From positions 1 through 64,000 of the forward strand of contig JAIOIU010000011.1 in assembly GCA_019912425.1 (NCBI GenBank): a DNA stretch of 64,000 bases, in the 5' to 3' direction. Numbering within the stretch: position 1 is the first letter of the stretch; the number at the start of each line of letters is the position of its first letter. A program made the position numbers and the translations under genes. Under the pieces are notes generated by a model that saw only the letters and a list, made by a program, of their open reading frames with translations, had not been told where the DNA came from and did not search any database. The stretch is from Candidatus Methylomirabilis tolerans (GTDB lineage Bacteria > Methylomirabilota > Methylomirabilia > Methylomirabilales > Methylomirabilaceae). Positions 1 to 64,000 of the stretch are shown piece by piece.

Positions 1-324
1 TCGCCTGCGTCCACACTCTGTCCATGCTCGGTCCATACATGATTCAGCAGTGCTTCTTTTGAGGATGCGTATCCCGATCAAATCCACCACCCATTCCGGT
101 CGATGATCGCCGGTTGCCTCGTAAGCAGGATGCCAGTCCAAGAGGCTGCGATTGAGCGTAGTGAACCAAGCGTAGGGGGAGACAGGGCACTGTGACCAAT
201 GCAGGAGACTCAAGATGACGGGGGTGTGATCTGCATAACGACGAAGTCCTTTGACTTTTGCACTCAATCGAGTAAGGTTAGAGCAACTTCCGAGAGGAGG
301 GAACGCTGTGAAAGATGCTGCCCG
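1..324. other. Gene-poor left edge; possible partial minus-strand frame
   Basis: No complete gene is recognised here. On the minus strand a frame stays open from roughly position 215 to the window edge and contains a segment reading DWHPAYEATGDHRPEWV, which looks protein-like but matches no family I know. It could be the 5' part of a gene running off the left edge, or chance. The 16 bases at 87-102 recur in inverted orientation at 2512-2527. Confidence 0.25.
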
Positions 325-639
325 ATGAAGCTCACCCGCTACACCTACCTCCTGACTTTGAATGATAGAAAGCGGCATGAGCACGTTACTGAGCAGGGGG
401 CCGTGAAGCAATTTACGGTGCAGTATGAGACCTTCATTGAGGGGAACTGGTGCCCGGTTATTCGCTACGATACAGCCCATGGCTTTCCGCATATGGACAG
501 GATCCGCCCCGATGACACCGTGGAGAAAATCCCCCTGCTCACCAAAGACCTGGGAGAGGCGTTGACGTTTGCTGATCAGGACATCGACGAGAACTGGGCA
601 CGGTACAAAGAGGCGTACCTGAAAAGGAAGAGAGCATGA
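325..639 (+). CDS. Small conserved hypothetical protein (DUF7718-like)
   Basis: This encodes about 104 residues from ATG 325. An in-frame ATG at 199 exists, but the first 42 residues it would add are Cys/Arg-rich and look non-coding. The segment WCPVIRYDTAHGFPHMDRI followed by a D-x-V-E-K-I-P-L stretch resembles small conserved hypotheticals that I associate with DUF7718, often found beside DUF5647 proteins. Its stop overlaps the start of the next gene (GCATGA), so the two are probably translationally coupled. A GGAGGG sequence lies at 295-300, somewhat far from ATG 325. The function is unknown. A two-gene toxin-antitoxin-like arrangement is possible but nothing in the sequence proves it. Confidence 0.55.
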   Translation: MKLTRYTYLLTLNDRKRHEHVTEQGAVKQFTVQYETFIEGNWCPVIRYDTAHGFPHMDRIRPDDTVEKIPLLTKDLGEALTFADQDIDENWARYKEAYLKRKRA

Positions 640-905
640 CAGACCAAGAGCTGTTCACAAAAAACCTGAAACTGTCAACGGAGTTCGATCTCTACCTCCT
701 TGAGCATCCCGAGGTTGCCGAACAGATCCCGGAAAACGCCCTAGTCGTCCTCCTGCCAGAGGATGACCAAGAACTATGCGAGAGAAACCTTGCGTTGGCA
801 AGAGCTCGCCGGGAGTCTAGGCAGGCAGTGGTGTATGTCAGGATCGAGAAGGTCGCCCCACCCCGATCACGACTGGTAAAACCAAGGGTAGAGGTGGCGG
901 CTTAA
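636..905 (+). CDS. DUF5647 family protein
   Basis: This 89-residue acidic protein has the pattern I know from DUF5647: an N-terminal NLKLSTEFDLYLLEHPEVAE helix, then PENALVVLLPEDD and a D-Q-E-L-C-x-x-N-L segment. The ATG overlaps the stop of the upstream small gene by four bases, which supports a two-gene operon. The role of the family is unknown. The C-terminal 20 residues are basic (PPRSRLVKPR) and may be disordered. Recognition is from memory of the family pattern, not from a search. Confidence 0.6.
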   Translation: MTDQELFTKNLKLSTEFDLYLLEHPEVAEQIPENALVVLLPEDDQELCERNLALARARRESRQAVVYVRIEKVAPPRSRLVKPRVEVAA

Positions 906-985
906 AGTGCGCCGTTAGATGGAGATCCTGTAGGGTTTCGCGAGGATTCTGCCTGGCTGTCGGATTAACTCCTAGCATCTACAAT

Positions 986-1186
986 TTGAAGGTGACCTGC
1001 GACTACGCCCAGGCCGTCCTCGACGCACTGGTTGAGGGCGGAGTAATCGCGGTCTTCAATTTCGCTCCCGCCCAACTTACCGGTCCCGATTCGGTGAAAA
1101 TCCAGAACGTTGACCTGTCAGCTCTGCGGAAAACTCTGAGCTACCATATCGCCCGGACAGAGCGGCCACGATCCCGCACGCCTTGA
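986..1186 (+). pseudogene. rex: C-terminal remnant of redox repressor Rex
   Basis: The translation contains QAVLDALVEGGVIAVFNFAP followed by a V-K-I-Q-N-V-D-L-S segment and LSYHI. This is the usual C-terminal end of Rex, the NADH/NAD-sensing repressor (Rossmann-domain end plus the swapped C-terminal helix). Only about 60 of some 210 residues remain. The DNA-binding winged helix and most of the NAD domain are absent, and the frame upstream of 986 shows no Rex sequence. It therefore cannot bind DNA and is best called a 5'-truncated remnant. Identification rests on motif recognition and is fairly confident. Confidence 0.7.
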
Positions 1187-1576
1187 CACCCCCACCTATT
1201 GCTTTCGGCTATCTGGATCGATCTGTAGAAATATCCGGTTCGATATGAGACCCTATTCCCCCTTTTTGGTTCGGCATGGGGAGTGAGAGGTGACGCAGGG
1301 TGAGAGCCGCCAGACCGTTAGATGGCCTGTGCTGCCGAGATGTCAGGAGTGGATTATCCGTTGAGAAGAAGGCGACAGCTTGTTGGGGAGAGGATTACGA
1401 AGTGCATATTACGGGGGTGTAATCTGCACCACACTCGGTAGTAGACGCGGTTCCCGCGAGCACCGCTAACTTTCGCTCCGATGCCTCACACGAGGTTCCG
1501 GGGGCTCAAGGTGCTCGCTTTGACCGGTACCGAATAGGTGACCGGCGCGAAACCCGCCGCGGGTTTCGCGAACGAG
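1187..1576. other. Intergenic stretch without recognisable gene
   Basis: About 390 bases with no convincing coding frame on either strand. The 18-base motif at 1411-1428 (ACGGGGGTGT-r-ATCTGCA) repeats, with one mismatch, the sequence at 218-235 upstream of the DUF7718-like gene. No promoter, terminator or RNA gene was recognised. Confidence 0.5.
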
Positions 1577-2296
1577 TCAACCGCCTCGTTGGACCTTCCT
1601 TTTCGGCGTGCTCTTCTTCAAGTCCTCAATCTTTTCCTTAAGTGCGAGCGGCTGAATCAGATTCTCGACAATGTCCAGAACCAAGGTAAGGTCATCCAAC
1701 GACGGGTTGTGTGCTCTGTGAGCAGCAGCGTGACCCGCGTCAAGTGCGGCTTCAAGAGTCTCTCAGCTCTTCGAGCTGAGATAGCCGTCCTCGACAAGTT
1801 TCTCCAACTTGGCTTGAAAGCCACCTATGTCACCGATGGTCGCATTCATGAACGCATCGACAATAGCCCTTGCGCCCATCAGAGCCAATCGTCTGCTGTT
1901 CGCGTGCAGTGCGACGTAGACCTCCTTCAAGAGGGATTCGATCTCATCGGGCAGGTCATATAGCCACCGCGGAGATTGCCTTGAAACGGGAGGAGGGTAG
2001 AACTCTGTATCATCGGTGTTTAGGGCATGAGATACAACGCGCCTTCTCAGAGTCACGGCCCCGCAGCCTTTGCACTCGAGAATGGTATTCGCCGTCCGCC
2101 AGTCGATGGAGAATCGCCCTTCGTCCACTTCCTCAGACTCATTGACGACGCTGACGGCGATGACGTCATGTCTCGTCTGGCGCAGACACTGGTTGCAGTG
2201 AATCCATTCTATCTTGTTTTCGGCACTCATATCTCTGCGGTCCAACTGTTGAGTAGACTGGTCAGCCCCATTCGAGGAGATTTGCGATTTGGTCAA
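1577..2296 (-). pseudogene. DUF4145 protein interrupted by in-frame TGA
   Basis: The N-terminal part has two cysteine pairs (CNQC and CKGC) that probably form a zinc ribbon, followed by the helical DUF4145 core with ANSRRLALMGARAIVDAFMN. The frame meets TGA at 1763-1765 right after GYLSSKS. Reading on in the same frame to TGA 1577-1579 restores a normal DUF4145 tail: ETLEAALDAGHAAAHRAHNP and then LDIVENLI. One nonsense codon therefore splits an otherwise intact gene of about 240 codons. The likelier start is ATG at 2228-2230 (MSAENKIEW). DUF4145 proteins are often accessory to restriction or defence loci, but none is visible nearby. A sequencing error cannot be excluded. Confidence 0.7.
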
Positions 2297-2680
2297 ATCT
2301 ATAATCTTATCCAGCGCTTAGCAAGAAATTTTCAACGATCCGGAAGATGTCAAACATTGCGGAAACGGTCAGCCTATTCCACTTGACCAGCAAGGACTCT
2401 CCACCTCCAAGTGGGATGTCACCCTTGGCATCGCAGTGCAGGTTACAACCACGAATCTACAACAAGATCGAAATACCTGGTCGAGCTCAATCGGAAGAGG
2501 TGGCCGGTTTACGACCGGAATGGGTGGCGCAGTGGGCGTACGCGTCTTGTCGAGGCAGAGGTTGACGAGCCGTACGCGCACTACATGGCCAGAACGAGAG
2601 ATGCTTGCACGTATGGTAGCGCGTGCGGGCGCGGATGTCCGGCTCGGAAGGCGGGGTGAAGCGAACCAGATTGACGCGGC
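2297..2680. other. Intergenic stretch without recognisable gene
   Basis: About 380 bases. Several overlapping open frames exist on both strands, but their translations are low in hydrophobic residues, rich in Arg/Pro/Ser and match nothing I know. It is probably degraded sequence continuous with the remnant that follows. Confidence 0.5.
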
Positions 2681-2806
2681 TCACAGGCTCGAACGGCGGA
2701 AAGCCTTGGAACAGCGCAGGTACGCATCCTCGACCTCGATGCCGAGCGCGACCTTGGGGAGTTTGCCATGCACGGCCGCCTGGCGGGCGGAGTCGGCACA
2801 GCTCTC
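2681..2806 (-). pseudogene. Remnant of a PPOX-type FMN flavoprotein (tentative)
   Basis: Directly after the FKBP stop, the minus strand reads ARQAAVHGKLPKVALGIEVE and then D-A-Y-L-R-C-S-K-A-F-R-R-S-S-L before TGA at 2681-2683. This resembles the C-terminal part of pyridoxamine-phosphate-oxidase-like flavoproteins (GKxPxxxLxIEVEExFxHCxKAxxRSxLW), where the position of the TGA is normally a Trp codon (TGG). Only about 40 codons remain and no start is visible. I judge it a decayed fragment. The match is by motif memory and is moderate at best. Confidence 0.45.
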
Positions 2807-2813
2807 AGGTACG

Positions 2814-3485
2814 TTACTTCACGATCTCCAGCAGTTCCACCTCGAAGACCAGCGTGGCGCCGGGCTTGATCTTCGGGGGCGCCCCCCGGACGCCGTAGGC
2901 CGCGTCGGCAGGGCAGACCAGCTTGGCCTTACCGCCGACCTTCATGGTGACGACGCCTTCGGTCCAGCATTTGATCACGCCGTTGAGCGGGAAGGTGGCC
3001 GGTTGCCCACGCTGCACGGAGCTGTCGAAGACGGTGCCGTCGATCAGGGTGCCCGTGTAGTGCACCTTCACCGTGTCGCTGGCCGTTGGCGAGGGTCCGG
3101 TGCCAGGCTTGAGCGTGGTGACAATCACGCCAGAGGTCGTCCTGGTCGCCCCCTTCTCGGCGGCGGCCTTGTCGAGGAACGACTGGCCCTGCTTCTTCTC
3201 GACGGCGGCGGTGGCGGCCTGACGCGACGCCTGCAACTCCTGGACCTTGCTGGTGTAGGCGGGCAGTTCGACCTTCCGCGTCCGATTCAGGACCCCGTCG
3301 GCGAGACCTGACTTCACCAACTCCAGTTCGGCCTCGCTGAGATTGAACGAGCCGAGACTCTGGCTGAGCGCGAGCCCTAGGGCATAAAACGTCTTCTGCT
3401 CCTCAGTCTTCAGCTCCTGGCCCCTGACGACGCCGGCCGCGCCGACGGTCAGGAGGACCACGATGCACGCGACGATTCGATGCAT
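2814..3485 (-). CDS. FKBP-type peptidyl-prolyl cis-trans isomerase, exported
   Basis: This 223-residue protein starts with a signal peptide (residues 1-22, ending around GVVRGQ). A short helical FKBP_N dimerisation segment follows (about residues 28-90), and then a complete FKBP_C domain (about 135-223) containing VKVHYTGTLIDGTVFDSS, the Trp of IKCWTEG, and AAYGVRG with LVFEVELLEI at the end. The layout is that of periplasmic or outer-membrane FkpA/Mip-type isomerases, which speed proline isomerisation during envelope protein folding. It lies 45 bases downstream of metK on the same strand and may be co-transcribed. The ATG is preceded by AAAGGGG. Confidence 0.93.
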   Translation of the reverse strand: MHRIVACIVVLLTVGAAGVVRGQELKTEEQKTFYALGLALSQSLGSFNLSEAELELVKSGLADGVLNRTRKVELPAYTSKVQELQASRQAATAAVEKKQGQSFLDKAAAEKGATRTTSGVIVTTLKPGTGPSPTASDTVKVHYTGTLIDGTVFDSSVQRGQPATFPLNGVIKCWTEGVVTMKVGGKAKLVCPADAAYGVRGAPPKIKPGATLVFEVELLEIVK

Positions 3486-3530
3486 GAGGGCCCCTTTCTG
3501 AAAGGTGGAATCTTCCGTCCCTGCCTTTAG

Positions 3531-4691
3531 TTACGCTCCCAACCGGCCGGCGTCTTTTCTCAGCCCATCGGCCTTATCGGTCCTCTCCCACGTAAAATCA
3601 GGTTCTGTGCGACCGAAATGGCCATAGGCCGCGGTCTGCTTATAGATCGGACGTCGAAGATCGAGGGCCTTGATCATCCCGGCCGGAGTCAACTCGAAGT
3701 GAGTACGGACCATTTTCATCAACTCCTCATTCGGGATCACCCCTGTCCCCTTGGTGTCCACAAATACCGATACCGGGTCGGCGATGCCGATCGCGTAGGC
3801 CAGTTGAACCTCGCATTTTTGGGCCAGACCAGCCGCTATGAAATTCTTTGCAATATATCTGGCATTATACGACGCAGATCGATCCACCTTCGTCGGGTCC
3901 TTCCCGGAGAAGGCGCCGCCGCCGTGGCTCCCGACCCCGCCATAGGTATCCGCAATCAGCTTCCGACCGGTCAGTCCCGTATCGCCGTGAGGGCCACCGA
4001 TCACAAAGCGACCGGTAGGGTTGATGTGGTAGGTAATCTGGTCCAAGTCCACCAACTCCTTGGGGAGGACCGGGAGGATCACCTGCTCAATGATGTCTTC
4101 GCGGATCTGCTTTAACTGGACCTCCGCGCTGTGCTGAGTGGAGATCACCACCGTATCGATGCGATTCGGCTTCCCATCGACGTATTCGACCGTCACCTGC
4201 GATTTGCCATCCGGCCGGAGGTAATCCAGGATTCCCGTGCGACGGACCTCTGCCAGGCGTCTGCACAGCTTATGGGCCAGCATAATCGGCATCGGCATCA
4301 ACTCAGGCGTCTCATCGCTGGCATACCCGAACATCAATCCCTGATCACCGGCCCCCTGGACATCAACTCCCAACGCGATATCAGGAGACTGCTCCTGAAT
4401 TGCGCTGATTACGCCGCAGGTCTCGTAATCAAAGCCGTATTTCGCCCTCGTATAGCCAATGTCCCTGATCGTCTCGCGGACCACCCTTGGGATGTCCACA
4501 TAACACTTGGTGGAAATCTCCCCGGCCACAAAAGCCAAGCCGGTCGTAACCAGCGTTTCACAGGCCACGCGACCGTAGGGGTCCTGCGCGAAGATGGCGT
4601 CAAGCACGGCATCAGAGATCTGGTCCGCGATCTTATCGGGGTGACCCTCCGTCACCGATTCCGACGTGAACAGATAATGCTTGAAAGGCAT
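3531..4691 (-). CDS. metK: S-adenosylmethionine synthetase
   Basis: This full-length 386-residue MetK makes S-adenosylmethionine from ATP and methionine in the cytosol. Visible signatures are [17 protein letters not shown] near the N-terminus, the hexapeptide GAGDQG with LMFGYA (about residues 114-122), and [17 protein letters not shown] (about 257-273). The start is well supported: ATG 4689-4691 is preceded by a strong GGAGGAGG ribosome-binding site. A good sigma-70 promoter lies about 55 bases upstream. SAM from this enzyme would serve the methyltransferase domain at 26.7 kb and the radical SAM protein at 56-57 kb, though it is a general housekeeping gene. Confidence 0.98.
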
Positions 4692-4743
4692 AAATCGATC
4701 CTCCTCCCCTTCTAAGTTTCAGGTTTCCCAGTTTTGATTTGCG

Positions 4744-4771
4744 ACTTTAGCACACCGCTACCGGTTGTCAA
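4744..4771 (-). promoter_or_regulatory. Sigma-70 promoter of metK
   Basis: Read on the minus strand: TTGACA (4766-4771), a 16-base spacer and TAAAGT (4744-4749). The leader to the metK start would be about 45 bases, too short for a SAM riboswitch. Confidence 0.7.
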
Positions 4772-4813
4772 GAAAAAGCCACGGCTTGGCCGGCCTTACT
4801 CCGACGTCGGTCC

Positions 4814-5338
4814 TCACGTTTCAACGAATTGCTCCCATCGGCCCTGGGCCTTCAAGATCAGATCGATCACCTCCCGGACCGCGCCACGGCCGCCTGCCTG
4901 CGTGGTCACATAGACGACCTGTGCCCTCACCTCTGCAGCGGCATCAGCCGGCGCCGCAGAAAGGCCGACCCGATTGAGCACGGGGAGGTCGTTCAGATCA
5001 TCACCGATGTACGCCGCCGCCTCATCGGTCAGGCCGTGCCGATGCAGGAGCATCTCGTACACCTCGAGCTTGTTCAGCGCCCCCTGGTGGACCTCAGAGA
5101 TGCCCAACTCTTTCGCGCGGTGGGTCACCGCTCCAGACGTACGCCCCGTCAGGATCGCTGTCAGCAATTCCGCTTGCTTGGCCATGCGAAGACCGAAACC
5201 ATCTCTCACGAAGAAGGCCTCGGCCTCAATCCCTTCAGCATTATAGAAGATCCGTCCGTCGGTGAGCACGCCATCGACGTCCATGATAAGCAGACGGATC
5301 GCCTTCGCCTTTTCCTGGAGCCTCAGATCGATGGACAT
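4814..5338 (-). CDS. kdsC: 3-deoxy-D-manno-octulosonate 8-phosphate phosphatase
   Basis: This 174-residue HAD phosphatase removes the phosphate from Kdo-8-phosphate in the third step of Kdo synthesis. HAD motif I is DVDGVLTD (residues 20-27), motif II lies in AILTGRTSG, and motif IV is IGDDLNDLPVL. Its small size without a cap domain fits the tetrameric KdsC family. Kdo pathway partners kdsD (7.3 kb) and kdsA (15.3 kb) are on the same strand. In many Gram-negatives kdsC sits with lptC-lptA, but those genes are not adjacent here. Confidence 0.95.
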   Translation of the reverse strand: MSIDLRLQEKAKAIRLLIMDVDGVLTDGRIFYNAEGIEAEAFFVRDGFGLRMAKQAELLTAILTGRTSGAVTHRAKELGISEVHQGALNKLEVYEMLLHRHGLTDEAAAYIGDDLNDLPVLNRVGLSAAPADAAAEVRAQVVYVTTQAGGRGAVREVIDLILKAQGRWEQFVET

Positions 5339-5379
5339 GGGAATTCCTCACAACATAGCGTTCAGCCGTCGGCTTCGGA

Positions 5380-5471
5380 CAAACCCCCCTGACCCCCCTT
5401 TCATAAAAGGGGGGGAATACTTATACGTTTCCTTTCCTCCCCCTTTCATAAAGGGGGATTGAAGGGGTTTT
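5380..5471. repeat. Dispersed palindromic element (NPPDPPFIKGG type)
   Basis: Two arms, AACCCCCCTGACCCCCCTTT and its near-inverse GGGGGATTGAAGGGGTTTT, flank a short spacer, each with an inner CCCCCTTTCATAAAGGGGG hairpin. Read through on the plus strand it gives NPPDPPFIKGG and PPPFIKGD, a signature I know from small dispersed intergenic repeats in many bacterial genomes. A related copy is at 57639-57713. It separates kdsC from the ArnT-like gene and could form strong RNA hairpins. Confidence 0.75.
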
Positions 5472-5515
5472 CGTGCGCCGTAGTGCGGTCGCTACCGCAT
5501 GGGCTGCTCTTTTCA

Positions 5516-7273
5516 TTACAATCGCGCCCGATTCGTGACCAAAACAAAGTCCCGCTGGCGGTATGAATGGACCGCGAGTCGCATGAGCGGGGGGTTGGCT
5601 TGTCGTTCTAACTCTTCATATTGATGTGTTGCGAACAGCCCGAAGACCTGTCTATCGACGGCAAAAGCTGCGTGAACCTCATCGGGTGTCTGGAGTTCCG
5701 GCACCGGAGACGGTCGATCCAGATAATAGAGGATATCCTCACCTAACGACCGGCCAGGGTGAAAAATCACCAAGGGGGAATCGCCCACAGCCGCACGAAC
5801 CTGCCGGGCAATGGCCTTTGCGGATTCATATCGGGCAAGCGTGGGATAAAAGTACTGAACAAGACCGATGGTCATCACGACAGCGATCGCCACAACGCTT
5901 GAAAACATGGCTTGCGGTCGGCACCTGCAGGCGGCATAGAGAACACCTATGCACACGATGCCGAGAAACAGCGCAAGGGGGATGGACCAGAAATCAGGGG
6001 GGATGAGGAATCGCAGTTGAATAAGTCGCGGCCCGGCAATGAGACCTGCCACGCCGATCAGGCCCAGAAGGAAGGTCACGACCCTGAGCAGGCGAGCTTC
6101 CGCTGACGGTACCGGGTCTACGGACCGAAGGAGATAGTCCCAGTATCGGGCTATCAGCAGAGCAAAAGGCGGGATGAGATAGACAAGAAACCGCTCGGCC
6201 TTTCCTGCCGGCAGGCTCAACAGGACGAAAAAGCCGATCGACCAGACGCGGAGCAGCAGGTCGGCTTCGTCGCAATGGCGGGAACGAGACCTGAAGAGCA
6301 TCAGACCCGCACAAGGCAGAAAGAGGCTCCAGGGAAAGAACACCGCAAAGATCATCACGAAATAGAAAAACGGTGAGTTGGGCGCGTAGACGATGCGGGC
6401 CAGATTCTGGCCGACAAAAAAGTTCCGGTTAAACTCATCGCCTAACTCCAGATAGTAGGGTACGGTGACGAGTAGAAAGACGGCCATTCCGGCCAGAAGG
6501 AGTGGAACCTCCGCAAGAATCTTCAATCGCCGCGTGAGCACTAAAAAGACGAATCCCGCACCCGCCGGCAGCAGGAAACCTACGGGGCCTTTCAGCATGG
6601 TTGCCACGGCCATCGACAGGAAGGCGACACAGAGATAGCCAAACCGACGCCTGCTCCCCCGATACGCCAGATAGAAGGCGAAGAATGCAAGATTCATCCA
6701 GAACGCGAGCTCGACATCGAATCTTGCCTGATGGGCGTGCCAGACAGCGGACAGTGTGGTGGTCGTGATGATCGCCGCGATAATGCCAAGGCGCCGATCG
6801 AACAGCAGCTTCCCGCTGAAGTACGCCAGGAACACCATCCCGATCCCAAAGGTCGCTGATGGAAATCGAACAGCAAACTCACTCGGCCCCCACAGCACAA
6901 GAGAAAGCGCCATGAGCCAGAAATGCAGTGGGGGTTTATTGAGGTAGGGACGCCCCTCGTAGACAAGCTGCAACCAGTCCCCGGTCCTGACCATTCTTCG
7001 CGCAATGGCCGCATACATCCCCTCATCACCTCTCAGCGGTGTACCCAGATGCGAGTAATAGACGAAAAGTCCCCAGAGAGCCAGGAGGGTCAGGACCAGC
7101 CACTCCTTTTCCAGCAACCTCCACGCACTCTCCTTTGCAAGAGGGAATATTTCGAGGATTTTAAGAACTGAGGCGGGATTTCTCTTGCACTCCCACCCGT
7201 CCCCTCCCCCCTCGAGGAAAAGGGGACGAATGGGGGGTCGCACTTCGCACTTCGGACCTTGCACCTCGCACAT
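5516..7273 (-). CDS. ArnT-like membrane glycosyltransferase (GT-C, GT39/GT83 type)
   Basis: This is a polytopic membrane protein of about 530-585 residues. The first periplasmic loop carries the GT-C acidic motif, TPLRGDEGMYAA (Asp/Glu at about residues 83-84 counted from ATG 7273), followed by NKPPLHFW, as in ArnT and related PMT-superfamily enzymes. About 11 hydrophobic spans follow. Such enzymes use polyprenyl-phosphate sugars to modify lipid A, core or protein acceptors in the periplasm. The start is uncertain. ATG 7273 lies 3 bases after kdsD, but its first 40 codons fall in repeat DNA. TTG 7117, preceded by AAGGAGAG, begins nearer the conserved region. The sugar and acceptor cannot be told from sequence. 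Confidence 0.88.
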   Translation of the reverse strand: MCEVQGPKCEVRPPIRPLFLEGGGDGWECKRNPASVLKILEIFPLAKESAWRLLEKEWLVLTLLALWGLFVYYSHLGTPLRGDEGMYAAIARRMVRTGDWLQLVYEGRPYLNKPPLHFWLMALSLVLWGPSEFAVRFPSATFGIGMVFLAYFSGKLLFDRRLGIIAAIITTTTLSAVWHAHQARFDVELAFWMNLAFFAFYLAYRGSRRRFGYLCVAFLSMAVATMLKGPVGFLLPAGAGFVFLVLTRRLKILAEVPLLLAGMAVFLLVTVPYYLELGDEFNRNFFVGQNLARIVYAPNSPFFYFVMIFAVFFPWSLFLPCAGLMLFRSRSRHCDEADLLLRVWSIGFFVLLSLPAGKAERFLVYLIPPFALLIARYWDYLLRSVDPVPSAEARLLRVVTFLLGLIGVAGLIAGPRLIQLRFLIPPDFWSIPLALFLGIVCIGVLYAACRCRPQAMFSSVVAIAVVMTIGLVQYFYPTLARYESAKAIARQVRAAVGDSPLVIFHPGRSLGEDILYYLDRPSPVPELQTPDEVHAAFAVDRQVFGLFATHQYEELERQANPPLMRLAVHSYRQRDFVLVTNRARL

Positions 7274-7275
7274 CG
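7185..7275. repeat. Degenerate repeat DNA at the 5' end of the ArnT-like gene
   Basis: A C-rich/G-rich inverted pair (CCCGTCCCCTCCCCCCTCG and GGGGACGAATGGGGGG) is followed by a stutter of CACTTCG/CACCTCG units (CGCACTTCGCACTTCGGACC). Translated on the minus strand it gives MCEVQGPKCEV, typical of stutter repeats rather than protein. It resembles the other small dispersed elements in this window. Confidence 0.5.
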
Positions 7276-8235
7276 CTACACCACCCCAGCCCTCAGGAGA
7301 TCGTGCAGATGGATAACCCCCTCCGGCCTCCCTTCGGGATCCACGATCAGCAGAGAGGTGATCGTATGCCGCTCCATGATCTCCAACGCCCTGGCCGCGA
7401 GGACATCCCCGCCGATGGTCTTGGGGTGAGACATCATACAATCCCTGACCTGTTGCTGCAGCAGATCGATCCCTTGCTGGAGCGCCCGTCGCAGGTCACC
7501 GTCGGTAATGATCCCGGTGAGGATCCCGGCCTCATCCACCACGGCGGTCATCCCAAGCTGCCTTCTTGAAATCTCGGCAATGGCATCACGCATGAGCGCG
7601 CCCTGAGCGATAATAGGAAGCTGCTCGCCGACATGCATGAGGTCCTTCACTCGCCAGAGCAGCCGCCGTCCCAGGTTTCCGGCCGGATGCAACAGCGCAA
7701 AGTCCGCATCGGTAAAACCACGTTGCTCGAGCAGGACCACGGCAAGTGCATCGCCCATTGCCAAGGCTGCGGTCGTGCTGGCGGTCGGAGCCAATGCCAG
7801 CGGGCAGGCTTCTTTCGCCACGCCGACATCGATCACAACGTCGCTCTGCCTGGCAAGGGTAGAGGTAGAATTGCCGACCAGCGCGATCAGCGCGAGACCG
7901 AGCCGTTTGATCGCGGGGAGCAGGCCGACGAGCTCATCCGTCTCGCCGCTGTTCGACACCGCGATCACGACATCACCACGGACCAGCATCCCCAGGTCGC
8001 CATGTCCCCCCTCGGCAGGATGGAGAAAGAACGCAGGGGTTCCGGTGCTGGCCATGGTGGAGGCAATCTTCTGAGCGACCGAGCCGGACTTACCCATGCC
8101 GGTCAGCACAACCCGGCCCCGACAGTCCAAGAGGATCTCGATAGCCCGGTCGAACCGCTCATCAAGCTTTGGGATCAAGGCCAGGATCGCCTCGGCCTCG
8201 ATCTGCAGCACGTGTCGTCCTCGATCGACAATCAT
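7276..8235 (-). CDS. kdsD: Arabinose-5-phosphate isomerase (KpsF/GutQ type)
   Basis: This 319-residue protein interconverts ribulose-5-phosphate and arabinose-5-phosphate, the first step to Kdo. It has an N-terminal SIS domain (about residues 30-180) with TGMGKSG, HGDLGM and VAVSNSGETDEL-type signatures, then two CBS domains (about 205-319) ending in HLHDLLRAG. Length and domain order match KdsD/KpsF. Its ATG overlaps the stop of the upstream GT9 gene (ATGA), so they are co-translated. It clusters with kdsC, kdsA and LPS core genes, consistent with LPS rather than sugar-alcohol metabolism. Confidence 0.95.
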   Translation of the reverse strand: MIVDRGRHVLQIEAEAILALIPKLDERFDRAIEILLDCRGRVVLTGMGKSGSVAQKIASTMASTGTPAFFLHPAEGGHGDLGMLVRGDVVIAVSNSGETDELVGLLPAIKRLGLALIALVGNSTSTLARQSDVVIDVGVAKEACPLALAPTASTTAALAMGDALAVVLLEQRGFTDADFALLHPAGNLGRRLLWRVKDLMHVGEQLPIIAQGALMRDAIAEISRRQLGMTAVVDEAGILTGIITDGDLRRALQQGIDLLQQQVRDCMMSHPKTIGGDVLAARALEIMERHTITSLLIVDPEGRPEGVIHLHDLLRAGVV

Positions 8236-9290
8236 GGGCTCTCAATCCGTTCCGGCAGAGGTGCGAGCATCCGCTCCACAACCGGGACGACCTCGTCAAG
8301 CGCGATTAATCGCATGCAGTTCTGCTCCCCCCGCAGACACCCACCCGGAAAACAGGGCCGGCAATCAATCCCCTTGTAGAGTACGACATGGCCAGGACCG
8401 GCCGGTCCCCAGACCCTCGGATCGGCGGGACCAAAAAGGCCGATCACCGGCGCGCCCATCGCAGCCGCCATATGCATCGGTCCGTTATCGTTTCCGACAA
8501 AGAGGGTAGCCTGTCGGAGCAGCCCGGCCAACTCAAGAAGCATCAGACGTCCGACTAACGAACGACAACCGGTTTCTACCCGATCCATGATCGCCCCCGC
8601 CATTTCCTGATCTGCAACAGAACCAAGCAGCACCACCTTGACCCCGAGCTTTCCCTGGATATAGTCGATAAGACCCGCGAACCGGTCAGCAGGCCAGCTC
8701 TTAAACCACCACCGAGCCCCAGGATGCACCGCCACGAAGCGCTCATCGGGCAAGATGTCGACAGCGGCGAGGGCCGCGCCAACGGCTGACTCGTCAGCCG
8801 GCCGAATCCTGAGTACAGGCAGCGAAGGGGCAACCGGAATTCCCAGTACCTCCAGGGCCATCACGTGCTGGCGAATCATCGATATCGGCTGCTTCTGCAC
8901 CGGGACCAGATGCGTGTACATCCGCCCGCGCCAGCGACCCTCTCGATTAAAGCCGACCCTGATCGCGGCACCGGTGAGTCGGCTCAGGATCGCTGCTCGA
9001 TCGCCATCGGTCAAGTCGAGTACAAGATCGAAGCGGCGCCGGCGCAGCGCAGCGGCGAACCTGAGCTGACGCAGCGGCGACCCTGCCCGCTCAGCGATCA
9101 GTACCTCGTCCACATGAGGATTGGTGACGATCATCGCCTCGGTCCCCGGATTGACCAACATTGAAAGGCGGGCCCCGGGAAAGGCCGACCTGAGCCCAGC
9201 CAGGACAGGCGTGCTGAGAAGGACATCCCCGAGATACCGGAGCTTAATGACAAGGACCCGCTTCGGTCCACCGCTTCCCAGCCCGATCAT
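8232..9290 (-). CDS. GT9 heptosyltransferase-family protein
   Basis: This encodes about 352 residues from ATG 9288-9290, which has GAGGGACGGT just upstream. A longer frame to 9329 would overlap the preceding gene. The fold signatures are an N-terminal RVLVIKLRYLGDVLLSTPVL, a central VHPGARWWFKSWP, and FVGNDNGPMHMAAAMGAPVI with LFGPADP in the C-terminal half, the ADP-heptose-binding region of WaaC/WaaF enzymes. It ends with a Cys-rich CRPCFPGGC segment. It probably adds a heptose to the inner core from ADP-heptose on the cytoplasmic side. It lies between another GT9 and kdsD in one transcription unit. Which heptose it adds is not decided by sequence. Confidence 0.92.
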   Translation of the reverse strand: MIGLGSGGPKRVLVIKLRYLGDVLLSTPVLAGLRSAFPGARLSMLVNPGTEAMIVTNPHVDEVLIAERAGSPLRQLRFAAALRRRRFDLVLDLTDGDRAAILSRLTGAAIRVGFNREGRWRGRMYTHLVPVQKQPISMIRQHVMALEVLGIPVAPSLPVLRIRPADESAVGAALAAVDILPDERFVAVHPGARWWFKSWPADRFAGLIDYIQGKLGVKVVLLGSVADQEMAGAIMDRVETGCRSLVGRLMLLELAGLLRQATLFVGNDNGPMHMAAAMGAPVIGLFGPADPRVWGPAGPGHVVLYKGIDCRPCFPGGCLRGEQNCMRLIALDEVVPVVERMLAPLPERIESP

Positions 9291-9309
9291 GACCGTCCCT
9301 CTCGACGCA

Positions 9310-10398
9310 TCAGCCTCGCACCGGCGCACGCTCCCTGCGTAACCATTTGAGGGGCGTCGCAGCCGCCATCAACCTCTCGACGGCGTCCAGTACATCCTCG
9401 ACGGAGATCGCCAGCATACACTCCTGCCGTATACGGCCAACGAGGTGGCAGGTATCTTCCTGCTGCGGGCACGGGCTGCATGGGAGGTGGCTGGAGACCA
9501 CCTGGACCGACTCTCCCCACGGTCCGTACTTCCTGACATTTGATGGACCGTGGAGGGCCACTGTCGGCACCCCCAGCGCGACGGCCATGTGCATCGGTCC
9601 GGTGTCGTTCGAAATGAACAGATTCATACAGGAAATACGCGCGGCCGTCGCCCTCAGAGAATAAGCACCACAGAGAAGAAGCGGTCGATGGCGCATTCGG
9701 GTCGCGACAGCGTCACAGGCAGCCACATCGTGCGGTCCTCCGAAGAGGACGATATCGGCATCCTGCTCTGCCACGAGGGCATCGCCAAGTTCAGCAAAAC
9801 GCTCAGCCGGCCACTGCTTATGAGCCCAACCGGCTCCAGGAAAGAGGCCGACCCTCACGGCCCCTTCTCTGGCCCCCTCAGCGCGGAGGCGTTTGTCCGC
9901 CTCATCCCTTTCGCCCGGGAGGAGGAACAGCTCGATGGGGCCCGCCGGCATCTCACCCACCAGAGGTTGGATCAACCGGAGCTTTTGCACGACCAGATGC
10001 TCCTCCTCGCGTTTCACCGGGATCGGATGCGTATACAGCCATCCCCGACCCCGATGCCTGGTATCCTCGCCGATCCGATATCCGGCGCCGGTAAGGCGGG
10101 CCATCAGAGCGCTTCTGGGACCGCTGAAGAGATCGACGACAACATCGTAACGCTCACGTCTCAGCGCGGCGATCAGCCTGGCTTGGGCCGGCCAGTTCAG
10201 ACACTTTGCTGTGTTCCGCCTGCGGTCTACCTCGTAAATGGTATCCAGATAAGGGTTGCCGCGTAACAACTCGCCGTAAGGCCGCTCCACCACGACATCA
10301 AGACGCTCCGTTGGATAGGCGCTTTTCAGGGCCCGGTAAATCGGCGTCGTCAGTACCACGTCACCCAACGCCCTGATGGCTAAAACCAGACACCTCAT
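9310..10398 (-). CDS. GT9 heptosyltransferase-family protein
   Basis: This 362-residue paralogue of the next gene has the same GT9 plan: LVLAIRALGDVVLTTPIYRAL at the N-terminus, GLFPGAGWAHKQWP in the middle, and ISNDTGPMHMAVALGVP with LHGPSNVRKYGPWG later. A CSPCPQQEDTC cluster resembles the Cys-containing tail of many heptosyltransferases. The two tandem GT9s likely act in succession on the Kdo-lipid A acceptor (heptosyltransferases I and II), but which is which is an inference I cannot settle. A 19-base gap separates it from the next gene, so both are likely co-transcribed. Confidence 0.92.
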   Translation of the reverse strand: MRCLVLAIRALGDVVLTTPIYRALKSAYPTERLDVVVERPYGELLRGNPYLDTIYEVDRRRNTAKCLNWPAQARLIAALRRERYDVVVDLFSGPRSALMARLTGAGYRIGEDTRHRGRGWLYTHPIPVKREEEHLVVQKLRLIQPLVGEMPAGPIELFLLPGERDEADKRLRAEGAREGAVRVGLFPGAGWAHKQWPAERFAELGDALVAEQDADIVLFGGPHDVAACDAVATRMRHRPLLLCGAYSLRATAARISCMNLFISNDTGPMHMAVALGVPTVALHGPSNVRKYGPWGESVQVVSSHLPCSPCPQQEDTCHLVGRIRQECMLAISVEDVLDAVERLMAAATPLKWLRRERAPVRG

Positions 10399-10434
10399 CT
10401 TCCATGACCCTGCCGGTAGAACACTCGGCTGAGA

Positions 10435-11724
10435 CTACGACAACGGCCCGGGAGCGGAGGAAGGCTGCGAACTCCTCCAGGCTGCTTCATCGGCCCTCAC
10501 CATCATGCCCAGGAGCCCGCTGATAAGCATAGAGTGCTCGTATCCAATCCCTGGTTCAGTCACTCCCGCTATCAGGATGGTCAGCAGGCTCCCCGCGGCG
10601 CCGACCCATACCACCCCCAAAGGCCATCCCCGAAACCGGGTTCTCCCGCGAAGCAGTAAGTCGGCTACGGCAGCAATCCAGATCGCCAGGGCGATCGCGC
10701 CGATGGTTCCCATCTCGGCCGCAGTCTGGAGCCACATGTTATGAGCTTGCCCCGCCCTTTCCGGAATTCCATACCGGAGACGGTTCACATCCAGGGCGAG
10801 ATCATCATTCAGCTTGAAGGTCCTGGGCCCGCTGCCGAGCCAGGGATGGTCGCGCCACATTCGGATAGCCCCTTGCCAGATCTCCTGCCGCTCACTCAAA
10901 TCAACATAGGTCTCCGCCCTAGCCAATGCCATCGTCCGCTGCGAGACGTCCGGCCGAACAAGAACCATGCCGGCGACAGCAGCCAGAAAGATCCCCACGG
11001 CAGCCACCAGAACCCAACTTCGACGTCGGCACCACAGAAGGATGGTTACGGCCAGAAATCCTCCCCACATCGTTCGGGCATTACTGACCCCAAGGACGAT
11101 CAGGCTTGCCCCAATGATGATGCCCAGAGAGAAACGAGCGCGCCGTGAGCCCTCATGTTCGGCAAACATCCCTATCATCAGGGCCAGCATCATCACGACA
11201 TACTCTGCCGCTCCATTCTTGCCGCCAAGCGAGAGCATAGAGAAGCGCTCCACCTCGCTCGTCACGTGCTGATACAGGACGACGGTCGCCGCCACACCGA
11301 TTCCCGCCACGGCAGCCCACAACACGGCCACCACCTGCGCGGACCGCCGAATGCCTTGACGAACGATGAAGAAGAAGCTCGTATAGCGAAACATCTCCCA
11401 TACCCCGCTGAATGCTTTCCATGGAAAAGCGGAAGTGGCGGCGCTCAGGACAGCAACACACAGAAACAGTAAGAACGCTGTGCCGACGGGCGGGATCGAC
11501 CACTCGCTGCGTGTGAACCTGCGCAGCGCTCCAAGATAACACGCCAGCGCAATACTATAACTGAGGTTCTTCAACCCTTCTGAAAGCGGCAGGAAGAAGA
11601 CGGTGGCAACGATTGCCCCCAGCAGGATCACGTCCAAGGCGCTGTCCCGCGATGCGTTGCGGTTCGAGGACGGATCGCACCCGACCCCAGCCATTCCGAC
11701 CAACCGGGACCACGCGCCCGTCAT
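10435..11724 (-). CDS. O-antigen ligase-like membrane protein (Wzy_C family)
   Basis: This 429-residue polytopic protein has about 11-12 membrane spans. A large periplasmic loop carries ARAETYVDLSERQEIWQGAI, then HPWLGSGPRTF and AHNMWLQTAAEMG, the conserved His-containing segment of the WaaL/Wzy_C family. Such enzymes join polyprenyl-linked O-antigen to lipid A-core, or polymerise units, on the periplasmic face. The chosen ATG overlaps the stop of the upstream gene (ATGA). A longer frame to 11793 would overlap that gene by 73 bases. The core-gene neighbourhood favours a ligase role, but WaaL and Wzy cannot be separated by sequence alone. Confidence 0.85.
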   Translation of the reverse strand: MTGAWSRLVGMAGVGCDPSSNRNASRDSALDVILLGAIVATVFFLPLSEGLKNLSYSIALACYLGALRRFTRSEWSIPPVGTAFLLFLCVAVLSAATSAFPWKAFSGVWEMFRYTSFFFIVRQGIRRSAQVVAVLWAAVAGIGVAATVVLYQHVTSEVERFSMLSLGGKNGAAEYVVMMLALMIGMFAEHEGSRRARFSLGIIIGASLIVLGVSNARTMWGGFLAVTILLWCRRRSWVLVAAVGIFLAAVAGMVLVRPDVSQRTMALARAETYVDLSERQEIWQGAIRMWRDHPWLGSGPRTFKLNDDLALDVNRLRYGIPERAGQAHNMWLQTAAEMGTIGAIALAIWIAAVADLLLRGRTRFRGWPLGVVWVGAAGSLLTILIAGVTEPGIGYEHSMLISGLLGMMVRADEAAWRSSQPSSAPGPLS

Positions 11725-13334
11725 CGCGGCGCCTCGGACCGCGTATGCGCCTCCCACGCCTTCACGTAGCGCGCGAAGGTATGGAGGCTGCACAGGACGG
11801 CATAGACCAGCCCGTGAAGGCCATCACGAAACCCCTGCTTGAGTAGATAGGTCTTCAGAAACGTCATCAACGGCCTGATGGTCAGATCAGGCCAGTTGAT
11901 GACGTCACGTCTTGCTACAATCTCTCGGACCTTGAATCCTGTCTCTGCATCCAGTTTTCTGAGACGCTGATGGATGCTTCGTCCGGTAAAGTGATCGATC
12001 GGATTCCGGAACATGCCGCTCGCTCCACCGACGATCGGGGTGTCCAGCGTTGTTTCGTCATACCGAACGAAGCCACGCTTAAAGAGGCGCCACTGGGGGT
12101 CTGGAAATGTCCCGCCCCAGCGAAGCCACCGGCCGAAGAAGTAGTTCCGTCTTGGGACTTGATACGCGACTACACCATCATGGTCTATCCGTGAGACGTA
12201 GGCTAACATCTCTTCTCTGGCCTCCGGCGTCACCCGCTCGTCGGCATCCAGAATCAGGACCCACTGTTTTCCGGTCCGTCCAAGGCCGAAGTTCCGCTGG
12301 GCGGGAAAACCGGGCCATGGATTCAGGTAGACCTTATCGGTAAATCGTCGGCTGATCTCTACAGTGCGATCTTCACTGAAGGCGTCCACGACCACGATCT
12401 CATCCACCCAGCTTACGCTCTCCAGGCATTGCCGGATGTTCTTCTCTTCGTTTCGCGTGATTACGAGGGCCGACACCCCGGCCGTCCATGTATTCCGTCC
12501 GGCGAGTGGTGTGATTGCCGACGCATTGCGCCGATCACGCCACCCTTCCTGCCGACCTTCGATTCTCTGACCCGGCTCGGTGAGGAGCCCCAGCTCCCAG
12601 ACCTTCGCGTACTTGATAACATTGAAATAGGAGGCGCCCGCTGCGGCAATCAATCCATGCATTCCGTCGAGGAAGCCTCGCTTGAGCAGATACCGCTGCA
12701 CAAACTTCATGAACGCGCGCAATAACAGTTCCACACCGGTAACCGATCCAGGTTGACGGCCCCTTGTGACCTGTTGCTCTGCCGAAATGCCCGTATACCA
12801 GTCCTGTTTTTGGATATAGTGCGAGAGGTCCCGATAGGTAAGGTGGATCAAGTCACCGTCAATGAAGCCTGCGGAGCCTTCCGGGATAACGAAGTATGCA
12901 TGGGGATCCATACCTCCAAACTGCCCTTTGCGCCGATCAAACAGGCGGAGGACCCGATCGGGGTACCACCCTCCATGCCGCATCCACCGTCCCAGGAAGT
13001 AGTTCCTGCGAGTCATCCAGTACCCGTCATGACGAGGCGCCGCAAGCGTTCGCTCAATAGCCCGGCGAAGCTCCTCCGACACCCGCTCATCGGCGTCGAC
13101 GTTCAGAATCCAGTCATACGTGGACAGCGAGAGTGCGACATTTTTCTGCCCGATGAATCCGGCCCATGGGTTATGGAAGACCTTCTCGGTGTACTCTCGG
13201 CAGATTTCCAGGGTGCGATCCGAGCTACCCGAGTCTACCACCACAATCTCTTTCACCCACGTCAAACTCTCCAGACACGCCTGGATAGTCTTTTCCTCGT
13301 TACAGGTAATGACGGTTGCGGTTACATCAGCCAT
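11721..13334 (-). CDS. Tandem double-domain GT2 glycosyltransferase (WaaE/LgtF type)
   Basis: This protein of about 537 residues contains two complete, clearly related GT2 domains. Domain 1 (about 1-260) starts ATVITCNEEKTIQACLESL with DSGSSDRT and NVDADERV. Domain 2 (about 283-537) starts ALVITRNEEKNIRQCLESV with DAFSEDRT and ILDADERV. Both keep the DxD-like DADE motif, a RRNYFLGRW/RRNYFFGRW segment and a YLLKRGF/YLLKQGF helix, so an internal duplication is evident. The family adds glucose or related sugars to inner-core heptose. The start ATG 13332-13334 is 8 bases after msbA. A longer frame would run into msbA. The two domains may add two successive sugars or act on different acceptors. 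Confidence 0.9.
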   Translation of the reverse strand: MADVTATVITCNEEKTIQACLESLTWVKEIVVVDSGSSDRTLEICREYTEKVFHNPWAGFIGQKNVALSLSTYDWILNVDADERVSEELRRAIERTLAAPRHDGYWMTRRNYFLGRWMRHGGWYPDRVLRLFDRRKGQFGGMDPHAYFVIPEGSAGFIDGDLIHLTYRDLSHYIQKQDWYTGISAEQQVTRGRQPGSVTGVELLLRAFMKFVQRYLLKRGFLDGMHGLIAAAGASYFNVIKYAKVWELGLLTEPGQRIEGRQEGWRDRRNASAITPLAGRNTWTAGVSALVITRNEEKNIRQCLESVSWVDEIVVVDAFSEDRTVEISRRFTDKVYLNPWPGFPAQRNFGLGRTGKQWVLILDADERVTPEAREEMLAYVSRIDHDGVVAYQVPRRNYFFGRWLRWGGTFPDPQWRLFKRGFVRYDETTLDTPIVGGASGMFRNPIDHFTGRSIHQRLRKLDAETGFKVREIVARRDVINWPDLTIRPLMTFLKTYLLKQGFRDGLHGLVYAVLCSLHTFARYVKAWEAHTRSEAPR

Positions 13335-13341
13335 CGCGACC

Positions 13342-15168
13342 TCAGGCCCGAGCAAGCTGAGTGTTGTATAACCGGCAATAGACCCCGCCTCGCGCCATAA
13401 GCTCCTGGTGCGTCCCCTGCTCGACACAGTACCCACCGTCCAGCACCAGAATCTTGTCGGCCCGGATGACGGTAGAAAGCCGGTGCGCAATCACGAAGGT
13501 CGTCCGATTCCGCATCAGCCGATCCAACGCTTCCTGGACCAGCCGCTCGGACTCTGCATCGAGGGCCGAGGTCGCCTCGTCCAGGATGAGGATGGGCGGG
13601 TTCTTCAGGATAGCCCTGGCGATCGCAATCCGCTGTTTCTCGCCGCCCGACAGTCGGACACCACGCTCGCCGATCCTGGTTTCGTACCGCGCCGGGAGCG
13701 CGTCGATAAACTCCTCGGCATTAGCGGTCCTGGCCGCCTCGACAACAAGGCTGGAAGCGACCTCTCGCCGGCCGTAGGCGATATTGTTAAAGATGGTGTC
13801 ATCGAAGAGAATCGTGTCTTGTGTGACGATCCCCATCTGCTCTCGCAGTGACTGAAAGGTGACGCTGCCGATATCGATCCCGTCGATCGTGATGACACCC
13901 CCCATCGGATCGTAGAAACGGGGAAGGAGATTGAGGAGCGTGGTTTTTCCGGCTCCACTACCGCCGACAATCGCCACAATCTCGCCCAGCTTCGCTCCGA
14001 AGCTGACGCCGTGCAACACCGTCCGACCGGGCTCGTAGGCAAACGACACGTCGTGAAATTGAACTGCCTCCTGCATTCGTGGAAGTATCCCGGCAGCCGG
14101 CAGCTCCACCACGTCTGGACGCTGGTCCATCAGCTCGAAGACGCGGGCCACTCCCGCCATTCCGCGCTGTATGGTATTGTTGATCTGGCTGATTCGTTTG
14201 ACGGGCTGATAGAGGGACGCCAAGGCCCCCAGAAAGGCCATGAACGCCCCAGGCGTCAGGCTCTTGGAGAAGACCAGATAGCCGCCGACCCAAATGGCGA
14301 CAACAATGCCGACCGAGCCAAGGATCTCCAGAACAGGCGAGGTCAGCGCATCGACCCGCGTGATCCGCATGAGGGCCCCGAAGAGCCGGTCGCTCGCCTC
14401 CCGGTATCGCCGCTTCTCATACTCTTCCATGCTGAAGGCCTTGACGATCCTGATGCCGGAGACGGTCTCGTGTAAGATCGTGTTCAACGCGGCTCGCCGC
14501 TCCTGAACTTGAGTCCCCCTCCGGCGGATCTTGACCCCGAACTTGACGATAGGCAAGATGGCCACAGGGAGAACCAGAAGCGAAAGGAGCGCGAGCTGCC
14601 ATTTGATGAGGAAGAGGACAGCGATCAGCGCAACAATGTTCAGCGGCTCTTTCAGTGCGTTGCGGAACAGCTCTGTCGAGGCTTCACCCAACGTCTCCAC
14701 ATCCGAGCTGAGACGGGACATGATCTCACCCGTCGAGCGACGATTGAAAAAACTGATAGACAATCTGTGCAGGTGCGCATACAGATCATTTCGGATGTCC
14801 CGCTGAACCCCTTCGGCCACATACCGCATCTGCAGTTGCTGGATGTAGGTAAGCGCACCTTTGGCCAGGAAGACCAGGAAGAGCGCCCCTCCGATAAAGG
14901 TCAGGATGCTGATCCGGTGTGCCTGCAAAGACCGTTGCAACGCATCAAGACGATCCCCCAGGAGGGCCTGAATCGGGCCAGGCAGGCTGATCCCCGATCC
15001 GCCCCCTTCCGGAGAAAAGAGGCCATCGAAGATCGGCTGTAGCGATCCGATAGAGACGGCGTTGAGGATAGCAGCCAGGAGCAGGCAGGCGACCGCAAAC
15101 ACAATCCGCGCCCGGTAGGGAGAGGCATATCGAAGCAGGCGACAAAACTGCTGCAAGGGAGTTTGCAT
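13342..15168 (-). CDS. msbA: Lipid A export ABC transporter
   Basis: This 608-residue half-transporter has a six-helix transmembrane domain (about residues 1-330) fused to an ATPase domain. Walker A is GGSGAGKTT (402-410), the signature is LSGGEKQR (506-513), Walker B is LILDEATSALD, and the H-loop is in VIAHRLST. The segment FNRRSTGEIMSRLSSD is typical of MsbA-type exporters. It flips core-lipid A from the inner to the periplasmic leaflet. The position between core glycosyltransferases and kdsA strongly supports msbA over a drug exporter, although assignment among ABCB-type exporters by sequence is never absolute. Confidence 0.9.
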   Translation of the reverse strand: MQTPLQQFCRLLRYASPYRARIVFAVACLLLAAILNAVSIGSLQPIFDGLFSPEGGGSGISLPGPIQALLGDRLDALQRSLQAHRISILTFIGGALFLVFLAKGALTYIQQLQMRYVAEGVQRDIRNDLYAHLHRLSISFFNRRSTGEIMSRLSSDVETLGEASTELFRNALKEPLNIVALIAVLFLIKWQLALLSLLVLPVAILPIVKFGVKIRRRGTQVQERRAALNTILHETVSGIRIVKAFSMEEYEKRRYREASDRLFGALMRITRVDALTSPVLEILGSVGIVVAIWVGGYLVFSKSLTPGAFMAFLGALASLYQPVKRISQINNTIQRGMAGVARVFELMDQRPDVVELPAAGILPRMQEAVQFHDVSFAYEPGRTVLHGVSFGAKLGEIVAIVGGSGAGKTTLLNLLPRFYDPMGGVITIDGIDIGSVTFQSLREQMGIVTQDTILFDDTIFNNIAYGRREVASSLVVEAARTANAEEFIDALPARYETRIGERGVRLSGGEKQRIAIARAILKNPPILILDEATSALDAESERLVQEALDRLMRNRTTFVIAHRLSTVIRADKILVLDGGYCVEQGTHQELMARGGVYCRLYNTQLARA

Positions 15169-15174
15169 AGTTCA

Positions 15175-15302
15175 GTGCGGGGTGCGGGGTGCGGGGTTTA
15201 GGGTGTCGGGTGTCGGGTAAAGGCGAGGAGAGATCGTCAGGCGACTTCGTTTTTCTCTCACCCTACCCCCTGTACCCTACACCCTGTTTTTGCCCCATAC
15301 CT
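15175..15302. repeat. Bipolar GGGTGT/ACACCC stutter element between msbA and kdsA
   Basis: The left part has GCGGGGTGCGGGGTGCGGGG and GGGTGTCGGGTGTCGGGTA units. The right part has the opposite strand motif (CACCCTACCCCCTGTACCC, then TACACCCTG). The two parts form an inverted, stuttering pair. Similar elements fill the next three intergenic gaps. Confidence 0.7.
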
Positions 15303-15316
15303 TTAACCCTGTCTTT

Positions 15317-16153
15317 TCAGTTGACGTACGGTGCGACCACGCGCTGAACCTCCAGCAATTGATTCAGAAGTCCGGCAAGCGCGTCGAGGCGGAGCATGCT
15401 CCCGCCGTCGCTGGGCGCACAGGCAGGGTCGGGATGGACCTCCATGAAGAGCCCGTCAATTCCGGCCGCTACGGCGGCTCGCGCAATGTAGGGGATAAAT
15501 TGGGATTGCCCGGAAGAGGCATCACCGGCGCCGCCGGGCAGTTGCACGCTGTGAGTCACATCGAACAGGACGGGGTAACCGAAGCTGCGCATGACCGGAA
15601 GCGAGCGGATATCTACCACCAGGTTGTTATAGCCGAAACTGCTTCCCCGTTCCGTCAGGATGATCGCCTCCGCACCGGCAGATCGGAGCTTCTCCACAAT
15701 ATTGCCGGCATCCCATGGCGATAGAAACTGTCCCTTCTTCACATTGACCGGTTTACCTGACCTTGCGGCGGCGACAAGCAGATCGGTCTGCCGACATAAG
15801 AACGCCGGAATCTGAAGAATATCCAGCACCTGAGCCGCGGCCGATATCTGGTGTACGTCGTGAACGTCGGAGATTACGGGTACGTCCAGCTTCGCCTTGA
15901 CCCGCTCCAGGATGCGAAGCCCCTCCTCCAGACCCGGACCGCGAAATGAATGGCCTGATGACCGGTTAGCCTTGTCATACGAGGACTTGAGGACGAAGGG
16001 AATTCGGCGCGCTTCACAGACCGCCTTGATCGCCTCGCCGACCCGAAGCAGGTGATCCTCACTCTCGATGACGCATGGACCAGCTACCAGGAGCAACGGC
16101 GCTCCATCGCCAAGCGTGAGTTTGCCGATCTGAACCTGTTTTGTCAGCGCCAT
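15317..16153 (-). CDS. kdsA: 3-deoxy-8-phosphooctulonate synthase
   Basis: This 278-residue TIM-barrel enzyme condenses phosphoenolpyruvate with arabinose-5-phosphate to Kdo-8-phosphate. Clear signatures are [14 protein letters not shown] (residues about 21-34), [21 protein letters not shown] and [14 protein letters not shown]. Cys27 in GPCVIES, where the Escherichia coli enzyme has Asn, together with the C-terminal His/Glu/Asp residues, indicates a metal-dependent (class II) form. It uses the product of kdsD and feeds kdsC. The coding region ends at TGA 15317-15319, and the downstream repeat begins just beyond. Confidence 0.97.
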
Positions 16154-16156
16154 AAG

Positions 16157-17942
<1,786 letters not shown>

Positions 17943-17958
<16 letters not shown>

Positions 17959-18950
17959 AACGCGTCCAGCAACTCTTCCCGGCTGACGGTTGCTGTCCCC
18001 GCCCTTCCCACCACGACACCGGCTGCATGGTTGGCGATAACGGCCGCCTCTCGCAGGGAAGCTCCGGAGGCCATAGCCAGGGCAAGGGCGGCTAAGACAG
18101 TATCCCCCGCCCCCGTAACATCGTAGACCTCCTTAGCAACTGCCGGGATATGCGTGACCCGTCCATCCTCAAACAGCGACATCCCGTGCTCTCCCCTCGT
18201 CACCAACACCGCCTTGACCTCGAGTTTCCGGAGTAGCTCTGATCCCGCAACGGCAAGGAGATCCTGTTGCCCCCATGCGGGAAGATGGGCGAACGCCAAC
18301 GCCTCATGATGGTTCGGGGTAATCACTGTGGCCCCTTTGTAAAGAGGAAGATTATGCACTTTCGGATCAACGACGATGGTTTTCTGAAAACGTCGCGCAA
18401 GAGAGAGGATCTGCCGAGCAACCCGTTTACTGATCACTCCCTTGGCGTAATCCGAGATGAGTACAATATCCGCATCAGCAAGCCGCTCTGCCGCCAGTGC
18501 AAGTACCCGATCCGCGGCTTCCTTCGAGAGGTCCGACATGCTCTCGCGATCAAATCGAACAATCTGTTGGCTTCCCGCTACAACTCGGGTCTTGATGGTG
18601 GTCTGACGCGTGCGGTCCAGCACGACCCCATCACTTTTTATCCCGACAGCCTCAAGCTGATGGATCAGACGTTCTCCCGGCAAATCGTTGCCGACCACTC
18701 CTACCAGGATCGCCTTTCCGCCTAAGGATTGGACGTTGGCAGCCACATTGCCCGCCCCTCCCAGGCGAAAGCTTTCGGCTTCTACCTCCACCACCGGGAC
18801 CGGGGCTTCAGGAGAAAGCCGAGACACGCTCCCTCGGATATACTCGTCCACCATGATATCTCCGAGGACGAGGAGCCGCCTCTGGGGAAAACGGGTCACG
18901 ATCTGTCGATACCGAATAGCCACCTCCACTGACGGAGCCTTTCTAACCAA
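17943..18950 (-). CDS. rfaE1: D-glycero-beta-D-manno-heptose-7-phosphate kinase
   Basis: This 335-residue PfkB-family kinase corresponds to the N-terminal half of HldE. It phosphorylates heptose-7-phosphate at C1 on the way to ADP-heptose. Signatures are LVLGDIMVDEYIRGSVSRLS with PEAPVPVVEV, FRLGGAGNVAANVQSLGG, and the PfkB end motif DVTGAGDTVLAALALA. The cytidylyl/adenylyltransferase domain found in HldE is absent, so a separate rfaE2 gene is expected elsewhere. It lies in the same direction as pyrG and the GalE-like gene. Together with the GT9 pair it shows that a heptose-containing core is made. Confidence 0.93.
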
Positions 18951-18989
18951 TGCGTATACCCGTCAGACTAGCCGAAATCACGAGAAAAT

Positions 18990-19940
18990 TCAACGGCTTT
19001 CCTGTGCGCGATGGGACCCATCCGCCCGATAAAACACCACACTTCGTGAGATTCCCTCTTCAAGGAAAATAGTCGGCTCCCAGCCTAACTCTGCGTTGGC
19101 CAACGAAGCATCCAGGCAGATCCTGTCGATCTCCCCAGGACGTTTCGACGCCAGAATCGGCTCCACCGTGACCCCCACCGCCCTGCGTATCAGCTCAAAG
19201 ATCTGCCGGTCGCTTACCTCGCGCCCCAGACCTACATTATAACTTCGGCCTGCAGCGTGCGTCTCGGTCATCGCCAGGAGGTTCGCCCCAACAACGTCAT
19301 CAACATAGACGTAATCTCGGGTCTTGGTGCCGTCGCCGAAAATCGTCGGACGCTCACCGGCGAGCATCTGGCGGCTGAAGATCGCCACGACACCGGCCTC
19401 CCCGGCGGGATTCTGCCGGGGACCGTAGACATTGGCGTACCGCAGGATCGTGTAGTCCAACCCGGACCCATCGAAGAGGCGCAGGTACTGCTCGACGGCA
19501 TACTTACTCACCCCGTACACAGATGCCGGACGGATCGGATGGATCTCGTCGACCGGAAGCCGCTGGGGTTCGCCATAGACTGCTCCCCCAGACGAGATAT
19601 TAATGAATTTCTTGACCTTGTAGGCGAGAGAAAGTTCAACCAGCACGAGCGAGCCGACAATGTTCACGGAGGCATCAAACGACGGTTCGCTCATCGACCG
19701 GCGCAGATTGCCCTGGGCTGCGTGATGGTTGACCGCCTCCGGGCGCTCGGCTCGAAAGACCTCCTCCAGTGCCTGACGGTCACGAATGTCTACCCGGTAA
19801 AAGCGCGCCGCAGGATGGACCTGCTCTCGTTTACCCATCGAGAGATCGTCGACCACCGCAACGTCATGGCCCTCCCTGATCAAGGCGTCTACGACATGCG
19901 ATCCGATAAAACCGGCCCCGCCCGTTACCAGCACTCTCAT
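18990..19940 (-). CDS. NAD-dependent sugar epimerase/dehydratase (GalE-like SDR)
   Basis: This 316-residue extended short-chain dehydrogenase begins MRVLVTGGAGFIGSHVVDAL (NAD-binding GxxGxxG). It has the catalytic SSGGAVYGE and Tyr-x-x-x-Lys in YGVSK, then NVYGPRQNP and GDGTKTRDYVYVDDVV. This pattern fits UDP-glucose/UDP-GlcNAc 4-epimerases and near relatives, which supply a nucleotide sugar for polysaccharide synthesis. The substrate cannot be fixed from sequence. It sits between the LPS core block and the O-antigen-type genes, so it may serve either. Confidence 0.88.
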   Translation of the reverse strand: MRVLVTGGAGFIGSHVVDALIREGHDVAVVDDLSMGKREQVHPAARFYRVDIRDRQALEEVFRAERPEAVNHHAAQGNLRRSMSEPSFDASVNIVGSLVLVELSLAYKVKKFINISSGGAVYGEPQRLPVDEIHPIRPASVYGVSKYAVEQYLRLFDGSGLDYTILRYANVYGPRQNPAGEAGVVAIFSRQMLAGERPTIFGDGTKTRDYVYVDDVVGANLLAMTETHAAGRSYNVGLGREVSDRQIFELIRRAVGVTVEPILASKRPGEIDRICLDASLANAELGWEPTIFLEEGISRSVVFYRADGSHRAQESR

Positions 19941-19949
19941 GAGACCTCC

Positions 19950-20043
19950 CTTTAAGGCAGGGTTGAGGGGTTAGGGTAGAGGGTATAGGTAAAAAGACCA
20001 ACCAGCGCACTCTCTCCTCGTACTTACCCTATACCCTAGCCCT
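19950..20043. repeat. Bipolar stutter element between WcaJ-like gene and epimerase
   Basis: The left arm has GGGTTGAGGGGTTAGGGTAG with AGGGTATAGG. The right arm is TTACCCTATACCCTAGCCC. It is the fourth consecutive intergenic gap with this inverted design. Confidence 0.65.
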
Positions 20044-21445
20044 TTACATGGCATTCTTATGGATGAACCCTTTCCAAAGACTCAGCCAGAGAATCCTCCA
20101 ATCGAAAAGTAATGACCAGTTCTCGATATAGAACAGATCGCACTCGATCCGCCTCTCGATCGAGGTATCGCCTCCACCCATTGACCTGGGCCCATCCGGT
20201 AATGCCCGCTTTGACCTTGTGCCGGAGCATATAGCGAGGGATCTGTTTCCGAAACTCTTCGATAAAAACCGGCCGTTCCGGGCGGGGGCCAACCAGACTC
20301 ATCTCTCCTTTCAGCACATTGAACAGTTGCGGCAGCTCATCCAGTGAGGTCCGGCGAAGCCATGTTCCAATCGCCGTTCGACGCTCATCATCCAGCGTGG
20401 CCCATACCGGGCCGGTCTCATCCTCTGCGTCAATCCCCATCGACCGGAACTTCAGCATCCGGAAGGTTCTGCCGTCCAGTCCCATGCGCTCCTGACGGTA
20501 GAGAACCGGGCCTGGCGATGTGAACTTGATGATGGCCGCAACAAGGAGCAACAGCGGCCCGGTAATCAGGAGGGCTACGCTCGACAGGACGATATCCATC
20601 ACCCTTTTGCCGACCTGGTTCCACCCGTAATGGGGCGAATCTTGCAGGCTGATGAGGGGCAGGCCGTCGAACTCTTCTACCCCGCCACGCAACGTCACAT
20701 ACTGATGGAGATCCGGGACGGCGTTGACGGCGGCAGTCCCGTCCTCCAGACTGCGAAGAATTGCCTCCATTCGCCCGTAGGCCTCCAGCGGAATAGCGAT
20801 GAACACTCGATCGATCGCCAGTGCTTCCGCCAGTTCCCCCGCCTGCTCATAGGTGCCAAGCGCGCTCAGTCCGTCAACCTGTTGCCCAACCATATTCGGA
20901 TCCCCGACCAGGAGCCCCCTGATGCGAAATCCCAATTCCGGACGAGCCCGGATCTTTTCTGCGACCGTTCGCGCCAATGCTCCTTCGCCGACAATCAGGA
21001 CATGGCGGAGATTGTAGCCACTGCGCCTTGTCACACGGAGCACCTCGCGGAAGCTGCTCCTGACAAGGCTCACCGACACGATGCTGAAGACCCAAAAACA
21101 GGCGATGACAATACGCGAGAACTCGAACTGCCTGAGAAAGAACGTGGCCGCAATAAGGATCAACACCGCGAGGGTGGAGGCCTTGGCAATATCCCTCACC
21201 TCGGCAAGCCGCGAGGCGATGCGCTTGGGACGGTACAACCCGAAGGCCTTAAACGCAACGCCCCAGACGATGACAATAAGGCCGAGCAGCAAGAGGTATG
21301 GACGGACGTCAGGGATGTCTCGATAGACTTGAACCGGACCCCAATAGAATCGGAAATAGTACGAGCCAAGCCAACTGATGCTGATCACCAGCAGGTCGGC
21401 CAGCAGCATGAGACTTTCGATAAACTGACTGTGGCGTTTCAGCAT
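20044..21445 (-). pseudogene. WcaJ-type undecaprenyl-phosphate sugar phosphotransferase, frameshifted near its end
   Basis: This polyprenyl-phosphate hexose-1-phosphate transferase would start a polysaccharide repeat unit on undecaprenyl phosphate. It has four N-terminal membrane spans, a CoA-binding-like domain (HVLIVGEGALA) and the catalytic domain with KRVMDIVLSSVALL, FRSM, TSLDELPQLFNVLKGEMSLV and GPRPERP. Just after GWAQVNGW (about 20168-20175) the frame is lost: it runs on to a stop at 20057 with unrelated residues. The next frame reads DTSIERRIECDLFYIENWSL to the family's normal end FIHKNAM at 20044. A two-base deletion (or one-base insertion) explains this. Catalytic motifs precede the lesion, so residual activity is conceivable. 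The ATG overlaps the upstream gene by seven bases. Confidence 0.85.
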
Positions 21446-22668
21446 GGCCGGCGACGGCGCCCCCCACGCTTCCATTCCTCAAGGCGTTCACCAATATAGC
21501 TCGCGATCCGTTTTTCGAAGATCGAGCGATCAAAGGTGAAGGCATGTGCACGAAGCGCCTCCGGGTCGAATCGATCAGATGAGCGCTCGAAAAGATCGAC
21601 GGCCTGGACCAACGCCTCAACGGTCTGTTCGTAGAAAAAAATGCCGGTGGGAGTGCCATGTTCAAGGTTCTGGGTTCCGGGTTCGAGGTTCAGAGAGTCT
21701 TTTAACTCTGAACGTTGAGCGTTGAGCGTTGAACGATCCAACGGAATGACCGTTTCCGTCACACCACCCTTCCCGTACGCAATGACCGGCCGTCCACAGG
21801 CCATAGCTTCTACGGGGAGAATGCCGAAGTCTTCTTCACCCGGAAAGACCAGCGCACGGCAGCGGCTGAGAAGGTCGGCGACCTCGCGATCGGATCGCCA
21901 CCCAAGAAACTCGATAGTAGGACCTGCCATGTGCCGCAGACGACTCCTCTCCTGTCCCTCACCCACGATCACCAGGCGTCGCCGCAGGCGGTTAAAGGCC
22001 TCGATCGCCAGATCGATCCGCTTATAGGGGGCAAAGGCCCCGGCCACCAGGTAGTAATCATCCGTCCGTTCGGCGATATGAAAGCGCGCGGTCTCGACGG
22101 GAGGATAGATCACCGCAGCCTCCCGGCCGTAATGGCGGCGGATACGATCCGCTACATAATATGAAATGGCAATGAAGTGATCAACTCTGGCGTTCACTGT
22201 GACATCCCACCGCCGTAAGCGTTCGGCGACAGCAGGCAGTATCAATCTGGATACCGGCCCCATCCGGCCGGCGGCCACATAGGCATCCTGCATGTCCCAG
22301 ATATACCGCATCGGGGTATACAGGTACGCGAGATGAAGCGTCTGAGGTGGGGGCTTAATCCCCTTCGCCACACAGTGACTGCTGGAAAGGATCAGGTCAT
22401 ACCCGTCGAGCGTAAACTGCTCGACAGCCCATGGGAAAAGCGGAAGATAGTAACGATAGCAGGTCGCGGAATACGGTAGCGTCTGAATAACCGACGTTCG
22501 GATCCGCCGTTCTTCGATGGTCTGTGATACGCTTCCCGGTATGTGTAGCAGGGTAAAGATGTCTGCTTTTGGAAACAGTTCACAGAACGACTCCAGGCAG
22601 CGCTCTCCGCCACGCATTCCCGTCAGCCAATCGTGAATCAGCGCAACATTTGCCTCAGCCAACATCAT
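21439..22668 (-). CDS. GT4 glycosyltransferase with an inserted repeat element
   Basis: This 409-residue GT-B glycosyltransferase has an N-terminal VALIHDWLTGMRGGERCLE, a central AGAFAPYKRIDLAIEAF, and the GT4 donor-site segment FPGEEDFGILPVEAMACGRP with GKGGVTET. Between ETVIPLD and TGIFFYEQT, where relatives need only a few residues, about 27 extra residues read NLEPGTQNLEHGT and are encoded by an intergenic-type stutter repeat (21659-21737). The frame is kept, so the protein may still fold with a surface loop. Nucleotide sugar and acceptor are unknown. It lies 4 bases after the GT2 stop and overlaps the WcaJ-like gene. Confidence 0.9.
   Translation of the reverse strand: MMLAEANVALIHDWLTGMRGGERCLESFCELFPKADIFTLLHIPGSVSQTIEERRIRTSVIQTLPYSATCYRYYLPLFPWAVEQFTLDGYDLILSSSHCVAKGIKPPPQTLHLAYLYTPMRYIWDMQDAYVAAGRMGPVSRLILPAVAERLRRWDVTVNARVDHFIAISYYVADRIRRHYGREAAVIYPPVETARFHIAERTDDYYLVAGAFAPYKRIDLAIEAFNRLRRRLVIVGEGQERSRLRHMAGPTIEFLGWRSDREVADLLSRCRALVFPGEEDFGILPVEAMACGRPVIAYGKGGVTETVIPLDRSTLNAQRSELKDSLNLEPGTQNLEHGTPTGIFFYEQTVEALVQAVDLFERSSDRFDPEALRAHAFTFDRSIFEKRIASYIGERLEEWKRGGRRRRPC
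21659..21737 (-). repeat. Stutter repeat inserted in frame within the GT4 gene
   Basis: The plus strand reads GTTCTGGGTTCCGGGTTCGA, then a GTTCAGAG...CTCTGAAC hairpin, then GTTGAGCGTTGAGCGTTGAA. This inverted stutter is like the intergenic elements. On the coding strand it gives LNAQRSELKDS and NLEPGTQNLEHGT. About 78 bases (26 codons) keep the host frame open. Confidence 0.75.
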
Positions 22669-22672
22669 GCAG

Positions 22673-23665
22673 CTACACGAACCAGCGACCCATCCGGTCC
22701 GCTGAGGCGCGGCGGCGCGCCATAATGATATGTCGCTTACGACGAGCCTTGGGCCAATACCGCGTCAGATCCAATGCCGCCTTCCACAGCGCAGGCTCCG
22801 CGAGAGTCACATAGGCCATGGCGCACGTCCCCAGCCAGAAGATCGGCAGCAAATCCCGCCGCAACAGGGCCGGAAGTTCATTTTTGATCATCATCAACAC
22901 ATGATTCTTGAAGGAGTGATATTTCCGGAGCCAGGGGACGCGCCGCCGATCATCGCCGCGCTTCCATCCCCTCAGATGATAGGCGGTTGCCGCCGGGTGG
23001 TAGAGCGCGGTCCATCCGAACAACTGAGCCCGCCAACAGATATCGACGTCCTCCTTGTAGGCGAAAAAGTCCTCGTCGAAGCACTCTCCGTCGATTCGGA
23101 CATCCTCGAGCATTGACCTGCGATACAAGACCGCCGCTCCACAGATACTGAAGATCTCCTCGGGTCTGTCATACTGGCCCACATCCGATTCGCCATGGCC
23201 CCGGTCGATAATCCGCCGAGTTCGGAAGATCAGGTGACCAGTGGTATCAAGTCGCCGCGGCGCGTCATCGTTCGGTCTGCCCGCGACATCGGAATCACCC
23301 AAAAGAAGCTTGCCGCCCGCCGCGCCTGCCCCGGAATTCGATCGCATCGCCTGAACCAGCTCCTCCAGATGCCGTTGATCGAGCACCACATCCGGGTTGA
23401 GTAAGAAGATATCCTCGTCCCTTCTCGCCTCGCGGATAATACGATTGGCTCCGCCGCTGTACCCCAGATTGTCCTGCATCGACAGGATCCGCACTTCCGG
23501 ATAGGCCCTGCTGATACGCCCGACCTCATCGGCTTGACTCTGGTTGTCGACCAGGATGATCCGCTGGGGCGGCAGTGTCTGCCGCTTGACGCTGTCCAGG
23601 CAGGCGGGCAGGTGTCGGTAATCACCGTAGTTGATGACCCCCACCGCCACCCGTGGATCAGTCAC
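22673..23665 (-). CDS. GT2 glycosyltransferase (rhamnosyltransferase-like)
   Basis: This 330-residue GT2 enzyme starts VAVGVINYGDYRHLPACLDS. It has ILVDNQS, DNLGYSGGANRII and the donor motif LLNPDVVLD, then CGAAVLYRRSML and the acceptor-side EDVDICWRAQLFGW. This is the pattern of WbbL/RfbF-type rhamnosyltransferases that act on the cytoplasmic side with dTDP-rhamnose. rmlD lies one gene module upstream, which fits a rhamnose donor but does not prove it. It is followed directly by the GT4 gene. Confidence 0.88.
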   Translation of the reverse strand: MTDPRVAVGVINYGDYRHLPACLDSVKRQTLPPQRIILVDNQSQADEVGRISRAYPEVRILSMQDNLGYSGGANRIIREARRDEDIFLLNPDVVLDQRHLEELVQAMRSNSGAGAAGGKLLLGDSDVAGRPNDDAPRRLDTTGHLIFRTRRIIDRGHGESDVGQYDRPEEIFSICGAAVLYRRSMLEDVRIDGECFDEDFFAYKEDVDICWRAQLFGWTALYHPAATAYHLRGWKRGDDRRRVPWLRKYHSFKNHVLMMIKNELPALLRRDLLPIFWLGTCAMAYVTLAEPALWKAALDLTRYWPKARRKRHIIMARRRASADRMGRWFV

Positions 23666-23699
23666 AGTGTCTTCTCACTTCTGCTTCAACCTATCGGCT

Positions 23700-23820
23700 T
23701 GTCATTGCGAGCAACTACCGGGAGCGCGGCAATCGCAGCGTAGTTGTCCTGAACAACTGTGAGATTGCTTCGGCTTCGCCCCGCAATGACCCGCGAGGGA
23801 AACTTTCCCGGCAATGACAT
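23700..23820. repeat. Dispersed palindromic element (GTCATTGCGAG type)
   Basis: The segment runs from GTCATTGCGAGCAACTACCG through GAGATTGCTTCGGCTTCGCC to CGCAATGAC and again GGCAATGAC. The ends GTCATTGCG and CGCAATGAC are inverted. The TGCGAG...GATTGCTTCGGCTTCGC core is known from widespread small intergenic repeats. It separates a GT2 gene from a vapBC locus. Confidence 0.7.
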
Positions 23821-23839
23821 TGACATTTCATGCGATCTA

Positions 23840-24238
23840 TTAACCGAAAAGATCCGCTAATGTGACTACTTTCAAGTCGGCGACCCGGCGGAAGTGGCTG
23901 ACATTTCGAGTGACCAAGGCTAAATCGCGGACTAGGCATATCCCGGCGATGAGATTGTCGCCCGGATTGATCGGTTGGCCTTGACGCCTGAGCGAAAGAT
24001 CGACAGCCCCAGCGCGTCGCGCCGACTGAACGTCTACGGGAAGAATTATCAGTGTCGCCAGGAAGTCGTGGAGGTGCTGTCGATCACTTGCACGAGAAGC
24101 GCCGGAGTGCAACTCATAGGCCGTGATTGCCGTCGTAGCCGCCAAGTCCATCTCCAGCAAGTGTGGAATGACTGAGCCGGCAGGCTCGTATCCGGCGAAC
24201 AGGTCGATCAGGACATCGCTGCCCAGAACGAACTTCAC
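23840..24238 (-). CDS. vapC: PIN-domain toxin-like protein with substituted catalytic Asp (VapC-like)
   Basis: This PIN-domain protein of about 132 residues is read from GTG 24236-24238, whose GTGA overlaps the stop of the antitoxin gene. VapC toxins are Mg-dependent ribonucleases. Family features present are AITAYELHSGA, PGDNLIAGICLVRDLALVT and NVSHFRRV. The N-terminal motif, normally L-L-D-(S/T)-(N/D)-V-L-I-D, reads VLGSDVLIDL, so the first metal-binding Asp is Gly (GGC instead of GAC). The following Asp of SDV may or may not compensate. The toxin is probably weakened or dead, while the antitoxin could still act as a repressor. Confidence 0.82.
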   Translation of the reverse strand: MKFVLGSDVLIDLFAGYEPAGSVIPHLLEMDLAATTAITAYELHSGASRASDRQHLHDFLATLIILPVDVQSARRAGAVDLSLRRQGQPINPGDNLIAGICLVRDLALVTRNVSHFRRVADLKVVTLADLFG

Positions 24239-24492
24239 CGCCACCGCTTCCACAGCTCCGCTATGCGTCGCCGCATCCGCTCAGCCTCGGCCTCCGAAAG
24301 CGTGCCTCGGGCCTTCCGCGCAGCTTTGGCGGCTCTCACCCCAGCGCCCATCCGCCCTCCGTTTGGTCTCTCTTCGAGGTAGCGTTCCAACGCTTCATGA
24401 ATCAAGGTCGAGTAGCCTCGGAGCCGTCGTTTCGCCGCCAGCGTCAGGAGCTTCGCCCGTTGATCGTCAGTCAGTTCAATCGTCGTTCGCAC
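24235..24492 (-). CDS. vapB: Ribbon-helix-helix antitoxin (VapB-like)
   Basis: This 85-residue protein begins with an RHH-type segment, MRTTIELTDDQRAKLLTLAA then GYSTLIHEALERYLEE, and has a basic C-terminal tail that would wrap the toxin. GTG 24490-24492 is the start, with GGAGGTGATGCGC upstream; the nearby ATG is out of frame. The gene overlaps the PIN-domain gene. It probably neutralises the toxin and represses its own promoter, which has palindromic sites just upstream. Confidence 0.8.
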   Translation of the reverse strand: MRTTIELTDDQRAKLLTLAAKRRLRGYSTLIHEALERYLEERPNGGRMGAGVRAAKAARKARGTLSEAEAERMRRRIAELWKRWR

Positions 24493-24509
24493 GCGCGCAT
24501 CACCTCCGA

Positions 24510-24542
24510 GAGTACTCTAATACTCAAGCATATGAGTGTCAA
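24510..24542 (-). promoter_or_regulatory. Promoter and probable operator of the first vapBC locus
   Basis: On the minus strand: TTGACA (24537-24542), a 17-base spacer and TAGAGT (24514-24519). Two palindromes overlap it: ACTCA-N6-TGAGT (24522-24537) inside the spacer and GAGTACTC (24510-24517) over the -10 box. These are plausible RHH operator half-sites. Confidence 0.6.
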
Positions 24543-24546
24543 GTTC

Positions 24547-25416
24547 TCACCCCTTACCGTGCAGGCCCTTGCGCTCGGCCAGGTAGTCGGCCAGGGCATC
24601 ACGCCAGTACCGCAGATCATCGAGACCGAGCGATCGCAGATTCGCATTGTCAAGGACGGAGTAGGCGGGGCGCCTGGCGGGAGCGCCGAAGGCGATGGCG
24701 GTCGTCTCCTGCAAGCGGGGGTGGAGGCCGGCCATCTCAAAAATCGCCGACGCAAACTGGTACCATGAACATTCTCCATGGTTCGTGATGTGATAGAGAC
24801 CGTACGCGCCGGTTTCGACGAGTTGTCCAACCTTGCGGGCCAGCTCCTTGGCGCTCGTAGGGGTCACGATCTGGTCTCCCACTACCCGAATCTCCCGCCC
24901 TTCCCGAGCCAGGCGGAGCATCGTCTCGACAAAATTCCCTATTTTGGTGCGCCTGCCTGCCGCGCCGTACAGCCCGCAGGTTCGTATCACGAAGTGCTGC
25001 GGCAACGTCGCTCTGACGAAGTACTCGCCGGCTAGCTTCGAGGTCGCGTATGCGCTCAACGGTCCGGGCGAATCGGTCTCCTGATAGGGAGTCCGCTTTC
25101 TGCCGTCGAAGACGTAGTCGGTGCTGAAATGGACGAAAATCGCTCCAATCTCCTTGGCGACGACAGCGAGATCTCTCACCGCAATCGTATTGACGGCAAC
25201 AGCGCGTTCGGGAAAGTCTTCGCACTCATCGACCCGATGATAGGCGGCGGTATTCAGGATCAGATCGGGCCGGTATGTGCGCACGGTCTCCCGCACTTGA
25301 CCCGGGTCGGTCAGTTCGAAATCAGCGTGGGTCAGTGGGACTAAATCGTGGCTGCCGAACGCCTGCCGCAACTCGCTCCCCAACTGCCCGTCAGCCCCGA
25401 TCAGCAGCGTGGTCAT
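24547..25416 (-). CDS. rmlD: dTDP-4-dehydrorhamnose reductase
   Basis: This 289-residue SDR enzyme makes dTDP-L-rhamnose, the last step of the pathway. It opens TTLLIGADGQLGSELRQAF, has ILNTAAYHRVDECE, STDYVFDGRKRTPYQETD and the catalytic Tyr-x-x-x-Lys in YATSK, and later GLYHITNHGECSWYQFA. Length and motifs match RmlD/RfbD. rmlA, rmlB and rmlC are not in the window, so they must lie elsewhere. It is flanked on both sides by PIN-domain toxin loci, an unusual setting that suggests this stretch has been rearranged. Confidence 0.93.
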   Translation of the reverse strand: MTTLLIGADGQLGSELRQAFGSHDLVPLTHADFELTDPGQVRETVRTYRPDLILNTAAYHRVDECEDFPERAVAVNTIAVRDLAVVAKEIGAIFVHFSTDYVFDGRKRTPYQETDSPGPLSAYATSKLAGEYFVRATLPQHFVIRTCGLYGAAGRRTKIGNFVETMLRLAREGREIRVVGDQIVTPTSAKELARKVGQLVETGAYGLYHITNHGECSWYQFASAIFEMAGLHPRLQETTAIAFGAPARRPAYSVLDNANLRSLGLDDLRYWRDALADYLAERKGLHGKG

Positions 25417-25497
25417 AATACCAGCGGGTGTTGGAACCGAAGGATGGAGATCTTGGAGAAGCTGGACACAGTCACGGTCATCACATCGTACATCGGC

Positions 25498-25947
25498 TTA
25501 CGGTAAGCTCAGGGTCTTTTCCGGGACATGCAGGAAGGGATTGATCACTTCTATCTCTTCGAACCGTTGCCGATCCTGAAAATCCTCGCTCAGCAGATAG
25601 CTGCAGCCAAGACGCTGCGCGGTCGCTACGATCAGCGCGTCCCACCACGCAAGACGATGCCGATCTTGTACGGTCCAAGCCGCTTCCAGGATGCCATAAT
25701 CGAGGGCAGCAGGTCTCCACACCCGGAGCATCACTACGTCCGCTCTGGCACGCTCAGCACTGAGGCCAGGATCGAGCTTACGAGTGACCGTTACGTAGTA
25801 TTCCGCGAGAACCTGGGTGCTGATGCGGCCCGATCGAGAACGCCAGAGGGCTTCGAGCCAAGCGCGGGCGCGGGGTTGTTTATCCCGCTCGTCGGCATCG
25901 CGACAATACACGAGGACATTCGTGTCAACGAAGATCAGATCGCTCAT
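25498..25947 (-). CDS. vapC: PIN-domain toxin, intact (VapC-like)
   Basis: This 149-residue PIN ribonuclease keeps its acidic residues: Asp in LIFVDTNVLVY, Glu in TQVLAEYYVT, Asp in RLAWWDALIVATAQ and Asp in LLSEDFQDRQ. It probably cleaves RNA when freed from its antitoxin. Its ATG lies inside the 3' end of the antitoxin gene (23-base overlap, different frame), the usual vapBC arrangement. No obvious independent promoter is seen. It is a different subfamily from the protein at 23.8-24.2 kb, so the two loci are not a recent duplication. Confidence 0.85.
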   Translation of the reverse strand: MSDLIFVDTNVLVYCRDADERDKQPRARAWLEALWRSRSGRISTQVLAEYYVTVTRKLDPGLSAERARADVVMLRVWRPAALDYGILEAAWTVQDRHRLAWWDALIVATAQRLGCSYLLSEDFQDRQRFEEIEVINPFLHVPEKTLSLP

Positions 25948-26164
25948 ACAGCGCGTCGCGGGAAGGGTAGCGCCCCCCTTTCTTCAAGGATTGAGGCTGG
26001 ACAGACAAAAACTGCGTCATGACCATGTCGTATCCCGATTCTTCACGCATCTTCTCTTCAAGCAGCTGCCCAACGAATCGCGAGACACTCAGGTTACGCT
26101 CTGCGGCCCACACACGAGCCCAGCGGGCAACCTTTTCGTCGAGTGTAATAGTGACGTTTTTCAT
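25925..26164 (-). CDS. vapB: Ribbon-helix-helix antitoxin (VapB/CopG-like)
   Basis: This 79-residue protein has an N-terminal RHH segment, MKNVTITLDEKVARWARVWA then LSVSRFVGQLLEEKMRE, and a basic C-terminal part. It would bind the PIN toxin encoded next and repress the shared promoter. The promoter -10 box ends only about 7 bases before the ATG, so the mRNA is probably leaderless or nearly so. No Shine-Dalgarno sequence is visible. Confidence 0.8.
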   Translation of the reverse strand: MKNVTITLDEKVARWARVWAAERNLSVSRFVGQLLEEKMREESGYDMVMTQFLSVQPQSLKKGGRYPSRDALYERSDLR

Positions 26165-26199
26165 GACACAAATATACTGTTACACGAGTCTTGTGTCAA
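26162..26199 (-). promoter_or_regulatory. Promoter with inverted-repeat operator of the second vapBC locus
   Basis: On the minus strand: TTGACA (26194-26199), a 17-base spacer and TATATT (26171-26176). A perfect inverted repeat, TGACACAA (26164-26171) and TTGTGTCA (26191-26198), covers both boxes and the start codon. Binding of the antitoxin complex would block both transcription and leaderless translation. Confidence 0.75.
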
Positions 26200-26245
26200 T
26201 GGAATTGCCGATTGGCGCCCATGGGGAGCTTGGCCATGATAGTCG

Positions 26246-26640
26246 TCAATGCTGGAGCCGAAGGTTGGGGATCTGGGGGAAGTCGCGGGCATCCGCAGTG
26301 GCGACCTGGAACTCCATCGCCATGGCAGTAGCGGCAATGAGTAGGTCATGAGCGCTGATCTGCTCGCCATCAGCCGCTCACTGCGCCCACAGGCAGGCGT
26401 GAATCCGAGCTGCCTCCAGATCAAATTCGATCACGGGAAACCGACGTAGTATCGCTTCTACAAACTGCTCCCGTGTAAGCCGACGCGCCGGATCGGCTAC
26501 TCGGTAACCACCGTCAAGTAACTCGCTCGCGGTCACCACGCTCAGGGCGAGCGGCTCGTCTTCCCGGCCGATAATAGCCTCCTCCGGAGTCAGGCGGCCC
26601 CGCTCCGACGCGATGAAGAGCCCGGGGTGTTGACGAGAAC
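26246..26640 (-). pseudogene. Dead PIN-domain toxin gene (VapC remnant)
   Basis: The minus strand encodes LFIASERGRLTPEEAI, then ALSVVTASELLDGGYR, an ARRLTREQFVEAILRRFPV helix, TGA at 26378-26380, and in the same frame GEQISAHDLLIAATAMAMEF with ATADARDFPQIP to TGA 26246. This is a VapC of a third subfamily. The start is also broken: the expected LVDTSVLIA motif appears only as LVNTP in another frame just upstream (about 26620-26640). Nonsense, frameshift and loss of the first Asp make it non-functional. No antitoxin gene is recognisable beside it. Confidence 0.75.
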
Positions 26641-26687
26641 GCCCACCGGCTTGATACCTATCGGCTTCCTCAGCCGAAATTATCGCT

Positions 26688-29600
26688 TTACTCCAGCGGC
26701 CTTTCGGCAGTCAGCAACAATTGCTCGCCTTCCCCCAGATAGCCGCAACGCGCCGACCAGTACAGGACTGCGTGAACCTTTCGAAACCCGACATCGCGCA
26801 TCTGATCAAGAAATTCCCACCCGAAATATTGGAAACACAACGCGCCGTGTTCCGAATCGATGGGATTGCCGTGATACTCGGGTGGCAAGCGATGGACGAC
26901 TTCCCCTTTCTCATCCAACGCGGCACGGATGACGTTCTGTCGCGAATCCCGCGCAAATGGAACGGTTATCAACAATAAGCCGCCTGGTTTCAGAACCCGA
27001 TAGATCTCCTCAACCCCGCGCAGGAAGTTCGGAACGTGTTCCAACACGTCGAACGTCAGCACATAGTCGAATGAATTCGAGTCGAATGTGAGTCGCGTAA
27101 CATCCTCATTTCTGACCCCATCTACCAGCGCCCCGAGCTCGACCGCTGGACCGAGGTATTCGCTGCCCTGCGTCAGCGGATAGCGCTCCCTTAACCAGCG
27201 ATACAACGGCGTGACCTGCTCCGTCACGTAAATGAGCGCGTCCGACGATATCGGCGCAACCTGGTACAACAGATGGATCGCGGCCCGGATACGGTTCACG
27301 TGCTTGCACTTGACGCACGCCACGTGCTCTCGCCAATTGGGGACCATCCGTCCGACCGACGAGGACATGTGGGCATACATAAAGCTCGTGACAAATGTCG
27401 TCTCACAGCCGCACATGACGCAGTAACCGGAGGTCGAAAACTCGCCGTTCTCAGCCGGAAGCAAAGAGGCCTCAAACGCATACCGTCGCGCGTATTCGGC
27501 TTCCATGCGGGCGCGATGTGCAGCATATGCCGTGAAGCTCTCGATCTCGTACGTCGAGTCCACAGGCCTGATGCCCTCCTCTAACGACTTAACAATAGCC
27601 CCCACGCGGTGCACCAAGGCATCACTCGAGAAGCTGTCGCGTACAGAGGTTAAGCCGGCGTCGCTCAAATACTCCCACAGCACGCGGTCGGTGTATGCCT
27701 CCTCAACGGCATCTGCAAAGCCCGCCGGCGTATCGGCAACCAGGATGTTGTGATGATCGCGCAGGCCCATGCCTTCCACGGCCATCGGCGTGGCCACGGT
27801 CGGCACGCCATAGGACAGACACTTCCCGATCTTGCCCTTGATGCCGGCCCCAAACCGAAGCGGGGCCACGGCGACCTTGATGCCGTCCAGGATGGGACTC
27901 AGATCCTGCACGAAACCATGGACGAATACACCCTCTGTCTTTGCAAGCGCGTGTACCTCGCCTGTCGGATTCGACCCAACAACGTGAAAGCGGACATCGG
28001 GTAGCCGGCGCCGTATAAGGGGGAATATCTCTCTCACAAAATATCGGACCGCATCGATGTTGGGCTCGTGCCTGAAGCCTCCGATAAAGATCAGATCACG
28101 GCGGTCTTCGAACGGTTTTCTACGACCCGGCACCTCCCGGACGATCAGCGGCAGCACACAAAGCGGCGCATCCGGAATCTCGTTTCGGACGGTATAGAGC
28201 TCTTCAGAACTCAGCACAATAGTCAGATCCGTATTGCGAATCAGATTAAGCTCAACAGCCTTGGTCCGTTCCGCCTGTGCCAGCGCTAAGGTTGATCCTT
28301 CCAGTTCAGCCTGTCGCTGCTCACGGACGTAGTGCAGGTCGACCGTATTGAATATCAGGAGGGCATTCGGTGCATGCGCTCGGATCAACTTGAGCCACGG
28401 ACCGACCACCGGACCACGGCACAGGACAACGAGCTGAAACGATTTGGCGTTCGTCTCAAGATACTGTTTCACCGAGGTCACCGCCGGATAGTGCACGCAC
28501 TCGATTCCCATATTGGTCAGTGTGTCGCCATAGGGCGGGTCATAACGAAGGTCGCCAGGCAGATACGTAATTCGATAACCGAGGCGAAGGAAAATATCCA
28601 GCAAGCACATCGTTGTGACCGACCCCGAGTCGTGATCAACCCTTGGCACTGCCCAGTCGAAGTAGAGCAGTCGAGGTCTGGGATCATTCGTCTGAAGCGG
28701 CTCCGAACTCGGTAGTCGCATCACGTGTTGAGACCGCGCTGACCGCTCTTCCCGATACGAACGGTACAGCATAACCGCCTTCTGCTTGCAGTGATCAAGG
28801 CCGTACCGGCGAAACGCGTACCACGCGCGACGCAGGGAGTTCATGCCACCATAACGGTGATAGACGAGAGACATGACCTGCGCCAGAGTGAGAATGTGCC
28901 GCCACCGGAATCTGGTCACATGACCTGCCCCCACGTTAAAGTCTCCACCAGCCGGCGCAACACCGGACGGTCCGACTTCTTGAGTCGTGACCTGTACTAC
29001 AGCCTCCTCTGCAACAAAGGCTTCGCCGCCGCTTTGTGTCGGGTGTGCAACCGACTGAGGCGTGTGCAGGTTGACACCGGATTCGCCGTTCCAACTGAAC
29101 GCGTACGGAAGTCTACGATAGAAATGATGGTTATTGGCAAAGACACGCCGCCGGTATTCCTTTACCAATAACTGAAGATCGCCGATATTCCCAAGCGTCA
29201 CCTCACTAGTGTGACGTGAAAACATCCGATGATCATCGAGCATGTGCCCGCTGAAATGGACGAACCGCAGCGGTTGATTGTTGGCAAACCACCGTCCATC
29301 TCGCAAGACAACCCGCCGCTGCGGCAGATTCCAATACGCAACGTTATAGCCGGGATGGTCTAATATCCGCGTACCCGGGATGAAAGCAGGGAAGAGATCG
29401 GCCCACCTCTGATCGACGAACAATCCTTCTTCAAGCTTGATTACGCAGTGATATTGGAGTCGCCGCCCCCACCACTCCAAAATCTTTTTAACCCGCGGAG
29501 TATGACGTAACGCAAGAAATCCAAGATTGTACACGCCATACAGCAACAGCCTCTGATCGTGCAACTCGGCAACTTCAGCAGGCTCCAGAATATGCGGCGT

Positions 29601-30179
29601 CAGAATCGCCTCTGCGTCGTTCTCGAGCAGTTGATCCATCTCGGTGAAGCGATCGACGACCAGGATATCCGGATCAAGATACACAACCGTTGGGATACCG
29701 CGTTTCGTAAAAATGTAGTTGAAGACGAACGGTTTAATCGCAGTATTGAATTCCGTGATGTTGTAGCGTTGCGCCATCTCCTCCACATCCGGAATAGCCA
29801 GGGAGGCAATCTCAATGATTTCGAAAGGGAGCTCCGTTATATCTATGCTGTTGTCCAGCCGATCGCACAGCGCCACGAAAAACGGTCGATTGGGGTAATG
29901 CACGCAAAGCGAGTCGTGCAATGTACGAGCATAGGCAAGGAAGTTCTTTGAGCATATCGTGAAAAAGGCTACGCTGGAAGGACCTATCTGTGGCTGGTCC
30001 TCGGAGACCGGTTCGCTACCTCGTTCTTGGTCACCCTGCATGGCTGCGGTCCTCTTTTGCCGATACACCTCGGGATTGGTGATGACAAGCCGGGAATGCT
30101 GCAATTGCTCCGTCGGTTCCCAGTTCCGCTGAGCGTGGGTCAGTAACTTCAGGGAAGGCGTATCGGGCTCTCGTTCCAT
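26688..30179 (-). CDS. GT8-like / GT4 / methyltransferase fusion protein
   Basis: About 1163 residues from ATG 30177-30179. In order: (1) a GT8/nucleotide-diphospho-sugar transferase-like domain (about 65-350) starting SVAFFTICSKNFLAYARTL, with the metal-binding VVYLDPDILVVD; (2) a GT-B GT4 domain (about 495-870) with LIFIGGFRHEPNIDAVRYF and FGAGIKGKIGKCLSYGVPTV; (3) a Cys-pair segment (CVMCGC and CVKCKH, about 920-960), possibly zinc-binding; (4) a SAM methyltransferase domain (about 1010-1163) with FDYVLTFDVLEHVPNFLRG and YRVLKPGGLLLITVPF. A classical GxGxG motif is degenerate. It probably adds two sugars and methylates a sugar or intermediate. Its first 30 residues derive from a lost GT4 paralogue. 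A TTG at 30192-30194 is an alternative start. Confidence 0.88.
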   Translation of the reverse strand: MEREPDTPSLKLLTHAQRNWEPTEQLQHSRLVITNPEVYRQKRTAAMQGDQERGSEPVSEDQPQIGPSSVAFFTICSKNFLAYARTLHDSLCVHYPNRPFFVALCDRLDNSIDITELPFEIIEIASLAIPDVEEMAQRYNITEFNTAIKPFVFNYIFTKRGIPTVVYLDPDILVVDRFTEMDQLLENDAEAILTPHILEPAEVAELHDQRLLLYGVYNLGFLALRHTPRVKKILEWWGRRLQYHCVIKLEEGLFVDQRWADLFPAFIPGTRILDHPGYNVAYWNLPQRRVVLRDGRWFANNQPLRFVHFSGHMLDDHRMFSRHTSEVTLGNIGDLQLLVKEYRRRVFANNHHFYRRLPYAFSWNGESGVNLHTPQSVAHPTQSGGEAFVAEEAVVQVTTQEVGPSGVAPAGGDFNVGAGHVTRFRWRHILTLAQVMSLVYHRYGGMNSLRRAWYAFRRYGLDHCKQKAVMLYRSYREERSARSQHVMRLPSSEPLQTNDPRPRLLYFDWAVPRVDHDSGSVTTMCLLDIFLRLGYRITYLPGDLRYDPPYGDTLTNMGIECVHYPAVTSVKQYLETNAKSFQLVVLCRGPVVGPWLKLIRAHAPNALLIFNTVDLHYVREQRQAELEGSTLALAQAERTKAVELNLIRNTDLTIVLSSEELYTVRNEIPDAPLCVLPLIVREVPGRRKPFEDRRDLIFIGGFRHEPNIDAVRYFVREIFPLIRRRLPDVRFHVVGSNPTGEVHALAKTEGVFVHGFVQDLSPILDGIKVAVAPLRFGAGIKGKIGKCLSYGVPTVATPMAVEGMGLRDHHNILVADTPAGFADAVEEAYTDRVLWEYLSDAGLTSVRDSFSSDALVHRVGAIVKSLEEGIRPVDSTYEIESFTAYAAHRARMEAEYARRYAFEASLLPAENGEFSTSGYCVMCGCETTFVTSFMYAHMSSSVGRMVPNWREHVACVKCKHVNRIRAAIHLLYQVAPISSDALIYVTEQVTPLYRWLRERYPLTQGSEYLGPAVELGALVDGVRNEDVTRLTFDSNSFDYVLTFDVLEHVPNFLRGVEEIYRVLKPGGLLLITVPFARDSRQNVIRAALDEKGEVVHRLPPEYHGNPIDSEHGALCFQYFGWEFLDQMRDVGFRKVHAVLYWSARCGYLGEGEQLLLTAERPLE

Positions 30180-30266
30180 TACGGATCGAGTCAACGTCTC
30201 ACAATAACTTTCCGTCCCGGCGGTCGATTCCTACGGAAAATTATGGACAATCTGAGGGGCCCGCAT
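30180..30266 (-). pseudogene. 5' remnant of a third GT4 paralogue (recombination scar)
   Basis: From ATG 30264-30266 the minus strand reads MRAPQIVHNFP, TAG, then ESTAGTESYCETLTRSV. This is homologous at DNA and protein level to the start of the two downstream-named GT4 genes (MRILQVVHGFPPESIAGTE-type). The frame then continues directly into EREPDTPSLKLLTHAQ, which matches the post-catalytic REPGTPYLKLIAHIQ segment of those same genes. Some 380 internal codons are therefore missing and the scar forms the N-terminus of the fusion protein that follows. Confidence 0.8.
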
Positions 30267-30303
30267 GCCGATCTGTTCGCCTTCGAAGTCTCGTCGAACG
30301 TTG

Positions 30304-31860
30304 TTACCGTGGCGATCGTTTCGTCAGTACTGCCTGCAACTTGAACAAGGGTGTCCGGCGAAGATTCTCCAGCTCTGCCCGAAGAGATTCCAGCTCTACC
30401 CGAAGAGATTCCAGAGCCTGCTCCGCCTGCTGCAGGCGTGTCTCCTTTTCCGTCAGAGCCTGTGCTGCCTGCTGCAGGCGTGCCTCCTTCTCATCGCACA
30501 TCCGCTCGCTTTCCGCAAGACGTGACTGAAGAACCGCCAGTGCCGCCTCGCGCTCCTGGACCTGCTGTTGTATGTGGGCGATCAACTTCAGGTAAGGCGT
30601 CCCAGGCTCCCGCCTCGGTTGAGCGCTTTGAACGGCGTCTTCGTAGGTCTTCTCCAACATGGCGATATGCCTCTCCATCGAAAAGAACTTTTCGGGTTGG
30701 ATCTGTCGGCGCATCGTATTCAACATCTGTGGCGTATCCAGAATGTCCTGAAGCCGTTGGGCCAGATCGTCCGGGTCCCCAACTCGAAAGGTCAATCCCG
30801 CACCTCCGATCCGCTCTGGCAGAGCGCCCCTATCCGACACGATAACAGGGAGCCCGAGACACAACGCCTCATCCAGCGCGAATGAATAGGACTCGCTAGC
30901 GATTGAGGCGAACACCGCAAGATCAAGATCAAACGCTTGCAAGTCGGCGGGGTGGTATGCGCCGTGGAACTGAACCGAGATGCCGCAGGCAAGCTCCTGG
31001 AGCCTCTGCTGGTACTCCGGCTCCACTATGCTTCCGATCAAGTGGACGTGGACGCTTGACGGATCGCGTAACCTGTGAACCGCCTCCAGGATTAGGTGGG
31101 TGCCTTTCAGGTGCATGAGATAGCCCCAATGGCCGATTTGCAACGGCCTCTGAGGAAATGCCCCATTCTCCTCATGATCCTTGCGGCCCGTGAGCGCCGC
31201 AAACGTACCGTGAGGAAGAACGGTCACACGGTCATCCGGTAGATCGAGCAACGTCAAGATCAGGCGACGATGCGCCTCGGACGGCACCATCACCACTTTG
31301 GCCAGCGCCAGTTCGGCCTCTACGATCTCTCGGCGCAGCGTGAGCGCCCGAACTGTCTCCCCGTCGCCTTGCCATGAGGTACGCTCGACGCAGGTAAGGC
31401 ATGGCGCAGTAGCCGGCGGTTCCTCGCAGAACACATCGTCGGGACGGATCCGATAAATGCGGGGACAGGATGTCCAGACATCATGCAGCGTGATCACTAC
31501 CGGGATCTCTAAGTCGGCACAGATCGCCGCCAGGTTACTGGTCAGGTGCAACCAGTGGTGAAGGTGAACCACATCCGGGTTCACCAGAGCCAGCAGGCGC
31601 CGCACAAGGCGTTCTGCGTCAGCGTCATACTCGTCCGTCCATCGGTACGGTCGCCTCGCCGCCCGCCGGTATCTGGCAATAAGCAAGCCGTCCTGCTCGG
31701 AAACCGCCAAGGTCGCTTCCGTATCGTCACGACCTGAACCGGCCAGGACCACACACTCATGCCCGCGTTTCAATAGACATTGGACCACGGCCTCGCAATA
31801 TCTCTCCGTCCCGGCAATCGACTCCGGCGGAAAGCCGTGGACGACCTGAAGGATCCGCAT
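30304..31860 (-). CDS. GT4 glycosyltransferase with C-terminal coiled coil
   Basis: About 518 residues from ATG 31858-31860; a longer frame to 31986 adds residues with no homology to its paralogue. The GT-B catalytic part (about 1-400) opens MRILQVVHGFPPESIAGTER, has VVHLHHWLHLTSNLAAICAD, the donor-site FASIASESYSFALDEALCLG and LPVIVSDRGALPERIG. A Cys cluster (CPRIYRI...CEEPPATAPCLTCVE) is shared with the paralogue. Residues about 430-505 form a coiled coil with heptad-like repeats (EKEARLQQ, EKETRLQQ, LESLRVE, LESLRAE). The coiled coil suggests oligomerisation or docking with other assembly proteins. Sugar specificity is unknown. Confidence 0.9.
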   Translation of the reverse strand: MRILQVVHGFPPESIAGTERYCEAVVQCLLKRGHECVVLAGSGRDDTEATLAVSEQDGLLIARYRRAARRPYRWTDEYDADAERLVRRLLALVNPDVVHLHHWLHLTSNLAAICADLEIPVVITLHDVWTSCPRIYRIRPDDVFCEEPPATAPCLTCVERTSWQGDGETVRALTLRREIVEAELALAKVVMVPSEAHRRLILTLLDLPDDRVTVLPHGTFAALTGRKDHEENGAFPQRPLQIGHWGYLMHLKGTHLILEAVHRLRDPSSVHVHLIGSIVEPEYQQRLQELACGISVQFHGAYHPADLQAFDLDLAVFASIASESYSFALDEALCLGLPVIVSDRGALPERIGGAGLTFRVGDPDDLAQRLQDILDTPQMLNTMRRQIQPEKFFSMERHIAMLEKTYEDAVQSAQPRREPGTPYLKLIAHIQQQVQEREAALAVLQSRLAESERMCDEKEARLQQAAQALTEKETRLQQAEQALESLRVELESLRAELENLRRTPLFKLQAVLTKRSPR

Positions 31861-32052
31861 GCCAATTCTCTCGTTTTTAGTTACCTTGCAGCGCCCTACT
31901 TCCGTATAAGGGTAACCCCTGGAGCTGGGAATACAGCCGACAGATGCGAAAAGAACCCGACACGACTGCTGAGCCGAAGACCGCACGGACCCTCGGTCCC
32001 TACGTACCGAACGCGCCGTTCCGAGTGAGTGAGCTGTGGCTTGGCACTACTC

Positions 32053-35000
32053 CTACGCTGAGATACGTTTCCCCGATATCGGAGTTTGACCGAATGCAAC
32101 AATGCCCCGGCCACAATAATGATCATCCAGTGCGAGGCTTGAGAGCATCTCCTTTTCCGAACTTGACATATGTTCAACAAACTCCCTAAACAACATTTCC
32201 GGAAGAGTCGCCGGCAACGTGAGCTCGGGATACACACTGTTCTTAAGCGAAAAGAAGTCGTCTACGAATGAGACAACGCCGCGATGAATATCAGCGCGGG
32301 TGCGCATGGATTGTTGTTCGTCAATGGAATGCTCCTGATAGAGCGCCTCAGGTGTGCCGTTCTTATCCGCTACATAACAAATCACTTGTGGATCATTAGA
32401 GCTTAGAAGGGTCTCTAATTCAAAACTCCTTCGCCACAGCGAAGAGACACCGGATTTCGCGCGCCCAATCTGATCGGCATAGTATCCGCGCGCGAACGCA
32501 TTGTGCTTATTGCTGTTTTCGCGGGATCGTGCGGAGGTCAGCATGTAATACCCCTGGATCGGCTTCTTGAGAAACCCGGATAACAGTCCCTGAATAGTCG
32601 CCGAATACCCGACGTCGACGACCGCTGCCGGCTGAACATCGTTCAGTCCGATGTTATCCAGATACGCTGTCAAGCCGGGACGCTCGATACGACTGCGGGC
32701 AAGAATGCTCTCCGCCAACGCTTCCAGCACCGGTTTAAGACGGCGAATATCTCCTTTGACTTCCACCAATTCCCCTTTCTTCCAGAGACCTCGCGAGTAC
32801 AGCTCATGCAGGTCATCGTCTTTCAGGGTAAGTCCGTATCGGTATTTCAGGAACTCATGAAGCTCATTTGGAAAGTACTCGGAATCCCCGGCAATTCTGA
32901 AAATATCATCAATGGATTCAATCACCGGCACCGTGACTGCCCGACGGGACAACACGAGATATTCAGAGGGAATCGCGTCTTCTACGTGCATTGCAACATG
33001 GTCGTACACTTTTTTGAGCAATTGACCTTCACGAGCCAGAAAAAACAGTTTCTCGATCCCGTCCTTTCGTGCCGTATCTATCAACCATAAACAAAAACTC
33101 ATAATGACAGGACCCACCACAGCGTAGCCAATATGCTGGGGTCCGCCGTTAAGAAGGCTGTCAGGGTCTAACGATTGATAAAAGACCGGCCCGAAAAGCT
33201 TGCGGATCACCAATCCGAGCGTCAACTGCTCGTCCAAGCTGCCTTTCGTCTGAACCCATTCGATGGCTCTCGAAAATCTCGGCAATGCCCGGGCGATTTC
33301 GACCGGCCGCAACACGTGGCATACTTGAATTCCGAGATTCAATGGAATCTGCACATCAGAATGTTCGTTATCGCCTACCATGAGAAGCGCACTCGGGGCA
33401 ATCTGTTCCTGTTGCAGCACAAAGCGGTACAGCTCTCCGGTGTCCTTGCGAACACCGATATCCGACGATAGATACAGCGCGTGATACCCTGTCACCCCGT
33501 TCTCTGAGAGTATTTTCTCAACAACGCCACGCGGCAAAAACATGTCGCTCACAAGCACGACGCGCTTGCCGCTACGCACCGCATAATTCGCCAAATCTAT
33601 ACATTCCGATCGAGGGGCGACCAGGTGGAGTTCAGTGTCTTCCTCCAGGGCGCGGATATGCCCAACCTCATCGACCTGTTTGCCCGCCAGCGATGCGAAC
33701 TCAGCATAGATATCGTCAAGCCCTACGTCTCGCCCGAGGCGCGAGCGCGCTCGCACCTCGGCATGCGCCCGCAGTTCGGCATAATCATTGCCGATCATAT
33801 TCCGGCTGCGGTGGCCGATAATCGTTTTTGCAGTTTCGGGATGAATGACCGGACGGATAAGAAGCGTATCGAAGATATCGAAGGCAATGACCTTGACATC
33901 TTGCGCGTCCAACATCGTTTTGACGCAATGAACCGTCCTGGCCATATAGCGGTCGAATCTCCACTTTGACCAGCTTCGAACAACGGGATCAGCCAGAATC
34001 AACGGCTTGTAACCGGCATGCTTGACTGCGAGAACCAACAGCCGCTCAACACAGTGCGCAAGAGACCCATCTGTCTGGCCCGCCTCCTCCGGAAAGTCCG
34101 TCAGTTGAATATCGGCAGAAAAAAGTTTCTGAATGGCCTTACTCCTGGCCCAGAACATCGATCCCGCCGGATAGTCGAAGTATCCTTCCGGCACATCGGT
34201 GATCCCTATCTGCCGGCACATTCTGGAGCCCAGCGCTCTGTTGGACAGCCAGGTATTACCCCAATAAGGCAGATGCTCATAATTTTGAGGATAAACAATC
34301 CCTGCGCCCGGGTCTTTTTCAAATATGGAAAAGATCCGCCGAACCTGATCCTCACTACCCAGAAGCTGGCGGAAAAGATATTCCCGCCAGCCTTCCATCC
34401 TGCCCTGTGTATACACAGATTTCTTGGTGTGCACATGACAAATATAGTCGTATGTCGCTAACGTAGCACCAAAATGGCACACCATCGGCGCGATATCTCT
34501 TCCACGATTTACTACAACGTCCACGACAACTCGACCGGCTCGTGGCAGTTCTGAAAAAGCCTGATAACAGGTCTCACGCGCGCCGTCGGTCGAGACCGAA
34601 ATGAACAGGTCAAAAGCAAAGGGCACATTCCTCAGGTAAGAAGCTAACTCTGTTATCACATCAGGGTAGTACACATGGGCGTGAACGGCCACCCGACTCG
34701 AAATATCGCCGGACAGGGGATGGATATCGCTAATATTGAACAACTCCGGAGAATACGGAGTAGTATCAGGGGATTTAGTGGAAAGAGTGCGCATTTCCGC
34801 AATGATTCTGCGCGCTGTCGCCTTCAGGCCTGTTTTCCGGTAATATGAATGGGTCCTCCTGAACGTACTTTTGAGGTGCGCAAGGTTGATCGTGAACCGA
34901 TCCTTTCCGGTCAAGGCGCGAACAGGATGGCGAATCCATCGAATCGGCGCCGTCAGCTTCCACGTCGTGGATGAAAGAATAGCTTCCAGTGCTTCACGAT

Positions 35001-36540
35001 AAAGACGGGCTTCTGCATCAAGTCCGCTGATTCCCTCTTCCAACTCCGATACACGCTTACGCTGCTCTCGCAACGCCGCGTCCAACTCCGATACACGCTC
35101 ACGCTGCTCTCGCAACGCCGCGTCCCGCTCCCGGACGAGCGCTATCGCCACGGTTTCGGCTGCTGCGGCATGAGCCGCCTGTTGCTCGGCCTGCGCAAGA
35201 CACGACTGGAAGCCCGCCAGGGTCCTCTCGCGCTCTCGAACCTGCTGCTGAACGTAGGCGATCACCTTCAGGTAAGGTGTAGATGACTCCGTTGTCCGGC
35301 AGTTGGCGTGGGTGGCCTCCTGGTAGATCTTCTCCAGCACTGCAACATGAGCGTCCGTTGAAAAGAGCATCTCAGGCTGACTGCTTCTGCGCATCACCTC
35401 CAGCGTCTCCGGCGCATCCAGAAGCGCCTGAAGGCGCCTGGCCAGATCCCCTGCATCGCCGGCACGAAAGGTTTGGCCTGCGGCGCCGATCCGCTCCGGA
35501 AGAGCACCGCGATCTGAAACAAGGACCGGCAGCCCCAACCGCAACGCCTCGTCAATGGTAAACGAATAGGATTCACTGGTAATAGAAGGGAACACGGCGA
35601 GATCCAGATCAAACGCTTGCAGGTCGGACGGCTGATAGGCCCCATGGAACTGAACCGAGAGGCCACGCGCGAGATCGTGCAGTCGCTCCTCATATGCCTG
35701 TTCTATGGCTGTTCCGATGAGATGAACCTGAACAACCGTTGGATCGTTCAGTTGATGCAGCGCCTCCAGGAGCAGGTGCGTACCTTTATGATACAGAAAA
35801 TGACCCCAATGCCCAACCTGAAGCGGTCGATTCGAGAATGATGATGGCTTCTTCTGTCTCTCTCGCGTCATGATGGTCTGGAAGCTCCCGTGCGAGAGAA
35901 CCATTAATCGGTCTTTCGGAAGCTCAAACAGCTGAAGCAGCAATGAACGGTGAGCCTCGGACGGTACGATGAGAACCGAAGCAAGAGCAAGCTCTGTCTC
36001 GATCATCTGTTGACGTAGTGCCAGTGCAGCAGCAACCTCTTGATCCGTTTGCCATTGAGTTCGCTCGACACAGTGCAGACACGGTGCGGTGAGAAGAGGC
36101 TCTGCGCAGAACGACCCGTCTCGATGGATCCGATGGACACGCGGGCAGGAGGTCCAGACATCATGCAGCGTCACGACCACCGGGATCCCAAGGTCCGCGC
36201 AGATCGCCACCAGATTATTGGTCAGGTGGAGCCAATGGTGAAGATGGACGAGATCGGGGCGTACGGCGGCCAGCAGATGGCGCACCAACCCCTCGGCCTC
36301 CGGATCGTACTCCTCTGTCCAGCGGCGCGGCCGCCCTTCCAGCCGCAGATATCTGGTGACGAGGAGACCATCCTTCTCCACGGTCTCGAGGGTCGCCTGG
36401 GGAGCGCTTCGCCCAGAGCCTGCCAGGATTATGCACTCGTGTCCGCGCGCGAGCAGGCACCGACTTAACGCCTCGCAGTAGGTCTCGGTCCCGGCGATCG
36501 ATTCCGGCGGAAAGCCGTGGATGACCTGAAGGATTTTCAC
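32053..36540 (-). CDS. GT4 - coiled coil - RgpF - HAD multidomain polysaccharide protein
   Basis: 1495 residues from GTG 36538-36540 (GTGA overlap with the deacetylase gene). Domains: GT4 glycosyltransferase (1-405, paralogue of the preceding entry: MKILQVIHGFPPESIAGTET, FPSITSESYSFTIDEALRLG); coiled coil (430-525) containing a 14-residue tandem repeat; rhamnan-synthesis RgpF-like domain (about 610-860: AVHAHVYYPDVITELASYL, NRGRDIAPM, CHVHTKKSVY); HAD hydrolase-like domain (about 880-1090: VIAFDIFDTLLIRP, VLVSDMFLP, VRKDTGELY, LMVGDNEHSD, so all four HAD motifs remain); and a C-terminal region to 1495 of unknown type. It probably couples addition of sugars with a phosphatase or processing step near the Wzm/Wzt exporter. 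Confidence 0.9.
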   Translation of the reverse strand: MKILQVIHGFPPESIAGTETYCEALSRCLLARGHECIILAGSGRSAPQATLETVEKDGLLVTRYLRLEGRPRRWTEEYDPEAEGLVRHLLAAVRPDLVHLHHWLHLTNNLVAICADLGIPVVVTLHDVWTSCPRVHRIHRDGSFCAEPLLTAPCLHCVERTQWQTDQEVAAALALRQQMIETELALASVLIVPSEAHRSLLLQLFELPKDRLMVLSHGSFQTIMTRERQKKPSSFSNRPLQVGHWGHFLYHKGTHLLLEALHQLNDPTVVQVHLIGTAIEQAYEERLHDLARGLSVQFHGAYQPSDLQAFDLDLAVFPSITSESYSFTIDEALRLGLPVLVSDRGALPERIGAAGQTFRAGDAGDLARRLQALLDAPETLEVMRRSSQPEMLFSTDAHVAVLEKIYQEATHANCRTTESSTPYLKVIAYVQQQVRERERTLAGFQSCLAQAEQQAAHAAAAETVAIALVRERDAALREQRERVSELDAALREQRKRVSELEEGISGLDAEARLYREALEAILSSTTWKLTAPIRWIRHPVRALTGKDRFTINLAHLKSTFRRTHSYYRKTGLKATARRIIAEMRTLSTKSPDTTPYSPELFNISDIHPLSGDISSRVAVHAHVYYPDVITELASYLRNVPFAFDLFISVSTDGARETCYQAFSELPRAGRVVVDVVVNRGRDIAPMVCHFGATLATYDYICHVHTKKSVYTQGRMEGWREYLFRQLLGSEDQVRRIFSIFEKDPGAGIVYPQNYEHLPYWGNTWLSNRALGSRMCRQIGITDVPEGYFDYPAGSMFWARSKAIQKLFSADIQLTDFPEEAGQTDGSLAHCVERLLVLAVKHAGYKPLILADPVVRSWSKWRFDRYMARTVHCVKTMLDAQDVKVIAFDIFDTLLIRPVIHPETAKTIIGHRSRNMIGNDYAELRAHAEVRARSRLGRDVGLDDIYAEFASLAGKQVDEVGHIRALEEDTELHLVAPRSECIDLANYAVRSGKRVVLVSDMFLPRGVVEKILSENGVTGYHALYLSSDIGVRKDTGELYRFVLQQEQIAPSALLMVGDNEHSDVQIPLNLGIQVCHVLRPVEIARALPRFSRAIEWVQTKGSLDEQLTLGLVIRKLFGPVFYQSLDPDSLLNGGPQHIGYAVVGPVIMSFCLWLIDTARKDGIEKLFFLAREGQLLKKVYDHVAMHVEDAIPSEYLVLSRRAVTVPVIESIDDIFRIAGDSEYFPNELHEFLKYRYGLTLKDDDLHELYSRGLWKKGELVEVKGDIRRLKPVLEALAESILARSRIERPGLTAYLDNIGLNDVQPAAVVDVGYSATIQGLLSGFLKKPIQGYYMLTSARSRENSNKHNAFARGYYADQIGRAKSGVSSLWRRSFELETLLSSNDPQVICYVADKNGTPEALYQEHSIDEQQSMRTRADIHRGVVSFVDDFFSLKNSVYPELTLPATLPEMLFREFVEHMSSSEKEMLSSLALDDHYCGRGIVAFGQTPISGKRISA
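35041..35124 (-). repeat. 42-base tandem duplication in the coiled-coil region
   Basis: Two copies of a 42-base unit (35041-35082 and 35083-35124) differ by a single base and encode two 14-residue coiled-coil units (REQRERVSELDAAL type). The near identity points to a recent slippage duplication that lengthened the coil by about two turns per heptad pair. Confidence 0.85.
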
Positions 36541-37205
36541 TGCGCCTGCTCCAGTCGGTAGGCCTCCACGTAACGGGCCGACGGGCAGTAGATGGTCCGA
36601 TAGGTATTTAACCCGGCCCCCATGTAAATGTAATCATTGTAGCGGAGCTGGCTTTCGTACTGTTCGACCGCTTTGCGCTTCAGATCCCAGACCGTGGTGA
36701 TATCAAGGGCATGGGTCGGCTGGACTGCGGCCCAGATCTCGTAGCAGAAGTCGCCATACGCCGGCCTATACTGCTGCAGCGCCGCCTCAACTCCCACGGC
36801 CAGAGCCCAGTGATCGGGATGGACCTCTAATGTTGAAGGCCGGTAAAGAATATCCGGTTGAGATGTTGCGAACAGCCTCCCCAAGCGTTCGCTCAGATCG
36901 TGCGCCTCCGCGAGCCGACTATCGGGATAGTCCCAAAATACCAGCTCGTCGATCCCCAGGATCGACGCAGCCCGCCTGGCCTCCTCTCGACGTAACTCCC
37001 GGTAGTCCAGCCCCGCATAATAGCCCAATGGATCGCCGGCCCCTCCATCTGTGACGAAGACCACCTTCACATGATCGCCCTGACGATGGTGGAGCGCGAT
37101 AGCCCCGCCGCACCCTAAGCTCTCGTCATCAGGGTGGGGCGCCAGGACCAGCACACGCCCTTGTGGCAGGGATGCCACGACCTTAGGAAACTCAGGCGGT
37201 CTCAT
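36537..37205 (-). CDS. PIG-L family deacetylase (LmbE-like)
   Basis: This 222-residue zinc-dependent amide hydrolase has the metal-binding motif PHPDDESLGCGG (His24-Glu28), a second HPDH motif (EVHPDHWALA), and VVFVTDGGAGDP. PIG-L/LmbE enzymes remove N-acetyl groups from GlcNAc-containing conjugates. In this cluster it probably deacetylates an amino sugar of the growing glycan or its lipid carrier. Its stop overlaps the start of the 1495-residue gene (GTGA), so it is translationally coupled to it. Confidence 0.92.
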   Translation of the reverse strand: MRPPEFPKVVASLPQGRVLVLAPHPDDESLGCGGAIALHHRQGDHVKVVFVTDGGAGDPLGYYAGLDYRELRREEARRAASILGIDELVFWDYPDSRLAEAHDLSERLGRLFATSQPDILYRPSTLEVHPDHWALAVGVEAALQQYRPAYGDFCYEIWAAVQPTHALDITTVWDLKRKAVEQYESQLRYNDYIYMGAGLNTYRTIYCPSARYVEAYRLEQAQ

Positions 37206-37269
37206 TTTGTCCCTCGCATGTCAATACCTCAGCCGTACCCTACCCCGGGTTCCATGCCTCGCCCCGGGC

Positions 37270-38307
37270 TCAATAGATATCCGAATCCCCCATGGTGTAG
37301 TACCACCGGTCTCCGGCGCCCTCCAGCAAGACACTCGGGTCCGCAGAAAGGGCGACGAGCTCATATGGCGTCGGTTCGTGACGAAAACCAGCCGCCAACA
37401 AAAAACGGAGTTGACCGGATGGCGGAGGGAACCAGGCCTGAAGCGACTCCATGCCCGCTGTCCCGGCCAGCCATTCGACGTACGCGAGCAACGCCTCCCC
37501 GACGCCCGCAGAGCCGGATGGGACGAGCCAGTCCACCAGACAGGCCACCGGACGATCCTGCCAGCCGAGTCGAACCACCGCCACCCCCATCACCGTCCCG
37601 CTGAACCGTCTGCGGGCCACCAGGAGATGATAGTGCGCATCCGGGCACTGCAGATAGCGCCAGCGCAGATAGGCGGCATCACGAATGACCGCGACCGACA
37701 GATCATGGCGACAGCGCTCCCAGAGCCTGTCCAGCCCCGCATCCAGCTCCTTTTCCTCATTGACGGTCACGAAAAGAGACCTGCGGCCCTGGGCAGTCGC
37801 GCCAACATGAATCGGCTTCGTCAAGAGCGGAACCGGACCCAGCGGGACAAACCCCGCCAGGCGCTTGCCGGCACGCAGATGCTCCGGCGTCGGAAACCCA
37901 TATCCCCCCGCCATCTGTCCAAGCCCTGCAATATACTGATTCACCAGGGGCGCAAACACCCCGGGACGTCGCAGCCCGCGCCGCACCTGCGGGTCGATCA
38001 TGGCATCGGCGATCTGCGGCATCACCACCGTCTTTTCGCCCCACGCAATCCTGACAGGCACGCCGCCATAGTGCCCCACCAACTCCCCGGAAGGGGTTTC
38101 AACCACCAGGGAATAATGACCGAGGGGATTCGCCTCGTATTTCCACCGCCAATGCTCAGGTAAGCACTCAACGCCAAACACCGTGCGAAAGAGGGCGAGA
38201 ATCCGCCCCGTATCCTCCGGCCGATACCGTCGAATGACCCACCGCCCGGCCGGATCGATGTGGACGATTCCGGCGTCTATACGAGCAGTCTCCTTATGCG
38301 CCGGCAT
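37270..38307 (-). CDS. GNAT-like acyltransferase
   Basis: About 345 residues from ATG 38305-38307, overlapping the 3' end of wzt by 14 bases. A longer frame to 38463 lies inside wzt and is not credible. The first half has IRRYRPEDTGRILALFRTVF with W-R-W-K-Y-E-x-N-P, and the second MGVAVVRLGWQDRPVACLVD with GVGEALLAYVEWLA, as in large GNAT/Eis-like or FemAB-related proteins found in polysaccharide clusters. It likely transfers an acyl or aminoacyl group to a sugar. The donor and acceptor are unknown. Confidence 0.75.
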   Translation of the reverse strand: MPAHKETARIDAGIVHIDPAGRWVIRRYRPEDTGRILALFRTVFGVECLPEHWRWKYEANPLGHYSLVVETPSGELVGHYGGVPVRIAWGEKTVVMPQIADAMIDPQVRRGLRRPGVFAPLVNQYIAGLGQMAGGYGFPTPEHLRAGKRLAGFVPLGPVPLLTKPIHVGATAQGRRSLFVTVNEEKELDAGLDRLWERCRHDLSVAVIRDAAYLRWRYLQCPDAHYHLLVARRRFSGTVMGVAVVRLGWQDRPVACLVDWLVPSGSAGVGEALLAYVEWLAGTAGMESLQAWFPPPSGQLRFLLAAGFRHEPTPYELVALSADPSVLLEGAGDRWYYTMGDSDIY

Positions 38308-39529
38308 GACGCGTTGCAGGCACGGCCGCCGCCGCCGGCAGGCATTCAGCCTCCAGCTCCCACTGGTGGGGCAGCAATGCCAGGCCGGCGGCTTGGATAT
38401 TCTGCACGACGTTGAAGGGACACTGGCGCTCAAGCCGATCATAGACGTGAAGGCCATGCTCATCCAGCAAAAAGACCGTCACCGTGTACTGCCCGCTCAG
38501 CAGTGGCAGACGCGGCAGACGCAGGCAGACTCGTCCACCCGTAGGGAACGGGATCGTACCTGCAACATGAGTAGCGGTTCCAAACACCTGGACGGCATCA
38601 TTCCGGTCAATGCAGATTCCCACGTGTACAGGAGTAGGCGGGTTCGGAACGCAGTAGTCAACAGACACCACCAGATCCTCCCCGGTCACAAACTGGTCGC
38701 ACGATCGGTCCGCACTGCGGCGGCCGACTAAGACCTGTGAGATCCAGGGAAACGCCTGCGGCGCTCGCTCAACGGCCGGAAGCGAACGAGCGGGCGCGTC
38801 ACGCTCTCGCAGGTAGTTCTCATAGGCGGCTATGACCGAAGCGGTGTCGCCCGCCTTCGCGACCTGCCCATCCTTCAGCCAGATTGCCTCGGAACAGACC
38901 ATCCGAACCTGGTACAGACTGTGGGAGCAAAAGAGGATCGTTTTACCCGCCTTCCGGAAGCGCTCGATGCGATCGATGCACCGTTTCTGGAAGTACTGGT
39001 CTCCCACCGCGAGCGCCTCATCGACGATCAAGATGTCCGGATCCACGCTTGTGGCGACGGCGAACGCCAGACGAACGTACATGCCGCTGGAGTAGATCTT
39101 GATCGGCCGGTCGAAAAAGTCGCCGATCTCGGCAAAGTCGGCAATCTCCGACAACCGCTGTTCCATCTCCTGTGGCGGGATGCCCAGAATGGTCCCGCTC
39201 ATCATGGCGTTCTCTCGCCCTGTAAACTCGTGGTTGAAGCCGGTCCCCAACTCCAGAATCGTTGAGATCATCCCGTGAGTGGTAACCTGCCCGGCAGTAG
39301 GTCGCAGGACGCCGGCCACAAGCTGCAGCAGGGTACTCTTGCCGGCGCCATTATCCCCGATGAGGCCGATGGTCGAACCTGTCTTGATCTGGAGGCTCAC
39401 GTCCCGAATGGCCCAGAACGGCTGGTGATAGCTGCGACGGCCGCGACAGATGAACTCCTTCAGGCGGTCTTTCGGGCTGGCGTAGATCCGGTAGGCCTTC
39501 GAGACCTGGCGCGCCTCAATGGCGAACAT
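38294..39529 (-). CDS. wzt: O-antigen ABC exporter, ATPase subunit with C-terminal carbohydrate-binding domain
   Basis: This 411-residue protein has an N-terminal ATPase (about 1-245) with Walker A GDNGAGKST, the ELGTGFNHEFTGRENAMMSG segment typical of polysaccharide exporters, signature YSSGMYVRLAFA, and Walker B DILIVDEALAVGD. A C-terminal Wzt_C-type beta domain (about 270-400) reads ...LVVSVDYCVPNP...VHVGICIDRNDAVQVFGT. In known systems that domain recognises the modified non-reducing end of the glycan and gates export. Its ATG shares one base with the wzm stop (TGATG). Confidence 0.93.
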   Translation of the reverse strand: MFAIEARQVSKAYRIYASPKDRLKEFICRGRRSYHQPFWAIRDVSLQIKTGSTIGLIGDNGAGKSTLLQLVAGVLRPTAGQVTTHGMISTILELGTGFNHEFTGRENAMMSGTILGIPPQEMEQRLSEIADFAEIGDFFDRPIKIYSSGMYVRLAFAVATSVDPDILIVDEALAVGDQYFQKRCIDRIERFRKAGKTILFCSHSLYQVRMVCSEAIWLKDGQVAKAGDTASVIAAYENYLRERDAPARSLPAVERAPQAFPWISQVLVGRRSADRSCDQFVTGEDLVVSVDYCVPNPPTPVHVGICIDRNDAVQVFGTATHVAGTIPFPTGGRVCLRLPRLPLLSGQYTVTVFLLDEHGLHVYDRLERQCPFNVVQNIQAAGLALLPHQWELEAECLPAAAAVPATRHAGA

Positions 39530-40320
39530 CAGAGTACATCAGCAAAGGCAGGTTGAAGCCGGGTGAACAGTCGGTAGCCCATAATGAAGACCACTGCGCC
39601 GATCGACGCCAGAAAGACAACGCTCCCCCACGACGGGAGCTGCCCCCTGAGGATCAGGCTCCGATAGGCCTCCACAAGGGCGTACATCGGGTTCACCACC
39701 AGGAGGGGCTGCAAGCCCTGGGGAACCACAGACGGTGGATAGAAGATCGGCGTCAGGAAGACCCCGAGGGTCAACATCATGCCGAGCATTTGACCAAGGT
39801 CCCGGATGAATACCGTAACGCCTGCGACGATCCAGGCGAGCCCTGTGGTGATTGCGAACTGCAAGATGAAGATAACCGGCAGCAGCAGCATCACCGGATA
39901 GATGGGATGCCCGACGAGCAGCAGAGCGGCCAGAAGGATGACGAATCCAATGAACTGGTTGATGATCCCCACAATGACCGGATAGATAGGGAGGATCTCA
40001 GAAGGGAAGATCGCCCGCTTGATCAGGTTCGAGTGCTCCAGAATGACGCCCGTAGAACGATTGAGCCCCTCGGCGAGCGCATTCCACGGCAACATCCCGC
40101 AGAAGAGATAAATTGCGAACTGCTCGGTTCCCTCGCTGGCGCCCACCCGGACCTTCATGATGGTCGAAAAGACAAAGGTATAAAGCGCCAGCATGATGAG
40201 CGGGTGGATGACCGACCAGAACAGCCCGACTACAGATCCCTTATAGCGAGCCAGCAGGTCTCGTTTGGCGAAACTCCAAATGAGGGCTCGGTGACGCCAG
40301 AGCCCAGAGATGCCATCCAT
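39529..40320 (-). CDS. wzm: O-antigen ABC exporter, permease subunit
   Basis: About 263 residues from ATG 40318-40320, preceded by GGAGGCGTA. It is an ABC-2 type permease with six membrane spans, the amphipathic start LIWSFAKRDLLARYKGSVVG and FWSVIHPLIMLALYTFVFS, and RAIFPSEILPIYPV. With Wzt it forms the channel that moves undecaprenyl-diphosphate-linked polysaccharide to the periplasm. A longer frame to 40377 adds codons that include the promoter -10 region and is rejected. It is the first gene of the operon. Confidence 0.93.
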   Translation of the reverse strand: MDGISGLWRHRALIWSFAKRDLLARYKGSVVGLFWSVIHPLIMLALYTFVFSTIMKVRVGASEGTEQFAIYLFCGMLPWNALAEGLNRSTGVILEHSNLIKRAIFPSEILPIYPVIVGIINQFIGFVILLAALLLVGHPIYPVMLLLPVIFILQFAITTGLAWIVAGVTVFIRDLGQMLGMMLTLGVFLTPIFYPPSVVPQGLQPLLVVNPMYALVEAYRSLILRGQLPSWGSVVFLASIGAVVFIMGYRLFTRLQPAFADVL

Positions 40321-40375
40321 TACGCCTCCGTACACGTAGGGCCTGCCGGCAACGGCCCTCGCTACATGACAATTC

Positions 40376-40405
40376 ACTATACGAGTCGCCCGGCACCATC
40401 GTCAA
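40376..40405 (-). promoter_or_regulatory. Promoter of the wzm-wzt operon
   Basis: On the minus strand: TTGACG (40400-40405), 18-base spacer, TATAGT (40376-40381). The short leader holds a hairpin with arms AGGGCC and GGCCCT (40338-40343 and 40354-40359). Confidence 0.65.
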
Positions 40406-40474
40406 GGAAATTGTCCTCAGGAGCCGCTGGCCTTTCTTCGTGGGAAGCCAATGGCCGGGATGCGGCTGTTTAGC

Positions 40475-40504
40475 TTGACGGCATCTGTATCTACATGATA
40501 AAGA
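40475..40504 (+). promoter_or_regulatory. Promoter of the divergent membrane-protein gene
   Basis: TTGACG (40475-40480), 18-base spacer, TAAAGA (40499-40504). The expected transcription start falls at or within a few bases of ATG 40511, so the transcript may be leaderless; no strong Shine-Dalgarno sequence is present. Confidence 0.5.
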
Positions 40505-40510
40505 AGCCTC

Positions 40511-41584
40511 ATGCTATCTGTTCACGGAACCGACTCCCCCACCCTTGCCGCCCCGCATTCTTCCCCTCGCTTTGACGCCATCATGGCCGGCGTGTCGACG
40601 TGGATGGTCCTGGGTCTCTACATTGACGGGTGGTCTCACCGTCACGTAGCCCTCGATACCTTCTTCAGCCCATACCATGCAATCTTTTACTCGGGCTACC
40701 TGGCCTTTGCCGTCTTGATCCTGCTGACGCTCGCCAAAGGAATCCTCGCCGGGCTCCCCTTCCGGCAGGCGCTCCCGATCGGCTACGGTAAGAGCCTGCT
40801 CGGCCTCATCCTGCACGGGGCGGGTGGTGTGGTAGACATGGCCTGGCATCAGGTGTTCGGGTTTGAACTGAGCAGTGAGGCGTTGGTGAGTCCGCCGCAC
40901 CTCATGATCTTTGCGGGCCTCACCCTGATCGTCAGCGGACCGCTGCGCGCCGCGTGGCTTCGACCTGAACAGGCAGCCTTGCCCTCTCGTCGCTACTGGA
41001 CCCCTATGCTGATTTCATTGGCCCTTCTCTGGTCGGTGCTGACCTTCGGCACCCTGATTCTCCACCCCATCGTCGCGCCCCATGCCATCAAGAGCCGGTG
41101 GGTCATGTACGCTTCATTCCCCGGTCCCGCGCTCGATATGGCCAGAACCGTCAGTATCGGCAGTTTCATCGTGCAAAGCGCGATCACAGCGGGACTCCTC
41201 CTGCTGCTGATCCGCCGCTGGCAACTGCCCCGCTTGGCGCTCACGCTGGTCTTCACCGCCAACGCCGCCCTCCTCAGCCTGCTGGACGACCAATACTGGC
41301 TCATCCTGCCGTCCCTCTGCAGCGGGTGGGCGACCGACTGGCTCCTCACCAGGCTCCAGCCATGTGGCCGCCGTCCATGGACGGTGCGCCTGGTCGCGGC
41401 CACAGTGCCGCTGGTCTCCACCACCGGCTACTTCATAACCCTGGCCGCCACAGCGGGCGTGGGGTGGTCGGCAACCATGGTGACCGGCGCCATGACCCTC
41501 TCGGCCATGACCGGCCTGTTGATCAGCTACATGGTCTTCCCGCCTCCGACGCCCACGCATCGGGCCAGTGAACATGGTATCTGA
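40511..41584 (+). CDS. Polytopic membrane protein of unknown function
   Basis: This 357-residue protein has about nine hydrophobic spans. I recognise no catalytic family. Conserved-looking features are near the N-terminus: YIDGWSHRHVALDTFFSPYH and AIFYSGYLAFAV, with several His and Asp residues close to a membrane face, and GGVVDMAWHQVFGFE; the His residues could bind metal or haem. It is the only plus-strand gene between 1 and 44 kb apart from the left-edge genes, is divergent from wzm and convergent with the GT4 gene. The context says little about its role. Confidence 0.8.
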   Translation: MLSVHGTDSPTLAAPHSSPRFDAIMAGVSTWMVLGLYIDGWSHRHVALDTFFSPYHAIFYSGYLAFAVLILLTLAKGILAGLPFRQALPIGYGKSLLGLILHGAGGVVDMAWHQVFGFELSSEALVSPPHLMIFAGLTLIVSGPLRAAWLRPEQAALPSRRYWTPMLISLALLWSVLTFGTLILHPIVAPHAIKSRWVMYASFPGPALDMARTVSIGSFIVQSAITAGLLLLLIRRWQLPRLALTLVFTANAALLSLLDDQYWLILPSLCSGWATDWLLTRLQPCGRRPWTVRLVAATVPLVSTTGYFITLAATAGVGWSATMVTGAMTLSAMTGLLISYMVFPPPTPTHRASEHGI

Positions 41585-41685
41585 CCATAGGGGGTGAGCA
41601 GAGAGGAATAGGGGACGAGGACATGGCGATCACGATTCGGAAGCGCGACCATCAGCGTCACCCAACGGGGCCGGGGCACGACCGA

Positions 41686-42711
41686 TCAGGACCTCCGGAT
41701 CATCCGGTCGCTCAACCCTCGCAGCAGCAGCGCTTCCAGGCGCTCGACCACCGCCTCCATTGGATAGCGGGCCGCCACCTGCAGGCCGGCGGTCCGCTGC
41801 CAGGCCCGCTGCAGCAGATCATTGAGCAGCCCGTCAACCGCCGCCGAGATAGCCGGCGGATCTCGCAGGGGGACGAAGCTGGCGTAGGCTTCACCGTCGT
41901 CGAAACTGAGATACGAGGGGATGCGGGTCAGGACGCAAGGTAGTCCGCAGGCCATGGCCTCCATCGCCGGCAACCCGAATCCTTCCGCCTCGGTCGAGGC
42001 GCTGATAAACAGGTGACAACGACGGTAGAGGGCCGGCATCGCGTAGGGGTTGACATCCTGGTGGTACTCATCGACCACGTCCAGCGCGGCCTCCGCCTCG
42101 GATTGCGGCAACTGGGACGCGCGGACCACCCACAGGTCGCGTCGCTGTGTCTTGAGTTGCTTGAGGCCTTGGAGGGCATCTGGGATCCCCTTGAACGGCC
42201 ATTCCCATGGCCCCACCACCAGAATCCGGTAGCGGCCTTGCAAGGGAGGTGGTGGTTCGGGGTTGAAACGGTTCAGATCGATGCCGTACCCGATATCGTA
42301 ACACGCCTGGCCATATCGGGTCTCGATCAGTGCCTTCAGGTGCGGCCGGATGGTGACCTTGAGCGTCGGCAGGCGATAGGCCGCTTCGACCCGCTCGCAG
42401 AGCGCGACGTCGGGAAAATAATCGGCTTCATACCCCTGGCAGAAGTGGACGGGGATGCCGCGCCCACAGGCGACGGCGGGTGGAACCGTCGTCCAGTAGG
42501 TGCCGATGATATAATCGGCGATCGGAATCTGTTCAGCGGCGAAATCCGGTACCTGCCGAAAGTCAGCCTCCAGCGGAAACCAGGTGGGCGCCTGCCCCTT
42601 GGAGAGCACCTGTACCAGATGGCCCCTTCGCGTGAGGCCGTTGGCGTGTTCCAGGACCGCCTTGACCCCACCCCAACTTTCCGTTCCCTCGAGCAGGTAA
42701 ATCAGTCGCAT
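41686..42711 (-). CDS. GT4 glycosyltransferase
   Basis: About 341 residues from ATG 42709-42711, where the family motif MRLIYLLEGTESWGGVKAVL begins. An alternative ATG at 42747 overlaps the GT2 stop (TGATG). The GT-B fold shows ILVVGPWEWPFKGIPDAL in the second domain and the donor-site EAEGFGLPAMEAMACGLPCV. It probably uses a nucleotide sugar in the cytosol to extend the exported polymer. It is directly downstream of, and probably co-transcribed with, the GT2 gene. Confidence 0.88.
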   Translation of the reverse strand: MRLIYLLEGTESWGGVKAVLEHANGLTRRGHLVQVLSKGQAPTWFPLEADFRQVPDFAAEQIPIADYIIGTYWTTVPPAVACGRGIPVHFCQGYEADYFPDVALCERVEAAYRLPTLKVTIRPHLKALIETRYGQACYDIGYGIDLNRFNPEPPPPLQGRYRILVVGPWEWPFKGIPDALQGLKQLKTQRRDLWVVRASQLPQSEAEAALDVVDEYHQDVNPYAMPALYRRCHLFISASTEAEGFGLPAMEAMACGLPCVLTRIPSYLSFDDGEAYASFVPLRDPPAISAAVDGLLNDLLQRAWQRTAGLQVAARYPMEAVVERLEALLLRGLSDRMIRRS

Positions 42712-42746
42712 CGATCCCCGATGAAGGTCGGCCGGCGTGACGCGCA

Positions 42747-43886
42747 TCAGGCCGGCTTGGCCCACGACCAACGCGCCAGACATCGCCCCGTACCCGTATC
42801 GACGCACCGGGCGTAATAACGCCCAGGCGCCATCCGTACCCACACGTCGGCGGGAAACTGAAAGGTACTGCTCTCTGCCACGCTTACCGCGGTGTGCGCG
42901 AACGCGTGATCATCGCTCACCTCAATAAGCCGTTCCTGTGACCCGGACCCATCCGGGAGCACCAGTTGCGGCGGCCCTTCGAGCCGACCAAGTTCGACCA
43001 GGCCCTCCAGGGGCTCGACGCGTGTCCGGGTCATCAGTCCCGGCGCCCGCCTGCTCAGCCGATAGAGCATCGCCCCCACCCACCCGTACCGCCGGCGCAC
43101 ATAGCGGGCCTCCGACCGCGCGGCATGCGCGCCGGCCGCCGCCTGGTCCTGCTGAGCGCTCTGGTTATAGTAATGGAGAAGCTCTGCCGCCGGTACCCAT
43201 GCCAGGTGGTAGCCGGAACGCTGCAGGCGCCAGCACCACTCGGCATCCTCGTAGTAGAGGAAGTAACCAGGATCGAACCCCCCGATCCGGTCAAACACCT
43301 GCCTCGGCGCGACCAGGCACGTCCCGGGCATCATCTCGACCGGGATTGGCTCTTTTGCGCGCCACAGGCCGAGTGCGCGCATGGTCCGTTGTCGACCGCG
43401 CCGATCTTCCGGTCCTCGCCGTGAGCCCCCGAACGCCGACCTGAGCAGCGACCCGAGGGTCGGCAACGGCTCCGGCGGCAACAGCAGCGTCCGCCCTTCA
43501 TCCACCCAGATCCGCGGCCCGACTGCGCCTACCTCCGGATGCCGATAGAGGTGCGCCAACAGCGCGGCGATGGCGCCGCTCAGCAGGCGGGCATCCGGAT
43601 TCAGAATGCACAGATACCGGCCGTGCGACTGCTCGATCCCCTGGTTGACGGCGGTTGCGAACCCCAGATTGCGATCGTTGCGGAAGAGCGACACGGTGTT
43701 CGGAAGCGCAGCAAGGAAGACAGCGTCGGTCGGCCCGGAGGCGTTATCGATCACGAGAATTTCGAGGCGCCCGTCTTCTCCGTCCGGTCCGGCAAACTGT
43801 TGATCGAGAAGCGAACGGACCGCGCCGAGCAGGAGTGCCCCGACGTTATAGTTGACGAGGATAACGGACAGGTCGGGCTCGCGCAT
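42747..43886 (-). CDS. GT2 glycosyltransferase with C-terminal extension
   Basis: This 379-residue protein begins LSVILVNYNVGALLLGAVRS. It has LVIDNASG, RNLGFATAVNQGI and the donor motif CILNPDARL, then PGTCLVAPRQVFDRIGGFD and YYEDAEWCWRLQRSGY, as in rhamnosyltransferase-like GT2 enzymes. About 90 residues after the catalytic domain (from about 290) contain a beta-rich stretch with FQFPADVWVRMAPGRYYARC, which may be a small added module. The acceptor is unknown. It pairs with the GT4 gene immediately downstream. Confidence 0.86.
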   Translation of the reverse strand: MREPDLSVILVNYNVGALLLGAVRSLLDQQFAGPDGEDGRLEILVIDNASGPTDAVFLAALPNTVSLFRNDRNLGFATAVNQGIEQSHGRYLCILNPDARLLSGAIAALLAHLYRHPEVGAVGPRIWVDEGRTLLLPPEPLPTLGSLLRSAFGGSRRGPEDRRGRQRTMRALGLWRAKEPIPVEMMPGTCLVAPRQVFDRIGGFDPGYFLYYEDAEWCWRLQRSGYHLAWVPAAELLHYYNQSAQQDQAAAGAHAARSEARYVRRRYGWVGAMLYRLSRRAPGLMTRTRVEPLEGLVELGRLEGPPQLVLPDGSGSQERLIEVSDDHAFAHTAVSVAESSTFQFPADVWVRMAPGRYYARCVDTGTGRCLARWSWAKPA

Positions 43887-43897
43887 CCGACAGCCGT

Positions 43898-44590
43898 TCA
43901 GCCCGGCGGTTCTGAGGATGGGCGTCTCTGCCCGCCCACGCGCTCCCGCAACCAGACGGCCACCGGTTCGGTCAGATCCTCGAACGCATCATCCGACACC
44001 TGGCCGGCCCAGCCTTCCCGGCGGAATACCTCTTTACCGGTAGCCTGATCAACAATCAGCGCCAGACCCTGCTCGCGCCCATAGGTCGTGAGCAGCCCTA
44101 TCAGCGCAGCCTGGCGCACGTCGTGGGACCGCCATCGATTCCGCTCGACAATCGCCCGCCAGTTGGTCGCGTACGCGGCCTGTAGCTCCGCGGACTTTTT
44201 CTGCACCGCCTCCTCCAGCGCGGCCCGCTCAGTCTCGCGCCCCGCGGCCCTCGCCTGGGCGTACTGCATTCGGACGGCATCCAACTCCGCCTCCAACCGG
44301 CCCACCGTTTCGGGGTCGGCGCCGGTGACCGGCTGTTTCGCCTGCGCGACGGCCACCAGTTGGCTCAGCGTCGCTTCCAGTTCCCCCAGCCGCACGCGGC
44401 CCGCGCGATCCTGCGCCTCTACCGCGTTGCCGGAGAACACCAGTAGCAACAACGCCGCGAGTAGCGCAAGACCTTGTCCCTTGACACGTCCTCCGCCGGC
44501 GTTATACTGAACGGGGCCAGAACCCGGCCATCGAGGCCGACCGTGTCCAGTAGCCCGCCGCCAACCGACGACCACTACAGGAGGGACCAT
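43898..44590 (-). CDS. Exported coiled-coil protein, OmpH/Skp-like (start uncertain)
   Basis: The recognisable part is a signal peptide (GLALLAALLLLVFSGNAVEA), then a long alpha-helical, probably coiled-coil region (ELEATLSQL...RLEAELDAVRMQYAQARAA...), and a C-terminal EQGLALIVDQATGKEVF segment that resembles the end of OmpH/Skp periplasmic chaperones. The start is a puzzle. Just before the signal peptide, after GGAGGA, the codon is GTC, not GTG or ATG. The nearest in-frame ATG (44588-44590) gives 35 additional residues and overlaps the divergent lipoprotein gene and its promoter. A base change or an unusual start is possible. The chaperone assignment is tentative. Confidence 0.65.
   Translation of the reverse strand: MVPPVVVVGWRRATGHGRPRWPGSGPVQYNAGGGRVKGQGLALLAALLLLVFSGNAVEAQDRAGRVRLGELEATLSQLVAVAQAKQPVTGADPETVGRLEAELDAVRMQYAQARAAGRETERAALEEAVQKKSAELQAAYATNWRAIVERNRWRSHDVRQAALIGLLTTYGREQGLALIVDQATGKEVFRREGWAGQVSDDAFEDLTEPVAVWLRERVGGQRRPSSEPPG
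44481..44508 (+). promoter_or_regulatory. Promoter of the lipoprotein gene at 44589
   Basis: TTGACA (44481-44486), 16-base spacer and TATACT (44503-44508), a near-consensus sigma-70 promoter. The leader is about 75 bases. It lies inside the uncertain 5' part of the opposite-strand coiled-coil gene. Confidence 0.75.
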
Positions 44591-45167
44591 GAACCGCCAT
44601 GTTCGTGTCGCGCTGTCCGTTCTCACCATGACCACCCTTTCCGCTTGCGCCATTACCGCCCGATCTCCGGACTCAAACCATCTGCCCTCGGTCCTGTCCG
44701 CCCTGCATGAGGCCCAGCGGACCGGCCGAACCGGATCGGTCGACGGCTTTCTCGCGCTCTACCCCGCAGGCGCTCCGGTTCCCCTCCACGATTGGCCGGT
44801 CATGCTGCTCCCGGCCACCCCGGAGCTTGAAGCGGCTATCGCGGCCTTCCATCAGACCTATCTCGCGCAGGGGCCGGCCCCGCTTTCCCCTGCGCAACTC
44901 CAGCAGGCACGTCAACTGCTACGGGACGCGGCCGAGCGCGTACGCCGCGTCGAGCCCCGCTCGCTGATCCAGACCGCGAAAACCGGTCAGGAAGAGCCGA
45001 GATTTCAATTCCTGAGCGTCCCGGAAGGGCGCTGGCTGTTGATCGCGGAATTGACCGCCAAACGCTCGGCCCTGCTCTGGGCCGTCCCGGTCATCATCCG
45101 CCCTGGGCAACAGGTCCATCAATCGCTCAACGAGGGGTCGGTCTGGGTGGAAGGACTGCTCCCCTGA
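44589..45167 (+). CDS. Putative lipoprotein of unknown function
   Basis: This 192-residue protein starts with a signal sequence ending in the lipobox TLSAC (Cys20), so it is likely a lipid-anchored periplasmic protein. The mature part is mostly helical and Leu/Ala/Gln-rich (PLSPAQLQQARQLLRDAAER), followed by a beta-like end (GRWLLIAELTAKRSALLWAV). I recognise no family. The start has GGAGGGACC upstream. It is transcribed alone from a strong promoter and ends at a strong hairpin shared with the convergent gene. Confidence 0.75.
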   Translation: MNRHVRVALSVLTMTTLSACAITARSPDSNHLPSVLSALHEAQRTGRTGSVDGFLALYPAGAPVPLHDWPVMLLPATPELEAAIAAFHQTYLAQGPAPLSPAQLQQARQLLRDAAERVRRVEPRSLIQTAKTGQEEPRFQFLSVPEGRWLLIAELTAKRSALLWAVPVIIRPGQQVHQSLNEGSVWVEGLLP

Positions 45168-45174
45168 ATAAAAC

Positions 45175-45204
45175 GCGGGCCAGGGGGGAACCCCCCTGGC
45201 CCGC
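45175..45204. terminator. Bidirectional hairpin terminator
   Basis: A perfect inverted repeat GCGGGCCAGGGGGG (45175-45188) and CCCCCCTGGCCCGC (45191-45204) with a two-base centre. It lies between the convergent stops at 45167 and 45230. No T-run follows on either side, but the stem is very stable. Confidence 0.8.
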
Positions 45205-45229
45205 ATCTGTCGTACTCCGAACACGTGCG

Positions 45230-46567
45230 TTACGGCGTGACCTCAAAAAACTCTACTGTCTCGCCTTTGCCGTTGCTCATGTTGTAGTGACAGTTGCCAT
45301 CGCTTCCGGTAGGCCGAAGCGGGTTTCCTTCACTATCTGTACACTCATCCTGCCATTCAATCGTCAGCGGCAGACCCCACAGGCGGGTGATATCCGCCGA
45401 GACATTCCCATTGGCCGAATTCAGGGCCGTCTGCAGGTTGGTCCCGACAAGGCCGCGGGCTCGATTGATACCGCACGACGGCGTCAGGCCACCCTGACCA
45501 CCAGAGCCCCGAAGGTCGGTGTCGCAGTAGCTGGTGCTCGTCATGGTATTCTGCATTTTCGCCCAACCGACATAGGCACCGTTGACCTCGTCAACCAATG
45601 GTGCAGTCCCGGTACAGGTCGATGCGGGATCCGCCAGATGCCACGGACCCTTATCACGGTTTACCAGAGTGCCCATAAAGGACTCGAGGTTACCGATGGC
45701 ATAGTGGGTATCGATGTCATAGCTGAACTCGTTCTCGCACCCATCATACCAGTGGCCATGCGTAGAGATCAGAGTGCGCGCCGTCAATGATCCCGGCGTC
45801 AGCAACTCCTGCCCGGGCGCCTCGCCGACGTTGCTGCCGTCCCAGTTGCCGTCAGGCAGTCCGGCGATCGCCAGGATGCTGTCGATCGTATATGGAGTCG
45901 AGGCCTTGCCCTCGGCGAAGAAGCCGGGGATGGCGACTGCATCCGGGAACGGCTCATACCGGCCATTCCAGTCCAGGGGGTAACCGGACGAATTGCGGAA
46001 CACGATCGGTCCACCAATACCCTCGGCACTGCTGCCCAGGTTCGAGGCCGCCGGATAGGCCGCTACCCAGTCGTTCGCGGGATCGACGATGATGACCGTC
46101 CCCATCAGAACGTTCAACTGTACCCCGGCCCGACTGAGCTCTCCACCCAGAGACTCGCTGAACCGAACATCGATATCGGCAAACCCGACCTTGCTGGGCA
46201 GACTCACGGAGGTCGGTGAGACGGACAAATCAAGCTGGTCGATATCCAGCGGGCTCAGCTTGACCTTCCGGTTTTGCTTTGCGCAGGTTTTGTCGTAGAA
46301 CTGCACGTGAACTGATGGCCCTGGGATTTGAAACCCAAAAATCGAGAACGGGGTATCCTGCAGATCTACGAAGTCGCTCGCGTTGGTGAGCAGGAAAAAC
46401 GTGGTCTTCCCGTCCCGGAGATCCCAGTACGGAACCCCCAGCCGGGCGGCTGGGACCAGCTCGGTGTTGGCCGATGCCGGCCGTTCAGTCAGTCCGATAC
46501 ACAGAGGAACGGCCAGAGCGACGAGCCCCAGCATCCCTCGCAACAACGCAGTTTTCATATCTTTCAT
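45230..46567 (-). CDS. Large secreted protein of unknown function
   Basis: This 445-residue protein has a signal peptide (residues 1-33, ending PASANTEL). The mature part starts VPAARLGVPYWDLRDGKTTF with FLLTNASDF and contains scattered cysteines, mostly in the C-terminal 200 residues (YDGCENEFSYDIDTHY, STCTGTAP, SYCDTD, SCGINRARG), so disulfides are likely. No membrane anchor or IPTL-type sorting tail is present. I recognise no family. The ATG has GGAGGAGAAGG upstream. Expression is predicted from a consensus promoter about 280 bases upstream with an unusually long untranslated leader. Confidence 0.8.
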   Translation of the reverse strand: MKDMKTALLRGMLGLVALAVPLCIGLTERPASANTELVPAARLGVPYWDLRDGKTTFFLLTNASDFVDLQDTPFSIFGFQIPGPSVHVQFYDKTCAKQNRKVKLSPLDIDQLDLSVSPTSVSLPSKVGFADIDVRFSESLGGELSRAGVQLNVLMGTVIIVDPANDWVAAYPAASNLGSSAEGIGGPIVFRNSSGYPLDWNGRYEPFPDAVAIPGFFAEGKASTPYTIDSILAIAGLPDGNWDGSNVGEAPGQELLTPGSLTARTLISTHGHWYDGCENEFSYDIDTHYAIGNLESFMGTLVNRDKGPWHLADPASTCTGTAPLVDEVNGAYVGWAKMQNTMTSTSYCDTDLRGSGGQGGLTPSCGINRARGLVGTNLQTALNSANGNVSADITRLWGLPLTIEWQDECTDSEGNPLRPTGSDGNCHYNMSNGKGETVEFFEVTP

Positions 46568-46839
46568 GACCTTCTCCTCCTCTTGCTCTTGTAAGTCGTC
46601 CGATTCACCCGATCATGAACAGCCAATCAGCGTCTTTCGCTTGCGAGTCTTCCTCCGTTATGCCAGCGGCCCGCTCGGAATCACCCGTCGTCCATCCGGA
46701 TTTTCCCGTACCCCCTAATCGGACCAGCCGCCCGCATCACCTCCTTTCGATTTCCCCCTCATGTGACTTTGTACCTTCGCGGGTACATCGCATCCGTATC
46801 ATCCGCCGCGTCCTTCACACCGACAGGATGAAGGTAAAT
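46568..46839 (-). other. Long 5' leader of the secreted-protein gene
   Basis: About 270 transcribed bases between the promoter and the coding region. It contains purine-rich stretches (AAAGGAGGTGATGCGGGCGG, GGGGGTACGGGAAAATCC) and several short potential stems, but I recognise no known riboswitch class. It may be a regulatory RNA leader or hold a short unannotated frame. Confidence 0.4.
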
Positions 46840-46845
46840 CGATCC

Positions 46846-46874
46846 CTTATACCCGCTCCTGATGCGCTTGTCAA
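46846..46874 (-). promoter_or_regulatory. Sigma-70 promoter of the secreted-protein gene
   Basis: On the minus strand: TTGACA (46869-46874), 17-base spacer, TATAAG (46846-46851). It is a near-consensus promoter lying just after the stop-proximal end of the upstream lipoprotein gene (ends 46888). Confidence 0.75.
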
Positions 46875-46887
46875 GCATAAAATCTGC

Positions 46888-47400
46888 TCACCGGGCGTCT
46901 GATGGGGACTTTTCCCGGATCTCGTCCCAATCGATCGGACGGTACGGATCACCCACCGGGAATCGGAACTTCCGATACCACTGCCCATCGACCTGCACCC
47001 ACTGCTCATCAAACTCACTCCAGCGAGGTTCGACCGGTTTGACCAACATCGGGTGGACGACCGATGATCGGATCTTCATCTTCACGATCGCCAGCGTCCC
47101 CTTAAACTCGACATCCTGAATCTCGTAGTCGAAAATCGGCGTCGCCCCGCGCCCTTGCGAAAAGCCGGTGAGCGTCACCGCCCGCCGGTAGGCCGGCTCG
47201 TGCAGCATATAGGTCTTGACCAGGTCGCCTTGTATTCTGGCCTCCCAGTATTCGGCCACGCGGTCCTTCAGATGCAGTATGGGATCATCTGCCCTTATGC
47301 GCCCGATATCTGCGCGCCCGGCGCCCCCGCATCCCGCGCCGCCCGTCAGTATCAGTATCAACAGGGCCGCTAGAAAGCCTCTGCTGTGTCGCTTCGCCAT
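46888..47400 (-). CDS. Small putative lipoprotein
   Basis: About 170 residues from ATG 47398-47400, preceded by GGAGGAGGGAAAT. An in-frame ATG at 47433 overlaps the upstream stop (ATGA) and is the alternative. A signal sequence ends in the lipobox LTGGAGC. The mature domain (DPILHLKDRVAEYWEARIQG, then WVQVDGQWYRKFRFPVGD) has the look of a small NTF2-like or SH3-like fold with a helix followed by a curved sheet. The function is unknown. It follows the Asp-box lipoprotein gene directly and is likely co-expressed. Confidence 0.75.
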   Translation of the reverse strand: MAKRHSRGFLAALLILILTGGAGCGGAGRADIGRIRADDPILHLKDRVAEYWEARIQGDLVKTYMLHEPAYRRAVTLTGFSQGRGATPIFDYEIQDVEFKGTLAIVKMKIRSSVVHPMLVKPVEPRWSEFDEQWVQVDGQWYRKFRFPVGDPYRPIDWDEIREKSPSDAR

Positions 47401-47429
47401 CCCGATTTCCCTCCTCCTTACCCGATTTC

Positions 47430-48953
47430 TCATGGCGTTCGGGTGATAGCGCGGCGTTCCCAGGTCACGCCCCCATCGAGGGAGCGGGAAAAGAAGAGCG
47501 CCTCACCGCCCGGCAACCCCTGGTCCCTGACAGCATAGAGCGCCCCCCGATCATCATGGGACAGCACCGTCGACAAGCGGGTCCGGCTTGCGCGCGCCGA
47601 CTGATCGATCGGCGTCGGCGGTTGTTGCCAGGTCGTCCCTCCATCAGCCGATCGGAGGAGCATAAGCTGCCACCCCTCCTTCTGCGACTTTCGTTCCTGC
47701 CACAACAGCACCAGGCGTCCCTGCTCATCGCCTTCGAGCCGCGGCTCGACCAGGACCGCCTCCCGCTCGTCCCCCAAGAGCGCTCGCAACCGGACGGGCG
47801 CGCTCCAGGTGGCGCCGGCATCCTCTGAACGCGACCCCAGAAGCACTAACCCACCCGCTTCCTGCTCCTCGTACCAGGCGATGAAGGCTTTGCCGTTCTC
47901 GGCCGCATGCAGCACCGGGGATGACGCGAAAAACCGGCTCAGACTTGTCTCGCTCAACCGGACCGGCTTGGCCAACCAATGCTCCCCCCCGTCGAGCGAT
48001 CGGTTCAGGTGCAGCACACGGTCCGGCATCGGCGACTTCCGCTTCCCTTCGGAAGACTCTATCCACTCAAGCTCCTGCCAGGCCACATACACCTGTCCGC
48101 CCGCGGCCGCGAGAATCTGAGGATGCTGCCCCCGGTAGGCCACATCATCCGCCTGGAAATTCAGACGCACCGGCTGCTGCCACCAGGTCTGTCCCATGTC
48201 CGAGGAGCGGTTCAGGTAGATGGCGGATTCACCCACTACCGTTCGTTCCTGCCAGGCTACATACAACCGATCCTCTGGATCCATGGCGAAGGAGGGATTG
48301 ACGATCCCCTCGCCGGATGCGGTGGCGGGCGTCAGTTGGATCGCATCCGGCGTAAAGTTTTTGCCTCCGTCCCGCGAGATCTTCAGCGCAAGTTTGCGGG
48401 TGTTTCCTATGCCGAACGTCCAGGCTACGGCCACTCCGCCCCGTCGGTCGGCGAACAGCCACGGCAGACTTTCATGGTCGGAGGTGGCGTTCAGCGCCTG
48501 TGGCGTCTCCTCCCACGTGCGCCCCCCATCGCCGGACCGCGCAAACATGATGCGACGCGGGCTCTTGGGGGGCGTCACCGATCTCCAGGCGGCGTAAAGC
48601 TGCCCGTCCGGGCCGACCGCAAGCCGGTGGCCCCAGGCCGTCGTGTTCGTATTCTGCCTGACGGGCCGCGGCGTCGACCAGGTGTGCCCGCGATCCTCAG
48701 ACCGTGAAAAGAGCAGCTCCCAGCTTTTTTGCCATTGAACGGCCAGCCATAGCAGGTACAGCTCCCCCCCTGTCCCGCGCTCCAGTCGGGGCGCGATAAA
48801 GTCGACACCCTGCTGCGACTCAACCGCCCCAGACGCCGGTGGGCTCGAACGCGCGGGGGCCGCAGGCCCGCGATCCTGCGCCGCGCAGGCGGCGACGATC
48901 AGACAGCTCAGGGCGACGATCAGACCGCCAGGGAACCGAACGCGTCTATCCAC
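47430..48953 (-). CDS. Asp-box (BNR) beta-propeller lipoprotein, sialidase-like
   Basis: This 507-residue protein is read from GTG 48951-48953 with GGAGGTACC upstream. The signal sequence ends in the lipobox IVAAC. Eight Asp-box motifs (SxDxGxTW) are spread through the mature part: SEDRGHTW, SGDGGRTW, SRDGGKNF, SSDMGQTW, SLDGGEHW, SEDAGATW, SADGGTTW and SLDGGVTW. This implies a six- to eight-bladed propeller of the sialidase/BNR superfamily. The arginine triad of true sialidases cannot be confirmed. It may bind or trim surface glycans made by the neighbouring genes. Confidence 0.88.
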   Translation of the reverse strand: MDRRVRFPGGLIVALSCLIVAACAAQDRGPAAPARSSPPASGAVESQQGVDFIAPRLERGTGGELYLLWLAVQWQKSWELLFSRSEDRGHTWSTPRPVRQNTNTTAWGHRLAVGPDGQLYAAWRSVTPPKSPRRIMFARSGDGGRTWEETPQALNATSDHESLPWLFADRRGGVAVAWTFGIGNTRKLALKISRDGGKNFTPDAIQLTPATASGEGIVNPSFAMDPEDRLYVAWQERTVVGESAIYLNRSSDMGQTWWQQPVRLNFQADDVAYRGQHPQILAAAGGQVYVAWQELEWIESSEGKRKSPMPDRVLHLNRSLDGGEHWLAKPVRLSETSLSRFFASSPVLHAAENGKAFIAWYEEQEAGGLVLLGSRSEDAGATWSAPVRLRALLGDEREAVLVEPRLEGDEQGRLVLLWQERKSQKEGWQLMLLRSADGGTTWQQPPTPIDQSARASRTRLSTVLSHDDRGALYAVRDQGLPGGEALFFSRSLDGGVTWERRAITRTP

Positions 48954-49034
48954 TACGAGGTACCTCCATGCATGCCTGCGATCACCGACCGACCGGACCA
49001 GACATGGGTATCTATTACCTGCCGAATTACGCAG

Positions 49035-49739
49035 TTAGGGCGTGGGTTCATCGGTAGCCGATGGAAGGCGGCGAACAGGGGGGCCGGGAAGAATGATCAC
49101 AATTTTTCCGGCCAGTCGTTCGCCATCCTGTTCTGTAAACTCGATCCTTACCTGCCGTCCGGTTTTCAGCTCGTTGAGGTCCCGTCGCATGCCGGCCACG
49201 CTGACACGGGTCTCGCCGCCGACCTGGAAGGTCTGTTCCTTGCCATCCTGCGTCCGGATCTTCAGCGTCTGCGCCTTCAGATCTACGGCTACGACCTTCC
49301 CGCCGGCCGTCGGCTTTGCCGGACGTTTCGGGGAGACGCCCACGATGGACGTCGCGATTCGCCGACCATCCTGTTCCACGTAGCCGATACGGACCCATTG
49401 CGACGGCTGCACGTCGGACAGGCTCCGCAGTCGGGCCTTTACGAAGATCATCGCCTTCTGATCCACCTGCACCGTCTGCTCGCCCCCGTCCTCGACCCGG
49501 ACCCGTAATGTCCGCGCCGCCTGGTCGACCGCCAGCACCTCACCCAGCATCCCGAGGGGCTCCTGCGTTGGCTTTTGCTCACCGGACGGCGGTGTCGCAG
49601 GCGCCGGAGCCGCTCCCCGTTCAGCCCAGGATGGGGCCGTGCCAAGGACCGTCAGCCCAAGGACCCAGGCCGATATCATGTGCCGTGCCGAAAACCGATA
49701 CAAGATTCCTCGTACCCCGCTGCGTATTCCGGTTGTCAC
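49035..49739 (-). CDS. Exported protein with two DUF5666-like repeats
   Basis: At most 234 residues from GTG 49737-49739. A more compact signal peptide would start at ATG 49677-49679 (MISAWVLGLTVLGTAPSWA). Two similar beta-rich repeats follow: GEVLAVDQAARTLRVRVEDG with EQTVQVDQKAMIFV, and GKVVAVDLKAQTLKIRTQDG with EQTFQVGGETRVSV, each followed by a W-V-R-I-x-Y / V-R-I-E-F strand. This is the DUF5666-like OB/SH3-type pattern of periplasmic proteins. The function is unknown. It has its own good promoter. Confidence 0.78.
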   Translation of the reverse strand: MTTGIRSGVRGILYRFSARHMISAWVLGLTVLGTAPSWAERGAAPAPATPPSGEQKPTQEPLGMLGEVLAVDQAARTLRVRVEDGGEQTVQVDQKAMIFVKARLRSLSDVQPSQWVRIGYVEQDGRRIATSIVGVSPKRPAKPTAGGKVVAVDLKAQTLKIRTQDGKEQTFQVGGETRVSVAGMRRDLNELKTGRQVRIEFTEQDGERLAGKIVIILPGPPVRRLPSATDEPTP

Positions 49740-49809
49740 GTGCGTATGGCGTCTACAGGTGCGTTCGCGTTCCGACAGCCCCCGTCAGGGGCCGGGCATA
49801 CAAGCGTCC

Positions 49810-49838
49810 TTTCTACCAATCAATTTCTGGTTTGTCAA
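49810..49838 (-). promoter_or_regulatory. Sigma-70 promoter of the DUF5666-like gene
   Basis: On the minus strand: TTGACA (49833-49838), 17-base spacer, TAGAAA (49810-49815). The leader is about 65 bases to the GTG start. The region is AT-rich compared with its surroundings. Confidence 0.65.
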
Positions 49839-49903
49839 GCGGATTTGAGGTGCCCCACATAATAAAATGATTGTACTTGGGGCATCGTCTTGGACAACGC
49901 GGA

Positions 49904-50842
49904 TTACTTGAGGATCAGATCGACCGGAGGATCGATGCCGCGATTTGACCCGTACACGATCATTTCTGCCAGGAGGCCGAAGGAGACCAGTTGAATCCCG
50001 GCAATCACCATGAGGGTACCCAGGATAAAGAGGGGCCGAGGCCCGATCCATTGCCCGAATAACCAGCCGACCGACAGATAGGCGATAATGGCCAAGCCGG
50101 CGATCCCGGTGAAGACGCCCAGTACGCCGAACAGGTGAAGCGGTCGGGTCGTATACCGAGTGAGCATCAGAACCGTCAGCAGATCGAAGAACCCTTTAGG
50201 GATCCGCTCAGATCCATACTTCGATCGGCCATACTTTCTTGATCGGTGCGCCACCTCCATCTCGCCGATCCTGAACCCCCTCCAACTGGCCAATGCCGGG
50301 ATGAATCGGTGAAGCTCCCCATAGAGTTTCAGTTCTTGAATCACCGACCGCCGATACGCTTTGAACCCGCAATTGAAGTCGTGGAGCTGCACCCCAGTCA
50401 GCCGCGATGTGACGCAATTAAAAAGGGTCGACAGGAACCGCCGCGACCAGGGATCGCGACGGGTGGCCTTCCAGCCGGAGACCAGACCATACCCCTCCTC
50501 CAGCTTCTGCAGGAAACGAGGGATCTCCTTTGGATCGTCCTGAAGATCGGCGTCCAGCGTGACGATAATCTCGCCCTGTGCCTCCCGGAACCCGGCCGCC
50601 AACGCCACGGCCTTCCCCTGGTTACTCCGAAGGCGAACGACCTTCAGCCGTTTGTCCCCCTCCCGCAGGCTCTTCAATACGTCGAACGAGCCGTCGGTGC
50701 TCCCGTCGTCCACGAAGATCATCTCGCACCGGTCAGCGTAGGGGAGCAGGGCCGCCGCCAGCGCAGCATGCAATTCGTGCAGGCTTTCTGCCTCGTTATA
50801 CAGTGGAATTACGACGGAAATGTCCGCCCTCACCGCCGTCAC
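49904..50842 (-). CDS. Polyprenyl-phosphate sugar transferase (GT2, GtrB/DPM1-like)
   Basis: 312 residues from GTG 50840-50842, overlapping the upstream stop (GTGA). The GT2 domain shows SVVIPLYNEAESLHELHAAL, IFVDDGSTDGS and TLDADLQDDPKEIP, then DFNCGFKAYRRSV. Two C-terminal membrane spans (about 235-300) match GtrB/ArnC-type enzymes, which load a sugar onto undecaprenyl phosphate for use by periplasmic GT-C enzymes. It is coupled to just such a membrane protein immediately upstream, which makes a two-step donor-then-transfer module likely. Confidence 0.88.
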   Translation of the reverse strand: MTAVRADISVVIPLYNEAESLHELHAALAAALLPYADRCEMIFVDDGSTDGSFDVLKSLREGDKRLKVVRLRSNQGKAVALAAGFREAQGEIIVTLDADLQDDPKEIPRFLQKLEEGYGLVSGWKATRRDPWSRRFLSTLFNCVTSRLTGVQLHDFNCGFKAYRRSVIQELKLYGELHRFIPALASWRGFRIGEMEVAHRSRKYGRSKYGSERIPKGFFDLLTVLMLTRYTTRPLHLFGVLGVFTGIAGLAIIAYLSVGWLFGQWIGPRPLFILGTLMVIAGIQLVSFGLLAEMIVYGSNRGIDPPVDLILK

Positions 50843-52641
50843 GGTACGGCGCCCACGGCAGGCTGCGCCACCGGCTCACTACTCCCCTGAAGGCGGCGCA
50901 ATCGGGCCAGGTTCTGCCTCGCCTCGATCAGGTCAGGCATCCGGGTAAGCGCCGCCTGGAACGCCGACTCCGCCTCGACCATCCGGCCGTTCTTGGCAAA
51001 CAGGATGCCCAGGTTGTTATACGCATAGGCATCATACGGAGGTCTCGCCAGCGCCGCCCGAAACTGCTGCTCCGCCTCGGGTAGTCGTTCTTGACGCAGG
51101 AACACCGCCCCAAGCCACAGCCGCGGGATCACTTCGTTTTCCTTCAGTCGAATGGCCGACTGAAGCTCCCGCTCTGCGCGTTCCAGCTCACCCCGATCGA
51201 GATAGATCTTCCCGAGGTTCCCGTGGGCGATCGCAAGATCCGGCTTGATCTGCACCGCGGCCTCCAGCTCCAGCTCAGATCGAGTCAGCTCCCCACGACG
51301 CAGGTACGCCACCCCTAGATTATTTCTCGCTCTCGCCACCTGCGGCGCTGTCTGGACCGTCTTGCTCCAAAGGGTCACATCATCCTTCCAGTCCCGATTT
51401 CGCCAGACGGTCCGTAGGCCCAACAGCAGCAAAAGAACCACGCTCCCGACTTGCAGCGCCCGAGCTGCGGGCTGATGCTCCAGCCACGGCTTCAGAAGTC
51501 CCCCCAGGGCCAACGCGTACCCGGCCGTAGCCACATAGAGGTAGTGTTCCGCCATCATCTCGTGGTGGGGGACGATCTGGGAGACCGGTAGAAGGGAGAG
51601 AAAGAACCACATCCCGCCGAAGGCGACGACCGGCCGTGATCTCAAGCACGAGAGGATCATGGAGCCGAGCGCCACCAGGATCAGGATCGCCATCCAGGCG
51701 CGCAGATCTGTCCATGAGGTGGTAACCGGAAAACCGTTGTACGAGTAATCGGCATTGAGCGTTATCGGCGCGACCAGCAGACTGAGGTAGTGGAGGGTAA
51801 CCCTGGCCATCGTGAGGATCGTAAACCACAGGCTTCCGCCGTGATAGGCGCGCACCCAGGTTCCTCGAACAAAGAACAGCACATACACGACGAGACCGCC
51901 CGCTATGGCCGCAAGCGGAAGGTATAGCCGGCGACCGTCCCGGAATGCGGATCGCGCGGCTGTCCAGATCGCCCCGAATGGAGGAAGAGCCCAGGTGGGT
52001 CGCGTGAGGGACATGCGGCTGACCAGGTCATAGGCAAAGCAGAGGAGCGGAAGGACGATACCGCTCTCTTTCGTGAGGAAGGCCAGGAGGTACAACAGGA
52101 CCGTTAGCCCTAAAAACCGATTGGAACCCAACGCCCGATACCGCAGGAAGGTGTAAAAACCGGCAAGAACAAACAGCCCGGAGAGCACATCCCGACGCCC
52201 GGACAAGTACGTCACGGCATCGGTCTGAATGGGGTGGAGGGCGAAAAGGAGCGCCACGAACAGGGCGATGCGCCCACGACCGCATATTATCTCGGCAATC
52301 AAGAAGACGAAGAGGGCGGAAAGCGCGTGATACGCGATGTTGCCGACGTGGTAGCCCACGGGATTGAGGCCGGAGAGGGCGTAGTCAAAGGCGTATGAGG
52401 CGCTCCGGACCGGGCGATAGGCCACCCCACGCGTGATGAGCTTGACCAGTTGACCAAATGGCCCTGATCCTCCCGCTGTCTGTAAGCGTACGATCGTCTC
52501 CAGATCATCAAATAGGAATTCGTTCCGCAGGCTGTTGGCATAGACCGCGACCACGGCTATCAGCAGTATCAGGATCGAGAGCGCCTGTGTAGACCGCCAG
52601 ACCTGTTCCTTCGGCTGTGGACTGCCCTTCTTTGTTCGCAA
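50839..52641 (-). CDS. TPR-containing GT-C-like membrane protein (TMTC-like)
   Basis: 600 residues from TTG 52639-52641, with GAGGACAG upstream. About 10-11 membrane spans cover residues 20-430. The region LYANSLRNEFLFDDLETIV near the start and LHPIQTDAVTYLSGRRDVLS are typical of the bacterial relatives of TMTC/PMT O-mannosyltransferases. Residues about 440-590 hold at least four TPR units (ARNNLGVAYLRRGELTRSE, AHGNLGKIYLDRGELERAE, AYNNLGILFAKNGRMVEAE). The first loop with DD fits a GT-C catalytic acidic pair. It probably transfers a sugar from a polyprenyl carrier to a periplasmic protein or glycan. The GtrB-like gene next to it could supply the donor. Confidence 0.82.
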   Translation of the reverse strand: MRTKKGSPQPKEQVWRSTQALSILILLIAVVAVYANSLRNEFLFDDLETIVRLQTAGGSGPFGQLVKLITRGVAYRPVRSASYAFDYALSGLNPVGYHVGNIAYHALSALFVFLIAEIICGRGRIALFVALLFALHPIQTDAVTYLSGRRDVLSGLFVLAGFYTFLRYRALGSNRFLGLTVLLYLLAFLTKESGIVLPLLCFAYDLVSRMSLTRPTWALPPFGAIWTAARSAFRDGRRLYLPLAAIAGGLVVYVLFFVRGTWVRAYHGGSLWFTILTMARVTLHYLSLLVAPITLNADYSYNGFPVTTSWTDLRAWMAILILVALGSMILSCLRSRPVVAFGGMWFFLSLLPVSQIVPHHEMMAEHYLYVATAGYALALGGLLKPWLEHQPAARALQVGSVVLLLLLGLRTVWRNRDWKDDVTLWSKTVQTAPQVARARNNLGVAYLRRGELTRSELELEAAVQIKPDLAIAHGNLGKIYLDRGELERAERELQSAIRLKENEVIPRLWLGAVFLRQERLPEAEQQFRAALARPPYDAYAYNNLGILFAKNGRMVEAESAFQAALTRMPDLIEARQNLARLRRLQGSSEPVAQPAVGAVP

Positions 52642-52798
52642 CGATCTGTCCTCACCGTGGACTGGCTACCAGGATCGGCTGCGGAAGCTATGATTGACTG
52701 AAGTCATCAGACCGGGAGAAGCGGATTCCGACGAACACAGGCATATCCGGGGCACCGCCATACAGCGCGCGGATACCGGGGATTGACAGCCGGATCGG

Positions 52799-53980
52799 TT
52801 AGACCTGATTGACGCCCCTCGCCATCGTAAGGCCATGATAAGCATGGCAGGCGTCCCCGATCAAGAACGCGTACAGAGCAGAATCCCGGCGCCTGAGGGA
52901 TGCGATATCTGTCCGGCTCACCTCCAGGATTGCGGCAGCCAGGATCCCGGTTGCGGCGCGAATCTCCGCCTCCTGTGCGACAGTCGGTGTATAGAGGCCG
53001 AACATTCGGACATACTGAATAATTTCCATAGCATGGCCGAGGAACTTCAGTCTGGTGTCGAAATAGTGCAAACGTTGCGTGTCGGCCGGCGTGTCGGTCT
53101 TCGCCATCGTCTGGTAGTGCTGATCCGCAAGATATATGTCGGCTTTCAATCGCCAGATCAGCATGTCGAGTATGGGCCTGAGGCGTCGCCGCCCCTCCTC
53201 ACCAAGGTGCCCATGGCGAACAGCGACCGCCAGGCTGTAGATGACGTGGGTGCCACCGCAGGTAAAGCGCATGATCGGGGCCCTCTGGGCCGGCATGATC
53301 CCCTGCTGCATCGCCGTGGCGTACTCGGCCGACCCCTGCTCCACGGCCTTGAAGAGGGAGGCGATCACATCGTGGAGCCTGATCTCCTGATTCGCGGCGT
53401 TCTTCCAGACGGCCTTGTCCGGCGGCATCGTGATCGAGAAGGCGATCACGCTCCACGCGGCCTCGTCTCTCGTATCGTCCAGAGGACTTAATGCCGTGTC
53501 GAAGACAAAGAGTGTTTTCCCGGTGGATAAAAGATCACCCACTGTCTGCCGACGACCCTGGACGACAAAAGAATGATCCAAGCCGACCCCGGCCTCCAGC
53601 AGTGTTTTCAATAGCGTGTTGAAATGGCCCTCGGCGCTGCCTGCCATCGTCAGGTATGACCGCCCCCGGACCGTTTGCATCTCGAGGAAATGCGAGCAGA
53701 GGTAGTCGACGGCCGGGCCTTCGTCGAGCATGAACCCCTTGCCGAGGGCCCGTACGCCGTGCATCATGGCCCACGGATGATCCTTGACCGAGGCGTAACG
53801 ACGGATCAGGTCGCGCATCGCCTGCTTGGCCTTTGGCAGCGTATCCACCTGCTTGCGACCGACCGTCCCCGGTTCGGCGGCCGCCAACGCGTGAAGGGGT
53901 CTGGTCAGCAGCGCGCCCCCGCCGAGCACGGCGTACCGAAGTACATCCCGCCTCGTCACGCCTCCACAACAGCACCGCAC
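52799..53980 (-). CDS. Tat-exported protein of unknown function
   Basis: About 393 residues from GTG 53978-53980, nine bases after AGGAGG; a GTG at 54010 is an alternative. The N-terminus has a twin-arginine signal, VTRRDVLRYAVLGGGALLTR, preceded by three cysteines. The mature protein is largely helical (KAKQAMRDLIRRYASVKDHP, GHFNTLLKTLLEAGVG, FTCGGTHVIYSLAVAVRHGH). I recognise no family. Tat export suggests folding or cofactor insertion in the cytosol. It lies between the TMTC-like gene and the exosortase pair, in the same direction. Confidence 0.75.
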   Translation of the reverse strand: MRCCCGGVTRRDVLRYAVLGGGALLTRPLHALAAAEPGTVGRKQVDTLPKAKQAMRDLIRRYASVKDHPWAMMHGVRALGKGFMLDEGPAVDYLCSHFLEMQTVRGRSYLTMAGSAEGHFNTLLKTLLEAGVGLDHSFVVQGRRQTVGDLLSTGKTLFVFDTALSPLDDTRDEAAWSVIAFSITMPPDKAVWKNAANQEIRLHDVIASLFKAVEQGSAEYATAMQQGIMPAQRAPIMRFTCGGTHVIYSLAVAVRHGHLGEEGRRRLRPILDMLIWRLKADIYLADQHYQTMAKTDTPADTQRLHYFDTRLKFLGHAMEIIQYVRMFGLYTPTVAQEAEIRAATGILAAAILEVSRTDIASLRRRDSALYAFLIGDACHAYHGLTMARGVNQV

Positions 53981-54088
53981 CTGTTCCACCCTCCTGTATG
54001 GTCGATTCACGCCCGCTGAACGACGTCGTTGCCGGCAGGCAGTGTCTGTCTTCTAATAACCCATTGACGCGGAGCGCGTCAAGGTCTT

Positions 54089-54760
54089 TCACCGCTTTCC
54101 CTTGTCCGCTCTCCGTCTTTCTTTTCCTTGCGCTCTGCGCGTACCCTTGATTCGCGCCTCAGCTTCTTCTTCCCCACCGACGCGCATCTCCGGCCCCAAG
54201 GGCAGCCCCTGCCGGTCATGGGACTGGACAACAAACCGGTAGAGTAACAACCCGATCACGAACGGCAGCAGTTGACTCGCCATCGACAGGTAAAAGTTGA
54301 TCCCCCACACGTACAGGCGGCCGCTCGACCCCTGGAACGCCTCCAGGTCCGGTTGCTCAAAGAACTTGACGCCAATCAGAAGGTACGCCAGATGAGCGAT
54401 CAGCAGAATCCCTAACGCGATCGCCAACATCTTGCATCGCGATCGCCAATCGATGCGCCGGAGTGAAAAAACGAGGGCAACCATGAGGATCAGATTAAAA
54501 TGAGTCAGGTTTCCTTTGAATCCCTGGATCGTCATGCCATCCCCTGAAGTCGAACCGGGACGTACCAGAAGGATGTCGTGCTCCCAACCCACAAGCCTTG
54601 GCGCAGGAGCGCTTTCGATAAGAGGTAGTACGATATTCGCGCTGGATGCGAGAAAGCGGTTATACGCCGGCGTCACGAGAAACCAAAGCGGTAGAGCGAG
54701 GCAGAAGCTTACAAGAAACCGGCCGGCGAACGTAAGAAGCGCTTTAGTGTTTGGGAACAC
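54089..54760 (-). CDS. Exosortase H-associated membrane protein
   Basis: About 223 residues, probably from GTG 54758-54760, overlapping the exosortase gene by 17 bases. A longer frame to 54802 starts inside the exosortase coding region. It begins with a membrane span (FAGRFLVSFCLALPLWFLVT), has a periplasmic loop (LVGWEHDILLVRPGST), three more spans and a highly charged cytoplasmic tail (EEEAEARIKGTRRAQGKERR). A membrane protein of this plan accompanies XrtH genes in other bacteria. Its role is unknown, perhaps a partner or regulator of the transpeptidase. Confidence 0.8.
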   Translation of the reverse strand: MFPNTKALLTFAGRFLVSFCLALPLWFLVTPAYNRFLASSANIVLPLIESAPAPRLVGWEHDILLVRPGSTSGDGMTIQGFKGNLTHFNLILMVALVFSLRRIDWRSRCKMLAIALGILLIAHLAYLLIGVKFFEQPDLEAFQGSSGRLYVWGINFYLSMASQLLPFVIGLLLYRFVVQSHDRQGLPLGPEMRVGGEEEAEARIKGTRRAQGKERRRADKGKR

Positions 54761-55256
54761 TGACGAAGCGCGCCGTCCAGTACAGCCATACAAGGAGGGC
54801 AAAAAAGATAATCAGCGATTGCCAGACCAACAGATGGGCCGTCTCAAAGAATGACGGGAAGAAGCGGCCGATATACATGAGACTGACTACCCTGATGAGG
54901 TTTAAGGAGAGAATCACCGATACTCCAAGCAGAAGCCCCTTCAATTTCTCCTTCACCCGACTCGGATAAGCCAGGACAGCGGACAGATAGATCGCCACAA
55001 CAAAAATTCCGGTGCATACATCGTCAATCTGAGCCGCAAACCCCTCAATTCGGAGAATAGTTCCAGAGGTCGTGGCCTGGAGGGAAAGGAGGTTGAGGAT
55101 GAACCCGCTGACTACGGCAAACGCCAGCGCCAACGGCTGTCCGATAATCTCTCGCATGACGTTTGTTCGCAGGAGTGTGTACAGGAGGACGATGCACACC
55201 AGAAAGGTGGCATATGCCCTGACTACGGGCTTGCGTACGTCAAAATATTGCTCCAT
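54744..55256 (-). CDS. xrtH: Exosortase H (IPTLxxWG-CTERM-type transpeptidase)
   Basis: This 170-residue membrane enzyme has about five to six spans. It has the exosortase catalytic residues: Cys81 in DDVCTGIFVVAIYLSAVLAY, Arg122 in SLNLIRVVSLMYIG and His141 in FFETAHLLVWQSLIIF. The compact size and the DDVCTG context fit the XrtH branch. It should cut proteins with an IPTL-type C-terminal signal and move them to an unknown surface acceptor. A likely substrate is encoded at 59951-60817. The adjacent gene encodes the usual XrtH-associated membrane protein. The ATG start follows AGAGAGAAAGCG. Confidence 0.9.
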   Translation of the reverse strand: MEQYFDVRKPVVRAYATFLVCIVLLYTLLRTNVMREIIGQPLALAFAVVSGFILNLLSLQATTSGTILRIEGFAAQIDDVCTGIFVVAIYLSAVLAYPSRVKEKLKGLLLGVSVILSLNLIRVVSLMYIGRFFPSFFETAHLLVWQSLIIFFALLVWLYWTARFVSVPKH

Positions 55257-55313
55257 CGCTTTCTCTCTTCCCTGACGTGACCGGGGGGAGAAGTAATACG
55301 GCTAGCAGGATTC

Positions 55314-55343
55314 TAAATACACCATGTGAGGCCAAGTTGTCAA
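55314..55343 (-). promoter_or_regulatory. Promoter of the xrtH operon
   Basis: On the minus strand: TTGACA (55338-55343), 18-base spacer, TATTTA (55314-55319). The leader to the xrtH ATG is about 50 bases. The remainder of 55257-55458 shows no gene. Confidence 0.6.
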
Positions 55344-55458
55344 TACCCCCTTCTCTAATCTCTCATGGGGGGAAGGGATCTGCCCACAATCACTGAAAGC
55401 CCTCGGCTCATTCTCCCTCCCTACCGACTTGGGCGCGTCTCAATGCGCTAGAAAGGCC

Positions 55459-56223
55459 CTAGCCCGGACGCCTTCCCTGTTCCCTCCTGATGGCTCTTAT
55501 CACTCGTTCTTGAAGCCACAGCAGGAACAGGCTGCCGAAGCGATAGAGGCCCTCGTGGAGGAGGTTGAACCGGCTCTTTCGCCGATCGTCGCACCACACC
55601 GGAATTTCGGTAATGGTAACGCCATCGCGTTGACCCCAGGTGATGAGCTGCAGGATATAGGCGCTCTGGTCGGCAAGATGAGGGAGATATGGCCGCATGA
55701 AGTCGGTTCGAAATGCCTTGGCGCCGATCGAGTAGTCCGTAAACGAAAGGTGTAGCAACCGGCGCGTGCAGGCGATGAACGCCGCGCTTGCCATTTGTCG
55801 GACCCACGAGCGCTGCTGACCTCCGGTCTGCTTGGAGCCGATGACGATGTCCGCCGTTTCGAGGGCGACCGCCGCAGTCGTGATGAAGTCGAGATCGATG
55901 GTGAGGTCGAGATCGAGACACACCACCCGGTCATATTGCGCGCGCGTCATCCCGGCCTTGAATGCGCGGCCCACCCCGCGCTGTGGTAATTCAATAACTG
56001 TGAGGTCCGTACATCCCACCGCACAGGCCCTGGCGATCTCGACGGTCCGATCGGTCGAGCCGTTGCTCACCAGGAGCATTTCGTACTCCACAATCTCCCG
56101 GTCCTTCAGGTAGCGCCTGAGGCGGTCGACGTTCGCGGCAAGAATAGCTTCTTCGTTATACGCCGGGATGATGAATGTCAGTGGAGCACGGCGTTGGCGA
56201 GTATCACGCAGGTCCTGGGACAT
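55459..56223 (-). CDS. GT2 glycosyltransferase (dolichol-phosphate-mannose-synthase-like)
   Basis: 254 residues. The GT2 motifs are LTFIIPAYNEEAILAANVDR, SNGSTDRT, RGVGRAFKAGM and CLDLDLTIDLDF (donor DxD-like), with FTDYSIGAKAFRTDF later. Unlike the GT2 at 49.9 kb, it has no C-terminal membrane domain, only an amphipathic tail (EGLYRFGSLFLLWLQERV). It probably makes a polyprenyl-phosphate sugar or extends a lipid-linked intermediate. It starts 12 bases after the radical SAM gene and is likely co-transcribed with it. Confidence 0.86.
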   Translation of the reverse strand: MSQDLRDTRQRRAPLTFIIPAYNEEAILAANVDRLRRYLKDREIVEYEMLLVSNGSTDRTVEIARACAVGCTDLTVIELPQRGVGRAFKAGMTRAQYDRVVCLDLDLTIDLDFITTAAVALETADIVIGSKQTGGQQRSWVRQMASAAFIACTRRLLHLSFTDYSIGAKAFRTDFMRPYLPHLADQSAYILQLITWGQRDGVTITEIPVWCDDRRKSRFNLLHEGLYRFGSLFLLWLQERVIRAIRREQGRRPG

Positions 56224-56235
56224 GGCGGAACGGGC

Positions 56236-57594
56236 CTAGGAGAACACTGGTCGCACGTAGTCCCAGAACAGTGCGGCCTGTCGGCGCCAAAGATGAAGGT
56301 CTGCCCTGCGAAGTCTGGACCAGAGTACCGCCGGCCGCAGGTAGAACTCACGAAAGGCCCGGTCGGCGACGGCCTGAAGGAGACGGGGATCATGTTCCTT
56401 ACCCAGGACTTCGGGGAACAGTTCCGAGGCGCCGCTTATCTCATACAGCTTCGTACCCAGGTAGGGAGTCACGGTATGAAACGACGCATAGGTTGGGTTC
56501 AGCCGCTTGGCAAACGCAATCGTCGCCTCCATATCCTCGGCGGTCTCCCCTGGGAAGCCGAACATGAAGAAACAGACCTGATCGATCCCTGACTGCTTTG
56601 TCTCCGCAATTCCTCGCTCGATCTGCTCAAGGGTAATCCGCTTATTCGTTTCGGCCAGGACTCTGGCTGAGCCGCTCTCCACGCCAAAGTGGATCAGCCG
56701 ACAGCCGGCGCGCTTCATCAATTGCAGAAGCGGCCCATCGACATAATCGGCCCTGGTCTGGCACGCCCACTCGAAGGGCAACTTGGCTGACGCCAGTCGT
56801 TCACACAGATCCCAGACGTCGTCACGGACCGCAGTGAACTCCAGATCGATAAAGTAGCCTGTCTCGGCTCCTGCCTCTCGAACCAGATACGTCACCTCAC
56901 GGATAACCTGCTCAGGATCTTTCTTGCGGTAGCCTTTGCCGTACATCTTGAGGAGACAGAAAGAACATCGATGGTGACAACCGCGCGTCGCTTCAAGCAG
57001 AGCAAACCTGCCGCCGAGAACTTCGTATCGGTAGTGACGAAGGTCGAGGAGATGAAAAGCGGGCAGCGGCAGAGTCGTGAGATCGACGGGATTCCCTTCC
57101 GGATTGTTGACGATCGCGCCCCCTTGCAGATAGGTAACACCCGGCACCTCAGAAGGATTTTTGCCCTCGCAGAGCGCTCGGACCGCCAGCTCCGGCTCGC
57201 CTCGGATCACGGCCCGCGCGTGCGTCATGGTGAGCAGCTCGCCTGGCGCAACGGTCCCATGCGTCCCCATCACGTACAGCTTGTCGGATTCCACCAGGTT
57301 TGTCACGGCAAGGAATGGGCCCAGGTCAAGGTTGGGGCATTGCCACCGGTCGATCGGCGACGAGGTCACGAAGACCAGGTCGTGACGTGCGGCGGCATCT
57401 CGAATCGCGTCCAGCGGGGTGGGTGTGGCGCGAGCGTCGATAAGGCTAACGCTCAGCCCGTCCTGCTCCAGGATCGCTGCACAGTTGAGCAGGTCAAGGG
57501 GAGGCCAAGTCCTATTGAATCGGCGGCCTTTTCGACTTACCAGCCCGTCCCAGCTTGGATTGACCAGCAGGACCTTCAGTCGCCTTCCTGGCAT
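56236..57594 (-). CDS. B12-binding-type radical SAM protein
   Basis: 452 residues. The N-terminal region (about 1-145) has a B12-binding-like Rossmann fold (KVLLVNPSWDG, LLNCAAILEQDGLSVSLIDA, YVMGTHGTV), although the classical DxHxxG motif is not evident. The radical SAM domain (about 195-400) carries the 4Fe-4S motif Cys206-x3-Cys210-x2-Cys213 in RGCHHRCSFCLLK. A short C-terminal helix follows. The class includes methyltransferases and ring- or lipid-modifying enzymes. Between two glycosyltransferase-type genes in the exosortase region, it may modify a sugar, polyprenol or the sorted protein. The substrate is unknown. Confidence 0.88.
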   Translation of the reverse strand: MPGRRLKVLLVNPSWDGLVSRKGRRFNRTWPPLDLLNCAAILEQDGLSVSLIDARATPTPLDAIRDAAARHDLVFVTSSPIDRWQCPNLDLGPFLAVTNLVESDKLYVMGTHGTVAPGELLTMTHARAVIRGEPELAVRALCEGKNPSEVPGVTYLQGGAIVNNPEGNPVDLTTLPLPAFHLLDLRHYRYEVLGGRFALLEATRGCHHRCSFCLLKMYGKGYRKKDPEQVIREVTYLVREAGAETGYFIDLEFTAVRDDVWDLCERLASAKLPFEWACQTRADYVDGPLLQLMKRAGCRLIHFGVESGSARVLAETNKRITLEQIERGIAETKQSGIDQVCFFMFGFPGETAEDMEATIAFAKRLNPTYASFHTVTPYLGTKLYEISGASELFPEVLGKEHDPRLLQAVADRAFREFYLRPAVLWSRLRRADLHLWRRQAALFWDYVRPVFS

Positions 57595-57638
57595 GCTGAG
57601 GTCACCTCATTTCATTATGTTAAACATTTATTCTGAAA

Positions 57639-57713
57639 TCTTCCCTTGCCCCTCTTTGCTAAAGAGGGAATTTATTCCTCCCTTTGGAAAAGGGAGGTTA
57701 GGAGGGATTTTCT
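57639..57713. repeat. Dispersed palindromic element overlapping a gene end
   Basis: Two inner hairpins (CCTCTTTGCTAAAGAGG and CCTCCCTTTGGAAAAGGGAGG) with a GGAGGGATTTT outer arm. It is related in design to the element at 5.4 kb. Its right end supplies the last codons (Glu-Asn-Pro-Ser) and TAA stop of the membrane-protein gene that ends at 57698. Confidence 0.7.
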
Positions 57714-59872
57714 AAGGAACTGTATCTTTTCCTCGAAAGAAACACAAGCGCTTCCGCAAGGAGCCACGTGATCCCAACTGCTGTGGCGGCGCGTCCGGCA
57801 TAATCAGGCCAGCGGTTTCCGAAAACGAGCCGGACGTGCCCAGCCGTGGGATAGACCAACATGAATGTCGGCGACACCAGATAGATCAGATCGGCGCCCT
57901 CAACATGCCATTTCGGGTGATACGAGACCTTAATCAGGTGCGGACGACCAGGGCACTCGGTCTCAAACCGAACCTCCTCATACCCCATGGCGTCTTTTAC
58001 GTGGCATTCTGGAGAAAGGGCCTGTGTCATAGGTCCCTCATCTAAGCCACGGAACGGCACGGTTCCCGGCGGTATCGGATCGCCGGGTCGCGGGAAGAGC
58101 AGCGGCACCTCCAACCATTCAGGTTTCTGGAACCAGTCATACGTGAGCCGCTTCCAGTCCCCATCAGTGACGAGGGCAGGCTGGTATCGAAGCGGTACAA
58201 CATACTGACCGTTACCTTGACGGACCTGAAAGATCTTGTATGGTCCGATTTCGCTCTCCTCGCGGTACCCCGGATTCGAACTCAGGGCTGCCTTGACCTT
58301 ATCGGTAACGGCAATGACCTCCTTCACGTTGAACAGCTCCAGATGGCGGAGGGCTCGTTCCGGGTCGAATGGCGAACATTTATAGGGAACAAAGGGACAA
58401 GAAGGCGTGTCCGTCAGTTCGGACTGGATGTAGAATACAAACGGGGAGGTCGGGGAAGATTGCATGTATGCCCCTTCCAAAGTGGAACGTCCCGAGAAGA
58501 GCGGTAAGGCCTCGAATGCCCTGATCGTACCGGCCTTATCATGGAGAACCGAATGCTGATACACGACTCTGGGACTGTGGGGGCCGCCTGGTAGCGCAAT
58601 AGAATTGACGACAAGAAAGTATCGCCACCACGGTGTGTGCTCCATCCCTTCATAGTTCCATTGGATCCATTTGGGGATAAACGACACCTGAGGCATAACC
58701 CATGCAATGGTCATCGCGGCAATAATTGGGGGCGCCGCTCGCCTGATCGACGGCGGCAGCCCGATTAGAATACGACCGATTCCAGCCGCCGCCAGGAGCA
58801 CAAGAAAAAACTGAGCGAAGGCCAGGAACCTGACATCTACAAGGTTCAGCCATGGCGAGACAAAGTACAGCGTGACCGATAGCACCACAGGGTAGGTCAG
58901 GAAGTAGACAATTCGAAGCCACCCCTTGTCGGCGAACTTGTCCCGCACTGTCACGCCTACCGTAACCGCCGCAATGACAATAATAGGCCATAGCACGACC
59001 GGAACGGTCTCCAGGATAGATGTAAATGCCCACGTGATGGGGAACCCGGTAGTATAGGGGAGATACCAGACGAGCGGAACCAACCAGAATCCCAGTAACA
59101 GTCCGCCCATCACATAGACCCGCGCCAGGTACAGGAACGTAGCCCGAAACTCCGAGGTCACAGCGATAAAGTACAGTCCGAGCCCTGTCGCAATTACCAT
59201 CCCGTAGCCGTGCGCTAACCCGGTGAGAGCGAAGAGTACGGCACACCAGCCGGCGTACCGTCGTGCCCGGACACCACGGTAGAGCGCGCCCATGAATAAC
59301 ACAACGAGCACCAGTGATAGGCTATGGGAGAACTCGCCGGCCAACGTACTCGGAATATTGCCGCCCCACATACTATTGCCTGCGTTCAGTAGGAATGGAA
59401 GTGTCAGGACGGCGCCGAGGGCAGGAATGGGAAACGGACAGCCGATCCAGCGAAGCGCAACGAGGGAGGCGATCGGAAGTCCGAAGGTTCCGGCGACAGT
59501 CCCCAGCTTAAATGCGATAGGAAATGAGATAAGAAGACTGAAACCGGCGATCAGCAGAAAGGCGAGGGGAAAATAGAAGAGAAAGAGGGGATAACCGGCG
59601 AAGTTACCCGGCATCCAGCCGACGAGCTTTCCATGAGGCAGGAGGTGATCCCGCAGATATTTTGCCGCGACATAGTGAGCGACGGTGTCGCCGCCTGCAG
59701 TAATAGTCGGCTTGAGCAGGAGTGAGGGTGTAAAGTACCAGAGAAGGATTCCGTAGGTCAGCAGGAGGGCCAAGAGCGTACCCCCTCTCTCGACCCATCC
59801 GGGATATCTTCTCGTCGGAACTGCGTTGGGTTCGGCCGAGGCTGTACGTCGGGATTCGTGAACGTCCAGCAT
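57698..59872 (-). CDS. Large GT-C-like membrane protein
   Basis: 724 residues. About 12-13 membrane spans cover residues 30-430 and a final span is at about 695-715. Between them lies a 250-residue soluble, probably periplasmic domain (LPLFSGRSTLEGAYMQSSPT, ...FNVKEVIAVTDK..., KVSYHPKWHVEG). The first loop contains ITAGGDTVAHYVAAKYLRDH, with an acidic residue where GT-C enzymes have their catalytic pair. Proteins of this plan (6-pyruvoyl-tetrahydropterin-synthase-related or YfhO-like) are thought to be membrane glycosyltransferases. It follows the sorted-protein gene after a terminator. Catalysis and sugar are unproven. Confidence 0.75.
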   Translation of the reverse strand: MLDVHESRRTASAEPNAVPTRRYPGWVERGGTLLALLLTYGILLWYFTPSLLLKPTITAGGDTVAHYVAAKYLRDHLLPHGKLVGWMPGNFAGYPLFLFYFPLAFLLIAGFSLLISFPIAFKLGTVAGTFGLPIASLVALRWIGCPFPIPALGAVLTLPFLLNAGNSMWGGNIPSTLAGEFSHSLSLVLVVLFMGALYRGVRARRYAGWCAVLFALTGLAHGYGMVIATGLGLYFIAVTSEFRATFLYLARVYVMGGLLLGFWLVPLVWYLPYTTGFPITWAFTSILETVPVVLWPIIVIAAVTVGVTVRDKFADKGWLRIVYFLTYPVVLSVTLYFVSPWLNLVDVRFLAFAQFFLVLLAAAGIGRILIGLPPSIRRAAPPIIAAMTIAWVMPQVSFIPKWIQWNYEGMEHTPWWRYFLVVNSIALPGGPHSPRVVYQHSVLHDKAGTIRAFEALPLFSGRSTLEGAYMQSSPTSPFVFYIQSELTDTPSCPFVPYKCSPFDPERALRHLELFNVKEVIAVTDKVKAALSSNPGYREESEIGPYKIFQVRQGNGQYVVPLRYQPALVTDGDWKRLTYDWFQKPEWLEVPLLFPRPGDPIPPGTVPFRGLDEGPMTQALSPECHVKDAMGYEEVRFETECPGRPHLIKVSYHPKWHVEGADLIYLVSPTFMLVYPTAGHVRLVFGNRWPDYAGRAATAVGITWLLAEALVFLSRKRYSSLENPS

Positions 59873-59888
59873 GACCGCGCTCCAAAAA

Positions 59889-59919
59889 GCGAGAACGGGG
59901 CTTAACGCCCCGTTCTCGC
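59889..59919 (-). terminator. Rho-independent terminator after the IPTL-CTERM-like gene
   Basis: On the minus strand, GCGAGAACGGGGC, a five-base loop and GCCCCGTTCTCGC form a perfect 13-base-pair stem, followed directly by TTTTT (59884-59888). It ends the transcript of the sorted-protein gene. Confidence 0.9.
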
Positions 59920-59950
59920 GATTACCACGTAACCCGCGTCAGTGTGTCGA

Positions 59951-60817
59951 CTATTGCAGGTGAGCTTTTCGGGCTTTCATCATCCAGGCCATCGCGCCCA
60001 GGAACGCCACCCCAAGAATCATCATCCCCCAGTTGCCGACCGTCGGTACCCTTGGTACGGTCGTCGTCGTGGTGGTGGTCGTGGTCGTCGTCGTGGTGGT
60101 GGGGAATGTCACCCCCTTGTTGTCATTTTTCGAGCTCGAGCTCGTGAACGTTGTACCGTCATTATCCAGAAAACCGCCACCCGCACCCGCCGCATTGATG
60201 GTCAGTCCTGGTCCTCCCAGGGTCGCGCTGTTAATGACGTACACAACACATTGCGCTGAGTCCAAAGTAAACCCGTCCGTCACAGTGCCTGTAGAGGCAC
60301 CATTAGCAACCGATGTCGTGGGCGCAGCTGTATTGATGCCGTACTGCGCGCTTCCCGCCTGGTATCCAAGAGTATTGAGCGGGGTGAGTGCCGGATCAGA
60401 GAATCCGCTGATGGTCGTCCCATTCACAGTGAGGCTCCCGCTTCCTGCCGCATTGAAAGTTGCCTCGTTGAGGTCGCAGCCGTTCAAAATAGCTGACCGC
60501 TTAGCGCTTGTTGTGGCGAAAAGGGAACCGGCGGGAGATACCGTCCCACTCGCCGTGAGGGTTGAGCCCTGAGAGGCGGCCGACACTCCTATCACAGTGG
60601 TGTTGGCCGCACCAAGCGCGACCGTGGTTACCCTCAGTTTACCCGTTAGGTTGTCATTACCCTGCACCCAATAAAAAGTTCCATCACTCGCGATGGCGCT
60701 GGTCGATGCCATATCCGCCGTAGCCGGCAAAGCCATAGCCCAGCTTGCAAGGAGTAATGGAATTAGCCAGAAGAGAACCAGCTTCTTACTGTAAGCGAGA
60801 CTTGTTCTAGAACTCAT
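59951..60817 (-). CDS. Secreted protein with threonine tract and IPTL-CTERM-like sorting signal
   Basis: 288 residues; the ATG has AAGGAGGAGCAAGG upstream. It has a signal peptide (residues about 1-35), a low-complexity beta-rich mature region (Ala/Thr/Ser/Gly-rich), then 14 consecutive threonines (about 240-253, mixed ACC/ACG codons). The C-terminal tripartite signal follows: VPTVGNWG (257-264), a hydrophobic span MMILGVAFLGAMAWMM and a basic end KARKAHLQ. This matches the IPTLxxWG-CTERM plan with Val for Ile and Val for Leu. It is therefore a likely XrtH substrate. The Thr tract beside the signal could be an O-glycosylation site or a flexible stalk. Confidence 0.88.
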   Translation of the reverse strand: MSSRTSLAYSKKLVLFWLIPLLLASWAMALPATADMASTSAIASDGTFYWVQGNDNLTGKLRVTTVALGAANTTVIGVSAASQGSTLTASGTVSPAGSLFATTSAKRSAILNGCDLNEATFNAAGSGSLTVNGTTISGFSDPALTPLNTLGYQAGSAQYGINTAAPTTSVANGASTGTVTDGFTLDSAQCVVYVINSATLGGPGLTINAAGAGGGFLDNDGTTFTSSSSKNDNKGVTFPTTTTTTTTTTTTTTVPRVPTVGNWGMMILGVAFLGAMAWMMKARKAHLQ

Positions 60818-61171
60818 CCTTGCTCCTCCTTGCCCACGGTCTGTAGGGCATACCCTTCAATGTTGAGTACCACCTTGCGACACGAACCTACGCATTCTCA
60901 CGCGACGCCAGAAGCTACTGACCCCCTCCGACCTATCGCCTCCCTTCGCCCCCACAATATACAGCAATATTTCTGAGAAATGGTCATCTACTAATCCAAT
61001 AAAACAGATGATCGCGGCATTCATATCATGCCTCCTTTTCGTCTGTCAAGTCTTTTTTACTCCCCTCGCCTATTCTTTGACGAATCCGTCCTATCCTTGA
61101 CGGGAGGAAGGAATGCTGTATTGATTTCTGATGGCTCAGCCGCTACAGTACATCCTTTAAGGACCAGAGAA
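60818..61171. other. Divergent intergenic region
   Basis: About 350 bases between the sorted-protein gene (minus) and a GT4 gene (plus). An AT-rich part (60950-61020) contains TATATT-like and TATTGC sequences read on the minus strand, which may include promoters, but no well-spaced -35/-10 pair is convincing. A longer in-frame extension of the GT4 gene to 61028 is not protein-like. Confidence 0.45.
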
Positions 61172-62302
61172 ATGAAAATCTGCCTATTGGGCCCGGCGCC
61201 CCCATTGAGAGGCGGCATCAGTCATTACAATCACCAGTTGGCATTGGCTCTTGCCGATCGCCATGAAGTTACCCTTATCTCATTCTCCCGTCAGTATCCA
61301 ACCTTGCTGTTCCCGGGGCGGACGCAATTCGACTGTAACCCTTCGCCTCCAGAATTCACAGCAGAGGCGATGCTCGACTCGATCAACCCGCCGAGCTGGT
61401 TTCGCGCCGGCCGCCGGATCGCTGAGATCGCTCCCGACCTGGTTATTGCGCACTGGTGGAACCCGTTTTTCGGTCCATCGCTCGGCACGACAGTGCGCCT
61501 GGCCAGAAGACGATCCCGCGCCGGCGTCATCTTCATCTGTCACAATGTTGTTCCGCACGAACGATTTCCCTGGGCGGACGGACTGACGAGATTCGCGCTG
61601 GACCCCGGCGATGCGTGGCTGGTCCACTCGGAGACGGACCGACGAGACCTGGTCTCGCTCAACCTGCGAGGCCACACCCTATTGGTCCCCCAACCTCCGG
61701 GGCAAGGATTCGGAGAACCAATCGATAAGGAGCAGGCGAAGAGTCGTCTTGGCCTTTCCGGGAACACCCTCCTCTTTTTCGGCCTGATCCGCCGCTACAA
61801 GGGCCTTCCACGGTTACTTGAGGCGATGCCCCTCGTGCTCAAAAAGGTAAACTGCACCCTCCTCGTGGTCGGAGAGTTCTACGAGGGGAAGGACCGCTGT
61901 CTGACACTCATCAGCGACTTAGGTCTCGCATCGAATGTGCGAATCATCGATCGCTTCGTTCCGGACGATGAGGTCAGCCTCTACTTCTCCGCCGCCGACT
62001 TGGTCGTCCTTCCCTACGAATCGGCCACGCAAAGCGCTATCGTCCCGATCGCCTTTGCATTCGAGCGGCCGGTACTGGCCACGCGTGTGGGCGGGCTGCC
62101 GGAGGCGGTCCGTGACGGCGAAACCGGCCTGCTCGTCGAACCGCGCAATCCAACCGCGTTGGCGGAAGCAATTATTCGCTTCTTCGAAGAAAGCATGGAG
62201 CCGAGGCTTCGCCAACATATCGCGCAACAGCAACGGTTCTCGTGGACGGATCTGGTACGGACCCTGGAGCTGGCGGCGGAATCTCAGCCTATAAGAGGCT
62301 AA
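61172..62302 (+). CDS. GT4 glycosyltransferase
   Basis: 376 residues from ATG 61172-61174 (TTTAAGGACC upstream). The GT-B signatures are MKICLLGPAPPLRGGISHYN at the start, LVIAHWWNPFFGPSLG, LLFFGLIRRYKGLPRLLEAM, and the donor-site segment LPYESATQSAIVPIAFAFER with GGLPEAVRDGETGLLVEP. It probably adds a sugar on the cytoplasmic side. It is the first plus-strand gene after the long minus-strand block and lies upstream of the GT9 gene. Confidence 0.88.
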   Translation: MKICLLGPAPPLRGGISHYNHQLALALADRHEVTLISFSRQYPTLLFPGRTQFDCNPSPPEFTAEAMLDSINPPSWFRAGRRIAEIAPDLVIAHWWNPFFGPSLGTTVRLARRRSRAGVIFICHNVVPHERFPWADGLTRFALDPGDAWLVHSETDRRDLVSLNLRGHTLLVPQPPGQGFGEPIDKEQAKSRLGLSGNTLLFFGLIRRYKGLPRLLEAMPLVLKKVNCTLLVVGEFYEGKDRCLTLISDLGLASNVRIIDRFVPDDEVSLYFSAADLVVLPYESATQSAIVPIAFAFERPVLATRVGGLPEAVRDGETGLLVEPRNPTALAEAIIRFFEESMEPRLRQHIAQQQRFSWTDLVRTLELAAESQPIRG

Positions 62303-62404
62303 CAACCAAATGTCATGACGAGCCCGAGACACCATCGGCCTCGGCCTTTCATGACGTTGTTTGGGTGACAGGGTGTATCGAACAGGTGCTTGGGACTACA
62401 GAAA

Positions 62405-62560
62405 GTGTTAGGTGTAATCACAGCAGGTAAAAGATCAGTTCGACTGTTCCTCGATCCGGCACAGGGTAAGTTTTTACCCGTACTCGGACGATCCTACGAA
62501 CGTGTTCCCTGGTACCCAAGACTGATGGAGCCGTCCGGATCACCGTCACGGAGGAGATGA
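62405..62560 (+). CDS. Possible small ORF coupled to the GT9 gene
   Basis: A 51-codon frame from GTG 62405 (or TTG 62387) reads KRSVRLFLDPAQGKFLPVLG, then SYERVPWYPRLMEP, and ends at TGA 62558-62560, overlapping the GT9 ATG (ATGA). The amino-acid composition is protein-like and the overlap suggests translational coupling. However, no Shine-Dalgarno sequence or known family is visible. It could also be the tail of a decayed gene. Confidence 0.3.
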   Translation: MLGVITAGKRSVRLFLDPAQGKFLPVLGRSYERVPWYPRLMEPSGSPSRRR

Positions 62561-63657
62561 TGCGACTCTTGATGAAGCCGGAACCCGAAGTACGTGGGTC
62601 TGAGGCGGCTACCCGGCCGCTGCTGATCTTCATCACCTATACCGGAATCGGTGATCTCCTGATGGCGCTCCCGCTCTTCGACGCGCTCCGATCCCAGTTC
62701 AAGGCACTCCCCGTCATCCCGTCCGCATATGCCGAGCTCGCCGAGCTGCTGCACCATGATCGCCTGTTGGACGGGTATCTGCTTGTGGATGAGGGCCTGG
62801 TCTTCCTGCGCCAGCCCCTCCGGCACCTCCTTATGTGCCGGGCAGTATCCGATCTCCAGGCCGATGTCGTGGCGATCTATGGAAAGCTGGTGATGGCCTA
62901 CGGCACGCGACTCGGCCTGCTACGAGCCGGTCGTGTCCTGTACTGCCATCCTCGAGGGATGGGCCCTCGATCCACCTCCACCTTCGAGCACCTCCCCACT
63001 ACCGGCAACCAGATGCGGGATTATCTCCAGTTTGCTAGTCGACTCGGTCTGTCCGGGAACGGCGCTCGCGCCACGTTCACCGAAGGACTCAAAGCAGGGC
63101 TTGCGCAGGAGGCGCAAGCCCTGATACCATGGCCGTCCTATGTCACGGTTGCGCCATGGACCAGCGATCCTCGCAGAGACGCCTCTCTCAGATTTTTTCG
63201 AGAGTGTATCGACATTATCGTACATGAAGGCGGCCTGCCGGTGGTCCTGACCGGCGTTGCACAGTACAGGAAGATTGCTGAGGATCTACTCCGTGGTCTT
63301 CCCGACACACAGGCCATGAGTCTTGTCGGGTCTACAACCATCCGTCAGATGCTGGGGCTCCTTGCGGGGACCAGGTTCCTGCTGACCAACGACGGGGGGA
63401 GCCTTCACATGGCCCGTCTTGTCGGAACCCCGGCCATTGCGGCGTTCGGCCCAACGGCCCCTGAGCTCCGATTACATACATTCGCGGAAGAATTGATGGC
63501 CATACGACAGCCACTGCCCTGTTCACCATGCGAACACACCCCGGCACGCTATAAGTGTCCTGGACCCTACCTTGACTGCCTCCGGAGCCTGGAAGCCGCC
63601 TCAGCCCGACAGGCCCTCCTGCTGGCCTGTCGGGCTGTCACAGAGCGCACCGTATGA
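62557..63657 (+). CDS. GT9 heptosyltransferase-family protein
   Basis: 366 residues, with GGAGGAG directly before two ATG codons at 62557 and 62560. GT9 signatures are LLIFITYTGIGDLLMALPLF near the start, VTVAPWTSDPRRDASLRFF in the middle and LTNDGGSLHMARLVGTP with AFGPTAPELRLH near the end, plus a Cys-rich CSPCEHTPARYKCPG tail. It is more divergent from the pair at 8.2-10.4 kb than they are from each other. It may transfer heptose or another sugar. The stop overlaps the next gene (ATGA). Confidence 0.88.
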   Translation: MMRLLMKPEPEVRGSEAATRPLLIFITYTGIGDLLMALPLFDALRSQFKALPVIPSAYAELAELLHHDRLLDGYLLVDEGLVFLRQPLRHLLMCRAVSDLQADVVAIYGKLVMAYGTRLGLLRAGRVLYCHPRGMGPRSTSTFEHLPTTGNQMRDYLQFASRLGLSGNGARATFTEGLKAGLAQEAQALIPWPSYVTVAPWTSDPRRDASLRFFRECIDIIVHEGGLPVVLTGVAQYRKIAEDLLRGLPDTQAMSLVGSTTIRQMLGLLAGTRFLLTNDGGSLHMARLVGTPAIAAFGPTAPELRLHTFAEELMAIRQPLPCSPCEHTPARYKCPGPYLDCLRSLEAASARQALLLACRAVTERTV

Positions 63658-64000
63658 TCAGAGTGGGGATCGTCGGCTGTGGGCGGATGGGGGAGAACCA
63701 CTGCCGCATTGTGAGGGAACTGAATGGGGTCTCTATCGTAGGGGTGGTCGATCCCAATCCTGACAGGGCGAGAGCCATCGCAGCAAACTATTCCATCGAG
63801 CAGGCGGCTTCACGTCTGGAGGAATTGCTGGAGCGCACCCGGGTCGATGCCGTGCATATCCTCACCCCGCCGACTACTCATGCCCCCTTAGCCTGTACAG
63901 CCCTCCATGCGGGCTGTCACGTGCTTGTCGAAAAGCCGATGGCCCTCACAGCCAAGGAGGCGGAGCAGATGCTCGACGCGGCTACACAGCATGACCGCAT
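63654..64000 (+). CDS. Gfo/Idh/MocA family oxidoreductase (partial, runs off window)
   Basis: The N-terminal 115 or so residues are visible. They begin IRVGIVGCGRMGENHCRIV (NAD(P)-binding GxGxxG), then GVVDPNPDRARAIA, AVHILTPPTTHAPLA and HVLVEKPMALT, the EKP motif that carries a catalytic lysine in this family. Such enzymes oxidise or reduce nucleotide or free sugars and are common in polysaccharide clusters. The start overlaps the GT9 stop. The 3' part lies beyond the right edge. Confidence 0.9.
   Translation, partial: MIRVGIVGCGRMGENHCRIVRELNGVSIVGVVDPNPDRARAIAANYSIEQAASRLEELLERTRVDAVHILTPPTTHAPLACTALHAGCHVLVEKPMALTAKEAEQMLDAATQHDR

Follow-up and report, generated by a model that had tools for sequence, protein, structure and literature searches.

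The window analyzed here is a 64,000-nucleotide stretch (contig JAIOIU010000011.1, positions 1 to 64,000) of the genome of Candidatus Methylomirabilis tolerans (2.65 Mb, 167 contigs), a member of the methane-oxidizing Methylomirabilis bacteria. Within a polysaccharide cluster, one open reading frame with a GTG start encodes a protein of 1,495 residues (P0001), parts of which are 93 to 99% identical at the gene level to records of Candidatus Methylomirabilis sp. isolate Ru_enrich_MO2. The GTG start overlaps the stop of a PIG-L gene by 4 bases, and GNAT, Wzt, and Wzm genes follow upstream in the same direction (Table 1), which bears out an earlier note on this DNA that placed P0001 in an operon with a PIG-L deacetylase near Wzm/Wzt. 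On the other side lies P0002, directly followed on the minus strand by a 1,168-residue protein (26688-30194) with an N-terminal part carrying DPDILVVD, a GT4 region (TIGR03087-like, below cut-off), and a C-terminal methyltransferase. Two minus-strand PIN-domain genes (23840-24253 and 25498-25947) also sit inside the polysaccharide cluster.

Table 1. Features of the P0001 locus (window coordinates; residues are those of P0001)
Feature	Position	Strand	Remarks
RmlD, dTDP-4-dehydrorhamnose reductase	24547..25416	-	supports a rhamnose donor
P0002, GT4-coiled coil protein without polymerase	30304..31986	-	59% identical to the P0001 N-terminal part
P0001 ORF	32053-36540	-	1,495 aa; GTG start
gPRT/CriT PRPP-dependent phosphoribosyltransferase, residues 1101-1495	32056..33240	-	R1170/E1171, S1198/R1199, D1309, Q1317
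PRP/CrpP-type HAD phosphoribosyl phosphatase, residues 872-1100	33241..33927	-	D888 nucleophile, S998, K1032, GDNEHSD
RgpF domain (C-terminal half of PF05045), GT-A-like model, residues 614-844	34009..34701	-	Pfam and model
Coiled coil and SSTTWKLTAPIR junction motif, residues 406-558	34867..35325	-	heptad windows 424-458, 475-524
GT4 glycosyltransferase (GT-B), residues 1-405	35326..36540	-	Pfam; EX7E motif 323-331; putative terminator
PIG-L family deacetylase	36537..37205	-	nearest NCBIfam BshB1, below cut-off
GNAT-like acyltransferase	37270..38463	-	listed start overlaps wzt, may be too early
Wzt: ABC ATPase with C-terminal Wzt_C carbohydrate-binding domain	38294..39529	-	Wzt_C 2.2e-15
Wzm: ABC-2 polysaccharide export permease	39529..40377	-	

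Pfam recognizes GT4 domains at residues 17-385 (7e-18 to 1e-14), with an intact EX7E motif (E323-E331), an RgpF domain (8e-53; 180.2 bits against a gathering score of 25) that covers only model positions 269-503 of 503, and a HAD domain at 882-1064 (2e-08); residues 1065-1495 have no Pfam match. Between GT4 and RgpF, both heptad windows stand out against shuffled controls, marking a short coiled coil of ~100 residues, and of 10 proteins checked, 7 carry a short motif (consensus near SSxxWKLTxPIR) after the coiled coil. Neither the linker of a variant with an N-terminal GT2 module (L004) nor the GT4-coiled coil protein of genome G004 showed a heptad signal. The union of GT4, coiled coil, RgpF, and HAD in one protein, as originally proposed, is thus supported by Pfam, by the heptad windows, and by the same single ORF in genomes G006 (1,462 residues, from a single-contig genome) and G012 (1,458 residues). 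An assembly chimera is ruled out as the origin of P0001 by these same two genes.

A PDB sequence search with P0001 retrieved 7shg, a "Ribofuranosyl transferase" (9.4e-24), over two stretches (871-1076 and 1149-1335), and Bcs3 (6.8e-19); a profile of 11 relatives (A1) matched the PRP and gPRT domains of 7shg separately (1e-32 and 3.7e-29) and Bcs3 at 1.3e-48. An AF2 model of residues 870-1495 (13 sequences; pLDDT 86.6, pTM 0.87) aligned along its whole length in VIA-align with 7shg_A (Z 27.5, rmsd 13.4, 528 residues aligned) and with 8a0c_A, the Bcs3 structure (Z 25.7; 560 residues of the model, within 11-625, aligned at rmsd 4.8), the high rmsd against 7shg_A probably reflecting domain orientation. 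The next VIA-align rows cover the HAD part only, at Z 17.9 or less, and Foldseek agrees. We therefore hold with high confidence that the HAD domain and the ~390 residues behind it form a ribofuranosyltransferase, that is, a gPRT (CriT) with its phosphatase PRP (CrpP). The earlier note had called those residues uncharacterized and suggested predicting their structure; by sequence, profile, and fold, they belong to a known domain. Pfam alone, which gives only GT4, RgpF, and HAD, would suit a picture near that first one, an ordinary GT4-RgpF fusion whose sugar-phosphate phosphatase is unrelated and whose tail is structural, but the profile and fold matches to solved ribofuranosyltransferases span HAD and tail alike and make it highly improbable. 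The same matches, over HAD and tail, rule out the reading as a generic sugar phosphatase followed by an unknown tail.

The catalytic residues can be compared with those of Bcs3. Motif I of the P0001 HAD domain reads FDIFDT, which keeps the nucleophile D888 and places F890 where the second Asp of DxD would stand, while motifs II (S998), III (K1032), and IV (GDNEHSD, 1056-1062) are present; the original reading of a complete HAD with all four motifs accordingly holds for the nucleophile and motifs II to IV but not for the second Asp of motif I. The available passages on CrpP of Bcs3 describe the same condition, with only the first Asp (D386) kept (PMC10299916), so that the lone Asp of P0001 matches a known phosphatase. 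In CriT, D680 and E818 hold ribose and R679, S707, and R708 hold phosphates. Counted along the rows of the profile alignment, with a one-residue PDB-chain offset allowed for, D386 corresponds to D888, R679/D680 to R1170/E1171, S707/R708 to S1198/R1199, and E818 to D1309. The acidic pair is therefore kept but swapped (E1171/D1309), as E/D in 7shg too, and CriT R712 is T in P0001 and is also missing from 7shg. Columns R301, G303, S329, R330, D440, and Q448 of A1 are invariant in all 11 rows; in a 13-row alignment (A3), G303 is not among the invariant columns and Q448 is only nearly so. The lone motif I nucleophile with motifs II to IV, the gPRT/CriT homologue directly after HAD, and the acidic pair place P0001 among the dual-domain PRP + gPRT enzymes. 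By homology, the gPRT would move Rib5P from PRPP and the HAD domain would take off the 5-phosphate. The first proposal that sugar transfer and phosphate removal act on one intermediate finds support in this homology, with the correction that the partner of the HAD domain is the then unrecognized gPRT and not, or not primarily, GT4 or RgpF.

The RgpF domain returned no PDB sequence match at E 1 or better. All 50 VIA-align rows for an AF2 model of residues 558-869 (8 sequences; pLDDT 74.9, pTM 0.79) fall at Z 11.7-13.4, including RmlT with TDP-rhamnose (Z 12.2) and the fucosyltransferase WrtF; these rows read as GT-A-type glycosyltransferase proteins, and the model suggests that RgpF is GT-A-like. 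The RmlD gene in the cluster and an RmlB above its cut-off elsewhere in the genome make a dTDP-rhamnose supply plausible, and on this circumstantial basis RgpF probably uses dTDP-rhamnose, with rhamnose as the second sugar. Given the PRP-gPRT identity and the GT-A model of RgpF, we consider it likely that the RgpF-PRP-gPRT half acts as a two-linkage polymerase for ribofuranose and a second sugar, probably rhamnose. The PRP-gPRT unit could instead add ribose side residues to a backbone built by RgpF and GT4, since ribofuranose side chains occur in bacterial glycans; the systems in the available passages of that source, however, use a membrane UbiA-type polyprenyl-phosphate synthase unlike the P0001 gPRT (PMC11127046), and the characterized gPRT fusions Bcs3 (PMC10299916) and Cj1432 (PMC12096443) are described in the passages available as backbone polymerases, so that we regard side-chain addition as improbable.

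The two-linkage polymerase occurs behind several N-terminal modules. The complete GT4-coiled coil-RgpF-PRP-gPRT order is a single ORF in three Methylomirabilis species (the window, G006, and G012, the last on the same contig as locus L002), and of 95 Methylomirabilota genomes searched for the domain architecture, 5, all from a single genus out of 33, have the fused RgpF-PRP-gPRT; one of these (G060) is split over two contigs and belongs to the window's species, and another (G013) has no N-terminal module: a stop lies just upstream of its 956-residue polymerase ORF, and the sequence immediately before that ORF matches no GT4, GT2, or methyltransferase. A second assembly of the window's own species (L003/L005) has the gene broken at contig ends. 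Between L005 (8001-9215) and the window (35326-36540), the GT4 domain is 93% identical and the flanking Wzt and RgpF parts are ~99% identical, a possible sign of local recombination at GT4. The fused polymerase was also found in 2 of 395 genomes drawn from the phylum of the L004 genome and in 1 of 398 drawn from that of the L010 genome. In Nitrospirota, a GT2 module precedes it (L004, and G330, where a contig end interrupts the sequence); in genome G525, a methyltransferase does so, with a weak heptad signal; and in viral contig L043, a methyltransferase-like ORF is followed by a 1,025-residue RgpF-PRP-gPRT ORF. A search of viral contigs for RgpF relatives confirmed none. Stand-alone PRP-gPRT and GT2-PRP-gPRT proteins occur in the same groups.

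Plasmids carry the polymerase as well. Of 113 plasmid records with any match, 4 cover at least 80% of the query, among them Sphingobium (in pieces), Pantoea, and Citrobacter braakii, and the listed plasmid records annotate the fusion only as "rhamnan synthesis F family protein." WGZ97604.1, on the Klebsiella michiganensis IncX5 plasmid CP124771.1, has the same C-terminal polymerase as P0001 (~41% identity) but a methyltransferase and coiled coil before it instead of GT4; its operon also contains rfbBADC, wzm, wzt (Wzt_C 3.5e-38), and two GT2 genes. The surrounding region of this conjugative plasmid (L106, 7109-18445) forms a complete-looking rhamnose/ribose ABC-type polysaccharide cluster, and genes matching it lie on Citrobacter and Pantoea plasmids. 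No match to the plasmid gene was found in E. coli genomes.

Within Methylomirabilis, it is the GT4 half that keeps its place. The gene order Wzm-Wzt-GNAT-PIG-L-GT4-coiled coil recurs, and PIG-L lies directly before the GT4-coiled coil gene in 11 of 13 loci (the window, L005, L031, L036, L035, L034, which is partly at the fetched edge, L039, L040, L041, L042, and L017; the exceptions are L018/G003 and L006), a count that leaves out second, more distant GT4 copies in some loci. Behind GT4-coiled coil stands RgpF-PRP-gPRT, GT2-GT4 (G009, 1,325 residues), or nothing, and genomes that lack the polymerase or have another one (G004, G009, G010, G011, G007, and G008) still keep the GT4 half together with the export block. 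A 19-row GT4 tree has one supported clade of 7 (99/97) that contains all three downstream kinds. Of the genomes compared, G013 has the RgpF most similar to that of the window (82%), but its GT4 is only 44% identical. Downstream of the replaced GT4-coiled coil-GT2-GT4 gene of G009 lies a 75-bp, 83%-identical remnant of a gPRT 3' end (L035, 12067-12156; 30 codons, protein E ~1e-9); none of 20 shuffled tails matched that locus, and one matched another locus at 0.005. We read this remnant, from its sequence, as the scar of a lost or replaced gPRT polymerase cassette. GC3 is lower in the polymerase part than in the GT4 part in all three fused genes (0.57 versus 0.64, 0.64 versus 0.69, and 0.72 versus 0.81), which fits, weakly, a separate origin of the two.

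From the domain identities, folds, conserved catalytic residues, gene neighborhood, and module exchange established above, we propose, at a probability of about 0.72, that P0001 is the assembly enzyme of an ABC-transporter-dependent, O-antigen-like surface polysaccharide, in which a two-linkage polymerase is joined through a coiled-coil spacer to an N-terminal GT4. The reaction chemistry, sugars, and terminator and ruler roles that we infer for Methylomirabilis tolerans would be as follows. With PRPP as donor, the gPRT would add ribofuranose-5-phosphate to the growing chain, the PRP would remove the 5-phosphate so that ribose can be extended, and the GT-A domain of RgpF would add the other sugar, probably rhamnose from dTDP-Rha. 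The coiled coil would space the polymerase from GT4, which would cap and so terminate the chain, and the Wzt_C domain of the neighboring Wzm/Wzt would recognize the capped product.

Two features of WbdD/WbbB-type terminator-polymerase proteins are present: a coiled coil between the N-terminal and polymerase modules (475-524, though short) and a neighboring Wzm/Wzt with Wzt_C, whose reading of a cap is putative. For ABC-dependent O antigens, the available passages describe a cap that ends chain growth and is recognized by the Wzt CBD (PMC9445017); a coiled-coil ruler separates the polymerase at one end from the terminating enzyme at the other (PMC11231755). Two observations fit this plan: the N-terminal partner of the polymerase is of three kinds, including a methyltransferase like that of WbdD-type terminators, and GT4 stays with the exporter. 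The literature passages on such systems gave no description of a GT4 terminator, and by analogy we give the assignment of this role to the P0001 GT4 about even odds. Alternatively, GT4 may be a third polymerase module, giving a three-sugar repeat (the GT4 sugar, the RgpF sugar, and ribofuranose) with termination elsewhere, for example in P0002. This reading draws on Cj1432, a GT4-PRP-gPRT protein whose GT4, in the available description, adds GlcA to ribose (PMC12096443), and on the presence of a second GT4-coiled coil protein, P0002, next door; the retention of the GT4 half with the export block where the polymerase is absent or different, and the occurrence of the polymerase behind GT2 or methyltransferase modules elsewhere, speak against it, and we judge it rather unlikely.

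P0001 GT4 and PIG-L have below-cut-off matches to BshA and BshB1, a GlcNAc-transfer and deacetylation pair, and these matches suggest the speculative idea of an amino-sugar cap in Methylomirabilis. Extended further, and only tentatively, one protein would build, measure, and cap a ribofuranose polymer, with the coiled coil flanked on both sides by swappable cassettes; in Methylomirabilis, a constant export-linked set would make the cap (GT4 adding HexNAc, PIG-L deacetylating it, and GNAT re-acylating it), so that one cap would serve the exporter on many polymers.

The dual-domain core of P0001 is not new in itself. The Thermobacillus composti ribofuranosyltransferase 7SHG (Kelly 2022) is reportedly a stand-alone PRP + gPRT unit, not fused to GT4 or RgpF, and the available passages describe the Klebsiella pneumoniae O4/O7 enzymes likewise (PMC11231755). 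Bcs3 of Haemophilus influenzae type b resembles P0001 in holding PRP (CrpP) and gPRT (CriT) inside a multi-enzyme polymerase, but its partners are a ribitol-phosphate transferase (CroT) and SH3b, and the passages available describe no coiled coil or RgpF (PMC10299916). The closest characterized fusion is the capsule polymerase Cj1432 of Campylobacter jejuni HS:2, which has GT4, HAD phosphatase, and PRPP-dependent ribosyltransferase in the same order; it differs in its C-terminal helix bundle, in the lack of any coiled coil or RgpF GT-A domain between GT4 and phosphatase in the available description, and in that its N-terminal GT4 is a polymerase module and not a terminator as proposed for P0001 (PMC12096443). 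In layout, P0001 resembles the terminator-coiled-coil-ruler-polymerase proteins described for ABC-exported O antigens (WbdD, WbbB, and K. pneumoniae O7), with GT4 placed where the terminator would be. K. pneumoniae O7 ORF6 + ORF7 and O12 WbbB join terminator, coiled coil, and polymerase GT modules, and the O7 Rha/Ribf polymer is exported by Wzm/Wzt; in the passages available, however, the O7 ribosyltransferase is a separate protein and termination is by methyl-phosphate, whereas P0001 has everything in one chain with an N-terminal GT4 (PMC11231755). The earlier note did not know this exact combination; the papers searched likewise contained no description of the five-part fusion, while its parts, and close relatives with two or three of the modules (the T. 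composti enzyme, Bcs3, Cj1432, and the K. pneumoniae O4/O7 enzymes), are already described.

These data turn a "HAD plus unknown tail" into a candidate ribose-polymer synthase and predict ribofuranose in the Methylomirabilis surface polysaccharide; no Methylomirabilis paper was among the literature matches listed for surface glycans. Across several bacterial groups, conjugative plasmids of Klebsiella and Citrobacter included, the polymerase cassette is the same and the N-terminal module before it differs. Such module swaps constitute a natural experiment with which the exchangeability of coiled-coil terminators and polymerases could be tested.

Follow-up and report, generated by a model that had tools for sequence, protein, structure and literature searches.

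An exosortase H locus predicted to sort the Methylomirabilis S-layer protein, with a linked probable GT-C glycosyltransferase

The closest described relative of the locus studied here is the one encoding mela_00855, which experiments have identified as the S-layer protein of Methylomirabilis lanthanidiphila; this is the only species in which the surface lattice has been demonstrated, located outside the outer membrane (PMC8671808). That paper names the IPTL domain of the protein but does not name an exosortase; its authors suggest that the N-terminus attaches the protein to LPS (PMC8671808). In the archaeon Haloferax, the S-layer glycoprotein carries a Thr-rich cluster by its C-terminal sorting helix and is handled by archaeosortase A, an enzyme of the exosortase/archaeosortase superfamily; both its O-glycans and its lipid have been demonstrated (PMC4245038). 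Two further points of reference are the XrtH/IPTL-CTERM system (TIGR04177/TIGR04174) with its IPTLSEWG tail, and the TMTC O-mannosyltransferases, in which a GT-C region with DD, YRP, RxD, and KE motifs is followed by a TPR tail. To our knowledge, what exosortases join their substrates to is poorly understood.

We analyzed a stretch of 64,000 nucleotides (hereinafter the window) from the methane-consuming bacterium Candidatus Methylomirabilis tolerans using a comparison set of 15 genomes of the family and a wider set of 95 genomes of the phylum. The features relevant to the argument, all on the reverse strand, are the following:

59951..60817 (-), S-layer protein ortholog (TIGR04174 above cutoff; body identity to mela_00855)
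60058..60099 (-), Thr14 stalk, the only (ACN)8+ run of the genome
59889..59919 (-), strong hairpin with T-run in the gap separating the S-layer and GTC724 genes
57698..59872 (-), GTC724, a PF10131 polytopic membrane protein and probable glycosyltransferase of GT-C type
56236..57594 (-), B12-binding radical SAM protein, present in the nine genomes with the S-layer gene
55459..56223 (-), GT2 of the type that synthesizes polyprenyl-phosphate sugars, with weak matches to ArnC, GtrB, and DPMS structures
54744..55256 (-), XrtH exosortase (TIGR04177), the only XrtH of the genome
54089..54760 (-), XrtH-associated membrane protein, with a GTG start and a 17-nt overlap with xrtH
52799..54010 (-), Tat-exported protein of 403 aa with a visible RR signal
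50839..52641 (-), TMTC-like protein of GT-C type with a TPR tail, a cluster-linked gene not specific to the S-layer gene
49904..50842 (-), GtrB/ArnC-type GT2, overlapping the TMTC-like gene by 4 nt (GTGA)
47430..48953 (-), BNR-repeat lipoprotein, recurring with the TMTC-like and Tat genes

By sequence, the sorted protein of the window is the ortholog of mela_00855: the two share 41% identity across the body and the same precursor layout, comprising in the window a signal peptide (about residues 1-34), a lattice body, the Thr14 stalk (encoded by a mixture of ACC and ACG codons), and an IPTL-CTERM tail (257-284). With 21.9 bits, the tail passes the TIGR04174 (IPTL_CTERM) cutoff of 20.5, and it lies under the cutoff of the Pfam IPTL model PF18203 (17.8 vs 20.8 bits). 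The neighbors are also the same, with the order S-layer gene, GTC724, radical SAM, GT2, and GT4 common to the window and the mela_00855 locus. In the family genome G001, the ortholog (L077), when taken from its second methionine, has 316 aa, a mass of 31,621 Da, a pI of 8.42, and its IPTL at position 285, and it matches L078 of genome G005 in BLASTP with 40.881% identity over 97%; in length, mass, pI, IPTL position, and identity, L077 and L078 equal the figures published for mela_00855 and the homologous protein of M. oxyfera (PMC8671808). Likewise, the glycosyltransferase and UDP-sugar dehydrogenase genes adjoining it in G001 are those published as neighbors of mela_00855 (PMC8671808). The rigid S-layer is very likely the source of the polygonal shape of Methylomirabilis. 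That the sorted protein is an S-layer protein had been missed in the first-pass annotation.

The same annotation had reported an XrtH with a Cys/Arg/His triad, its partner membrane protein, and a secreted protein with a Thr stalk and an IPTL tail, and all three are real and as placed. XrtH exceeds the TIGR04177 cutoff of 86 bits with a score of 99.0 and falls short of the archaeosortase A (ArtA) model (33 vs 75 bits); its catalytic residues lie in DDVCTGI (Cys), LNLIRVV (Arg), and ETAHLLVW (His), and are retained in every S-layer-linked XrtH among the sequences listed. The partner protein most likely starts at the GTG at 54760 rather than at the TTG at 54802. The genome holds one XrtH, one IPTL tail over the cutoff, and one (Thr)8+ tract, setting aside a further weak IPTL match on contig 61 (16.3 bits, under the cutoff); therefore, XrtH looks like a dedicated S-layer sortase, as predicted from the gene content. 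Such a single S-layer substrate, together with the link to a PF10131 protein, is unlike the typical XrtH/IPTL-CTERM system, even though enzyme and tail both exceed the cutoffs that define it; the tail motif also departs from the usual form, being PTVGxWG or IPTTGEWG. These observations pertain to the phylum, within which XrtH was surveyed, a scan of genome contigs with XrtH having returned two close relatives only.

Nine of the 15 family genomes have the S-layer gene, and exactly these nine also have the B12 radical SAM gene and GTC724, the latter directly after the S-layer gene in each; GTC724 is found in 9 of the 95 phylum genomes, always adjoining the S-layer gene. On the pyrG tree, the distribution of the S-layer gene requires at least three changes. 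A comparable G-run/C-run hairpin separates the S-layer gene from GTC724 in 8/8 species. Beyond this shared presence, the types of XrtH, tail, and GTC724 change jointly, contrary to the marker-gene tree. In 8 genomes, and chiefly across one A/B split, the pairwise identities of XrtH correlate with those of the sorting tail (rho 0.79, p=0.008), GTC724 (rho 0.89, p=0.001), and the partner membrane protein (rho 0.71, p=0.025), and track neither the S-layer body (0.16) nor pyrG (0.21). For instance, G005 and G007 share the switched set while each is sister to a species of the opposite type, and they do so even though XrtH and the S-layer gene are 60 kb apart in G005. The XrtH of M. oxyfera is of type B; inside type A the XrtH-GTC724 correlation is 0.82, for which common descent could account. 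The body, on the other hand, can differ: that of G009 is unrelated to the others (HHalign 0.1%), yet this genome retains the Thr stalk, a tail 65-76% identical to the other type-A tails, and a GTC724 at 72%. Relative to the mela_00855 paper (PMC8671808), these data tie XrtH, GTC724, and their co-switching to the S-layer protein.

In the model that we favor, and which we regard as probable, the locus makes and sorts the Methylomirabilis S-layer via XrtH, with a sugar added by GTC724. The precursor would leave via Sec, its IPTL-CTERM helix retaining it in the inner membrane; XrtH and the partner protein would then remove the tail, probably linking the S-layer protein to an anchor, and the poly-Thr stalk would hold the lattice at a distance from the membrane. 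GTC724 would attach a sugar, the site and nature of which we infer, at the stalk or on the anchor; the neighboring GT2 probably supplies it, and the B12 radical SAM enzyme would modify a sugar or a lipid. One could suppose instead that the tail is a membrane anchor only, that XrtH has some other target, and that the neighborhood is a general envelope island, as might be suggested by the numerous polysaccharide genes close by and by XrtH cleavage being itself a prediction. We consider this improbable: the genome has a single IPTL tail over the cutoff, the XrtH and tail types switch jointly, and an S-layer outside the outer membrane is poorly compatible with an inner-membrane helix.

As to the sugar transferase itself, the initial reading had the GtrB-type GT2 and the TMTC-like protein glycosylate the stalk, thereby coupling glycosylation to sorting. 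The translational overlap of the pair, its presence in 9/9 S-layer genomes, and the DD, YRP, RxD, and KE motifs of the TMTC-like protein all fit this proposal, and no S-layer genome has a Thr-tract substrate without the pair (the TMTC of G001 being a different paralog). The GT2 matches solved members of its family over its full length (ArnC, E 1e-50; GtrB, E 1e-36) and falls short of the ArnC equivalog cutoff (192 of 529). Several observations nevertheless make the proposal quite unlikely. Unlike the TMTC O-mannosyltransferases, the TMTC-like protein scores marginally below the TMTC_DUF1736 cutoff (26.8 vs 27; its G011 ortholog passes the PMT_2 model) and has His in place of the Arg of the ERxxY motif (AEHYLY). 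Moreover, G011, a genome that is 99% complete, encodes close copies of TMTC (64%) and GtrB (84%) while lacking the S-layer gene and GTC724, and a weaker TMTC is retained in G013, which argues against specificity for the sorted protein; XrtH identities are matched by neither TMTC (rho 0.05) nor GtrB (rho -0.22). Given the pair in G011 and its failure to track XrtH, GTC724 is the more plausible sorting-coupled glycosyltransferase, indeed the most plausible candidate, so that the proposed link between sorting and glycosylation survives by way of GTC724 and not of GtrB/TMTC.

GTC724, the second GT2, and the B12 radical SAM protein (motif CHHRCSFC) had also been recognized in the first pass, and all are confirmed. 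The 724-residue GTC724 scores 122 bits against PF10131 (cutoff 26.4), which we take to be a family of GT-C type, and it is probably a sugar transferase of that type. Its sequence gave no noteworthy match against the PDB, an HHalign comparison with the TMTC-like protein came back empty, and a structure prediction from a two-sequence input (pLDDT 34) was left unused.

Whether the stalk carries a sugar bears on a further reading that we judge possible, if short of even chances, in which XrtH sorts an unglycosylated S-layer protein, the glycolipid or polysaccharide anchor to which it is joined is the product of GTC724, the GT2, and the radical SAM enzyme, and the Thr tract is a flexible hydrophilic spacer. 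Proteomics of mela_00855 detected no glycans over the covered part, with the tail peptides unseen, and its authors state, with data not shown, that preliminary gels and staining seem to rule out tail glycosylation (PMC8671808). The S-layer/XrtH locus also adjoins an LPS/O-antigen cluster, which occupies about 7-45 kb of the window, as an anchor pathway might lead one to expect. The missing tail peptide is weak evidence because, uncleaved, the tryptic peptide is 55 residues long and Thr-rich. A plain spacer, moreover, would accept Gly, Ala, Asn, or Pro, whereas the stalk is Thr at 9/9 loci, replaced solely by Ser, at two AGC codons of the M. lanthanidiphila gene.

Returning to the favored model of XrtH sorting with GTC724-added sugar, the likeness to Haloferax lies in the Thr-rich cluster by a C-terminal sorting helix and in the superfamily of the enzyme; the Haloferax system differs in being archaeal, with one membrane and a PGF motif (PMC4245038), whereas the present one is diderm, and its sugar and anchor are predicted. 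A bolder formulation, which we offer tentatively, is that an exosortase anchors a diderm S-layer and GTC724 obligatorily modifies its poly-Thr stalk, the body being swappable while stalk, tail, sortase, and transferase are kept together, as a counterpart of the haloarchaeal archaeosortase and O-glycosylated S-layer. If true, archaea and diderm bacteria share an S-layer logic. The joint change of GTC724 and XrtH makes the question of S-layer attachment testable; one predicted enzyme faces one very abundant substrate, already purified as sheets, and therefore C-terminal processing and stalk modification should be readable by mass spectrometry without genetics.

The Tat substrate called in the first pass does show its RR signal, and it has no match in Pfam or NCBIfam. 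Its structure model (pLDDT 66) is largely helical and retrieved nothing below E 0.001 in Foldseek; a weak sequence match to a galactanase covers 69 residues (E 0.0015) and is probably due to chance. The family occurs in 15 of the 95 phylum genomes and adjoins XrtH also in another bacterial family (G059). Past the earlier end of the locus, the conserved cluster reaches to about position 45230 and takes in the BNR lipoprotein, a 181-aa lipoprotein, and a 445-aa secreted protein.

Every gene that the first-pass annotation had listed around the exosortase gene xrtH was found in the window:

59951-60817, minus: S-layer gene, encoding the sorted protein
57698-59872, minus: GTC724, a 724-residue probable GT-C glycosyltransferase (PF10131)
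56236-57594, minus: B12 radical SAM protein
55459-56223, minus: GT2
54744-55256, minus: xrtH
ends at 54089, minus: partner, the XrtH-associated membrane protein
52799-54010, minus: protein of a Tat-exported family
50839-52641, minus: TMTC-like protein
49904-50842, minus: GtrB

The xrtH and partner genes overlap by 17 nt, and the TMTC-like and GtrB genes by GTGA. A strong hairpin with a T-run separates the S-layer gene from GTC724; a similar hairpin occupies the equivalent position in 8/8 species compared (T-run weak in G007), an arrangement consistent with very strong expression and reduced read-through. The Tat family has conserved TCGGTH and GD.CHA.HG motifs, members in 15/95 phylum genomes and no Pfam match. 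Adjoining the S-layer locus is a large LPS/O-antigen-type cluster (7276-45167; SIS-CBS isomerase, DAHP/KDO8P-synthase-type, MsbA-like ABC, heptosyltransferase-like, sugar-phosphate transferase, RgpF and Wzt genes).

The sorted protein is an ortholog of mela_00855, identified as the Methylomirabilis lanthanidiphila S-layer protein by MS and immunogold labelling (Gambelli et al., PMC8671808), since the two share 41% identity over the body (the lattice part) and an identical surrounding gene order. The published values (316 aa, 31.6 kDa, pI 8.42, signal peptide 1-34, IPTL-CTERM 285-312; 40.88% identity over 97% to the M. oxyfera protein; PMC8671808) match the G001 homolog when its second Met is taken as the start (316 aa, 31,621 Da, pI 8.42, IPTL at residue 285), and its BLASTP comparison with the G005 homolog (40.881%, coverage 97%); hence G001 is M. 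lanthanidiphila and G005 M. oxyfera. Likewise, a GT2, a GT4 and a PF03721 dehydrogenase occupy the ordinal positions of its reported neighbors, the glycosyltransferases mela_00851 and mela_00856 and the UDP-GlcNAc dehydrogenase mela_00857 (PMC8671808). That study names the IPTL domain and mentions no exosortase; our literature search found no paper combining 'exosortase' and 'IPTL-CTERM', and 'Methylomirabilis' together with 'exosortase' only in a review on methanotrophic archaea. The XrtH of Candidatus Methylomirabilis MAG Ru_enrich_MO2 is 99% identical to that of the window.

The window's genome has one XrtH, one IPTL tail (the C-terminal sorting signal) above cutoff and one run of at least eight Thr codons, namely the S-layer stalk; XrtH thus looks like a dedicated exosortase for an S-layer protein of proven kind. 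Across 9/9 loci the stalk comprises 14-24 Thr/Ser; its third codon positions vary and Ser is the sole substitution, making selection on its hydroxyl residues plausible.

Among 15 genomes of the GTDB family, nine possess the S-layer gene (G010 has a further marginal match, E 0.049, containing a stop), and this set is not one clade counted nine times, as its distribution on the pyrG tree requires at least three changes. The radical SAM protein was found in these nine. GTC724 occurs in the identical nine, always directly after the S-layer gene (9/9), and is absent from the other 86 of 95 phylum genomes. Apparent frameshifts, either real decay or sequencing errors, split GTC724 in G001 (L077:3787-6116) and G007 (L076:5938-8119) and the TMTC-like gene in G005 (L023:5456-7431).

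XrtH itself comes in three types: type A (G000, G014, G001, G002, G004, G006, G009), whose paired tails include VPTVGNWGM and IPTVGPWGM; type B (G005, G007), paired with IPTTGEWGMMIFG; and a third, the substrates of which are of the classical IPTLSEWG-like kind. In Methylomirabilis, third-type loci (L024, L030, L033, L034, L037, L038) mostly adjoin their own IPTLSEWG-type substrate; G009 and G002 each have several IPTL proteins. The pyrG tree pairs G005 with G004 and G007 with G001 as sisters, so the XrtH type has moved. In pairwise comparisons across eight genomes, in effect one A/B split, XrtH identity correlated with that of GTC724 (Spearman 0.89, Mantel p=0.001), the tail (0.79, p=0.008) and the partner (0.71, p=0.025), and was uncorrelated with that of the S-layer body (0.16), GT2 (0.38), radical SAM protein (0.31), GtrB (-0.22), TMTC-like protein (0.05), Tat protein (0.03) and pyrG (0.21). 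In G005, XrtH and the S-layer gene lie 60 kb apart, so simple linkage does not account for their switching together; common descent may underlie the XrtH-GTC724 correlation inside type A (0.82). In G009 the protein encoded at the S-layer locus (L080:9176-10108), by inference itself an S-layer protein, differs in its body, which is unrelated to the others (HHalign probability 0.1%). It nonetheless carries a T19 stalk, its tail shares 65-76% identity with other type-A tails, and GTC724 (72% identity to the window's) comes next; what the neighboring genes keep is the stalk and tail, not the lattice domain.

The observation behind the proposed sorting-coupled glycosylation stands in a more specific form, with GTC724 as the best candidate for a coupled modification rather than the GtrB/TMTC pair originally favored to glycosylate the stalk. 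Besides being uncorrelated with XrtH, that pair belongs to a single cluster with the Tat, BNR-repeat lipoprotein and 181-aa lipoprotein genes, which is also present in G011 and, in a form whose TMTC-like and GtrB proteins have diverged further, in G013; both lack the S-layer gene and GTC724, and G013 lacks XrtH. The cluster is nevertheless linked to XrtH, because its Tat gene adjoins xrtH in G059, of a different GTDB family.

Most likely, the S-layer precursor would be exported via Sec, its tail helix would insert into the membrane, XrtH would cleave and transfer the protein, and GTC724 would perform a sugar-related step on the stalk or anchor, with GT2 as a possible source of polyprenyl-phosphate sugar. 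As evidence against stalk sugars, MS was negative on the portion of mela_00855 that it covered, and the authors' unpublished staining points the same way (PMC8671808). The tail is the sole part unseen by MS; its tryptic peptide, being Thr-rich and 55 residues long, is expected to escape MS anyway.

The layout equals that of the haloarchaeal S-layer glycoprotein, which has O-glycans on Thr, is cleaved by archaeosortase A and carries a lipid anchor (PMC4245038); cleavage and sugar are proven there, whereas we infer them here. Though it works alike, the window's system falls outside the archaeosortase A group, reaching 33 of the 75 bits required by the ArtA model. In a sister family, at L118:9790-12171, L119:7480-9936, L120:6311-8890 and L121:6660-9018, XrtH-like enzymes whose core differs (YEIYYRCTGF) directly adjoin secreted proteins of 600-660 aa ending in VPDLSLIG, a TM helix and an Arg cluster; enzyme and tail probably form a separate exosortase/sorting-signal pair.
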